This document shows positions 1 through 47,616 of a DNA stretch of 47,616 nucleotides, piece by piece. A program made the position numbers and the translations under genes. How positions within the stretch are numbered: the stretch's first letter is position 1; each line of letters begins with the position of its first letter. A model generated the notes under the pieces. That model searched no databases. It was not told the DNA's origin and saw only the letters and a program-made list of their open reading frames with translations. This stretch comes from Desulfobacteraceae bacterium (GTDB taxonomy: Bacteria; Desulfobacterota; DSM-4660; Desulfatiglandales; Desulfatiglandaceae), in the NCBI GenBank assembly GCA_030613055.1, contig JAUWMR010000032.1:1-47616 (forward strand), read 5' to 3'.

Positions 1-1
1 A

Positions 2-160
2 TTAGGCTTCCCTCCCGACAGGATCATACTTTCCCTTGAGATGCGCATGAAGTGTGCTATCGGTATCTGTGGCAGGTGTAATATCGGCGATCAGTATGTC
101 TGCAAGGACGGTCCCGTCTTCTCCCTGGCAAAATTGAAAAAAATGCCGGCAGAATATTGA
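2..160 (+). CDS. C-terminal end of FAD/NAD-binding electron-transfer subunit (PyrK/HdrF-like), partial
   Basis: An open frame runs in from the left edge and stops at TGA 158-160, giving the last 52 residues of a longer protein. It carries a cysteine cluster of the form CAIGICGRC followed by a further Cys about 10 residues on (QYVCKDGPVF). This is the typical C-terminal [2Fe-2S] motif of dihydroorotate dehydrogenase electron-transfer subunit-like proteins, which include the gamma subunits of sulfhydrogenases and heterodisulfide-reductase-linked oxidoreductases. Such subunits pass electrons between NAD(P)H and partner iron-sulfur proteins. The partner genes lie outside the window, so the exact complex cannot be named. 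A dispersed repeat starts on the last two bases of its stop codon. Confidence 0.75.
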   Translation, partial: LGFPPDRIILSLEMRMKCAIGICGRCNIGDQYVCKDGPVFSLAKLKKMPAEY

Positions 161-362
161 CGGCTTCGTAAAACATCGAATCTTCTTGTTTATCTGGATT
201 CCCGCCGTAGTTTATTCCCGCCCCATAGGGGCGGGAGCTTGCAATGACGATAAAGCATTTAATATCAAGCAGATATGATAGCCGTCATACCCGCGAAGAG
301 CTTGCCCCAGCGAAGGGAGGGGCGGGTATCCAGGCGTTTAAATGACTTTTTACGAGTTCGTC
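159..362. repeat. MITE-like dispersed repeat, copy 1
   Basis: The element starts with GACGGCTTCGTAAAA and ends with GACTTTTTACGAGTTCGTC, which are imperfect inverted copies of each other. Inside lie inverted GGGGCGGG/CCCGCC-type segments. The same ends and layout recur at 6789-6921. It overlaps the stop codon of the preceding gene and fills most of the spacer before the cytochrome c3 promoter. No open frame was seen inside. It is likely a non-autonomous repeat that can fold into a hairpin. Confidence 0.65.
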
Positions 363-387
363 AATATTAAATTACCCGGTATTTTAC

Positions 388-414
388 TTGACATTGCTCT
401 TCCATTTTTATAGT
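388..414 (+). promoter_or_regulatory. Candidate sigma70 promoter of the cytochrome c3 gene
   Basis: A perfect TTGACA at 388-393 is followed after 15 bases by TATAGT at 409-414. The spacer is shorter than ideal. It sits about 85 bases upstream of the ATG at 499, in an AT-rich stretch after the repeat. Confidence 0.4.
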
Positions 415-498
415 TTTTGTACCTAATTAGATATTTCACAAGCAATTATTACCTCTAAGGCTTTGAAAAGATAGTGTTTATCGTGAAAGGAGTTGAAA

Positions 499-951
499 AT
501 GAGAATAAATAAGAAACTATTATCCCTTTTGTTAGTTACAATTTTCGGTATGATTTTTCTGGCTGTGGGGGCACTGACTGCTACCGATGTTCCCGACACA
601 ATCAAGATTGCATCAAAGGTGTATCCTAAGCTTACAAAACCGGCTGTTACACTGACGCACAAAAAACACAGCGTGGACTATAAAATCGCCTGCACGGAAT
701 GCCATCATGATTATAAGGACGGCAAGAATATATGGGAAGAAGGGAAGAAGGTCGAAAAATGTGAGGTCTGTCATAAAGAGCCCAAAAAGCCCAAGGGCGA
801 CAAGACCAAGATGAAAAAGGCGGAAAAGATTAAAAAATATCATTACAGTGCAATTCACGCCAACTGCAGGGACTGCCATAAGAAACTCAAAAAGGCAAAA
901 AAGCCCACTGGTCCGGTGACGTGTGCGAAATGCCACGTCAAACCAAAATGA
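499..951 (+). CDS. Tetrahaem cytochrome c3 (class III cytochrome c)
   Basis: This is a 150-residue exported protein with a signal peptide at residues 1-28 (MRINKK, then a hydrophobic core ending ALTA). Four c-type haem sites follow in the order CTECH, CEVCH, CRDCH and CAKCH. Lys/His-rich spacing and a histidine in KKHSVDYK supply likely distal ligands, as in type-I cytochrome c3. Such proteins shuttle electrons in the periplasm between hydrogenases or formate dehydrogenases and membrane complexes in sulfate reducers. The ATG at 499 is chosen over a TTG at 493 because AAGGAG lies about 6 bases before it. The gene is monocistronic, followed at once by a rho-independent terminator. The very high lysine content matches basic c3 cytochromes. 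Confidence 0.93.
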   Translation: MRINKKLLSLLLVTIFGMIFLAVGALTATDVPDTIKIASKVYPKLTKPAVTLTHKKHSVDYKIACTECHHDYKDGKNIWEEGKKVEKCEVCHKEPKKPKGDKTKMKKAEKIKKYHYSAIHANCRDCHKKLKKAKKPTGPVTCAKCHVKPK

Positions 952-975
952 TTAAATAAAGCGTTTCAATAAATA

Positions 976-1005
976 AAAAGCCGCTTCTTTGAAGCGGCTT
1001 TTTTA
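976..1005 (+). terminator. Rho-independent terminator after cytochrome c3
   Basis: The stem AAAGCCGCTTC / GAAGCGGCTTT has a TTT loop and is followed by a T run. It lies 25 bases past the stop of the cytochrome gene. Confidence 0.9.
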
Positions 1006-1049
1006 TTGTATCGGGCCTGCTTTTCAATTATTTCGAATCTAATCGAACC

Positions 1050-1088
1050 AAAAAAACGCCACCTCATTTTGCTACCGGGGTGGCGTTA
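1050..1088 (-). terminator. Rho-independent terminator after the ferredoxin gene
   Basis: On the minus strand AACGCCACC pairs with GGTGGCGTT and the second arm runs into a T tract (A run at 1050-1056 on the plus strand). It is located 24 bases beyond the ferredoxin stop and faces the cytochrome terminator. Confidence 0.8.
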
Positions 1089-1111
1089 TCTTCAGATTTC
1101 AGTGGAAATAG

Positions 1112-1300
1112 TTAAACTTCGGTTACTGTAATTGCATCCGATTCACATACCTCAATACAGCTTTCACATCCAAGGCATTCTTCGGCGTTCACCGGGACTG
1201 ATTTTTCGTCCTCCATTTCGAAAACATCCGTTGGACAGACCTCTACACACTCCTCACATCCTTCACATTTTTCCTTATCAACTACTACTTCATAACCCAT
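1112..1300 (-). CDS. 2[4Fe-4S] ferredoxin
   Basis: This small protein of 62 residues has two classical cluster motifs, CEGCEECVEVCP and CLGCESCIEVCE. The second motif ends in CE rather than CP, which is common in the second cluster of clostridial-type ferredoxins. It is a soluble cytoplasmic carrier of low-potential electrons; NifJ encoded in this window is a natural donor. The ATG at 1300 is preferred because GAGGAGGT (1316-1309) lies 9 bases away. An ATG at 1306 is also in frame but only 3 bases from the ribosome site. It has its own promoter (1396-1424) and terminator, so it is not part of the dsr operon although it follows dsrP. Confidence 0.93.
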   Translation of the reverse strand: MGYEVVVDKEKCEGCEECVEVCPTDVFEMEDEKSVPVNAEECLGCESCIEVCESDAITVTEV

Positions 1301-1395
1301 ATGCATGAACCTCCTCTATTATAAATATGTAAAATCCTACTATAATGTCTGTTCGAGCAATTAATCCTGTGCGTTTCTTCACACGCTCGGTGCGT

Positions 1396-1424
1396 TATTT
1401 AGCAGAGTAAAAATCCGCTGTCAA
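1396..1424 (-). promoter_or_regulatory. Sigma70 promoter of the ferredoxin gene
   Basis: On the minus strand TTGACA (1424-1419), a spacer of exactly 17 bases and TAAATA (1401-1396) lie about 95 bases upstream of the ferredoxin start. The match to consensus is good. Confidence 0.65.
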
Positions 1425-1575
1425 GAACTTTTATACACTTTCAGGAGCAATTTAATCAGGGAAAAAATGGGCATGCCTGCTCATAGAAAAATCTGTTTCT
1501 CACAAGACAAACGGGCTCACGTTTTTGACGAAATGATCCCCTTTATGGCATAATTATTCACTACTTGCATATACA

Positions 1576-2733
1576 CTAAGCGCCGACCTCTTCTTTAACC
1601 GAAATTACAATTTTGTATAGCACAGTCAATATAAAAAACCCTGTTGCCCATACACCGACGCTAATCAAGACCTCAGGGGTAGTGGGCCAGTATTCAAATA
1701 CTCTTCCAAAAGGATTGGGAATGAACCCGCCAATAACAAGTCCAAACCCTTTATCTATCCACGTGGATGCAATAACGGCCGCGCATCCCACTGCAAGTGT
1801 GTCTTCTCTCCTGCGAGTCGCGGGTACAATCAGAAGAACAAGGGCCACAACCGCAAACCCTATAGATGCCCACATCCATGGGGCAAGTACACTGCCATGG
1901 CCTTCAAGGCCGAATAGATAGTCAAATGAATGCATATGCCCTGGTATCTGGCTATAAAAGGCTGTAAAGAGTTCAAGGAGGAGGAAAAACATATTGAGAA
2001 TAAAGGCATAGGCAACAATTCCTCCAAGTGTTCTTATTTGCTCTTTTCCCGGATCAAAATTGCTTACCTTTCGGACTATCAGGCACAAAAGTATTAGCAG
2101 TGCCGGACCGGAGGCAAATGCCGAGGAAAGAAAACGGGCCGCCATTATGGCAGTCAGCCAGTAATGCCTTCCCGGTATACCCGCATACAGAAATGCCGTC
2201 ACAGTGTGAATGCTAAAGGCCCAGGGGATTGAGATGTAAATAAGGACTTTAACCCATTTTTGATAATGAACACCTTTTCGCTCCGCACTCAAGACATTCC
2301 AGCCTATAATAATATTAAGTAGCATATACACATTAAGGACAATCATATCCCAGAACAGGATGGACGTCGGATTAGGGTAGATCATAATGTTTAACATCCT
2401 GGGCAGATTACCGAGATCCACTATAACAAACAGGCCGCACATTACAACGGATGCTACGGCCAGGAATTCCCCTAATATGGTGATCCTGCCAAAGGCCTTG
2501 TAATCATGCAGGTAGCAAGGTAATACAACCATTACCCCGCCTGCTGCAATACCGACAAAGTAAGTAAGCTGTCCGATATAAAAACCCCATGAAACATCCC
2601 TGCTCATGCCTGTGATTCTCAGACCTTCACTGAATTGATACAGATAGCTGACAAACCCCACTCCCATAAGGGCAAGCAGAAATATGAGCAATCCCCAGTA
2701 TCCCTGTCTTCCTTTTAGCGCCGTTTCAAGCAT
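1576..2733 (-). CDS. dsrP: DsrP, NrfD-like integral membrane subunit of the DsrMKJOP complex
   Basis: The 385-residue protein is hydrophobic throughout, with about ten transmembrane segments of the NrfD/HybB type (for example residues 14-34, 50-75, 85-107 and 325-375). DsrP is the quinone-interacting membrane subunit that pairs with the periplasmic ferredoxin subunit DsrO. It is the last gene of the operon and starts 10 bases after the dsrO stop, with a weak GAGG site. An isolated polysulfide- or nitrite-reductase NrfD would look similar. The order M-K-J-O-P makes the assignment firm. Confidence 0.95.
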   Translation of the reverse strand: MLETALKGRQGYWGLLIFLLALMGVGFVSYLYQFSEGLRITGMSRDVSWGFYIGQLTYFVGIAAGGVMVVLPCYLHDYKAFGRITILGEFLAVASVVMCGLFVIVDLGNLPRMLNIMIYPNPTSILFWDMIVLNVYMLLNIIIGWNVLSAERKGVHYQKWVKVLIYISIPWAFSIHTVTAFLYAGIPGRHYWLTAIMAARFLSSAFASGPALLILLCLIVRKVSNFDPGKEQIRTLGGIVAYAFILNMFFLLLELFTAFYSQIPGHMHSFDYLFGLEGHGSVLAPWMWASIGFAVVALVLLIVPATRRREDTLAVGCAAVIASTWIDKGFGLVIGGFIPNPFGRVFEYWPTTPEVLISVGVWATGFFILTVLYKIVISVKEEVGA

Positions 2734-2743
2734 AACTACCTCA

Positions 2744-3559
2744 TCATACTATATAAAACACATTTGGATTGGTGCCAAGTTCCGGCTTGCGCCGGATTGT
2801 ATAATGGTTACGAAGAACCGCCCTTACATTCGAATCGGGTTCATCAAGATCACCGAAAACCAGGGCGTCTTTCTTCACCGTATTAGCCGCCTCAACACAG
2901 GCGGGAAGCTGTCCTTTTGCAAGCCGCTCCGCACAGAAAGTACACTTTTCAACCACACCTTTGGACCTTGTGGGATAATCCTGATTTGTGGGATAGCCCG
3001 GGTTTAATTCCTTTAGCTTCTCGTCTTCTAAAACGCGACGAGGGTCGCCCCAGTTAAAGCTCCTGGCTCCAAAGGGACATGCTGCCATGCAGAACCGGCA
3101 ACCAATACACCGATGCTGATCCATCATTACGATGCCGTCTTCCCTCTGCCATGTAGCCTTTGTAGGGCAAACCCTGCAGCAGGGCGGATTGGAGCAGTGA
3201 TTACAAAGCAGGAGAAAACTCCCGTGCTCGACATCTTCCCCGACATATTCATGATGCCGCTCCGGAAAAGAATGTTCGTAATCTTCCTTCCAGATCCACT
3301 TGATTTCTTCCTTTTTACTCGCCAGATCAGGCACATTGTGCTCCCGGTGGCAGGCTTCCACACATTTTTTTATGATTGTTTCGTCTATCTTATGAACGTC
3401 TATCACCATGGCCCACCTTTTCCCCTCGGTCAGGGGAATGGTTTCCATGGAGGCTTCCAGTTCCCCGGGGGCGAACATGTCAATAGCCGCTTTTCCTCCC
3501 AGCCCGAGAAGACCGGCAAGCCCGGCTACTTTCAGAAATTCCCTTCTGTCTAAGCCCAT
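2744..3559 (-). CDS. dsrO: DsrO, periplasmic Tat-exported iron-sulfur subunit
   Basis: The 271-residue protein opens with a twin-arginine signal (MGLDRREFLKVAGLAG), so it is folded before export. Cysteine groups for several [4Fe-4S] clusters follow: CVEAC near residue 70, CNHCSNPPCCRVCP near 120-135, CIGCRFCMAACP near 150-163 and CTFC with a distal C near 205-220. This is the NrfC/HybA-like pattern. The chosen ATG (3559-3557) overlaps the dsrJ stop by one base, and AAGGAG lies 8 bases upstream. It bridges electrons between DsrP in the membrane and the DsrJ haems on the periplasmic side. Confidence 0.95.
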   Translation of the reverse strand: MGLDRREFLKVAGLAGLLGLGGKAAIDMFAPGELEASMETIPLTEGKRWAMVIDVHKIDETIIKKCVEACHREHNVPDLASKKEEIKWIWKEDYEHSFPERHHEYVGEDVEHGSFLLLCNHCSNPPCCRVCPTKATWQREDGIVMMDQHRCIGCRFCMAACPFGARSFNWGDPRRVLEDEKLKELNPGYPTNQDYPTRSKGVVEKCTFCAERLAKGQLPACVEAANTVKKDALVFGDLDEPDSNVRAVLRNHYTIRRKPELGTNPNVFYIV

Positions 3560-3945
3560 CACTTTTTCTCCTTCGGCTCGATATGACAATCCCAGCAATA
3601 AGGATCGACACCAACGTAGTCATGGCATTGATCACAAAACTTTGACTTATTGGAATGGCAGTCCAAACATGTCATCTGAAGGCTTTTGTAAAACACCTTA
3701 CCGCTTTTTGCCGTATAGTATCTCTCGCCGTCACGGACCACAGTATTTCGCCAATCATCTAATAAGCTAAAATGAGAAGACGTCATGTATGCCTTCTCCA
3801 TCACACATTGTTTGGCCTCCTTTGCCTTGGCCGTAAGTTCCGGTTCAGGTGCCTTGGCAGCCTTTCCCGCATTATAGAAAAAAGGGGCCATCAACAACCC
3901 GATACCAATGATCAGTCCGGTGATGATCTTACCTCCATCATACAT
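3559..3945 (-). CDS. dsrJ: DsrJ, membrane-anchored trihaem cytochrome c
   Basis: This short protein (128 residues) has an N-terminal membrane anchor (MYDGGKIITGLIIGIGLLMAPFFYN) and three haem motifs, CLDCH, CDQCH and CWDCH. Before them lies CVMEKAYMTSSH, the conserved DsrJ segment. In known DsrJ proteins a cysteine from this region is an unusual axial ligand of one haem. The ATG at 3945 is preferred because GGAGG lies 9 bases before it; another in-frame ATG at 3954 sits directly on the GGAGG. Either way the start overlaps the end of dsrK, which fits tight translational coupling. Confidence 0.94.
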   Translation of the reverse strand: MYDGGKIITGLIIGIGLLMAPFFYNAGKAAKAPEPELTAKAKEAKQCVMEKAYMTSSHFSLLDDWRNTVVRDGERYYTAKSGKVFYKSLQMTCLDCHSNKSKFCDQCHDYVGVDPYCWDCHIEPKEKK

Positions 3946-5566
3946 CTTCTTCATCCTCCATTCCTGGAAGGGGTTCGCCACGCAGATTAGTGGTTCTTTC
4001 CTTTTCTCCCTCCAACACAAGGGCGTTTGCCACCATCTCATGAATCCCGGTTACATCGACCTCCGGCACCCAGTATTCCATAAGATTTGGAAAAACAGCT
4101 CTATCAATAGCACATATACAGGAGAGCATGTTTACTCCGTACTTTTTGTGCACATATTCTACGGCGTTTGCCCTCGGGAACCCCCCACGCATCCTTAATT
4201 CCATATTTTCTCCCGCGTTCAGCCCTGCCCCGCTCCCGCAACAGAAGGTCTGCTCGCGAATCGTGCTGGGAGGCATTTCATAAAAATTATTGCACACATT
4301 TTTAATTACGTACCTGGGCTCCTCTAAAAGCCCCATTCCCCGGGCAGGATTGCATGAATCGTGGTAGGTCACCTTCAGGTTATCATTACGGCTCGGATCA
4401 AGCTTCAACTTATTGTGCCTTATCAGGTCTGCGGTAAATTCTATAATATGGGTCATCTTTGTGGTCTTTGCATTCTCGAACTTGGTACCCGTTATTGGTG
4501 ACACAGGCTCTTCAAGAAAATCCGCAGGACCGTTGAAGGTGTCCATATATTGATTGAGGACCCGCCACATGTGACCGCATTCACCACCAAGTATCCACTT
4601 AACGCCTAATCTTTCTGCCTCGGCATACATCTTCGCGTTGAGCCTTTTTGCCATCTCATGGGAGGTGAAGTACCCGAAATTGCCGCCCTCTGAGGCGTAA
4701 GTACTCCATGTAATATCAAGGCCCATGCTCTCCAGATAATGAAACAGCATGATATAACCCATGGCGGTAAAGGTCCCCGGATCGGCAAAGACATCGCCGG
4801 AAGGCGTGATGAAAAGGATTTCCGCGCCCTTTCTGTTAAGGCTTGGTTCCATCCTGACTCCGGTTACGTCTTCTATCTCATCCACGAAGAAATCTATCAT
4901 ATCCCTGTAAGCATGGGGTTGAATGCCGAGATGATTTCCTGTCCGGTAACAGTTGGCCACGGGTGCGGCGATCCAGTCGATATTAAGGCCTAGAAGATTA
5001 ATAAGTTCCCTCCCCATTATGGTGATTTCCGCCGTGTCAATCCCATAAGGGCAGAATAAGGAGCAACGCCTGCATTCGGTACACTGGTAAAGGTAATACC
5101 ACCACTCTTTCAGCACATCTTCATCCAGCTCCCTTGCTCCGGCAAGTCTTCCAAGGAGCTTTCCTCCGGTAGTGAATTTTTTTCTGTAAACCGATCTGAT
5201 AAGCTCCGCCCTTAAGACCGGCATATTTTTAGGATCACCTGAACCGATAAAAAAATGACACTTATCAGCGCAGGCACCGCATCTTACACAGATATCCATA
5301 AAGAGTTTCAGTGTCCGGAACTTATCGCGCCTATCCTTGAACCCTTCATGGATTATCCCTTCCCAGTCTTCGGGCAACTTCCAGTCGTCATCCATTGGAC
5401 TCCAATCCCTCGGGTTCGGCATATCGACATAGTTCAGGTCTTTCGGCTTTGAACCATAGCAATAGATACCCGGTTTGATTTCGGCCGGTGTATCCATCCA
5501 TCCCTTGAGTAAAGGGGGAATATGGTCAATCTTTGCTAATTCATCTGGTTTTGGTGTATCTGCCAT
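3938..5566 (-). CDS. dsrK: DsrK, HdrD-like catalytic iron-sulfur subunit
   Basis: The 542-residue cytoplasmic protein has two ferredoxin-type motifs (CVRCGACADKC near residue 92 and CTECRRCSLFCP near 162). A C-terminal CCG domain follows (DSCNPARG, then FCCGSGAG and CICAI), as in heterodisulfide reductase HdrD. That domain holds the special [4Fe-4S] site thought to act on disulfides; in sulfate reducers the likely substrate is the DsrC trisulfide or disulfide. It starts 2 bases after the dsrM stop with AAGGAG upstream, so the two are tightly coupled. The C-terminus is acidic (MEDEEDV). dsrC itself is not in the window. Confidence 0.96.
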   Translation of the reverse strand: MADTPKPDELAKIDHIPPLLKGWMDTPAEIKPGIYCYGSKPKDLNYVDMPNPRDWSPMDDDWKLPEDWEGIIHEGFKDRRDKFRTLKLFMDICVRCGACADKCHFFIGSGDPKNMPVLRAELIRSVYRKKFTTGGKLLGRLAGARELDEDVLKEWWYYLYQCTECRRCSLFCPYGIDTAEITIMGRELINLLGLNIDWIAAPVANCYRTGNHLGIQPHAYRDMIDFFVDEIEDVTGVRMEPSLNRKGAEILFITPSGDVFADPGTFTAMGYIMLFHYLESMGLDITWSTYASEGGNFGYFTSHEMAKRLNAKMYAEAERLGVKWILGGECGHMWRVLNQYMDTFNGPADFLEEPVSPITGTKFENAKTTKMTHIIEFTADLIRHNKLKLDPSRNDNLKVTYHDSCNPARGMGLLEEPRYVIKNVCNNFYEMPPSTIREQTFCCGSGAGLNAGENMELRMRGGFPRANAVEYVHKKYGVNMLSCICAIDRAVFPNLMEYWVPEVDVTGIHEMVANALVLEGEKERTTNLRGEPLPGMEDEEDV

Positions 5567-5568
5567 AG

Positions 5569-6657
5569 TTACTCCTTTTGTGCTTCTTCTGATGCCTCTG
5601 CTTCTGCTCCTTTGGGTTCAATCCCTTTTTCCACAGGGAGACCTACCTCTATCATATGTTCCCTGAATTCATCCTCATATTCTTCATAGGTATGTGTCGC
5701 AACCGGATAATTCCAGGGATTCACATGCCGGACAAACCGGTTGTTGTTGGACAGATTTCTTGTGGGACTCAAAAAAACACCGGCAAAATGCATTAACTTG
5801 CTGAAAGGAAAATAGGCGATCAGCACGCTAAAAATAAAGAGATGGATGAAGAAAATAACGCCGATTCCTTCCGGCACAACCGGGCTCAATTTAAAGAGCC
5901 CCACGGCCAGCTCCTTCACCGCCGTAATATCTACCCTGATAAAATATCGCATTAAAACACCGGTCAACCCCAGGGCCAGAATCAAAAACAGGGGAAAATA
6001 ATCCGCCGGAAGTGAGATGTATCGTATCTGTGAAATGTAGATTCGTCTCAGAAAAAGATAGGTCACGGCCGCCAATAACAGAAGATCCGTGATATAAACC
6101 CCGGGAAGCCCCCAACCGGTCAGCGGCAAAACACCCATTTGCAAGAAACCGTCTAAGCTTTCAAGGATAGTCACGAAACTTGGCACGGATTGTACGAAAA
6201 ACCTGAAGTGTCTTAAGAAGATAACAAGAAAGGCCCAGTGAAATGCCAGGGCTGCCAGCCACAGCCACTTTTCCCATTCATAATCGATCTTGGGTCCCCC
6301 ATCGGTTGTTCTGTACTCCAGCCTTGTATTTCTGAACAACGACCTGAAAAGGAGCACCTCAAATAACATCCTTACGACCGCGCCACCCCAACCCTTTGGA
6401 TTGTCGACGGGATTTGACTTAATCCAGGGAAAAGACCACTGCTGACCCGCTGTGGTAGGTATCCGGAACGGGACAGGAGAACGGGCCCAGTCAATGACAC
6501 GAACAATGATCCCTGTAAAAAAGATTGCCATTGCCGCGTACGGAATAATTATCCCGAAAAGAAAGCGCAAGTCCGCTGCCCATACGCCTACCCAGGGAAT
6601 AAGAACTATAAGAACAACCGCAAAGCCGGAAAACAGGATACTGACTATGAAGTTCAT
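5569..6657 (-). CDS. dsrM: DsrM, NarI-like cytochrome b subunit
   Basis: The 362-residue membrane protein has about six hydrophobic helices and histidines in helix contexts (LAFHWAFLVIFLRHFRFF near residues 138-155; SKLMHFAGVFL near 290), as expected for haem b ligands of the NarI/HdrE type. DsrM takes electrons from menaquinol and passes them to DsrK. It is the first gene of the five-gene operon. GAGG lies about 9 bases before its ATG. The charged tail (EEAQKE) is cytoplasmic. The upstream 300 bases hold a repeat and no other gene. Confidence 0.95.
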   Translation of the reverse strand: MNFIVSILFSGFAVVLIVLIPWVGVWAADLRFLFGIIIPYAAMAIFFTGIIVRVIDWARSPVPFRIPTTAGQQWSFPWIKSNPVDNPKGWGGAVVRMLFEVLLFRSLFRNTRLEYRTTDGGPKIDYEWEKWLWLAALAFHWAFLVIFLRHFRFFVQSVPSFVTILESLDGFLQMGVLPLTGWGLPGVYITDLLLLAAVTYLFLRRIYISQIRYISLPADYFPLFLILALGLTGVLMRYFIRVDITAVKELAVGLFKLSPVVPEGIGVIFFIHLFIFSVLIAYFPFSKLMHFAGVFLSPTRNLSNNNRFVRHVNPWNYPVATHTYEEYEDEFREHMIEVGLPVEKGIEPKGAEAEASEEAQKE

Positions 6658-6958
6658 AAACGACTACCTCTCTTACGAAGTAAGACTATGGATTTGGCTA
6701 TCTTGTAACATTTTAGCCCTTTGAAAAAATCTATCACAAATTACAAAGACATGACGTCCCGGTACTGTTTTCAAAGAGCTAAACTATTGATGGCTTCGTA
6801 AAAAGTCAGGAAGCACCCGTTTTCGTCATTCCCGCGAAGGCGGGAATCCAGGAAAACCAACCAGTTATAGACTCCCGCCTTCGCGGGAGTGACGATCTTG
6901 GAGACTTTTTACGGGTTTATCAAACTATTACGCTATTTTATATTTATAGATCCGGCTG
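6658..6958. other. Spacer upstream of dsrM, no gene
   Basis: About 130 AT-rich bases precede dsrM, then a MITE-like repeat (6789-6921). On the minus strand TTGTGA, 18 bases, TAAAAT is a weak promoter-like pair about 70-100 bases before the dsrM ATG. No other coding potential was seen. Confidence 0.5.
6789..6921. repeat. MITE-like dispersed repeat, copy 2
   Basis: It begins GATGGCTTCGTAAAAAGTC and ends GACTTTTTACGGGTTTATC, an imperfect inverted pair matching the ends at 159-362. The interior holds the inverted core TTCCCGCGAAGGCGGGAATCC (6830-6850) and CCCGCCTTCGCGGG (6873-6886). The whole element can fold into a long hairpin. Confidence 0.75.
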
Positions 6959-7471
6959 TTATTCCGGTATCTCAACAGTAAGATTTGCTCTTTCAAGCAA
7001 TTTACCTACATGATTTTTAACCTCATTTACCCGGATTTCATATATTTTCTGGCGGCATTGGGAGTAAATATCAAAAGCAAGCAAGGAGGTTTTGTCAATT
7101 CTATCCTCGAGTAGCTCCAGTTCAGCGAAAAGCCCGTTTAACGAGACTTTGCTACCTAATGCCTCTCTAATAATTCTTTTTAATTCAAGGACAAAACCGA
7201 TGGCGTGGGAAGGCTTGAAATCCTGTACAGCCCTGATTCTGATAATCTTGTCAAGGCAGGCTGAAATCTTTCCGATATCTTCCCCTTTGATCAATTCATC
7301 ATAAAGAGTTCCCACTTGACTGTCTATGATATTTCCCACGGGATTCGAAAATTGATCCTTCTCTTTCTTGAAAAATCGTCGAGTTTCTTCCGGATAGGTA
7401 TCAACGATTGTATTACGCCATTTCTTAATTATTAGGGATCTTTTCTCTGATAAAAGGCTCTCAAGATTCAT
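6959..7471 (-). CDS. RsbRD_N-like regulatory domain protein next to dsrMKJOP
   Basis: The 170-residue protein is all-helical by composition. Its pattern (LLSEKRSLIIKKWRNTIVDTYPEETRRFFKKEKDQFSNPVG, then DIGKISACLDKIIRIRAVQDFKPSHAIGFV) resembles the RsbRD N-terminal domain (non-haem globin-like sensor fold). No STAS domain follows, so it is a stand-alone domain. The ATG at 7471 opens the conserved part (MNLESLLSEKR); no strong ribosome site is visible. It has its own promoter and precedes dsrM on the same strand, though 301 bases with a repeat lie between. A regulatory or sensory role for the dsr module is an inference from position. Confidence 0.65.
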   Translation of the reverse strand: MNLESLLSEKRSLIIKKWRNTIVDTYPEETRRFFKKEKDQFSNPVGNIIDSQVGTLYDELIKGEDIGKISACLDKIIRIRAVQDFKPSHAIGFVLELKRIIREALGSKVSLNGLFAELELLEDRIDKTSLLAFDIYSQCRQKIYEIRVNEVKNHVGKLLERANLTVEIPE

Positions 7472-7587
7472 ACGCACGCCGTCTTTCCGTTTCAAAGGGG
7501 ACTCACGGCGTCCTTCCTGCCTGTACAATGCGAGGCAAGAAATCACTGCCGCTCGTTCAACAATTCACAATCAAGTATTGAGGCAGG

Positions 7588-7616
7588 TCTATAGACAAAT
7601 TGCGTTTGCATGTCAA
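7588..7616 (-). promoter_or_regulatory. Sigma70 promoter of the RsbRD_N-like gene
   Basis: On the minus strand TTGACA (7616-7611), exactly 17 bases and TATAGA (7593-7588) form a near-consensus promoter about 115 bases upstream of the start at 7471, downstream of sdhB. It could feed into dsrMKJOP if transcription passes the repeat. Confidence 0.65.
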
Positions 7617-7675
7617 GAAAAAATAGACAAAATGAGCACGTTTGGGGAAGTATCACTTGGGAGGACTATTTGTAT

Positions 7676-8440
7676 TTATTTTTCAGAAGAGCCGAAGCTC
7701 GCCACTAAAAATTCCCGGTTGAACCGGGCAATATTGGTAATTGAGATCTCTTTCGGGCATACGGCTTCACACTCGGTCTCGTTACTGCAGTTACCAAAAT
7801 CCAGTTCATCCATTTTCCGCAGCATTGACAGCGCCCGCTTTGCCGCTTCGGGTTTTCCCTGGGGTAGAAGCGCCAACTGTGAAATTTTGGCACCCACGAA
7901 AAGCATTGCGGAGGCATTGGGACACGCTGCAACACACGCGCCGCATCCAATACATGCCGCAGCATCCATGGCAAGCTCTGCCCACTCCGGGGGAACAGGG
8001 ATGCTATTCGCCTCTGGTGCCTGCCCCGTATTCACCGAGACGTAACCACCTGCCTGGATTATCTCATCAAATGAACTGCGATCAACCACCAGGTCTTTGA
8101 TAATTCTAAACGGCCGAGCACGCCAGGGTTCAATTACAATCGTATCCCCGTCTTTAAAATGCCTCATATGGAGCTGACAGAGGGTAGTCCCTCTTTCCGG
8201 GCCATGAGCCAGGCCATTAATCACCGTTCCACACATGCCACAAATACCCTCGCGGCAATCATGGTCAAAAGAGACAGGGTCTTTTCCTTCAACTGTGAGT
8301 TGCTCATTCACCACGTCCAGCATCTCTAAGAAAGACATATCCGTTGAAATATCTCTGGCCTCATGTGTCTCCAAATGACCTTTGTCATTCGGCCCTTTCT
8401 GTCGCCAGATTTTTAAGGTTAAATTGATATTCTCACTCAT
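7676..8440 (-). CDS. sdhB: Succinate dehydrogenase/fumarate reductase iron-sulfur subunit
   Basis: The 254-residue protein holds the three cluster sites of the SdhB/FrdB family in order: [2Fe-2S] at [11 protein letters not shown] with a later C in TTLCQL (residues 62-88), [4Fe-4S] at [12 protein letters not shown] (near 162), and the third site at [12 protein letters not shown] (near 218), which would hold the [3Fe-4S] cluster. It wires the flavin of SdhA to the membrane cytochrome b. Its ATG shares an ATGA overlap with the sdhA stop, so it is translated from the same message. Direction (succinate oxidation or fumarate reduction) cannot be told from sequence. Confidence 0.95.
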
Positions 8441-10350
8441 TTATAACTCCTCTGCGCAAGCTCCACATTTTCAAACACTAATGGTTCCTTATGAAGTGTT
8501 GGAGCTTTTCCAGGTCCGTTGAATTCCCACGCGGCTACATAGCAGCAAGAATCGTCATTTCTCAGGGCCTCATGGTCTTCCGTCTGAAACGCCTCATTGA
8601 AATGGCAACCACAGGATTCCTCACGGCTCATGCCATCCTCTATAAGCAATTCGGCAAATTCAAGAAAATCAGCCACCCGGCCTGCCCTTTCCAGGGTCTG
8701 ATTAAATTCCCCGGGTGAGCCCGAAACCATAACGTTCTCCCAGAACTGTTCGCGAAGCCCAAGAATAAGTTCCTTTGCCTTTAGCATGCCCGATTCATTC
8801 CTGGACATGCCGCCATACTCCCATAGGATATGTCCCAGTTCCCTGTGAAAATCATCCACTGTTCTGCTTCCCTTGATGGAGAGCAATTTAGCAATACCCT
8901 CGTTCATCAGTTTTATGGAATCTTCGAACGAAGGGTGGGCCTCATCTACTTCGGGCAAAACAGTGCCTGCCAGATACCCGCCAATCGTGTACGGAATAAC
9001 AAAGTAACCATCTGACAGCCCTTGCATTAAGGCGCTTGCGCCTAATCGGTTAGAACCATGATCTGAAAAATTGGCCTCACCTAAGACAAACAACCCCGGG
9101 ATGGTGCTCATCAGGTTGTAATCGACCCACAGGCCTCCCATGGTATAATGTATAGCAGGATAGATCATCATCGGGGTTTTATATGGGTCTTCGCCTGTGA
9201 TCCTTTCATACATCTGAAAAAGATTGCCGTATTTTTTTCGGATGACATCAATCCCGTCTCTCTCAATGGCATCTTTAAAATCAAGATAGATAGCAAACCC
9301 GGTTGGCCCAATTCCTTTTCCCTGGTCACACACCTCCTTTGCGCTTCGAGAGGCCACATCCCGGGGGACCAGATTTCCAAAACTCGGGTACTTCCTTTCC
9401 AGTAAATAGTCCCTTTCTGATTCTGGAATATCATTGGGAGATCGTTTGTCCCCTGCCCGATCGGGCACCCACACGCGGCCATCATTCCTCAGGCTCTCGC
9501 TCATGAGGGTCAGTTTGGACTGATAGGTTCCATGAACAGGAATACACGTGGGGTGGATTTGAACAAAAGATGGGTGGGAAAAATATGCCCCTTTTTTGTG
9601 CGCCCGCCATATGGCGCTCACATTGGAGCTCATGGCCATAGTGGAAAGAAAATAGGCATTGCCATAACCACCTGTTGCAAGTATCACTGCATGAGCCGCA
9701 TGGCTTTCCATTTCACCGGTGATGAGATTTCGGACCACGATTCCCCGGGCAGACCCATCCACAAGGACAAGGTCCATCATCTCCCGCCGTGGATACACCT
9801 TCACTTTTCCAGCAGCCACCTGGCGCATGAGCGCACTGTAGGCACCTAAAAGGAGCTGCTGACCTGTCTGGCCCCTGGCATAAAAGGTCCGTTCAACCTG
9901 AGCGCCGCCAAAGGATCGGTTTGCAAGCAGGCCCCCATATTCCCGCGCAAAGGGGACTCCCTGGGCCACACACTGATCAATGATGTTATTGCTGATTTGC
10001 GCCAGGCGATATACGTTTGCCTCCCGCGCGCGGAAATCTCCTCCCTTGATAGTATCATAGAAAAGCCGCCAGATGCTGTCCCCATCGCCCGGATAATTCT
10101 TCGCCGCATTAATGCCCCCCTGGGCAGCGATACTGTGGGCGCGGCGCGGGCTGTCCTGGAGGCAGAAGGTTTTGACATTATAACCCAGTTCAGCTAATGT
10201 GGCTGAGGCCGAGGCACCCGCAAGACCTGTACCCACCACAATGATCTCGAACTTTCTCTTGTTTGCGGGATTTACAAGTTTCAGTTCAAAGCGGTGTCTA
10301 TCCCATTTTTCCGCAAGCGGGCCGCCTGGTATCCTGGCATCAAGCTGCAT
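8437..10350 (-). CDS. sdhA: Succinate dehydrogenase/fumarate reductase flavoprotein subunit
   Basis: The 637-residue flavoprotein shows the FAD dinucleotide fold [19 protein letters not shown] (near residues 37-55) and the covalent-FAD histidine in [14 protein letters not shown] (near 69-82). The active-site stretch HPTCIP lies near 262 and the C-terminal segment near [16 protein letters not shown]. It oxidises succinate to fumarate, or the reverse, in the cytoplasm at the membrane. The length fits the Bacillus/Wolinella type-B family, as does the single cytochrome subunit encoded 10 bases upstream. AAGGAG precedes its ATG. Confidence 0.96.
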
Positions 10351-10360
10351 ACAAATCTCC

Positions 10361-11002
10361 TTATGCTATAAACGAAATAAAGATCGGAACAAAACCAAAG
10401 CCGATCCCAAACATAAGACTAACGGCAATACCGAGTTTCTGAATCAATGGCATGTATTTTGGATGATTAGCCCCAAGGGTTTGAAACAGGCTCCAGAAAC
10501 CATGACTGACATGAATGGCAACTACAATCATCGCGATAACATAAACGCCCACATATAAGGGGTTTGCAAATGCCGAGGATATAAGCTGATAAAGAGATTT
10601 ATTTGTGTGTTCGGCAAAATGAAAATTAAGAAGGTGCAGGATAAGAAAGGCTAAAATAATAAATCCGGTATAGGGCTGTGTTGCAGACCCTATGGTACGG
10701 CCCCCCGCGTTTTTCTTGACTCTATACCGGACCGGTCTTGCCATTAGATTTTCATAGAAAAGCAGTGTTCCTATAACAATATGTATAATGGCAAACGACA
10801 AAAGACCTAATTCCGCTAAAATAATGAGCGGGCCCAATGCATGGAGGTGCTCAACATATGAGGTAAACAGATCCTGTCCGCCATAAAGAGTGAGATTGCC
10901 GATAAGATGCACTGCCAAAAAACCAATAAAGCCAAGGCCGGTAATGGCCATTAAAAGCTTTTTCCCGATTGAACTCCCAAGGGTATTTATTAACCAGTTC
11001 AT
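10361..11002 (-). CDS. sdhC: Succinate dehydrogenase cytochrome b subunit, type B di-haem
   Basis: The 213-residue membrane protein has five hydrophobic helices and histidines placed for two haems b ([46 protein letters not shown]). This is the single-subunit cytochrome of type-B quinone reductases that use menaquinone. No separate sdhD is present. The start at 11002 has GGAGG 5 bases upstream and lies only 29 bases after the nifJ stop, so nifJ and sdhCAB may be one transcript. Confidence 0.94.
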
Positions 11003-11031
11003 CTTTGCCTCCGCCGTTCAGATATTTCCCT

Positions 11032-15814
<4,783 letters not shown>

Positions 15815-15850
15815 TTAATCCCGCCCGCAAAATTAGCCCTATCGCATGCA

Positions 15851-17344
15851 TCACATGCTCTTGCACACCTGCTCTAATGCAGCGGCCATGGCCTCATCCT
15901 CCCTGCGGATATCCTCTAAGGTCTTGGGTTCCACCTCGGCGGGCCTTTCCTCTAATCCATACTTCCACTTCAGGAATTGCTCTCCTGTGGTGTGATAAAG
16001 GGCATAGATGAGCAGATCAAAATCATCTTTGGCCAGATCCCCTATCTCTTTTCTGTCTTGTTCCAGTTCCGGTTCCAGATAATCCGCCGCACGACCGGTA
16101 ACAGGGGTCTCACCCCGCTTGAATCCTTTAAGTATCTTCTTCTGAATCTCAGGGTCTACCGGCGTAGGGGTCTTACCATACAGGCCATACACCAGATCCT
16201 TCACCTCATTGGTCACCATCTTGTATCTACCAAAAAGGACATTTAACACGGCCTGAACCCCCACAATCTGACTCGTGGGCGTCACAAGCGGAGGGGTTCC
16301 CAGTTCATTTCGTGTCACCGCAACCTCCTTGTGAACCTCTGCCAGCCGGTCAAGGGCCTTGGCCTCTTTGAGTTGACTGACCAGATTGGAAATCATGCCG
16401 CCAGGCACCTGATGGGCCAGGACTCCAGTGTCAATCACAGACATCTTATTTTTGGCCAGATAATCCCTGTACTTTGGTGCAATGGTCTCTAAATAATCAC
16501 CCAATTCCAAAAGAAGGCTCAATTTAAATCCCGGATCCCTTACTGTCCCGTATAGCGTCGCCACAAAAGGCTCAACCGCGGGTTGGGAGGTCCTCAAGGC
16601 AAACGGGGCCAGACAGGTGTCCACTATATCTACACCCGCCTTGATGGCCTCAAGATACACCATGGATGCCATGCCGCTGGTATAGTGTGTGTGAAGGTGA
16701 ATGGGAATGGTAATCAGCTTCTTGAGTTCCGTGATAAGCCTGGCAATATCAAAAGGGGCCATGATGCCGGCCATGTCTTTGAGACACAGTGTGTCTGCCC
16801 CCATGTCCCGGATCTCTTTGGCCTTATCAAGGTAATATTCCAGGTTGAATACATCACCACCCATGTGCCTTTCTGTCAAAGAATAACAGATAGTCCCCTG
16901 AAAATGCTTGCCATTGGCCTTGATCCGTTCCACAACCGTCTGAAAATTGCGAAAATCATTTAAGGCATCAAACACGCGAAATACATCCATGCCCGCCTCA
17001 CAGGCCTTGTCCACGAATAGTCTGGCAACGTCGTCCGCGTAGTTCCTGTACCCCACTAAATTCTGTCCTCTCAACAGCATGGAAAACGGGGTCTTCTTAA
17101 TATATTTTTTGAGGGTCCTTATGCGATCAAACGGGTCTTCCCCCAAAAAACGGTGCATGGTATCAAAAGTGGCCCCTCCCCACACTTCCATGGCCCAGAA
17201 ACCCACACTGTCCATCTTCTCTGCAATGGGCAGCATATCTTCGGTCCTCATCCTTGTGGCCAGCGTTGATTGATGACCATCCCTAAAGGTGTTGTCCTGA
17301 ATCTTAATAGGATTTTTCGGGCCTTCTTCCAAAAAAATATCCAT
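15851..17344 (-). CDS. Pyruvate/oxaloacetate carboxyltransferase subunit (OadA/PycB family, no biotinyl domain)
   Basis: This is a 497-residue protein of the HMG-CoA-lyase-like carboxyltransferase family. It has the signature FRDGHQS near residue 22, the metal-site segment HLHTHYTSGMA near 205, and the conserved KDMAGIMAP. The sequence ends near residue 497 without the MKM biotin-attachment domain found at the C-terminus of full OadA or PycB, so a separate biotin carrier must serve it; none is in the window. It would move CO2 between carboxybiotin and pyruvate/oxaloacetate. The ATG at 17344 has GGAGG 6 bases upstream; a TTG at 17350 is in frame but sits inside that spacing. Confidence 0.88.
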   Translation of the reverse strand: MDIFLEEGPKNPIKIQDNTFRDGHQSTLATRMRTEDMLPIAEKMDSVGFWAMEVWGGATFDTMHRFLGEDPFDRIRTLKKYIKKTPFSMLLRGQNLVGYRNYADDVARLFVDKACEAGMDVFRVFDALNDFRNFQTVVERIKANGKHFQGTICYSLTERHMGGDVFNLEYYLDKAKEIRDMGADTLCLKDMAGIMAPFDIARLITELKKLITIPIHLHTHYTSGMASMVYLEAIKAGVDIVDTCLAPFALRTSQPAVEPFVATLYGTVRDPGFKLSLLLELGDYLETIAPKYRDYLAKNKMSVIDTGVLAHQVPGGMISNLVSQLKEAKALDRLAEVHKEVAVTRNELGTPPLVTPTSQIVGVQAVLNVLFGRYKMVTNEVKDLVYGLYGKTPTPVDPEIQKKILKGFKRGETPVTGRAADYLEPELEQDRKEIGDLAKDDFDLLIYALYHTTGEQFLKWKYGLEERPAEVEPKTLEDIRREDEAMAAALEQVCKSM

Positions 17345-17431
17345 GATCAACCTCCATTAATATGAATAAATACACAATAGTTAATAGCACCTGCTCACCA
17401 AATCGGGCAATTCCCTTGTGAAGCCACCAAA

Positions 17432-17480
17432 CGCCTTCGCGGGAACAAGTTTCGTCATTCCCGCGAAGGCGGGAATCCAG
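17432..17480. repeat. Short dispersed palindromic repeat
   Basis: CGCCTTCGCGGGAA (17432-17445) and TTCCCGCGAAGGCG (17458-17471) are perfect inverted copies with a 12-base loop containing TTTCGTCA, followed by GGAATCCAG. The core matches the inside of the elements at 6789-6921 and 34582-34651. Confidence 0.8.
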
Positions 17481-17723
17481 GTACCAATACATCAACTTAT
17501 TGAGCTTTTATTACTCTGCTTAATCTTCGCAAATCATTATTAAACCTCTATACGAATTCCTATAAAATTCATGGCTCAATCTGGGTAAAATATAACTATA
17601 GTTAATAGGCAGTAAGTTTGCAAGACACTTTCTGGATTGGCAAAACGTAGGCATGGTATGCGTATACAGGCAGGTAAGTATCAAAACAACCTGTCTCAAA
17701 TGAATAATCCTTGGTGGCTTTAT

Positions 17724-17750
17724 TAAAAAAGGGGGGGCAGTACCCCCCCC
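17724..17750 (-). terminator. Rho-independent terminator of the liv operon
   Basis: On the minus strand seven G, a TACTG loop, seven C and then a run of six T follow the livF stop after about 12 bases. The stem is pure G:C and very strong. Confidence 0.92.
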
Positions 17751-17761
17751 TGTTGAGGAAG

Positions 17762-18469
17762 CTATATTCCCAGATAGGCCTCTCGTATATCGGCGGATCC
17801 CCTTATGTCTTCCGGATTTCCCTCCACCTTGATCCTTCCTTCATGCAATATATAAACATAGCTTGCAGCATTGAGGGATGCCACAACATTTTGCTCTACT
17901 AAGAGTATTGTTAAGCCAAATTCAGCTTCTAATTTTTGAATGGTTTCAAAGACCTCTGCAACCAGTTTGGGTGCCAATCCCTGGCTTGGTTCATCTAACA
18001 TTATCATTTTTGGTTTTGTCATAATGGCCCGGGCTATGGTCAGCATCTGCTGCTCCCCTCCACTAAGTGTGCCTGCTTTTTGCCTGTCTCTTTCCTTTAG
18101 AACAGGGAATAAGGAATATACAAGCTCAAGGGAATCGTCAATATTCTTAAGGGCCTCCTTGCGATAGGCCCCCATAACCAGGTTTTCATGGACACTCATG
18201 TCAACAAACAAATGTTTTCCTTCCGGAACCAGTGAAATACCTAAATCCACTTTTTTGTGCGTCGGCAAATGGGTGACTTCTCTATCTTCGTAGGTTATTT
18301 TCCCACCCCAGGGCTCTATTGAACCCAGGATAGTCATGAGCAGGGTCGTCTTCCCAGCCCCGTTGGGACCGAGCAAGGAGGTTATTGAACCCTTTTTGAC
18401 CTCCAGGGATGGCCCCCACAATACCTGCATTGATCCGTATCCGGATTCAATGTTTTCAACCTTTAGCAT
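17762..18469 (-). CDS. livF: Branched-chain amino-acid ABC transporter ATPase LivF
   Basis: The 235-residue ATPase has Walker A GPNGAGKTT (near residue 35), signature LSGGEQQML, Walker B MIMLDEPSQGLAP and the switch histidine region LVEQNV. The short form ending VRGSADIREAYLGI-like is typical of LivF. The ATG at 18469 begins the conserved MLKVENIESGYG; AGGAG lies 6 bases upstream and the start overlaps the end of livG by 14 bases. It powers import with LivG. Confidence 0.93.
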   Translation of the reverse strand: MLKVENIESGYGSMQVLWGPSLEVKKGSITSLLGPNGAGKTTLLMTILGSIEPWGGKITYEDREVTHLPTHKKVDLGISLVPEGKHLFVDMSVHENLVMGAYRKEALKNIDDSLELVYSLFPVLKERDRQKAGTLSGGEQQMLTIARAIMTKPKMIMLDEPSQGLAPKLVAEVFETIQKLEAEFGLTILLVEQNVVASLNAASYVYILHEGRIKVEGNPEDIRGSADIREAYLGI

Positions 18470-19211
18470 TTCCTTCTCCTGCCGCGTGTCCGAAGTATAC
18501 ATCCACGACCCTTTGATCTTCTAAGGCTTCTTTCGTAGGGGCATCAACCAACTTCTTGCCCTGATGTATCACCATTACCCTCTCAGCAAATCCCACCACC
18601 GCACGCATGATATGCTCCACCATAGCCACGATAGATATGCCCTCCTCCTCTTTTATCTTCTTTAAAAACGCAACCGTTTTATCAATATCTTTGGGGTGCA
18701 TTCCAGCCATAGCTTCATCCATTAAGAGGAGTTTTGGATGCATTGCAAGGGCACGGGCAATCTCCATCATCTTTTTTTCAACAGGGGTCAGGGTCAGGGC
18801 TTCCTTGCTTTCATGCTCTTCCAGGCCAACAAGCTGAATATACCTGTCGGCAATTTCCAGGCAGTCATCCACACTGACTTTGCCGGCAAGCGTGCCAAAC
18901 ATGGCTCCGGTTGCTACATTCTCCCTCACGCTTGCCGAACCAAACGGCCTTGGAATCTGAAAAGTCCGCCCGAGCCCCAGGGGAGCCCTTTTGTAGGACG
19001 GCATACGTGTGATATCCTTTCCCTCATAGATGACCCTTCCTTCCTCCGGGAAGAAGACTCCGCTTATTACATTGAAGAGGGTCGTTTTTCCACTGCCATT
19101 GGGCCCCACTATGCCGATTGCCTCACCTTCCTGGATCTCCAGGCTCAGATTATTCACGGCTATTAGACCACCAAATCGTTTTGTTACATTCTCAAGCCTT
19201 AGTAGTGCCAT
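18456..19211 (-). CDS. livG: Branched-chain amino-acid ABC transporter ATPase LivG
   Basis: The 251-residue ATPase has Walker A GPNGSGKTTLFNVISG, the LivG-type GRTFQIPRPF segment, Walker B LLLMDEAMAGM (with Ala-Met-Ala in place of the usual Pro-Thr-Ser) and an EH-type switch MVEHIMRAV. The usual LSGG signature is altered to LTPVEKKMMEIARAL. This is a notable departure, since this loop contacts ATP across the dimer; the partner LivF keeps LSGGEQQ. Its ATG has GGTGGAG close upstream. Confidence 0.92.
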   Translation of the reverse strand: MALLRLENVTKRFGGLIAVNNLSLEIQEGEAIGIVGPNGSGKTTLFNVISGVFFPEEGRVIYEGKDITRMPSYKRAPLGLGRTFQIPRPFGSASVRENVATGAMFGTLAGKVSVDDCLEIADRYIQLVGLEEHESKEALTLTPVEKKMMEIARALAMHPKLLLMDEAMAGMHPKDIDKTVAFLKKIKEEEGISIVAMVEHIMRAVVGFAERVMVIHQGKKLVDAPTKEALEDQRVVDVYFGHAAGEGNAKG

Positions 19212-19221
19212 AGGACTCCAC

Positions 19222-20223
19222 CTATACGATATATTTTTCCAGGGCTGTTCTTTTCACTCTTTGCTTCAGCACCCCTATAACCCCCTCTGGAAATGCCACT
19301 ATGATGATAATGATAATTGGCGCAAAGATAAGGAGCTGAAATCCTGGCATAATAATGGCAAGCCAATACTTGGACAGCCCGTAGATAAGCCCTCCGACCA
19401 CCGGCCCAAGCAGGGTGCCTGCACCACCAAGCAGGACCACTACTATGCACTCAATTGTGTAATGTATTACAAATACATCGCCTGGGTATACATGGCCAAG
19501 CTTTAATCCCCAAGCCATAGCCCCAACAGCAGCCCCAAGCAAGCCACTGGTTAAAAAGGCAAGTGTCTTGTACTTTGTTGTATTTACCCCCATGACCTTG
19601 GCTGCATCCTCATCTTCTCTTACTGCAGTGAGGGCATAGCCAATCTTACTCCTCATATAATGCATATTCAAAAAAGCAGCTAAGGCAGCAATAACAAAGA
19701 CTGAAAAATCGGCCCAGAATGTGGTTAGTTGGTTAACTGTTTCTCTTCCCAAGGACTGCGTTAGCGCCCCGAAGAATATTAGACCTTCAGAGCCACCCCA
19801 GATTTTTGCCCCCTCAATAAAATATCTTAGCCCCTCATTTATGCCTATACAGGCGATGGCAAAATAGGCCCCCCTGAGTCTTAAAGCGATAGCCGCTTCA
19901 AGAAGTGCTGCCAATGCTGCAAGGAACATGGCAAGAATGAGCCCTATAACTATAATGCCCATGCCAAGCCATTCAAACTGAGAGAAGTACGTTATCCCCA
20001 ATGACATTCCATATGTGCCTAAGGCTATGAAGGTAACATAGCCAAAATCCACATAGCCGGTCATACCCATAAATATATTCCAGGACTGTCCCAGGGCACA
20101 ATAAAAGGCAAGCAATGCTACCATCTGCCACATACCCGGCATAAAGAAGCCGATTAAAAACATGATAAGGTATACGGCTAACACAGGAATTAGAGGATAA
20201 TATTTAACTATATTTTTTTTCAC
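19222..20223 (-). CDS. livM: Branched-chain amino-acid ABC transporter permease LivM
   Basis: The 333-residue membrane protein has about ten hydrophobic segments and the permease loop RLRGAYFAIACIGINEG, where the coupling helix contacts the ATPases. The C-terminal LLGGAGTLLGPVVGG motif is typical of LivM. It starts with GTG at 20223, immediately after the TAA of livH with no gap. Confidence 0.93.
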   Translation of the reverse strand: MKKNIVKYYPLIPVLAVYLIMFLIGFFMPGMWQMVALLAFYCALGQSWNIFMGMTGYVDFGYVTFIALGTYGMSLGITYFSQFEWLGMGIIVIGLILAMFLAALAALLEAAIALRLRGAYFAIACIGINEGLRYFIEGAKIWGGSEGLIFFGALTQSLGRETVNQLTTFWADFSVFVIAALAAFLNMHYMRSKIGYALTAVREDEDAAKVMGVNTTKYKTLAFLTSGLLGAAVGAMAWGLKLGHVYPGDVFVIHYTIECIVVVLLGGAGTLLGPVVGGLIYGLSKYWLAIIMPGFQLLIFAPIIIIIIVAFPEGVIGVLKQRVKRTALEKYIV

Positions 20224-21111
20224 TTATTTCTTCCCCAAAAGGCCTGTAGGTTTTACAAGAAGTAGAAAAAATAGCATCCAGAAGGCCAAAGATACTGTCA
20301 AAGAAAAAGGGGCTACTCCTGGTATCAGGGCAAACAAGGTGTAAGCGCCGTTTTCTACAAGGCCAAATATCAACCCTGCAAAAAAAGCACCATAAGGGGA
20401 CGTAAGACCACCCAGAACGGCTATGACAAAGGCCTTCAAAGTGTAGGCTCCTCCCATGTAAGGGTTAATACCCACCGGTATAAACATGGTAAGCAAGACC
20501 CCGCTCATCACGGTTATGCCGATCCCGATGGCAAAGCTCAGGGCATAGATCCAATCTACATTAACCCCACATACCCTCGCTCCTTCGCTATCCTCAATAA
20601 CGGATCTAACTGCAGTTCCCGACCTTGTTTTGCTAAACCAAAAGTACAGGAACAAGGCAATAGCTATGCTGCCGATAAATGCATAGAGTTTGCTCATAGG
20701 TATAGTGGTAAAAGGCAAGATTATTTTTCCTACATCCCAATAATAGCCTCTGAAATCAGCGCCAAATATAAGCTTAGCAAGCTCCTCTAAAAGAATGCCC
20801 ACAGCAAAAGTGGCAAGAAGAGAGGCTAACTCCGGGGCCTTGATTAATTTCCGCATCACGGTGTAAAAAAACAAAAACCCTAATGCCATTCCTATAATCA
20901 GAGCTACTGGAATAGCTATCACTGGAGAGAGGCCCAGGGCCGTAAACAAAATCAGCGTTACAAATGCTCCAACCATGATGAATTGACCATGTCCGACATT
21001 AACCACATTGATAACACCGAATATCAGGCTCAACCCCATAGTGGCCACGCCATAGACACCTCCGAGGAGTAGTCCATGGGTCAAATTTCCCGCCAAGAGT
21101 TCAAAAATCAT
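20224..21111 (-). CDS. livH: Branched-chain amino-acid ABC transporter permease LivH
   Basis: The 295-residue membrane protein shows the LivH pattern: an N-terminal GGVYGVATMGLSLIFGVINVVNVGHGQFIM and a C-terminal VLGGLTSPYGAFFAGLIFG. It forms the channel with LivM. It lies 76 bases downstream of livK, separated by a strong hairpin. Confidence 0.94.
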   Translation of the reverse strand: MIFELLAGNLTHGLLLGGVYGVATMGLSLIFGVINVVNVGHGQFIMVGAFVTLILFTALGLSPVIAIPVALIIGMALGFLFFYTVMRKLIKAPELASLLATFAVGILLEELAKLIFGADFRGYYWDVGKIILPFTTIPMSKLYAFIGSIAIALFLYFWFSKTRSGTAVRSVIEDSEGARVCGVNVDWIYALSFAIGIGITVMSGVLLTMFIPVGINPYMGGAYTLKAFVIAVLGGLTSPYGAFFAGLIFGLVENGAYTLFALIPGVAPFSLTVSLAFWMLFFLLLVKPTGLLGKK

Positions 21112-21131
21112 GCTTCCCTCGTTTACCCAAA

Positions 21132-21174
21132 ATCTCCTCCCTTAATAATAGACCTTTCATTTTAGGGAGGAGAT
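21132..21174 (-). terminator. Intercistronic hairpin between livK and livH
   Basis: ATCTCCTCCCT (21132-21142) and AGGGAGGAGAT (21164-21174) are perfect 11-bp inverted copies with a 21-base loop. Only TTTT then GGG follows on the minus strand, so it is probably a leaky terminator or RNA-stabilising stem. It would let the binding protein be made in excess of the permeases. Confidence 0.7.
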
Positions 21175-21187
21175 CTTTTATGTTTAA

Positions 21188-22435
21188 CTAAAACTTGGGC
21201 TTTGGATAGATGAGCTTGCCCGTTGCTGCCTCCAGAGGCCAGACAATAACCCTTTTGCCTTTTTGCCACTGCATGTCTACCATGGAGTGACCTATCTGCA
21301 TCCCTGTTTTGTCATCAACATCCCATCCTCCATAAAAAGACATGAACTTTAGCTTCCCAAGACTAGCCCTAACCTTATCCTGATCAATAGAATTCATATT
21401 CTCTACAGCTTTTACATAGGCCAAGACCTGGGCTCCGGCTTCAGCAGCATGATAATCCGGCGTGATATCTTTGCCCAGGGCTTTTTTGAAAAGCTTTACA
21501 AATTCATCTTGGCCAGGGCCAATCCAATCCAGGCCTACTTTCATGGCTCCCTCAGGGGAAAATGTTACACCATATTCCCAGTGAGATGGGCCCAATACAC
21601 CTTCTGCTATATTACCGCCCAAGGCTTTATAATAGGCAGGCAGGGTTGCAGATGCCACCAGTGATAACCCCTTGACGTTTATATCGAGGTCTGACATCTG
21701 CCGGGCAAAGAGCTGACCATCCTCGTAATGGCCACCGCCAAGCACTATATCTGGCTTCTTTGCTTTCATATCTGACAGCAAAGGAGTTAGGTCAGTCACA
21801 CCTTTAGGATATGTCCTCATAAAAACAATCTTTTTTCCAAGTTTCTTGGCGTGCTTTTCCGCACCACCCATGGTCATCCGTGCGAATTCTGAGTCCTCAT
21901 AAGCCAGAGCGATCTTTTTGGCTTTAGGATCAAAATGGTCAAACATGTTAAGGGTTCCCACGTGATACTTGCTCCCAGGGCCAATGGTTTGCACGATATA
22001 CTGAAATCCCTGCTGGAAAATCCGGTCGCTGGCACCCCCGTGATCCATATAGACCATATTGTATCTTTCAGCTACAGGGGCTCCGGAAAGTGTGAGCCCA
22101 GAGCTATATGCGGAGAAAACAACATTCACCTTATCAACCGTGATCAGTCGCTCAATAAGGCTTGTCACGCCCTCTTTTTTAGACTCACAATCATAGTACT
22201 TATACTTAAGAGGAATTCTTTTCCCGGCTACCAAAACACCACCATAGACATTATTTACCCAGTCGATACATGCCTTTACTCCCCCTATAGCCTGTTCACC
22301 TGCCTTTGCGTACTTTCCCGAAAGGCACGCCGGGTGGCCAATTACCACCTTGTCAATCGCCAGGGCATTTGTAGCCAAAAGAAACCCAAAGACAGCGGCA
22401 AAGCCAATAACCAATAATACAATTCTTTTTTTCAT
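21188..22435 (-). CDS. livK: Branched-chain amino-acid-type ABC transporter substrate-binding protein
   Basis: The 415-residue exported protein has a signal peptide at residues 1-27 (MKKRIVLLVIGFAAVFGFLLATNALA) and then IDKVVIGHPACLSGKYAKAGEQAIGGVKACIDWVN, the start of a type-1 periplasmic binding fold (Peripla_BP_6). The ATG at 22435 has GGAGG 5 bases upstream and opens the signal peptide; earlier in-frame codons do not give a signal. Length exceeds the usual 370-390 residues. The ligand may be an amino acid or an amide/urea compound and cannot be fixed from sequence. Confidence 0.92.
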   Translation of the reverse strand: MKKRIVLLVIGFAAVFGFLLATNALAIDKVVIGHPACLSGKYAKAGEQAIGGVKACIDWVNNVYGGVLVAGKRIPLKYKYYDCESKKEGVTSLIERLITVDKVNVVFSAYSSGLTLSGAPVAERYNMVYMDHGGASDRIFQQGFQYIVQTIGPGSKYHVGTLNMFDHFDPKAKKIALAYEDSEFARMTMGGAEKHAKKLGKKIVFMRTYPKGVTDLTPLLSDMKAKKPDIVLGGGHYEDGQLFARQMSDLDINVKGLSLVASATLPAYYKALGGNIAEGVLGPSHWEYGVTFSPEGAMKVGLDWIGPGQDEFVKLFKKALGKDITPDYHAAEAGAQVLAYVKAVENMNSIDQDKVRASLGKLKFMSFYGGWDVDDKTGMQIGHSMVDMQWQKGKRVIVWPLEAATGKLIYPKPKF

Positions 22436-22536
22436 GATACCCTCCTTTGATAAAAAGATTTGGAATGATTGTGAAATACGGTGATTTTCCGGGAGTATTG
22501 ATCCCCCGAGTAGTACATCAAATTCTATACAACTAT

Positions 22537-22583
22537 ACAAGAGAAAATCAGGCTGTAAATCGGAGATTTTCTGATTTTCTTGT
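22537..22583. repeat. Inverted repeat between regulator gene and livK
   Basis: ACAAGAGAAAATCAG (22537-22551) and CTGATTTTCTTGT (22571-22583) pair with a 2-base bulge around a 19-base loop. It lies after the regulator stop and about 100 bases before livK. It could be the regulator terminator or a site controlling livK. There is no clear T run. Confidence 0.45.
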
Positions 22584-22621
22584 AGGTAATTTTCCTATAG
22601 GCAAGATATACCCTGGCCGAA

Positions 22622-23260
22622 TCAGGTTTCAATGAGCCCGGTTTGAATGGCAAAGCGCGCCAATTCCGCATTGTTTCGCAGGTTGAGTTTCCTGAGCAGC
22701 CGGGACCGGTAGGTATCAATGGTCTTAATACTGAGGTAATATGCCTCTGCAATTTCACGATTTGTCTGGCCTGAAGCCAGACGCCTTAACACCTGAACCT
22801 CTCTGTTGGAAAGGGTATCTATGGGAGATATGCCACGAGCTCCGCTGCCCATGCGAAGGGCCAATGCCTCGGCTGCTGAATCACTCAGATAACGCCCACC
22901 GGCATACACCTTGCGGATCGCCGTCACCAGCACCTCTGGCGCTGATCGCTTTGTGACATATCCCATTGCCCCCGCACCTATGGCCCGAACCACATATTGC
23001 TCTTCCTCATGCATTGTCAGGACGAGAATGGGCAGAGCAGGATAAGAATAATGAAGCTGGTTGATGACTTCCAACCCATCCATGCCGGGCATGGAAATAT
23101 CAATTACCGCTACATCGGGTAAAGTGTCCTGAATTTGCCGGATGGCCTCATGGCCATCTGCGGCCTCCGCAATCACCACCATATCGCCGGCGTCTTCCAC
23201 GATGCGGCGCAGACCATCTCGAACAATCTCATGATCGTCCGCTAACAATACTTTGATCAT
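22622..23260 (-). CDS. NarL/FixJ-family response regulator
   Basis: The 212-residue protein has a receiver domain with acidic residues DD near 8-9, the phospho-acceptor aspartate in VAVIDISMPGMDGLEV (about residue 54) and a lysine in VTKRSAPEVL. A LuxR-type helix-turn-helix follows (LSNREVQVLRRLASGQTNREIAEAYYLSIKTIDTYRSRLLRKL). It lies 369 bases downstream of the histidine kinase on the same strand and just upstream of livK, so the liv operon is a plausible target (inferred from position). Confidence 0.9.
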   Translation of the reverse strand: MIKVLLADDHEIVRDGLRRIVEDAGDMVVIAEAADGHEAIRQIQDTLPDVAVIDISMPGMDGLEVINQLHYSYPALPILVLTMHEEEQYVVRAIGAGAMGYVTKRSAPEVLVTAIRKVYAGGRYLSDSAAEALALRMGSGARGISPIDTLSNREVQVLRRLASGQTNREIAEAYYLSIKTIDTYRSRLLRKLNLRNNAELARFAIQTGLIET

Positions 23261-23629
23261 ATGAAATGCCTATTTACCCCGCTTATTGCGGGGAAATGAT
23301 TAGAGTTACGGTGACAACTCACGTAGTCAGGCTGAAGGCAGAAGGTATCAGGACTAAGGTTAAAGGACTGAGGACTGAGAAAAAAACTTAGCCTACTCCT
23401 GTCGGAGTGAAGCGTAGATCCCGCTATCGGGGCAGGACGGCGGGTAGGCTTAGTCCTTATCTGTGCTTCAGCCTTCGGCCTAAATAACCTGAGTAGTTAC
23501 AAGTTAAGAAATATTATAATAGTAATATGCAGGGATAGCATAAAAGGCTTACGCCTAAATTCCAAAACAGGAGTTGACCCCCGATTTATTGAGCAGATAC
23601 AATTAATTTAACTCCTCCGAAGCCTTGCT
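23261..23629. repeat. Spacer with a long imperfect inverted repeat
   Basis: No gene was seen. CCCGC-TTATT-GCGGG forms a small hairpin near 23277-23292. Around 23325-23490 a long imperfect inverted repeat is visible: GGCTGAAGGCAGAAGG and TCAGGACTAAGG on the left face CTTAGTCCTTATCTGTG and CTTCAGCCTTCGGCC on the right, with inner arms TAGCCTAC / GTAGGCTTA. Near the kinase stop, TTATTGAGCAGATAC (23586-23600) recurs exactly at 34685-34699. Confidence 0.5.
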
Positions 23630-26074
23630 TCAAACCGATGGCTTTTCGCTATCCATAGACACCCTGAAATAGACATGAGCACCTTTCCCGAGCTGCGATT
23701 GAATGTCTAAAGTCCCACCAACCAGACTGGCCCGCTCGCGCATTCCGGCAATACCCAGACATGTAGAATCCGAAAGCTCGTCAGTATTGAATCCACCGCC
23801 ATTGTCCACTATCGAGAGCGTCAATACCCCATTATCTGCTTGCAGTGAGACATCAACATGGGTGGCAAATGAATGACGGGCCACGTTTGTCAATGCCTCT
23901 TGAGCAATCCGGTAGGAAGCCGTAGCCAACATATCCTTTATATTTGGTGAACTAAAATGCTTGAAAATACAGGCAATCCCTGTACGTTTCTCAAAATCAG
24001 ATGTGTACCATTCCAGTGCATCGATGAGACCAAGGTCGTCTAACACTCCAGGGCGCAGGCGTGTGGCCATACCCTGGACCTCATCAATGGTTTTATCGAT
24101 GAGGCTGCACATTGTTAAGGCCCGTTCCCCGGCTTCGGGGTCCTTCTCCCTCAAATGATCCCGTATCCAGACTGAATCCATGTGCAGCGCAGTCAGCATT
24201 TGACCTAATTCATCATGCAGTTCCCTGGCTATAGCGGTCCGCTCTTTTTCTTGACTGGCCATAATATTACTTGAAACACGCCTCAACTGATCTTGAGCTT
24301 TCTTGATTGTGGTAATATCCGTCGCAATCCCACACAATCTCCTGACAGATCCATGCTCATCGTACAAAGGAAATTTCATGGAAAGATAAGTGTGCTCACC
24401 ATCCTCCTGAGAAACTCGCTCCTCCACCTGAAATGAACGCCTTTCGGAAATGACTCGAAAATCGCTGGCCCTAAATTGGTCTGCAGTCTCTTTCGGGAAA
24501 ACATCATAGTCGGTTTTCCCGTGAATCTCATCATTTCGTATTCCAAACAACTCTTCAAATCGGGAATTGACCATGATATATTGATAACTGCTGTCTTTAA
24601 TAAATACAACGGCAGGAGTATTTTCAAGGATACTCGTTATCTCCTTTGTCCTTTCAGTTACCTGTCGTTCGAGATCTTTTGAGTATCGGCTCAGATCTTC
24701 TTTCGCCTGCCTGAGCTGTTCTTCGGCCCTTTTCTGCTCTGTGACATCACGGCTGAAGATAGCGACCCTCACCACTTTGCTTTTTATATCAAAGATGGGA
24801 TATAAATTTGTATCAAAGTACCTGCCTCCCCGCTTGTCTTCATAGCGGAGAGGCCGGCCCGATCGAATGACATCATTAAGTCGTGCCTTTTCGCGTTTGG
24901 CGACATCCGTGTGAAAAAAATCAAAGATGCAGGCCCGAATAAGTTCTTTTATGTTCTTGCCAAGTGCATGGGCGGCCGGTTCATTCAAGGCAAGTATCGT
25001 GCCTTTGATATCCAAAAGCAATGCATTATCAGTGGGGGCGTTCAGGAGCGCTAATGCTGTTTTCTCACTCTCCCTGAGGGCCTCTTCCGCCCTAACCCTC
25101 TGAAGAATTTCGTAACTTGCCTTTCTGTAAAGAATAAAAACAGATAAACCAATAAAAAAACACAATACAAGTATCAAGTAACCACTGATCTTGATTAGAG
25201 GATCGGATACCCGCTCAAAAAAAACGTGAAGATTGGTCAGATAAATAAGATTCCAGCCCGGATAATTCTTAATCGCCATCTTGTGTATAAGGTATTCATT
25301 CCCTGACTGATCAAAGGCCCGGGTTCCCTTTTCTTTGTTCAGGCCGATCCAGGGCCACGGCCCTTTACCAAATTGCCTTGACCTGGCGATCCAGGATATT
25401 TCTTCAGGAGGCAGTTTCCACACAAGATGATAAAGCCACTCTTTGCGATTGGTTACAAAGATAACGCCATGGGGATCCGTGAGCATGATTGCCTCATCAA
25501 CATGGCTGAACTCCTTTTCCATGGGTTTGATGGTTGTTTTGATCACAGCAACGCCTAAGGGCTCACGTTCCTCTTTTCCATAAACAGGGTGACTGTAATA
25601 GATGCCACGTTTTTTTGAAGTGACTCCCAAGGCCATATAGATGGAGGTATTGCCATGGATTGCTCGACGGAAATATGGGCGGAAGGCATAGTTCTTTCCC
25701 ACGAAACTATCAGATTCATCTCGATTGCTTGAGGCAATAGTTTTTCCATCTCGATCCATCAGGTAACAAACATCCACCCTCAAGGCATTATTGAAATGAT
25801 CCAGGATGGCATTTGCTCTGAAAATTGCGTTATTATCTTTCCTGGTCAAGGCCTGTTGAAGCTCTTCCAGTCCGGCCAACGCCCTGACCGATTTCAGGTT
25901 TTCGTAAAGGAATGAAGATATATGAGTTTTTATGGTTTCCGCGTTAGAAACAGCCTGTCTTTTGGCCTCCCTGAAGGCAGCCTCCTGCAAGGAAGAATAA
26001 TAGAAATATCCGCCTATGGATGCTGACAAAAAGGCCAATAAGGCCAGGATTATAAGGATCATCCGAAGTTTCAT
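23630..26074 (-). CDS. Sensor histidine kinase: Cache, two PAS, HisKA_3, HATPase
   Basis: The 814-residue membrane kinase has TM1 at residues 5-27, a long periplasmic Cache-type sensor (about 30-285, with CYLMDRDGKTIASSNRDE and SYYSHPVYGKEE-like strands) and TM2 near 296-317. Two PAS domains follow (about 340-455 with RDVTEQKRAEEQLRQ at the end, and 478-600 with GIATDITTIKKAQDQL). The dimerisation motif ERTAIARELHDELGQMLTAL holds the phospho-histidine, and the ATPase domain has NVARHSFATHVDV, DNGGGF and GIAGMRERA. This NarX-type core fits the NarL-type regulator downstream. The periplasmic ligand is unknown. Confidence 0.9.
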   Translation of the reverse strand: MKLRMILIILALLAFLSASIGGYFYYSSLQEAAFREAKRQAVSNAETIKTHISSFLYENLKSVRALAGLEELQQALTRKDNNAIFRANAILDHFNNALRVDVCYLMDRDGKTIASSNRDESDSFVGKNYAFRPYFRRAIHGNTSIYMALGVTSKKRGIYYSHPVYGKEEREPLGVAVIKTTIKPMEKEFSHVDEAIMLTDPHGVIFVTNRKEWLYHLVWKLPPEEISWIARSRQFGKGPWPWIGLNKEKGTRAFDQSGNEYLIHKMAIKNYPGWNLIYLTNLHVFFERVSDPLIKISGYLILVLCFFIGLSVFILYRKASYEILQRVRAEEALRESEKTALALLNAPTDNALLLDIKGTILALNEPAAHALGKNIKELIRACIFDFFHTDVAKREKARLNDVIRSGRPLRYEDKRGGRYFDTNLYPIFDIKSKVVRVAIFSRDVTEQKRAEEQLRQAKEDLSRYSKDLERQVTERTKEITSILENTPAVVFIKDSSYQYIMVNSRFEELFGIRNDEIHGKTDYDVFPKETADQFRASDFRVISERRSFQVEERVSQEDGEHTYLSMKFPLYDEHGSVRRLCGIATDITTIKKAQDQLRRVSSNIMASQEKERTAIARELHDELGQMLTALHMDSVWIRDHLREKDPEAGERALTMCSLIDKTIDEVQGMATRLRPGVLDDLGLIDALEWYTSDFEKRTGIACIFKHFSSPNIKDMLATASYRIAQEALTNVARHSFATHVDVSLQADNGVLTLSIVDNGGGFNTDELSDSTCLGIAGMRERASLVGGTLDIQSQLGKGAHVYFRVSMDSEKPSV

Positions 26075-26465
26075 TATTGCACTTCTTTTTATCTAAGCAC
26101 CGGCCCAAACCTATGTATCGTGGGAATTCATATTCAGTTGCTTGAGCCGAAGCGATACGGGATACTGCCTGCCCGCCGTACGGCAGGCGGGGATACTCGA
26201 TCCTCGATTTTCAATGCTTGTTGCTTGTCGCTGGATGAAAAACAACTGTATTTCCAAAGCTGGCTTTTTCATCTATCCAATATCAAGCATCAGGTATCAA
26301 TAAATATCCAATGTAGTAAAAATCTGACAGAAAATATAGGTTCTTCGCTTATAAAATCATTTAAACATTTACAGAATACTAATATCAATCAATAAATTGT
26401 AAAATTTCCGGTGTAAGAATCAGGGTTAGACCTGTTGCTCAGTTCCTCTATTTTATCCAAATAAA
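26075..26465. other. Spacer between histidine kinase and fic, no gene
   Basis: This is the divergent region. It contains a GC hairpin, CCCGCC / GGCGGG around GTACGGCA (near 26169-26188), in otherwise AT-rich DNA. No open frame with a ribosome site was seen. Confidence 0.4.
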
Positions 26466-26523
26466 TATCCATAATTACCCATAAAAACCCTTGACATGTC
26501 CATTATTTGGGTATATATGGATA
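26466..26523 (+). promoter_or_regulatory. Promoter and inverted-repeat operator of the fic gene
   Basis: TATCCATAATTACCC (26466-26480) and GGGTATATATGGATA (26509-26523) are inverted copies matching at 13 of 15 positions. Between them lies TTGACA (26491-26496); a -10-like TATATG at 26514-26519 with a 17-base spacer is buried in the second arm. A third half-site (TATAATTATGG, 26522-26532) overlaps the start codon. A dimeric DNA-binding protein on these arms would block the promoter. The Fic protein itself ends in a winged-helix-like domain. Confidence 0.6.
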
Positions 26524-26528
26524 TAATT

Positions 26529-27572
26529 ATGGACACGCCCAAACTACAAATCATACCGGAATATCTCAATCTGATATCAGAAATCGACGAGTTTAAAGGA
26601 AAATGGCAGGCGCTCGGTAACCTGGCACCTGACCGATTGGCGCTACTTAAACGTGTAGCGACTATCGAATCCGTCGGTTCCTCCACAAGGATCGAAGGGG
26701 CTCGATTAACAGACAGTGAAGTGGAAAAATTGTTGTCGGGATTGAGTACTGCCTCTTTTCAGTCCAGGGACGAAGAGGAAGTAGCCGGTTATGCTGAAGC
26801 GATGGAGTTGATATTTGATTCCTATGATAAAATACAATCAGGCGAAAATCAGATCAAACAAATACACCAGGTCCTCTTAAAATATTCAACAAAGGACGCG
26901 CGCCATAGAGGCGAATATAAGAAGTTCCCCAATCATGTGGAAGCATTTTCCGATGACGGCAGGAGCCTCGGGATCATTTTTGAAACTGCTTCACCTTTTG
27001 AAACGCCTTTTAAAATGGCTGAGTTAGTAGAATGGTTCAATATGCAATGGGAAAAAAGGGAGTTCCATAATCTCCTGCTTATCGCCATATTTCTGGTTCA
27101 CTTTTTAGCCATCCACCCGTTTCAGGATGGGAATGGAAGGTTATCACGTATATTGACAATCTTACTGCTATTGAAATCAGGATACTCCTATGTCCCTTAC
27201 TCTTCATTAGAGAAAATTATAGAAGACAACAAGGAACATTACTACTTAGCACTTAAGAGAGCCCAATCAACCCTTTACACCGATAACAGCAGGATTAATG
27301 CCTGGATACTCTTCTTTCTTTCATCGTTAAGGAAACAGATCTCCGTTCTGGAATCCAAGATCGAGGCTGAAAAGTTAATTACCCAATTGCCACCCCTCTC
27401 TCAGGACATCATTCAAATTGCAAGAGAGCATGGTAAAATCACGGTACGCGATGTTCGCAGTATTACAGGAGCCAATAGGAATACAATTAAAGCCCACATT
27501 AAAGAACTAACAAGGAGAGGCCAGCTAAAAATGGTTGGGGCGGGTAAAGGTACATGGTATAAGCTTCCTTAA
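26529..27572 (+). CDS. Fic-domain AMP-transferase-like protein with C-terminal winged helix
   Basis: The 347-residue protein has the inhibitory-helix motif STRIEG (of the SxxxEG type) near residue 51, so it is self-inhibited by its own N-terminal helix. The full Fic motif HPFQDGNGRLSR is near 198-209, with the catalytic histidine intact. The C-terminal 60 residues (QDIIQIAREHGKITVRDVRSITGANRNTIKAHIKELTRRGQLKMVG) look like a winged helix-turn-helix. Such proteins transfer AMP or other groups from nucleotides to hydroxyl side chains. In-frame ATGs also occur at 26496 and 26517; 26529 is chosen because it lies after the predicted promoter, which would make the message nearly leaderless. Confidence 0.88.
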   Translation: MDTPKLQIIPEYLNLISEIDEFKGKWQALGNLAPDRLALLKRVATIESVGSSTRIEGARLTDSEVEKLLSGLSTASFQSRDEEEVAGYAEAMELIFDSYDKIQSGENQIKQIHQVLLKYSTKDARHRGEYKKFPNHVEAFSDDGRSLGIIFETASPFETPFKMAELVEWFNMQWEKREFHNLLLIAIFLVHFLAIHPFQDGNGRLSRILTILLLLKSGYSYVPYSSLEKIIEDNKEHYYLALKRAQSTLYTDNSRINAWILFFLSSLRKQISVLESKIEAEKLITQLPPLSQDIIQIAREHGKITVRDVRSITGANRNTIKAHIKELTRRGQLKMVGAGKGTWYKLP

Positions 27573-27684
27573 GAAAGTAAAGATTATAGGAGCCTGTCCG
27601 AGACCTACACACTTGATAAATATTCCGGCAGTTTAAGTATGGAAGTGTGTGTTAAGCCGGGTAACTACGATACTGATATTTGCG

Positions 27685-28866
27685 TTATTCCGGGGCGGGA
27701 TAGATATATTTTGCCGAGGCAGATTTCTTAGGCCAGACGGTCTCCAGTCTGCCGTTTATCCACTGGACCAGATAGGTGGGAAGCCTGTTCTGCTGTGTCT
27801 TTTTACCATAAGATACAAATTTCACAGGCCCGAAAACGGTCATCATGTCTGTTTCAGCTAAGGCATTCCTCACGTCTTCAGGTGTCAAAGACCTGGACCT
27901 CTTTAGGGCATCCGCAATCACATACATGCCCGCGTACGCCTGTGCGCCGTGGTAATCTGCTGGCACGTCATATTTCACCATGAATTTGTCATAGTATTTC
28001 ATGGCTCCAAGATATGGAACCGATGGAGCCCAGAGAGTGGGAGAGTAAACATATTCCGAGAAATTTCCTGCATTCTCCCGGAATTCCGGTCGGGCAAATC
28101 CGACAGGGTTACCTAAAAAAAGCCCGGGATTTAAGCCTGTCTCTTTTGCCTGTTGCACCAGAAGGGCTGCGTCCATCACATGAGAGGCCATAAAAACGAT
28201 ATCTGGTTCCCTGCTTTTGACCTTGAATAACAGCGGGCTAAAATCAACAGCGCCTGGCGAATAGCCCTCCTTAATGATCGCCCTGATACGCGATTTTTCA
28301 CATTGTTTAACAAACTTTTTTGACCAGAACTTCCCAAAATGTGTATTTTCATAAATAACTGCGGCGGTACTGACACGTGCCACTCTTTTCAGAAAAGAAG
28401 TGAGCGCCCTGTGATGCTCGCTCACGGGTGGGTTCAGCCTGAAGATGTAATTCCATCCTTTCTCTGTGATTTTATCCGCTGAGGCAGTGTTTATCAGGAA
28501 GGGGACCCCACGTTCCTGGGCCATGGCCGCGGCGGCCCAGACTACTGTGCTGGTGAAGCCACCACCAATAACCACAACCCTGTCCTTTGATATTAATTTC
28601 TCAATGGCCGAAAGGCCCTTATTACATTTTCCAGCGGTATCTTCGATGACAAGATCGATCTTCTCGCCATTAATACCTCCTGCCGCGTTGATCTCATCAA
28701 GCGCCATCAAGAAAGATCTGTGCTCAATCTCACCGTACATAGAAAGCTTCCCTGTAAGGGGAAGTATCACGCCCACCTTGATACCTTCCGCAAAAACCGC
28801 ACCAGGTACAGAAGTGAACAAAAAAGCAAAAGCAAATAAAACCAAGAAAAACTTTACCAATCCCAT
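27685..28866 (-). CDS. Orphan LivK-type ABC transporter substrate-binding protein
   Basis: The 393-residue exported protein has a signal peptide at 1-26 (MGLVKFFLVLFAFAFLFTSVPGAVFA) followed by EGIKVGVILPLTGKLSMYGEIEHRSFLMALDEINAAGGINGEKI, the Peripla_BP_6 signature. No permease or ATPase genes accompany it. It starts 12 bases after the stop of a small unknown gene that follows the RND pump, so it seems to be the last gene of that operon. It may serve the liv system encoded about 6 kb away or act as a sensor partner. The ligand is unknown. Confidence 0.87.
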   Translation of the reverse strand: MGLVKFFLVLFAFAFLFTSVPGAVFAEGIKVGVILPLTGKLSMYGEIEHRSFLMALDEINAAGGINGEKIDLVIEDTAGKCNKGLSAIEKLISKDRVVVIGGGFTSTVVWAAAAMAQERGVPFLINTASADKITEKGWNYIFRLNPPVSEHHRALTSFLKRVARVSTAAVIYENTHFGKFWSKKFVKQCEKSRIRAIIKEGYSPGAVDFSPLLFKVKSREPDIVFMASHVMDAALLVQQAKETGLNPGLFLGNPVGFARPEFRENAGNFSEYVYSPTLWAPSVPYLGAMKYYDKFMVKYDVPADYHGAQAYAGMYVIADALKRSRSLTPEDVRNALAETDMMTVFGPVKFVSYGKKTQQNRLPTYLVQWINGRLETVWPKKSASAKYIYPAPE

Positions 28867-28878
28867 AATAACGAATCC

Positions 28879-29172
28879 TCACGTCTTTATCTTTTCCAGC
28901 ACTTCCCCTGCACGGTTCAGGATAAACAGGTCAAACCCGTTTTCGGCCGCGCGCTGGGACAGGTCTTCAAATATAATGGCCTGGACCTCGTATTTCCGCC
29001 CCTTTTCATGCGGGAGGAGTTCAAGGGCCTCTTCTGCCTCCTCCTTTTCAAGAAAGGTCGGAATAAAAGATACGTCTTTCTCTGTATCGTGTTGTCCCAG
29101 AAACTGCTCATTTCCTCCTGGGTCCTGGATGACAACCCATACCCATTGATCTTTTTTAATCAATTTGCTCAT
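28879..29172 (-). CDS. Small cytoplasmic protein of unknown function
   Basis: The 97-residue protein has no signal or membrane segment and I do not recognise its family. It starts with KKDQWVWVVIQDPGGNEQFLGQHDTEKDVSFIPTFLEKEEAEEALELLP, a beta-rich opening followed by an acidic helix. This resembles proteins that take an input value and a range rather than an enzyme. AAGGAG lies 6 bases before the ATG. It sits between the RND pump (67 bases) and the orphan binding protein (12 bases), all on the same strand, so it is a real gene by context. Confidence 0.75.
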   Translation of the reverse strand: MSKLIKKDQWVWVVIQDPGGNEQFLGQHDTEKDVSFIPTFLEKEEAEEALELLPHEKGRKYEVQAIIFEDLSQRAAENGFDLFILNRAGEVLEKIKT

Positions 29173-29239
29173 TATTTACTCCTTGCTTTACACATCTCAT
29201 GTCCTGTGTTTTGAATAAGTTGCTGGATGCCCAAGACGT

Positions 29240-32200
29240 TTATTTGTTTTTCATATAAGGCATCAACTCTTCACACTTAAACGCTTCATCTATTTCTCTT
29301 AAGTTATCTGCCTTTCTTCGTCTTCTGTGCCGTATGAAATATCCGATGTCCTCTAAAATCGCATAATAGGCAGGAACCAGGGACAGGATAAGTATTGTGG
29401 CAAAACCCAGGCCCCACATGATGGCCGTAGCAAGAGGTGCCCAGAAAACGGATTTTCCTCCGATACCGAATGCCATGGGTGCCAGGCCGAAAATAGTAGT
29501 AAGGGACGTAAGCATAATAGGCCGCATGCGCACGTGACAACCACGCACAATGGCCAGATAGAGTTGTTTTGGATCTTCTTTCCGATAGCGGTTTATAAAA
29601 TCGATTAATACTAAGGAATCATTTACCACAATCCCGGTTAGAGTTAAAAGACCGATCAGTGTGACAAAAGTCAATGGATTATTGCTTACAAGAAGCCCCA
29701 CCATAACCCCCAGGGTCGCAAAAGGGATGGTAATCATGATGATAAAGGGCTGGGTAAAGGAATTGAATTGCAGGGTAAGGATGAAAAATATAAGGAAAAG
29801 CGCCATAATGCCCGCCTTGCCCAGCTCCATAAGCGATGAATTGGTCTCATCCTGAAGCCCGCCCTCAATCATTCTTGCTCCAGGAAAATTATCCTTGATG
29901 CTATCGAAATGCTCTCTGGCGATCTTATTGGCCTTGACCGCCGTCATCTTTTTTCCGCTTAAATTGGACAGGAAACCGGATACCCCCTTTTGAGATGTCT
30001 GTATATCTTTGATATTTGCAGTGACGCGCACGGTCTGCTTTCCATTATAATGATAGATATTATTGAATCCCGGAGTCATCCGGATTTCGGCCAATTCCTT
30101 TAAAGGAATCTCCCCGTGTCCCGGAACTACCACCTTCAGGTTTACCAGGTCATCAAAATCGTGCCTGTATTCAACTAAATATTTCAACTTGATATCCTGC
30201 TCATCATCTCCCTGATTATAGGTGGCCACGGGCAGGCCATAAAACGCGGCCTGGACCGCCATAACAAGGTAGTTCTGGTCAATCCCGAGTCTTCTTGCCT
30301 TGGCCTCGTCCACGGTAATCTCCATGAACTGTTTTTCCCTTGAAAAATCATCCTGAATATCCACAATCCCCTTATGTCTGGATAATTCTTCCTGAAGGAT
30401 GCGTGAAATCGCGGCCGAAGTCTCCCAATCGGGAGACTGGACCTTTAGATCAAGATCAGCCCCAACCGGAGGGCCTTCGAGCATCCTTTCAAGAACGAAT
30501 GAGGTCACGCCATGGGCAGTAAGAAGCTTCCCCACTTCTTCCCTGACACCTTCCATCAATTCCACGACACTGTGCTTTCTTTCTTTTCCTCCTTTTAAAA
30601 TGACGTTCACCATCCCGTAATGCGGGCTGAAAATCGGCTCATAATTGACCTCTTTCATTCCAGCTAAAGCGATTGGGGCCTCTAATTCATTCCCGATACG
30701 TTTTCTGACCAGATCACTGAGCGCCAGGACCGTCTCCTGGCTCCGATTTATGGTTGAGCCCACTGGAAGGTCAAAGTAGATATTAAACCTCGGGAACACA
30801 TCGCTTTTTGGGAACATGATAAAATCGGTCTGAAAATAAAGGAAGAAGGCCAGAACGGTTGACATAATAATGAACAGCACAGACATATACCGGTGTCGCA
30901 GTATAGTCCTCAAATAGGGATAGTAGAGCTTTCGCAACGGTGTAAATATATCGAATCTTCTCTTGATCGCTTTTTTGACGCTTTTTTTTGGAGTTAGTTC
31001 GACCACGTGAGAGGGAAGCATAAAAAAGACCTCGAAGAGAGAAGCCGCAAGAGCAAAAAGTACCACTTTGGGCAAAATTGAAAGATATCGTCCTATGATC
31101 CCGCTGACTATAATGAGTATAGGGAAAAAGGCTGCCATGGTGGTGGAGACAGACGCCAATACAGGGGCTAACACCTCGCGACTGCCCTCAAGGGCTGCCT
31201 TTGCAAGAGGTCTCCCTTTTTCAATGTAGCGAAATATATTTTCAAGGACCACTATCGCGTCATCCACAATCACGCCTAAGACAAGTATCAGGCCAAAGAG
31301 GGATACGCCGTCGATAGAAAGTTTAAAGGCCCTCATAAAGATAAATGCGAGGAGGAAGGAGACCGGAATCCCCACAGAAGCAAAAAGGGCATTGCGCAGG
31401 CCCATTGCAACCCACAATATGAAAAAAACAGCGATGATACCTAACAGGCCGTTGGTCTGGAGTTCATTGATCCTTTTTTTTATCTCACGCGACTGGTCAA
31501 AATAGAGAGTGGTGGTAAGCCCCGGATACTGGGAAGGAATATCTTTAAGGCGTGTCTTTACATCATCCACGATCTGGATCATGTTTGTGTTCTTTTTCCT
31601 TTTCACGGCAAGAACCAGGGCCTTTTTGTTGTCTATGAAAGTGAGGGCCCGCGGTTTTTCCAGGGTCGGCGTGATCTTAGCGATATCACGAAGATAAACT
31701 GTTCCTTCTTTCCCGGTCTTTAGAGCGATATTACCCAGATCCTCAGGGTTCTCCGGCTCTCCAACCATCCGTATAGATGCCTCATGGTCTCCCATTTCCA
31801 CAGTGCCACCGGGGAGATTTTTTGTGCGGCCGGCAATGGCCTGGGCCACTTGAGGAATGGAAATGCCGTAGGCAGACATGCGTCGCGGATTCAGTTCCAC
31901 CCAGATCTCATTTTCCCTTTCCCCAAAAATGTCTACCTCTGAGACCCCTTCGATAGTCTCAAAGGTGTCCGCAATATCACCTGCAATATCCTGGAGCTGC
32001 ATCATGGGTAAATTGCCGGCCAGGCCCACCATACAAACAGGAAAAAGGGCAATGTCGATTTCAATTACCCTGGGGACCTTGGCCTCTTCCGGAAGTTCTT
32101 CCACACGGTCGACCGCGTTTCTGACCTCCTGCATGGCCTGGTCTATTTCATATTCCGTAAGGCGTGTATTAAATAAGACGTGGATCTTGGAAGTGCTTTC

Positions 32201-32455
32201 AAAGGAGTTTGATTCATATCGCCTGATCTCAGATATCCCGTCAAGTTCATCCTCGATCTTTTTTGTCACCAGTTTTTCCATCTCCTCGGGAGAAAAACCG
32301 GGGCAGAGCGTAACAATAATGCCTTCCCCAACCGTCAGGTCCGGGTCTAAATAGCGCGGCATGTCATTATAGCAGTAAACGCCAAGAACCACGATCAGGA
32401 TCAGGGCCATTCTAACAACGATCGGTCTTGATATGGCAAATCGAGTAATGAACAT
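29240..32455 (-). CDS. RND-family efflux pump permease (AcrB-like)
   Basis: The 1071-residue protein has the RND layout: TM1 at 10-30, a large periplasmic loop, TM2-TM6 near 340-480, a second loop, and TM8-TM12 near 870-1030. The proton-relay aspartate pair is present in GVIVDDAIVVLENIFRY (about residue 400). The N-terminal FITRFAISRPIVVRMALILIVVLG and PEEMEKLVTKKIEDEL are standard. Presence of DD suggests an HAE-1-like drug/lipid exporter rather than a metal pump. The adaptor gene is 154 bases upstream; an outer-membrane TolC partner is not in the window. Confidence 0.93.
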   Translation of the reverse strand: MFITRFAISRPIVVRMALILIVVLGVYCYNDMPRYLDPDLTVGEGIIVTLCPGFSPEEMEKLVTKKIEDELDGISEIRRYESNSFESTSKIHVLFNTRLTEYEIDQAMQEVRNAVDRVEELPEEAKVPRVIEIDIALFPVCMVGLAGNLPMMQLQDIAGDIADTFETIEGVSEVDIFGERENEIWVELNPRRMSAYGISIPQVAQAIAGRTKNLPGGTVEMGDHEASIRMVGEPENPEDLGNIALKTGKEGTVYLRDIAKITPTLEKPRALTFIDNKKALVLAVKRKKNTNMIQIVDDVKTRLKDIPSQYPGLTTTLYFDQSREIKKRINELQTNGLLGIIAVFFILWVAMGLRNALFASVGIPVSFLLAFIFMRAFKLSIDGVSLFGLILVLGVIVDDAIVVLENIFRYIEKGRPLAKAALEGSREVLAPVLASVSTTMAAFFPILIIVSGIIGRYLSILPKVVLFALAASLFEVFFMLPSHVVELTPKKSVKKAIKRRFDIFTPLRKLYYPYLRTILRHRYMSVLFIIMSTVLAFFLYFQTDFIMFPKSDVFPRFNIYFDLPVGSTINRSQETVLALSDLVRKRIGNELEAPIALAGMKEVNYEPIFSPHYGMVNVILKGGKERKHSVVELMEGVREEVGKLLTAHGVTSFVLERMLEGPPVGADLDLKVQSPDWETSAAISRILQEELSRHKGIVDIQDDFSREKQFMEITVDEAKARRLGIDQNYLVMAVQAAFYGLPVATYNQGDDEQDIKLKYLVEYRHDFDDLVNLKVVVPGHGEIPLKELAEIRMTPGFNNIYHYNGKQTVRVTANIKDIQTSQKGVSGFLSNLSGKKMTAVKANKIAREHFDSIKDNFPGARMIEGGLQDETNSSLMELGKAGIMALFLIFFILTLQFNSFTQPFIIMITIPFATLGVMVGLLVSNNPLTFVTLIGLLTLTGIVVNDSLVLIDFINRYRKEDPKQLYLAIVRGCHVRMRPIMLTSLTTIFGLAPMAFGIGGKSVFWAPLATAIMWGLGFATILILSLVPAYYAILEDIGYFIRHRRRRKADNLREIDEAFKCEELMPYMKNK

Positions 32456-32470
32456 GGATGACTAAAAAAA

Positions 32471-32500
32471 CGCCTAAAGTGAGCTAAAGTGCCTAAATAT
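32471..32500. repeat. Short CCTAAAGTG-type repeat
   Basis: GCCTAAAGTGAGCTAAAGTGCCTAAA in the adaptor-pump spacer matches, in reverse complement, the TTTAGGCACTTTA/CTTTAGGC tandem at about 41302-41340. The spacer after it also holds GCCTTGGGCCTTGAGCC-type short repeats. Confidence 0.45.
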
Positions 32501-32609
32501 GGATGGCGCAGGGCACCAGGCTTAGGGTAGCCTTGGGCCTTGAGCCTTATGCCATTGACTTGGGGGGATCGTCGACACCCATGATTTAGTATCAAGTATC
32601 CAGCATCTA

Positions 32610-33869
32610 TCAATACTTCACAGCATCCCCGCTCTTGAGTCCCGCTGGATTGGTGATGATCAGGTCTTTTTCGGTCAGGCCTGAAAGAATTTCAACCCGT
32701 TGATCATAGTATGTTCCAAGTATAACCTTCTTAAAAACCGCCTTCCCATCCCTATAAATATATAAACCCATTTTTCCGTTTTCCTCCGAAAGCCAGGCCG
32801 ATGGGATCTTGATGGTTCTTTTTTTATCTACCATAGGAAACTTGACCCTGACGGTCATGCCGTCTGCCATGCGCCTGCCTGGCTTTTCAACTGCAAGCTC
32901 CACTGGAAAAGAGCGGGTCGCGGGCTCGGCTACCGGGGAAAGGAAAATTAACCGGCAGAAAAATTGCTTATCGGGAAAGGCGTCTATGGTGAACTTAAAG
33001 CGTTTGCGCTTCTCCAAAACATGAATATCCTTTTCGCTTACAGACACATTTATCTTTAAATGATCAAGGTCAATGACCTGGGTGATGACAGTAACAGGCG
33101 GCACCACTATCACCTCCCCTTCCTCCACATCCCGAAAGGCGATAATTCCATCTATAGGCGCACGCAGTATTGATTTTTTCAGTTGATCCTTTGCAAGCGC
33201 CAGGGCTGCTTCCGCCTGATCTAAATTAGCACGGGCCGTGTTTCGATCCTCTTCACGAGGTCCCTGTTTTGCAAGGGCCAATTGCTGTTTAGCCGATTCC
33301 ATTTTCGCACGCGCCATCTCAAGCGTTCGCCAGGCGGAATCGTATTCGCTGTTTGAGGACGCTTTAGATTCATGAAGATCCTTCATCCTGTTATAATTTC
33401 TCTCCGCCTCGAAAAGGGCGGCTTCGGCTTCTTTCAGACCTGCCCCTGCAATGAGTATTTCTTCCGGTCTGCTCCCCTTTTCCAGCTTTTCCAGGTTGCT
33501 TTTTGCCGCGGCAAGCGAAGCCTCTGCCTGCCAGACCATAAGCCGGATACTGCTTGTATTGATCTCCGCAAGAAGCTGTCCTTTTTTGACCCTGTCCCCT
33601 TTCTCGAAATTGAGCCTCTCAATGGTCCCGCCCATTGCACTCGCTACCGTGACCTTGCGCCGGGCCGTCAACACCCCGACATATTCGATGGTTCCTTCCG
33701 GGGATGAGGTCTTAACGGGACTTACCTTTACAAATTTTACTTTAGTCTCTCGACTTTCCTTGACAACACTGGTCTCTGCCTTGTCCCCGCATCCCAGAAG
33801 GATGAGACAATAAAGGCTCACTCCAAGGGCAATAACTATACTTCTAAATTGATGTCGCATTATTTCCAT
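32610..33869 (-). CDS. RND efflux periplasmic adaptor lipoprotein (MFP/HlyD family)
   Basis: The 419-residue protein has a lipoprotein signal ending in LILLGCGDK, so it is anchored at Cys27. A barrel/lipoyl half (VASAMGGTIERLNFEKGDRVKKGQLLAEINTSS) follows, then a long alpha-hairpin (residues about 110-225, rich in AEAALA, LEKLEKG, AKQQLALAKQ) and the second lipoyl half ILRAPIDGIIAFRDVEEGEVI. It joins the inner-membrane pump to an outer-membrane channel. A promoter lies at 33923-33950. It is the first gene of the operon. Confidence 0.93.
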   Translation of the reverse strand: MEIMRHQFRSIVIALGVSLYCLILLGCGDKAETSVVKESRETKVKFVKVSPVKTSSPEGTIEYVGVLTARRKVTVASAMGGTIERLNFEKGDRVKKGQLLAEINTSSIRLMVWQAEASLAAAKSNLEKLEKGSRPEEILIAGAGLKEAEAALFEAERNYNRMKDLHESKASSNSEYDSAWRTLEMARAKMESAKQQLALAKQGPREEDRNTARANLDQAEAALALAKDQLKKSILRAPIDGIIAFRDVEEGEVIVVPPVTVITQVIDLDHLKINVSVSEKDIHVLEKRKRFKFTIDAFPDKQFFCRLIFLSPVAEPATRSFPVELAVEKPGRRMADGMTVRVKFPMVDKKRTIKIPSAWLSEENGKMGLYIYRDGKAVFKKVILGTYYDQRVEILSGLTEKDLIITNPAGLKSGDAVKY

Positions 33870-33922
33870 TATGGTTCCTGGTCAGGCTTTTTGCTTATCC
33901 AAACAGATCTCCAAGATTTTCT

Positions 33923-33950
33923 ATGATAGCAAGTCAGAAATATTAGTCAA
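33923..33950 (-). promoter_or_regulatory. Candidate promoter of the RND efflux operon
   Basis: On the minus strand TTGACT (33950-33945), 16 bases and TATCAT (33928-33923) lie about 55 bases upstream of the adaptor start. Confidence 0.45.
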
Positions 33951-33986
33951 ATGCTTTATTATATTTACGAAAAGGGAAAAAAGACC

Positions 33987-34039
33987 TTGATTTTCGGTAA
34001 TACATGGTAATAATATGAGCCAGTATTACATAATAATAC
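33987..34039 (+). promoter_or_regulatory. Promoter with palindromic operators of the RHH regulator gene
   Basis: TTGATT (33987-33992) and TAATAT (34011-34016) form a promoter with an 18-base spacer. GTAATAC (33997-34003) and its inverse GTATTAC (34023-34029) flank the -10 at a 19-base distance, and GTATTA...TAATAC forms a second palindrome at 34023-34039 with a 5-base loop. Paired short inverted arms of this type suit ribbon-helix-helix repressors such as NikR. Confidence 0.55.
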
Positions 34040-34067
34040 AGGAAAAATCCAGAAAGGACCGCAGCCC

Positions 34068-34340
34068 ATGAAAAAAAAGCAGGAGATCATTACGTTTAAG
34101 GTGGACAGGGATCTGCTTGAGGCAATCAAAGAGATTCCTAACCGTTCCAAATTTATCCGTACAGCAATCATAGAGGCATTAGGAAGCGTCTGTCCTCTTT
34201 GCAATGGCACCGGCATGCTGACGCCAAGCCAGAAACGCCACTGGAATGATTTTTCGACCGGTCATTCCATTGAAACGTGCGATGAATGCCATGAATCAAT
34301 CATAGTCTGCTCAAACGAAACCGTTCATCAGCAACATTAG
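34068..34340 (+). CDS. Ribbon-helix-helix regulator with a Cys4 (zinc-finger-like) tail
   Basis: The 90-residue protein begins with a basic start and strand-helix-helix pattern (EIITFKVDRDLLEAIKEIPNRSKFIRTAI, residues 6-34) typical of CopG/MetJ/Arc DNA-binding dimers. The second half holds Cys42-x2-Cys45 (CPLCNGTG) and Cys71-x2-Cys74 (CDECHE) plus His58, His66 and His75, a likely metal site. AAGGA precedes the ATG. It has its own operator-like promoter and lies 525 bases upstream of a metal ABC transporter on the same strand, divergent from the efflux operon. A metal-sensing repressor role is inferred. Confidence 0.72.
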   Translation: MKKKQEIITFKVDRDLLEAIKEIPNRSKFIRTAIIEALGSVCPLCNGTGMLTPSQKRHWNDFSTGHSIETCDECHESIIVCSNETVHQQH

Positions 34341-34865
34341 AGGCTGTGTGAAGAAACCGGGAACCCGCTGCAAAGCAGTGGGACTGAGCCACAGCGAAAC
34401 TGTGCGAAGAAATGACATAAAGAGACAAAACTACTATTATGACACAGTCCTGACAGGCTCTGGGTAGTCCGGGGTCTTTAAATATCATGGATAAATGTAG
34501 CGCATGGCTTTAGCCGTGCCCTGCGCTCAACTCATGCTTAAGTAACATCTCAATAAGTCAGGGCAATCACTCCTGCACTCCTGGATTCCCGCCTTCGCGG
34601 GAATGACGAAATAGCCTAAGCACCTGTCATTCCCGCGAAGGCGGGAATCCATAGAAATCGATGAACCAAGGGAGTTACCCCAGCTTATTGAGCAGATACA
34701 TGCTTAACCGATAATCGTTGAATATTGTTAGATTTTTGGAAGATACCCGTTTTGTCAAAACCAGGATATGTGTTTTGATTTACAAGATAATATTAATCCA
34801 TTCTATCCTGTAAATCGTGTCAAAAAATAGACATCTACCATTGCGCAAATTTTGAGTGGCGTATT
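34341..34865. other. Spacer between the RHH gene and the metal transporter, no gene
   Basis: It contains a TAGCGCATGGCTTTAGCC-type short palindrome near 34498, the dispersed repeat at 34582-34651, the 15-base TTATTGAGCAGATAC (34685-34699) shared with 23586-23600, and two inverted repeats close to the transporter start: TCAAAAC (34755-34761)/GTTTTGA (34772-34778) and GATTTACA (34777-34784)/TGTAAATC (34809-34816). The latter could be control sites or intergenic repeat structure. Confidence 0.5.
34582..34651. repeat. Dispersed palindromic repeat, two inverted cores
   Basis: TGGATTCCCGCCTTCGCGGG and its inverse near 34628-34651 flank a short loop containing a TCATTCCC start. The core matches copies at 6830-6886 and 17432-17480. 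Confidence 0.8.
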
Positions 34866-35735
34866 ATGAAAAGTCTGTGCTTCAAAGTGTTATCCAATTC
34901 AGCAATCATAGTTGCAATCAGTATCGCGACGGCACCGGACACTCACGCCCAAAAGATAAAGACTTTCGTGAGTATCCTTCCGCAGGCCTGTTTTGTAGAA
35001 CGAATTGGGGGGCCCTATGTCGAAGTCGGAGTACTTGTAGGCCCGGGTCAATCTCCCGCCACCTATGAGCCAACGCCGAAACAAATGGCCAAACTGGCAA
35101 GATCGCGGTTGTACTTCCGGATTGGAACACCCTTTGAGAAGGCATTTATACCGAAGATATCTGATACATATAAAAACCTGAAGGTCATTGATACACGCAA
35201 GGGCATTAAACTCCGGTACTTCAAGCGATCCAGGGATTCTCAGGCCCCTGACCCCCATATCTGGCTCGATCCCAAGTTAGTAAAAATTCAGGCGGAAAAT
35301 ATCTGCAACGCGCTGGTTTATTCGGATCCTGCGCACACGGCAGAATACAAAGGCAATCTGCAGGTCTTCCAGGCCGATCTCGACAGGGTGGATGCGAAAA
35401 TCGCCACGACATTAGCCCCGCTGAAAGGCAGCAAGTTCTATGTATTTCATCCAGCTTTCGGGTACTTTGGTGACTCCTTCGGGCTCACCCAGGTGGCAGT
35501 GGAAATCGAAGGCAAGTCGCCTTCTGCAAAGCAGCTTGTAGACCTTATAAAGAGGGCAAAAAAGGATAATGTCAAGGTCATTTTTGTACAGCCGCAGTTT
35601 GCGGAAAAAAATGCCCGGGTCGTGGCCGAGGCAATCGGTGGAGCCGTGGTGCCCATGAACCCGCTTGCGCGCAATTACCTTAAAAACCTCGAACACATGG
35701 CCGCTGCAATCAAGGATGCCCTGTCAGGCAGATGA
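34866..35735 (+). CDS. Metal ABC transporter substrate-binding protein, ZnuA-like variant
   Basis: The 289-residue exported protein has a signal peptide of about 28 residues ending THAQ and the cluster-A1 fold. Expected ligands present are His in APDPHIWLDP (about residue 131), His in VFHPAFGYF (about 197) and an acidic EIEGKSPS. At the first ligand position, where ZnuA/MntA proteins have a DPHTYEPTP-type motif, this protein reads QSPATYEPTP, so the usual His is Ala. The His-rich loop of ZnuA is also absent. It is the first gene of a three-gene transporter operon. The metal is uncertain: Zn, Mn, Fe or another. Confidence 0.85.
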   Translation: MKSLCFKVLSNSAIIVAISIATAPDTHAQKIKTFVSILPQACFVERIGGPYVEVGVLVGPGQSPATYEPTPKQMAKLARSRLYFRIGTPFEKAFIPKISDTYKNLKVIDTRKGIKLRYFKRSRDSQAPDPHIWLDPKLVKIQAENICNALVYSDPAHTAEYKGNLQVFQADLDRVDAKIATTLAPLKGSKFYVFHPAFGYFGDSFGLTQVAVEIEGKSPSAKQLVDLIKRAKKDNVKVIFVQPQFAEKNARVVAEAIGGAVVPMNPLARNYLKNLEHMAAAIKDALSGR

Positions 35736-35761
35736 TGTCCCTGCAAAAAGGGAATATAACG

Positions 35762-36520
35762 ATGATGAAAACACCGGTTATTGAGTTTAAAAACGTTTCA
35801 TTCTCGTTTGACAGCTTTAATGTGTTAGAGGATGTCAACCTGACCATTGAGGAACGCGATTTTCTCTCGATCGTTGGCCCCAATGGAGGCGGCAAAACCA
35901 CGCTTTTGAAGCTTATGTTGGGGCTGCTCAAACCTGCTAAGGGAACCGTCCGTGTATTCGGCCAGCACCCGGTAAAGGCACGCTCTCGCATCGGGTACAT
36001 GCCTCAGTATTCGTCGCTTGACCCTCTGTTTCCGGTGACTGTTTCAGATGTGGTCTTGATGGGAAGACTTGGAAATGGGAAATTATTGGGTGCATATCGT
36101 GGAGCGGACAAGAAAGCGGCATCAAAGGCCCTTTCCGAGCTGGAAATGTCCGAAATGAGAAATCGCCCCTTTTCCGCCCTTTCGGGCGGACAACGCCAGC
36201 GTGTACTGATCGCGCGCGCCCTTGTGTCTGACCCCGAACTCCTCCTGCTTGATGAGCCAACCTCAAATGTTGATGCCGTTATAGAGAACGAGTTATTTGA
36301 GCTTCTACACAAACTCAACAAAAGAATCACCATAGCCCTGGTCACACATGATTTAGGGTTTGTCTCAAGCTATGTCAAGCGCGTGGCCTGTGTCAGCAGG
36401 CGGATCGTGGTACACCCGACCAGTGAAATCACAGGTGAGATGATCAGCGAAATCTACGGCTGTGACGTACGAATGATCCGGCATGACGCTACCGCGCATG
36501 AGGGGGATACTGATGTCTGA
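35762..36520 (+). CDS. Metal ABC transporter ATPase, ZnuC-like
   Basis: The 252-residue ATPase has Walker A GPNGGGKTTLLKL, the cluster-9 segment IGYMPQYSSLDPLFPVTV with its Q-loop, signature LSGGQRQRVLIARAL, Walker B LLLLDEPTSNVD and switch LVTHDLGFVSSYV. The start at 35762 (ATGATG) has an AGGG site 9 bases upstream; an ATG at 35732 that overlaps the stop of the binding protein gene is also in frame. It couples ATP hydrolysis to transport through the permease encoded next. Confidence 0.93.
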   Translation: MMKTPVIEFKNVSFSFDSFNVLEDVNLTIEERDFLSIVGPNGGGKTTLLKLMLGLLKPAKGTVRVFGQHPVKARSRIGYMPQYSSLDPLFPVTVSDVVLMGRLGNGKLLGAYRGADKKAASKALSELEMSEMRNRPFSALSGGQRQRVLIARALVSDPELLLLDEPTSNVDAVIENELFELLHKLNKRITIALVTHDLGFVSSYVKRVACVSRRIVVHPTSEITGEMISEIYGCDVRMIRHDATAHEGDTDV

Positions 36521-37361
36521 ATTTTTCGCTGAATTTACGCAGCAGACATTTCTGCAATACGCAGTTCTTACAGGAATTCTTGTTAGCATTGCCTGCGGCG
36601 TTATCGGGAGCTATGTGGTCACGCGGCGAATCACCTATATTGCCGGGGCAATTGCACACAGCGTACTGGCAGGCATGGGCGCTGCCCGATACTTTCAGAC
36701 CGTTTATCACTGGGAATGGCTGCACCCCCTGTACGGCGCGCTTGTTGCCGCACTTATCTCAGCCATCATCATCGGTCTGGTAAGTCTTGGAGCAAAACAG
36801 AGGGAGGATACCGTCATAGGTGCCGTGTGGGCTATTGGCATGGCCATAGGAATCCTTTTTATCTTCAAGACTCCCGGTTACAATGAAGACCTGATGAGTT
36901 ACCTGTTCGGCAATATCCTCATGGTCTCTTCCGATGAACTTTGGCTTATTGCCGGCCTGGATGCAGTTGTCGTTGTAATCGGATTGCTCTTTTACAAACA
37001 ATTTCTTGCAGTATGTTTTGATGAGGAATTTGCAAGACTCAGAGGCATCAGCGTAGAGTTCTATTACCTCCTGCTTCTGTGCCTAACAGCCATCACAGTG
37101 GTTCTTCTGGTTACTGTAGTGGGAATCGTAATGGTAATCGCCCTCATAACACTTCCCGCTGCTGTTGCAGGCATGTTCTCAAAGAGGCTGTGGCAGATGA
37201 TGGTACTTTCGACCCTGTTCACCATTCTTTTCACGACCGGTGGATTAGCCTTAAGCTACGGCCCCAACCTTCCTGCCGGCGCCACAACCATTGTACTTGC
37301 CGGCGCGGTATATCTCGCAGTGGCTATTGGATCACGAATCTTTAGGACGCGACATCCATAG
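36513..37361 (+). CDS. Metal ABC transporter permease, ZnuB-like
   Basis: The 282-residue permease has eight or nine transmembrane helices and the family signature of ABC-3 permeases (GSYVVTRRITYIAGAIAHSVLAGMGAARYF near residue 30, and LLVTVVGIVMVIALITLPAAVAGMFSKRL). The start ATG at 36513 overlaps the ATPase stop by 8 bases and opens MSEFFAEFTQ. It forms the metal channel with the ZnuC-like ATPase. Confidence 0.93.
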   Translation: MSEFFAEFTQQTFLQYAVLTGILVSIACGVIGSYVVTRRITYIAGAIAHSVLAGMGAARYFQTVYHWEWLHPLYGALVAALISAIIIGLVSLGAKQREDTVIGAVWAIGMAIGILFIFKTPGYNEDLMSYLFGNILMVSSDELWLIAGLDAVVVVIGLLFYKQFLAVCFDEEFARLRGISVEFYYLLLLCLTAITVVLLVTVVGIVMVIALITLPAAVAGMFSKRLWQMMVLSTLFTILFTTGGLALSYGPNLPAGATTIVLAGAVYLAVAIGSRIFRTRHP

Positions 37362-37422
37362 CATTCAATAAAAAGATTTTGGACGCAGAGGGACGCTGAT
37401 TTTCAGGATTTTTTTTCTGTAG

Positions 37423-39303
37423 CTATCCGGGGACTGCTGATACTCTTTTCAGGTGTACCTGAATGGCCATAAGCGCCGCGGGTGTGACGCCGGAGATACG
37501 GGATGCCTGGCCTAAAGAGACCGGTCTTACCCTGCCTAATTTTTCTCTCACTTCCGTGGTAAGCCCATGGATCGCCTGGTAGTCAATCGCCTCAGGAAGC
37601 CTGACGTCCTCCATGTGTGCCATCTTTTTCACCTGGCGTTCCTGGCGATCAATATAACCCTCATATTTGATTCTGGTTTCCACCTCATCCGCAACCAGTC
37701 CCTCGATTTTTGAAAGGTTAGGATCGAAAAGATGGAGATGTTCGAAAAATATCTCGCTTCTCTTTAAGAGCTGTTCTAATGACATCTTGTTTTTTATCGG
37801 TGCTGAGCCTAATTCTTTCAAACGGTCAAGGACCGACGGCTCCGGTCTTATTTTGGATTCTTTCAAGCGAGAAAACAATTTTTCCACATCATCCCGTTTT
37901 TTGCAAAAATCATGATACACTTCATCGGAAACCAGGCCTAAGCCATGGCCAATATCCCTGAGTCTGAAATCGGCATTGTCTTCCCTCAAAAGCAGGCGAT
38001 ACTCGGCCCTTGAAGTAAACATGCGGTATGGTTCGTTTGTACCTTTTGTAACGAGGTCATCAATCAACACCCCGCTGTATGCCTGTGATCTCTTAAGTAT
38101 CAGGGGTTCCTCTCCCCGGATTTTCAGGACCGCGTTAATCCCGGCCAACATACCCTGCGCGGCGGCCTCTTCGTAACCGGAGGTCCCGTTTATCTGACCC
38201 GCGTGAAAGAGCCCCTTGACCAACTGGGTCTCCTGGGTCGGCTTAAGTTGAATCGGATTGATATAATCATATTCAATGGCATAACCCGACCGGACAATCT
38301 CGGCCATCTCCAATCCAGGGACTGAGCGCACCATTTTGATTTGAATATCAATTGGCAGACTCGTGGGGAGCCCGTTAGGATATACCTCGGCCGTATCCAG
38401 GCCCTCCGGCTCGAGAAACACCTGGTGTCGTTCTTTTTCGGCAAACCGGACCACCTTGTCTTCAATAGAGGGGCAGTATCTGGCCCCCACACCCTCAATA
38501 ACACCGCTGAACAGGGGCGAGCGGTCCAGACCCTGCCTTATTATGTCATGGGTCTTTTTGTTTGTATGCGTGATATGACAGGGCACCTGTGGCAGCGGGA
38601 TTTTTTTTGTCGTAAAGGAAAAAGGCCTCGGGTTTTCATCCCCGGGCTGCACGATCAGGCCTGAATAATCAATTGTGCGGCCATTGAGCCGCGGGGTGGT
38701 TCCTGTTTTTAGCCGGCCGACTTCAAATCCAAGTTCCTTTAACTGTTCGGAGAGACCGACCGATGGAGGATCTCCCATGCGCCCTGCCGGAAAATGATCA
38801 AGGCCGATATGGATAAGCCCCCGCATGAATGTGCCGGTGGTCAGAACAACTGTCTTAGATAAAAATTTCTCATGGATCTGGCTTTCAACACCATAGATCC
38901 TGCTGTCTTTTACAAGCAAGTGATCGACCATGGCCTGCCGGATATCCAGGTTGGGTTGAGATTCTATTACCGACTTCATCCTCTTCCGGTAAAGATCCCT
39001 GTCATTTTGAGACCGTGAACCCTGAACCGCTAACCCCTTGCGGGTATTAAGACGCCTGAACTGGATGCCTGTCTGATCCGTGTTTTTAGCCATCTCCCCG
39101 CCAAGGGCGTCAATCTCCTTTACCAGGTGACCTTTGGCTAATCCGCCAATGGCAGGATTGCAGCTCATGGCGGCGATATGATCGACATTGATGGTAAGGA
39201 GCAGGGTGGGGTGCCCCATTCTCGCCGCTGCCAGGGCAGCCTCACATCCTGCATGGCCAGCGCCGACCACAATTACGTCATATTCTTTTTCATACGTGGA
39301 CAT
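37423..39303 (-). CDS. mnmG: tRNA uridine-5-carboxymethylaminomethyl modification enzyme MnmG (GidA)
   Basis: The 626-residue flavoprotein has the FAD-binding start VVGAGHAGCEAALAAARMG, the conserved MSCNPAIGGLAKGHLVKEIDALGG (near residue 44) and the C-terminal helical domain with LGRVRPVSLGQASRISGVTPAALMAI. With MnmE it modifies the wobble uridine of several tRNAs. It ends 61 bases from the convergent znuB-like gene. No strong ribosome site is visible before the ATG, and the neighbouring hicA reading frame currently overlaps its start by 31 bases. Confidence 0.97.
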   Translation of the reverse strand: MSTYEKEYDVIVVGAGHAGCEAALAAARMGHPTLLLTINVDHIAAMSCNPAIGGLAKGHLVKEIDALGGEMAKNTDQTGIQFRRLNTRKGLAVQGSRSQNDRDLYRKRMKSVIESQPNLDIRQAMVDHLLVKDSRIYGVESQIHEKFLSKTVVLTTGTFMRGLIHIGLDHFPAGRMGDPPSVGLSEQLKELGFEVGRLKTGTTPRLNGRTIDYSGLIVQPGDENPRPFSFTTKKIPLPQVPCHITHTNKKTHDIIRQGLDRSPLFSGVIEGVGARYCPSIEDKVVRFAEKERHQVFLEPEGLDTAEVYPNGLPTSLPIDIQIKMVRSVPGLEMAEIVRSGYAIEYDYINPIQLKPTQETQLVKGLFHAGQINGTSGYEEAAAQGMLAGINAVLKIRGEEPLILKRSQAYSGVLIDDLVTKGTNEPYRMFTSRAEYRLLLREDNADFRLRDIGHGLGLVSDEVYHDFCKKRDDVEKLFSRLKESKIRPEPSVLDRLKELGSAPIKNKMSLEQLLKRSEIFFEHLHLFDPNLSKIEGLVADEVETRIKYEGYIDRQERQVKKMAHMEDVRLPEAIDYQAIHGLTTEVREKLGRVRPVSLGQASRISGVTPAALMAIQVHLKRVSAVPG

Positions 39304-39512
39304 AGTGGACGCTCAATATTTTGATAATGCTTCTGGCTAAAACCTTGGTGGGAGCCCAGCTTGTTTGCAGTGATTCTGTCAATAGTTTTGTGTCTCTTTA
39401 CCGGGATTGTTTTTGTATTATTAGTATAAATGGAATGTTTACTGCCTTCACGCAGCAAATAGAATCCATTATCCTCAAGGTATTTGACGAGATCACGCCG
39501 TTTGATGGACAT
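39273..39512 (-). CDS. hicA: HicA-family toxin, C-terminus probably frameshifted
   Basis: The first 50 residues match HicA mRNA-interferase folds: SIKRRDLVKYLEDNGFYLLREGSKHSIYTN with the catalytic-type His in GSKH, and TIPVKRHKTIDRITAN. After residue 51 the frame reads LGSHQGFSQKHYQNIERPLCPRMKKN, unlike the family, and runs 31 bases into mnmG. A different frame directly at this point reads AGLPPRF and stops (39337-39339), which is the expected HicA-like end. Start is ATG 39512 with GAGG 6 bases upstream; a TTG at 39518 is also in frame. It overlaps the hicB end by 20 bases. Confidence 0.72.
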   Translation of the reverse strand: MSIKRRDLVKYLEDNGFYLLREGSKHSIYTNNTKTIPVKRHKTIDRITANKLGSHQGFSQKHYQNIERPLCPRMKKNMT

Positions 39513-39732
39513 CGGCAACCTCTACCGGAACCTGTTCAATCAAACAGTTACCTAAGGGTAGTTCTCTGCCTTGCTGCTGGTATGCCAAAACCATCTCATT
39601 AAGGGCGTCCCTCAACATTACACGACAATCCTCTAGATCTTTGCCCTCGGTTATTACTTCCGGCCATTCGATCAGTTGTCCTATATAGCCTGAATCAATT
39701 CTTGTGTATTTTGCAGTATAATTGTGCAACAT
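39493..39732 (-). CDS. hicB: HicB-family antitoxin
   Basis: The 79-residue protein fits the HicB pseudo-RNase-H antitoxin fold (YTAKYTRIDSGYIGQLIEWPEVITEGKDLEDCRVMLRDALNEMVLAYQQQG). No DNA-binding C-terminal domain is evident, so it is the short form. The ATG at 39732 has GAGG 7 bases upstream. Antitoxin first, toxin second is the reverse of the classical E. coli hicA-hicB order but is common in this short type. The pair lies between purA and mnmG, all on one strand. Confidence 0.85.
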   Translation of the reverse strand: MLHNYTAKYTRIDSGYIGQLIEWPEVITEGKDLEDCRVMLRDALNEMVLAYQQQGRELPLGNCLIEQVPVEVADVHQTA

Positions 39733-39778
39733 CACTTTTCCTCGCTTCGTTCTCTGCACCACATTAATGGCACGTGAT

Positions 39779-41086
<1,308 letters not shown>

Positions 41087-41415
41087 TTAAACCCTCATTA
41101 AGCGAACATGCTTAATTGAAGGTTATCTATTATAGATAGTTTATTTCGATTTTAAAACCATGTCCTTCCCCGCATAGCGGGACTAAAGTTAATGAATTCT
41201 GCTGTTTTAAATAAAGTACTCTATGAAACCAATTAGCCGGCAAAAAGGGGTAAACCCCTGAGGCGTTGTTTTATAAATAGCACGCCGAAGGCGTACCGCA
41301 ACTTTAGGCACTTTAAACTTTAGGCATTTTAGGCACTTTTTTCTTCATAGCGCTTTATCCCCTTCCGGGGGCAAATCAAGGGCACGTCCTTTGGGCATGG
41401 ATTCTTGACTAATAA

Positions 41416-41462
41416 AAGTGCGTTCCATCAAAAATCTTCGATTTTTTTTAGATGGACACTTG
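41416..41462. repeat. Imperfect hairpin in the purA upstream spacer
   Basis: AAGTGCGTTCCATC (41416-41429) faces GATGGACACTT (41451-41461) with A-rich and T-rich inner arms around a TCTTCGA loop, giving a long imperfect stem. Its role is unknown; it could be a bidirectional terminator because both ends carry A/T runs. Confidence 0.4.
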
Positions 41463-41634
41463 TTATGCAAAGCAATATCTTTACTTTCTTTGTTATCCGA
41501 AACCCTTAGCCGTGTCAATGTATGATTTGCTGATTACGTGGGCATACCCCCCGCCCCACACGAGAAGAATCCCCTGTGATTGGGTACATTTTGACAACCA
41601 CGGACAATTAAGACAGGATAAAAGCATGTAACCT

Positions 41635-41780
41635 GTTAACCCTATAGTTGCATAAATAACATGGCAAATTGGGCTTAAAGACTGGTATTATAGGTTTTTT
41701 CAATCTTTTTGGCTCGGTTGTTGGAATACACTCCAGGTGACATCCTGAAAACAACGAAAAACAGCCATGTTATTTGCCCG
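41635..41780. repeat. MITE-like repeat, copy A
   Basis: Starts GTTAACCCTATAGTTGCATAAATA, holds AAATAACATGGC (41654-41665) and its perfect inverse GCCATGTTATTT (41763-41774), and includes ATACACTCCAGGTGACATC. The same order of blocks occurs at 43594-43739. The outer end ACCCTA..GTTGCATAAAT also ends the mobile element at 47480. Confidence 0.7.
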
Positions 41781-41881
41781 TTGCCCTTCCTGTCCTGTTC
41801 TAAAGAGTTAAAGTGTTACCAATTAATCCCATATTTGGTGATCGACTTCAGTGTCGCCGCACATCAAGAAAGGAGTCAAAA

Positions 41882-42622
41882 ATGAGACCAATCAGGATAA
41901 AGCTCATGTTCGTCAGTTTGGTGATCCTTTTTTCCGCCGGCATATTTGCAGGACAGTCCTGTAAGGCCTGGGCCGAAGATGCCAAGGTTTTGCTGACCCA
42001 GGCCAACAAGGTACTCCGGCAGGCTAAGAAAGATATGTTCGCCGGAAAAAATGACAAGGCCATTGCTTCTCTGGACAATATTAAAAAGTTGATAATCAAG
42101 GCAAAAGAACTGGACCCTAACAACAGTAGGATTAAATCGATAGAAAACAAGTACAAAAAACTTGTAAAAGACCTGGAACGACGAACCGGCAAGGACCTCG
42201 GAGGAGGAACCGTGGCAGCCGCTGGCGTAAGCGCCAAGACAAAACTCCCGCCCAAACCAACCGCCAGGGCAATGCCGACCACGGCACCCAAGGCAATTCC
42301 CGCGCCAGCCACGGTGGCCCTGGAATGGTTCAATAGCAGCACCGAATGGGGTAAGCGCAGCAAGGAACCGCGAAAGCCTTTGGCAGTGGTAGTGACAGGC
42401 CCCTGGTCTATCCAGAAAAAGAACATACTGGGTGAGCCCATCATGTACGGCCTCCCAATCTATCTGGCGGTTCAGGTAGACAGCGATAAAGATCTGAATG
42501 CGGCCCGGGTCTATATCCTGACAATGCGCACGGTGGAGAAGAGGGGAGTTAAGATGGAGCCGCCCTTTGACCATATCACCGTTGGCAACAGCTATTTTAT
42601 TCGGCCTGACAAGGTGAAATAA
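41882..42622 (+). CDS. Exported protein of unknown function with helical and proline-rich regions
   Basis: The 246-residue protein has a signal peptide of about 32 residues (MRPIRIKLMFVSLVILFSAGIFA, then AWAED). An amphipathic helical part (35-105: AKVLLTQANKVLRQAKKDMFAGKNDKAIASLDNI, NNSRIKSIENKYKKLVKDLE) resembles one or two TPR-like helical hairpins. A proline/alanine linker lies at 115-145. A C-terminal beta-type domain (about 150-246) has ALEWFNSSTEWGKR and PLAVVVTGPWSIQKKNILGEPIMYGLPIYLAVQV. I do not recognise the family. AAGGAG lies 6-7 bases before the ATG. The genome neighbourhood (repeats, toxin-antitoxin) gives no role. Confidence 0.8.
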   Translation: MRPIRIKLMFVSLVILFSAGIFAGQSCKAWAEDAKVLLTQANKVLRQAKKDMFAGKNDKAIASLDNIKKLIIKAKELDPNNSRIKSIENKYKKLVKDLERRTGKDLGGGTVAAAGVSAKTKLPPKPTARAMPTTAPKAIPAPATVALEWFNSSTEWGKRSKEPRKPLAVVVTGPWSIQKKNILGEPIMYGLPIYLAVQVDSDKDLNAARVYILTMRTVEKRGVKMEPPFDHITVGNSYFIRPDKVK

Positions 42623-42719
42623 CCGGAAAGCGTATAATACAATAATTACCCTGGTTCGATCCAACAAGTGATGACTCCACCGGACAAAGATACTGTACCT
42701 AAAAAAACTTGACTTTCTG

Positions 42720-42745
42720 GTCTGGTCAGACTAACTCTGAGGAGG
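42720..42745 (+). promoter_or_regulatory. Palindrome and ribosome site upstream of the antitoxin gene
   Basis: GTCTG-GT-CAGAC (42720-42731) is a short palindrome just before GAGGAGG (42739-42745), placed where Phd-type antitoxins often bind to control their own operon. A TTGACT at 42709 has no -10 consistent with a usable leader. Confidence 0.45.
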
Positions 42746-42753
42746 TGATAAGT

Positions 42754-42993
42754 ATGCTCATAACCAATATTTCAGAGGCAAAGGCCCAGTTATCTGCCCT
42801 TATTGAGAAGGTCATGACCGGGCAAGAGGTGATCATTGGCAAAGCAGGGAAGCCTGTTGCAAAGTTAGTGCGGTATGAGCGAAGCGAGAAACCGCGCCAG
42901 CCCGGCGCCCTGCGAGGAAAAATTAAAATAGCCGATGATTTTGACGAACTACCGGGGGATATTGCCGAAGCGTTCGGGATGGTGGATTCATGA
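42754..42993 (+). CDS. Phd/YefM-family antitoxin
   Basis: The 79-residue protein begins MLITNISEAKAQLSALIEKVMTGQEVIIGKAGKPVAKLVRYE, the standard Phd/YefM DNA-binding and dimerisation part. An acidic flexible tail (ADDFDELPGDIAEAFGM) would wrap the toxin. GAGGAGG lies 8 bases before the ATG. The last four bases (ATGA) are also the toxin start, so the pair is coupled. The pairing of a Phd-type antitoxin with a PIN toxin is common. Confidence 0.92.
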   Translation: MLITNISEAKAQLSALIEKVMTGQEVIIGKAGKPVAKLVRYERSEKPRQPGALRGKIKIADDFDELPGDIAEAFGMVDS

Positions 42994-43367
42994 ACCTCTT
43001 GCTTGATACACATGTTCTTTTATGGTGGCTTGATGATCACCCGACGCTTTCTAAGAAAACAAAGGCCGCAATTGCCGACGGCAAAAACCTGGTTTTTGTC
43101 AGTGCCGTCGTCATTTGGGAAATAAGGATCAAGCAGGCATTAGGAAAACTGCAAATTCCAAAAGATTTCCGGAAGGTGTTAGGTGGCCAGCCCTTTGAGA
43201 TGTTGGACATCACTGTTGAACACGCACATGCTGTCGGGGACCTTCCGGCACATCACCGAGACCCGTTTGATAGGATGCTTGTAGCCCAGGCAAAAGTAGA
43301 AGGTCTTACGCTTGTGACACGTGATATTCGTTTAAAGAAATACAAAATCCCGCTTATTGAGGCTTAA
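42990..43367 (+). CDS. vapC: PIN-domain toxin (VapC-like RNase)
   Basis: The 125-residue PIN domain has the acidic residues for the Mg site: Asp6 in LLLDTHVLLWWL, Glu in VIWEIRIKQALGKL (about residue 48), Asp in HHRDPFDRMLVAQA (about 91) and Asp in VTRDIRLKKY (about 110). The ATGA overlap with the antitoxin stop shows co-translation. The target is probably tRNA or another structured RNA (family knowledge). Confidence 0.93.
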   Translation: MNLLLDTHVLLWWLDDHPTLSKKTKAAIADGKNLVFVSAVVIWEIRIKQALGKLQIPKDFRKVLGGQPFEMLDITVEHAHAVGDLPAHHRDPFDRMLVAQAKVEGLTLVTRDIRLKKYKIPLIEA

Positions 43368-43863
43368 GGTCTCAGGAATCCGGAAGAAGGCTGTAGGATT
43401 CCATATTTAACACATAACCCGGGATGTAACGCCGACTTACTCCTAACATATCACGGCTGTTTTCCTTAGAAACTTCATTTTCATATCAAAATCACCACTA
43501 TGGGGTAAAACCAAAGCCACGGCCTCCGGCGTGGATTATTTACTTTTTTACGGATGTCCCCTCATACACATATATGGGTGTATCACTTCTTGCGTTAACC
43601 CTATAGTTGCATAAATAAAATGGCAAAGTGGGTTTAAAGACAATAAATAAAGGCCATTTCAACATTATTAACTGTTCTTTTGGGATACACTCCAAGTGGT
43701 ATCTTGAAAACAGTGAAAAACAGCCATGTTATTTACCCTTCGGGAAAGCCGAGGGCGCCGCATCTCTTTCGTTGTCAAGGGTTTGCGGTAAAATACTACA
43801 GCTTCACCCTCGACGCCTCAGATCTGCAGCACCCTCGACTTTTGCAACGTTAGGGTTAACTCA
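43368..43863. other. Spacer after the toxin gene with MITE-like repeat copy B
   Basis: Mostly repeat sequence. A small CCACGGCC-TCC-GGCGTGG hairpin lies near 43518-43535. The repeat fills 43594-43860. Confidence 0.5.
43594..43860. repeat. MITE-like repeat, copy B, bounded by inverted ends
   Basis: It starts GTTAACCCTATAGTTGCATAAATA and ends TTGCAACGTTAGGGTTAAC (43842-43860), so the outer 10 bases GTTAACCCTA are perfectly inverted at the two ends. The first 145 bases match copy A (41635-41780). The right end lies four bases before the ATPase stop codon. The inverted ends match the mobile-element end at 47480-47498 (ACCCTAACGTTGCATAAAT). Confidence 0.7.
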
Positions 43864-45006
43864 TTATTTTTCTATTATTCTCAGATAACTAATCCAGTAT
43901 CGCATGAAGATATCAGAGAATTGGTAAGAACCTCCTTTGGTCTTGTAAAATATACCTTTTTTCATTAGGGAATCAAGAGAAGCCTTTATAGAGGATGAAG
44001 GGCCAATGCCATGGGTTAATTGAAATTCCCTGGAAAAGGGCTTGGCCCCGGGATCTTTGCTCAAGGCAATAATAAGGATTTTTTGTCGCTGAGAAGCTGA
44101 TTGCCAGATTAACTCATAATGAGGTGAATCCTGCTTGGCAATAATAAATGGGAGATCTTTAATCATGAAGGAGGTCACCTCATGGGTTTCACGGGCCAAT
44201 TCCCACAGGGTGTGGCACAGTCTCTGGACGTTGTATGGCACATCCATTCCCAATTCAAATATCTTTTCAAGGCTATTCCTTTCCATTTTATATGGCCCTT
44301 TTTGAAACCAGTTATAGATAAAAACGGCATAGGAATCCCTATCAATTGGTCCAATTTCCATGATCCTTCCTAATTTGTAGAAGGCCCTTTTCCTATCACG
44401 AATCATGGACAGCATTACCGACTGTTCTGAGCCAGAGAAAATGTATCCGATGTGCTCATGCTTTTGAATTTCAGAACGCATCGCCTTTTCAAGTATATGA
44501 CCGTTATGTTTGGGAAGGTCAGAAAATTCATCGATAATCACCACCAGCTTCTTACCTTTTTTCCATGCCAATTTTTCAGCATGTTCCATACCTTCCAGAA
44601 GAGCGGGAAGGGCCTCTCTATATTCGGAGGCCACTTCCACAGTCCCGATCAACGAGCCGTCTTGTCCTACTGAAACCTTTGGCCGTAACCTTTGAAGTCC
44701 GGCAAAGATTTTCAACAACTTCTCCGTATTCGATTCCAGGGCTTTAGAGGTAAGGTGAGTAAAAGCTGCCGCAAAACTTCGTACATCCGGATAGGCATTA
44801 AGATCGAGATAAGCCGTGTCAAATCCACTATCATGGAGTTGATCCATAAGATTGAACAAAAGGCAGGTCTTGCCAAAACGTCTGGGAGAGATCAAAAATA
44901 CTCTACTGAGATTATTCATCTCCTGAACGAGTTCAGCCAATTCCTCTTTGCGGTCGGCAAAGTGAGGGCCGCGAACAATACCACCATATTTAAAAGGGTT
45001 TTCCAT
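43864..45006 (-). CDS. STAND-type AAA ATPase (archaeal-type ATPase_2 family) with C-terminal winged helix
   Basis: The 380-residue protein starts NPFKYGGIVRGPHFADRKEELAELV. Its P-loop is ISPRRFGKT (residues 39-47, with Ser in place of the first Gly, as is usual here) and its Walker B is KLVVIIDEFSDLP (about 150-162), followed by a sensor FSGSEQSVM. The C-terminal 90 residues (SASQRQKILIIALS, GIGPSSSIKASLDSLMKKGIFYKTKGGSYQFSDIFMRYW) form the winged helix. Such proteins occur in mobile regions of bacteria and archaea; the function is unknown. The gene is complete; no strong ribosome site is seen. A promoter-like TTGACA / TAATAC (15-base spacer) lies at 45050-45076 on the minus strand, with TTAACG-GTT-CGTTAA palindrome at 45017-45031 after it. 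Confidence 0.85.
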   Translation of the reverse strand: MENPFKYGGIVRGPHFADRKEELAELVQEMNNLSRVFLISPRRFGKTCLLFNLMDQLHDSGFDTAYLDLNAYPDVRSFAAAFTHLTSKALESNTEKLLKIFAGLQRLRPKVSVGQDGSLIGTVEVASEYREALPALLEGMEHAEKLAWKKGKKLVVIIDEFSDLPKHNGHILEKAMRSEIQKHEHIGYIFSGSEQSVMLSMIRDRKRAFYKLGRIMEIGPIDRDSYAVFIYNWFQKGPYKMERNSLEKIFELGMDVPYNVQRLCHTLWELARETHEVTSFMIKDLPFIIAKQDSPHYELIWQSASQRQKILIIALSKDPGAKPFSREFQLTHGIGPSSSIKASLDSLMKKGIFYKTKGGSYQFSDIFMRYWISYLRIIEK

Positions 45007-45428
45007 GATGAAATATTTAACGGTTCGTTAATAGCGGTTCGGTGTTAACGTATTACATAATGTGCACGCATGTCAAGTAAAAATAATAAAACCAATGATT
45101 CAAATACGGCGTGAAGGCTGGATTTATTGCCCGGCTAATTCCATCTAAGAATCAGATTAACTTTGGCCGTTTTGAGTTATTCAATAATGCAAAAACGTTC
45201 GGCTTCTCCGCTATCAAAAGTTATTCAACATAGCCAACAATGTCCCTATCTCCCCATACCCATTCTATACTAAAAATTAGAGAGCGTCCCAAATTCCTCC
45301 CGGTCTTTCTTTAATAGTTCTAAATAGTTAGCGTGGCCCGACCCCATCTCATTAAAATTTTTTCGGCTTATAAAAAAATCAAACTGTCCTATTTCAAGGG
45401 CTGACCCCAATGGGTCTCTTGGTCCTCA
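45007..45428. other. Spacer between the ATPase and the TIR-like gene
   Basis: No open frame of note. It contains the palindrome TTAACG-GTT-CGTTAA (45017-45031), a third TTAACG near 45045, and the promoter-like TTGACA (minus strand, 45076-45071) of the ATPase gene. The rest is AT-rich without clear structure. Confidence 0.4.
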
Positions 45429-46064
45429 TTAAGAGTCACTTGAGTACCATGTTAATTCTTCAAGCCATTCGTATACCAAATGAACATAGTCCTTATATAT
45501 CAGTTTATTTTGATTAAATTGCAGAGTTTTGCACATTCTGGGTAAGGTCTTCCTGAACCTCTGGTAACGCTTCCAAATGACGTCCCCATCTGGCAGAGTA
45601 GTACGCCTTGATTTACCCCTAAGCCAGTCTCGAACTATTCTGATTGCATTTTTAGTAGAATTGTTGTGTGCGCTTATATCCTGTCCTGAGATATCTGATA
45701 TGAACTTCTGATACCGATAGGCCTTTTTGTCAAGAATAAGGCATGACTTTTTATTATGCTTTCCACTTCCAAATTTTTTTGCCGAAAGGAAAATACCCAA
45801 TTCCAGAGGCATATTGAAGCGAGGGAGGTTGTTTTTAGAGTCAAGTTCGGTTCGAGAGATGTCATGGATACTATACTGGCAGGAGTTAACGATGTTGTAA
45901 ATCTTTTCTATTCTAATTTGGCTGGCGTCATCCTCTTCAAGAGTGCAGCGAGGGACAAATCCACAATCGAATATCGCGAATATGATAGCGTGGAATATTG
46001 GATCATATTGCTTATCAAACGGGCAATTTATGAAGACGTTATCGTTATAGCTAGACCTGCGCAA
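45429..46064 (-). CDS. TIR-like nucleotide-binding domain protein
   Basis: The 211-residue soluble protein opens NDNVFINCPFDKQYDPIFHAIIFAIFDCGFVPR, a first strand and helix of a Rossmann-like TIR fold. It continues LEEDDASQIRIEKIYNIVNSCQYSIHDISR and then FNMPLELGIFLSAKKFG with Glu88. The ELG motif after the IHDIS strand resembles the NVxFELG motif of bacterial TIR-like/CAP-nucleotide-linked domains, where the Glu is the likely NAD-cleaving residue. The second half is helical and basic, without a known domain. The start is TTG (46064); GAGGAG lies 9 bases upstream. It is the second gene after the GIY-YIG-like gene, 44 bases away. Confidence 0.7.
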   Translation of the reverse strand: MRRSSYNDNVFINCPFDKQYDPIFHAIIFAIFDCGFVPRCTLEEDDASQIRIEKIYNIVNSCQYSIHDISRTELDSKNNLPRFNMPLELGIFLSAKKFGSGKHNKKSCLILDKKAYRYQKFISDISGQDISAHNNSTKNAIRIVRDWLRGKSRRTTLPDGDVIWKRYQRFRKTLPRMCKTLQFNQNKLIYKDYVHLVYEWLEELTWYSSDS

Positions 46065-46108
46065 AGATTTAGACTCCTCATGTACTTTCCAAGTTGATAA
46101 TTTCCAAC

Positions 46109-46390
46109 CTAAATTTGCTTCATTCCTGTATGCGCTGCTTTCTTATATTCGATTTTCTTTCGCGAACCGCTTATGGGTGGGGATTTTACTACCGTCTTGC
46201 TAATCATATCCTTTTCACATTCTCTGGCGGCCTCTTCAGTTGTCCGACGGCCTACTTTGTAAATATGACCTTTAGGCCATTTCTGTTGGTACTCTTGTTC
46301 CCTACGTTCCAAATCGTTTGTTATTCCGCCGTGGACGATCTTGTTCCCGACCTTGAAATAATATTTATAAGTATCTTTTGCTTTTGCCAT
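46109..46390 (-). CDS. Small GIY-YIG-like protein
   Basis: The 93-residue protein contains KYYFKVGNKIVHGGITNDLERREQEYQQKWPKGHIYKVGRRTTEEAARECEKDM. The first strand, HGG, then GITNDLERR with the Arg, and a helix with an acidic residue (REC) recall the GIY-YIG nuclease core, where the second Tyr-Ile-Gly has become HGG. The tail is short and basic (SGSRKKIEYKKAAH). A nuclease role is possible but the first motif Tyr is uncertain. It has a GAGG site before its ATG and is transcribed ahead of the TIR-like gene. Confidence 0.65.
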   Translation of the reverse strand: MAKAKDTYKYYFKVGNKIVHGGITNDLERREQEYQQKWPKGHIYKVGRRTTEEAARECEKDMISKTVVKSPPISGSRKKIEYKKAAHTGMKQI

Positions 46391-46575
46391 AATACATCCT
46401 CAGAGTCTTTATATGTTCAAACTGTAAAACAAGCCTCTTAACAAATTATTCTACCGCGCCCGGTGTTCTGCACCTTATCATGATCCGCGGGATAGAGCGT
46501 CGAAAGATTTTCATCAATTGAGTTTCTTACCTTTTTACCAGCGTCCCCTTGCAATAAAAGAACCAAATGTAATCA
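46391..46575. other. Spacer, no clear feature
   Basis: A 185-base gap upstream of the GIY-YIG-like gene on the minus strand. It must hold that gene's promoter but no confident pair of boxes is visible. The middle is CG-rich (CCGCGCCCGG) amid AT-rich flanks. Confidence 0.3.
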
Positions 46576-47520
46576 TTAAAAATTACGTGCCGAATGAAGC
46601 ATGTGGTCCCGGAGGAAGTATGCACAGGACGATCCTGTCTCTATCATGGCGTTGAGCAACACCAAGGACACTTCTCTGAGGTTTCTGGATTGCTTGTATT
46701 CCGCAGGAGATAAAACTAATAACTTCTGCAATACACGTTCCAAGTAGAATACGGTATTTACTCCGGAAAATAAATGTGTTCCTCTTGTTTTTTTTTGGTG
46801 TTTAGCCAGAATAATCAATCCTTTTGGCATGAACAGTTGTGGAAAAGAGAACAGAAATCGACTCATTGCCTCGAAAACTAAAGGATTTTCTCCAGCTTTT
46901 TGAACAAAATCAAGGAGAAGCTCCAATCCGGGAACAAGAAGCTCTTGTTCTGGTTTTACTTGTTGCCATGGAGTGTCGGCAAAAAGCATTCCCAAGATCA
47001 GTTTGCTCTGTTCGCCATAGGGCGAATATAGTCTACTCTTCTGACTGAGCTTGACAGCAATTTCCACCGCCCTTTCAGAGAGCTTCCTCCAGAAGTTCCA
47101 GTATAATTCGATATTACCTAGTTTCTCAGCTGAACAAAGAAAACAAACCATCAGCCAATGTAAAAAGCTTGGGGCTGATTCACTCCGTTCTATGAGCAAA
47201 TCATCAAAACGCTTAGCATCTGTTTCCGAGATACTCAAATAAAAATCAGCGAATCGTCTGGAAAACTCCATCGGAAGTTCAGGTGGTATTTCTATTCTCT
47301 TATCATCGCCATGACCTCTTTGATCTTGGGATTCTTCAGCCTCAAGCAAGAGCGAGAGAATTCTTGTTAAAAGAGACGTGTGCTCAGCCTTGGTAGAGCC
47401 ATCTGGAATCATCAAGCAAGGAGCAAGAAGATGCCAAGTGCTATGAGTATCAAAGGTAATGCAGGTCGGATCAGCGTTTACCCTAACGTTGCATAAATTT
47501 ATCATGATCTGCGAAGTCAA
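46576..47520 (-). CDS. Large-protein C-terminal remnant cut by a mobile element
   Basis: The reading frame of 314 residues starts only at a TTG inside the end of a mobile element. The first 14 codons (TSQIMINLCNVRVN) are element sequence (ACCCTAACGTTGCATAAAT at 47480-47498 in reverse), so the native part begins near 47479. That part is helical, Leu-rich (LLTRILSLLLEAEE, YLERVLQKLLVLSPAEYKQSRNLREVSLVLLNAMIETGSSCAYFLRDHML) and has no motif I recognise. It looks like the C-terminal region of a longer, possibly ATPase-type, protein. Whether it is still expressed is unknown; probably a pseudogene. Confidence 0.6.
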   Translation of the reverse strand: MTSQIMINLCNVRVNADPTCITFDTHSTWHLLAPCLMIPDGSTKAEHTSLLTRILSLLLEAEESQDQRGHGDDKRIEIPPELPMEFSRRFADFYLSISETDAKRFDDLLIERSESAPSFLHWLMVCFLCSAEKLGNIELYWNFWRKLSERAVEIAVKLSQKSRLYSPYGEQSKLILGMLFADTPWQQVKPEQELLVPGLELLLDFVQKAGENPLVFEAMSRFLFSFPQLFMPKGLIILAKHQKKTRGTHLFSGVNTVFYLERVLQKLLVLSPAEYKQSRNLREVSLVLLNAMIETGSSCAYFLRDHMLHSARNF

Positions 47521-47616
47521 AATTAAGCCGCTTTTTTGATTGTATCAAGATAATGCAACAAGTCTTTACGAACTGCATGGTTAGCGCTCATTGTAAGGGT
47601 GAGTTCTCCTTTAGGT
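47480..47616 (-). mobile_element. Right-edge insertion-sequence-like element, partial
   Basis: Its end ACCCTAACGTTGCATAAAT (47480-47498) lies inside the coding frame of the fragment gene and matches the inverted ends of the 43594-43860 repeat. About 25 bases inward a minus-strand frame ends. The rest of the element lies outside the window. Confidence 0.55.
47523..47616 (-). CDS. C-terminal end of a putative transposase, partial
   Basis: A minus-strand frame enters from the right edge and stops at TAA (47525-47523), giving the last 31 residues, which read GELTLTMSANHAVRKDLLHYLDTIKKAA at the end. Position just inside the element end suggests a transposase terminus. The family cannot be named from so short a piece. 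Confidence 0.45.
   Translation of the reverse strand, partial: PKGELTLTMSANHAVRKDLLHYLDTIKKAA

Follow-up and report, generated by a model that had tools for sequence, protein, structure and literature searches.

The two-gene unit, its close copy and its distribution

The window, that is, the whole stretch of 47,616 nucleotides that was analysed, carries towards its end a unit of two genes on the minus strand, in which the gene for a small basic protein precedes that for a protein with a TIR/nucleoside deoxyribosyltransferase (NDT) fold (Table 1). The two adjoining same-direction ORFs of 93 and 211 residues with a 44-nt gap, on which a preliminary description had been built, are therefore borne out. 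Both genes have good ribosome sites, and both frames are kept open in a close copy at locus L002, which belongs to a Desulfobacteraceae MAG. Between the two loci, dN and dS are 0.037 and 0.096 for the partner gene and 0.028 and 0.074 for the TIR-like gene, with dN/dS about 0.38 in each case. As a genome contig search also retrieved 38 relatives of the TIR-like protein with 38-94% identity, both ORFs are considered to be genes and not chance frames. No RNA element from Rfam was detected, and a promoter and terminator scan was uninformative.

Table 1. Features of the two-gene unit and of its surroundings in the window
Feature	Coordinates	Strand	Details
Whole mobile unit	45414..46442	-	block in common with L002 5623-6650, 95.9% nucleotide identity
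TIR/NDT-fold protein, 211 aa	45429..46064	-	TTG start, GAGGAG 8 nt upstream
Spacer between partner and TIR-like gene, 44 nt	46065..46108	-	contains GAGGAG ribosome site
Gene for the small basic partner, 93 aa, net charge +11	46109..46390	-	ATG start, GAGG upstream
Partner domain layout			GIY-YIG-like domain about residues 7-61, then 30-residue C-terminal extension
Partner C-terminal extension	46112..46207	-	residues 62-93, begins VVKSPPISGSRKKIE
Avs4 C-terminal (sensor) end fragment	46576..47520	-	model positions 1315-1579; frame broken upstream, near contig end
Phd/VapC-like toxin-antitoxin pair	42709-43367		read from ORFs
ATPase_2 protein	43864-45006		Pfam

The 1,029-bp block in common with L002 holds just these two genes, starts 52 bp upstream of the partner gene and stops 15 bp beyond the TIR-like gene; significant similarity between the window and L002 was not found outside of it. 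While the block is 95.9% identical, identity between the two genomes is only 62% for PurA and 56% for MnmG. Thus, a recent transfer of the block as a unit is the most likely explanation. Mis-binned contigs could mimic such a transfer, because the GIY-YIG version is known from draft assemblies in both genomes and L002 comes from a MAG.

The TIR-like family is rare and patchily distributed (3/395, 8/398 and 26/296 genomes in three genome samples). Its hosts belong to Desulfobacterota, Pseudomonadota, Bacteroidota/Chlorobiota, Acidobacteriota, Chloroflexota and Actinomycetota and include one archaeon. It occurs on 17 plasmid records and on 11 IMG/VR contigs. No member was found among the phages of INPHARED, and no GIY-YIG-like protein of the window type was found on plasmids. 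Just past the cassette, at 45310-45413 of the window, GC-rich repeat-like motifs are present (GTGGCCCGACCCC at 45333 and TTCAAGGGCTGACCCC at 45393). On the same side of the cassette, L002 carries GGGTCGGGCCAC, and these motifs resemble REP-type elements.

Fold and active site of the TIR-like protein

The 211-residue protein matches no Pfam family above cut-off, the sole touch being PF10137 (E 0.037, 14.5 bits vs 24.7), and no family of NCBIfam or PADLOC; a search of the PDB provided no useful sequence relative. An AlphaFold model, built from an alignment of 32 sequences (pLDDT 86.3, pTM 0.86), displays a flavodoxin-like alternating fold, in which the helix of residues 85-98 begins with M85-P86-L87-E88 and thus places a Glu at its N-terminal end. 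The top Foldseek matches are nucleoside deoxyribosyltransferase, TIR-STING and the SPARTA TIR, with weak E-values, the best of which (2e-3) belongs to a deoxyribosyltransferase. Comparison of the model with the PDB by VIA yielded DNPH1, MilB and the SPARTA TIR at Z 11-12, and plant TIRs are included among matches with an overall Z of 10-12. On the basis of this model, the protein can be assigned with confidence to the TIR/NDT superfamily fold, in agreement with the TIR-like fold that had been proposed for it earlier.

Glu88, His67, Asp68, Arg82, Met85, Ser123 and Asp124 are unchanged in 82/82 TIR-like relatives, so that the conservation of Glu88 suspected before holds. Asn84 is invariant or nearly so, and position 11 is Phe in all 80 relatives having that residue. 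Glu88 is predicted to be the catalytic residue. The VIA alignment of residues 6..149 to residues 19..159 of human DNPH1 puts Phe11 at Tyr24, as read from the aligned ranges only. Tyr24, Asp80 and Glu104 are key residues of DNPH1, and the exchange of Tyr to Phe in rat DNPH1 cut activity 280-fold (PMC10483697). In NADase TIRs, Phe or Ala is usually found where NDT and DNPH1 enzymes have Tyr, as reported in work on TM-macro Thoeris (PMC11204291). Because Phe11 would stand where the deoxynucleotide-specific DNPH1 and NDT enzymes have Tyr, NAD(P)+ is favoured as the substrate, and Phe11 would point to a ribonucleotide such as NAD+.

With TIR NADase effectors and with Thoeris ThsB, the family has in common the fold (Z about 10-11 against TIR structures) and a Glu at the helix start that corresponds to the catalytic one; a Phe at the expected NADase-type position may be a further common trait, as judged from alignment ranges. 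In contrast to these proteins, the window protein does not reach the cut-off of TIR_1, TIR_2, ThsB_TIR or any of the PADLOC models, and its family consists of stand-alone proteins of 200 residues whose C-terminal part is helical and which have a small partner of their own, with ThsA in one locus only. DNPH1, nucleoside 2'-deoxyribosyltransferase and MilB are the best structural matches and have the catalytic Glu and likely the equivalent of Asp68 in common with it, but all relatives in which the residue is present have Phe instead of Tyr, and sequence similarity is absent. Of the Pfam families, PF10137 (CAP12/Pycsar TIR) alone is approached, by three members with E 0.014-0.037; however, the match is always below the curated cut-off, and neither a cyclase nor a CD-NTase lies beside the window gene.

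The small basic partner and its variants

For the architecture count, 84 non-redundant TIR-like genes were considered, and a partner was defined as a small ORF on the same strand whose end lies at -60..+40 nt relative to the profile start. Such an ORF is present at 82/84 TIR-like genes, as compared to 107/271 control genes (39%), and the two exceptions are one fusion protein and one gene at a contig edge. A GIY-YIG partner is found in 2/84 loci only, the window and its near-twin L002, and the GIY-YIG relatives at L044, L045 and L106 have no TIR-like gene beside them. The conserved GIY-YIG and TIR pair, as the cassette had initially been understood, is thus rejected. Rare adjacency of homologues had been named beforehand as a refuting result, and the outcome is divided: the exact pair is rarely adjacent, whereas the architecture with a small partner is kept. 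The GIY-YIG pairing is therefore a rare variant of a broader small-basic-partner rule, and what is conserved is a mobile two-gene architecture that combines an invariant TIR/NDT active site with an exchangeable basic partner.

The commonest partner type is DUF2188 (PF09954), which Pfam recognised in 34/73 scanned partners. Most of the others are Lys/Ala/Ser-rich and carry a C-terminal motif around VKSPxKKGxxSxxKIxxAVxxV. All 70 classified partners have a net basic charge (median +11.5), and 47 of them have their end at -5..+26 nt relative to the effector's profile start. A leave-clade-out test recovered 18/37 tails at >= 9 bits, which indicates that the tail motif is real in several clades but loose. 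DUF2188 itself occurs mostly without TIR, and an exclusive DUF2188-TIR pairing was likewise rejected, since only 2/30 DUF2188 loci in a sample of one phylum carry a TIR-like gene. The window partner differs from the commonest type in that DUF2188 is absent from it. In the tree, the window and L002 group with the archaeal locus L003, the partner of which consists of DUF2188 plus tail, and a GIY-YIG-like domain has therefore apparently replaced DUF2188 in the window/L002 lineage.

Loci of the Chlorobium type encode the TIR-like domain as a fusion with an FGE-sulfatase domain and have no partner with DUF2188 or the tail. TIR-like domains are part of long ORFs in L022, L025, L078, L080 and L081, and the FGE-sulfatase fusion is Pfam-confirmed in L022 and L025. 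FGE domains have been proposed as antigen sensors in conflict systems (PMC10907252). As the FGE fusion stands in the partner's stead, this analogy hints that the small partner may fill a sensing or control role. The long ORF of L080 has a Phd/YefM-like gene in front of it.

The window partner itself has no Pfam match, neither to PF01541 nor to DUF2188. Its likeness to GIY-YIG proteins, noted from the start, is maintained by the L002 copy, which comes close to PF01541 (E 3e-4, 21.5 bits, cut-off 22.6), and by a profile of the window-partner family, which picks up GIY-YIG-looking ORFs in other genomes. The model of the partner is of low confidence (pLDDT 57); its strand-helix order, b-b-a-b-a, is as expected for GIY-YIG, and Foldseek lists UvrC GIY-YIG domains near the top with E above 1. 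With the GIY-YIG nucleases (PF01541, UvrC-N, YhbQ-like), the partner shares this order and the motif GITNDLERR, but it is shortened and stays below the cut-off. Tyr10, Arg30 and Glu59 are kept in all four aligned relatives, whereas His replaces the YIG Tyr in most relatives, as His20 does in the window partner, and the canonical C-terminal part with the conserved Asn is absent. The GIY-YIG module is therefore probably inactive or weakly active, and the nuclease function earlier ascribed to it is doubtful.

The stand-alone relatives at L044, L045 and L106 stop where the tail would start. Compared with the tail motif of other partners, the window tail gives a shuffle frequency of about 0.01 (75/5000 and 30/3000), although 44/1000 was obtained for a control segment from the GIY domain and 641/20000 in one pairwise test. 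A weak likeness to the other tails is suggestive. The tail as a leftover of a normal GIY-YIG C-terminus is unsupported (848/3000 shuffles). At L044 (202-1350), the stand-alone gene is followed on the same strand by a metallo-beta-lactamase-like gene.

Genomic setting and possible function

The accessory setting proposed for the window is substantiated by the Phd/VapC-like pair and the ATPase_2 protein, and the unit is in addition accompanied by an Avs4 fragment that had been overlooked and that appears to be either a decayed Avs4 or the end of an assembly. A HicAB-like pair is located at 39273-39825 and is, like the Phd/VapC-like pair, close to mnmG and purA, two housekeeping genes. Genes for a dCTP-deaminase homologue, an HSP90-type ATPase and a SIR2 protein are among those that precede the unit in L002. 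Some neighbours of TIR-like loci match models for restriction, SoFic, LmuB and retrons; many neighbours are ordinary housekeeping genes, and the survey was made without a matched random background, so that enrichment is unproved. The statement that no named system combines a GIY-YIG with a TIR-like protein stands within the libraries searched (Pfam, NCBIfam, PADLOC), and neither the enzyme family nor its partner rule corresponds to a curated family or a named defence system in them.

The two-gene unit, mobile across bacteria and archaea, is probably a self-killing or anti-phage module. More specifically, we propose, with about even confidence, a horizontally spread effector module in which a TIR-type NAD(P)/nucleotide glycosidase is governed by a small basic, probably nucleic-acid-binding partner. 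The enzyme would cleave NAD(P)+ or a related nucleotide via Glu88 and would be harmful once switched on. The partner would be made first, often translationally coupled to the enzyme. Its N-terminal domain may bind nucleic acid, as suggested by its charge and by the fold names, and it could restrain the enzyme or bring it to its trigger, and in this way link it to phage nucleic acid or other stress. In the window, the GIY-YIG module, probably inactive or weakly active, would do so from the place at which the sister locus has its DUF2188 domain. The defence role is what we infer for the module, now from an improved context.

Alternatively, the TIR-like protein could be a ThsB-like maker of an NAD-derived signal for an effector nearby or elsewhere, with the partner as the phage sensor. 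The viral contig L055 (1398-7379) contains a dense multi-TIR Thoeris cluster in which a DUF2188 and TIR-like pair lies between two TM-macro ThsA genes (PF20016, E 2e-55) in one strand run. A DUF4062 protein, a ThsB (PF08937, E 5e-17) and a TIR that matches PADLOC ThsB1 are encoded there as well, and the cluster holds two TIR genes besides ThsB and the pair. Multiple ThsB genes can occur in a Thoeris locus (PMC11204291). However, ThsA is near the TIR-like gene only in L055 among the 39 loci with scanned neighbours and was not seen in the window flanks by ORFs and models up to the contig end at 47616, PADLOC ThsB models do not recognise the TIR-like protein of L055, and L055 may be a defence cluster merely containing both. 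Signal production is therefore considered unlikely.

We assign a similarly low probability to a plain two-gene toxin-antitoxin module that maintains itself in genomes and plasmids and has no phage role. Like type II toxin-antitoxin systems, the family forms a two-gene unit with the small partner first and the effector second, and the tight spacing or overlap (47/70 at -5..+26 nt), the small basic partner, the patchy distribution, the plasmid records and the other toxin-antitoxin pairs near the unit in the window would fit such a module. The association with defence genes in several loci and the FGE fusions, however, fit a sensed trigger better than addiction. Still less probable is a housekeeping function, with the enzyme acting on modified (phage) nucleotides as a hydrolase or transferase like DNPH1/MilB/NDT and the partner as an RNA/DNA-binding helper: DNPH1 and MilB have the top structural Z and a deoxyribosyltransferase the best Foldseek E, but the position expected beside the catalytic Glu is Phe and not Tyr in 80/80 relatives, the exchange that cost rat DNPH1 280-fold, and the family is patchy and accessory. 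That the GIY-YIG-like protein is a working nuclease regulated by the TIR-like protein is highly improbable, because, despite the retention of Tyr10, Arg30 and Glu59, the YIG Tyr is mostly His, the C-terminal region with the conserved Asn is lacking, and only the closest of the TIR-like relatives has a GIY-YIG partner while Glu88 never varies.

If the governed glycosidase is the right reading, the family represents a TIR-type effector new to Pfam (above cut-off), NCBIfam and PADLOC, and the uncharacterised DUF2188 family gains a testable role. The swapping of partner domains before one enzyme would then constitute a natural experiment on TIR switching, a question that is open for most bacterial TIRs. 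Rather tentatively, the small basic proteins, with DUF2188, a GIY-YIG-like domain or a Lys/Ala-rich sequence plus C-terminal motif, might form an unrecognised class of interchangeable sensor or regulator subunits in bacterial defence, which is paired with the TIR-like family and of which DUF2188 is also present in CBASS (L128), in type I restriction islands (L120, L125) and in the Thoeris cluster of L055. Literature coupling DUF2188 with TIR was not found, and the 7 papers naming DUF2188 are, by title, not about defence.

In L128 (1411-3179), a DUF2188 gene overlaps a CapV-like patatin gene, which is followed by a CD-NTase (7ljo, E 8.5e-41). This locus appears as CBASS with an extra DUF2188 protein, and L127 likewise combines DUF2188 with a patatin. 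As read from ORFs, DUF2188 in L120 and L125 is located behind HsdS-like genes, between HsdS-like and NTPase genes, and in L131 it precedes HAD-like and RhuM-like genes; all three loci look like type I restriction islands.
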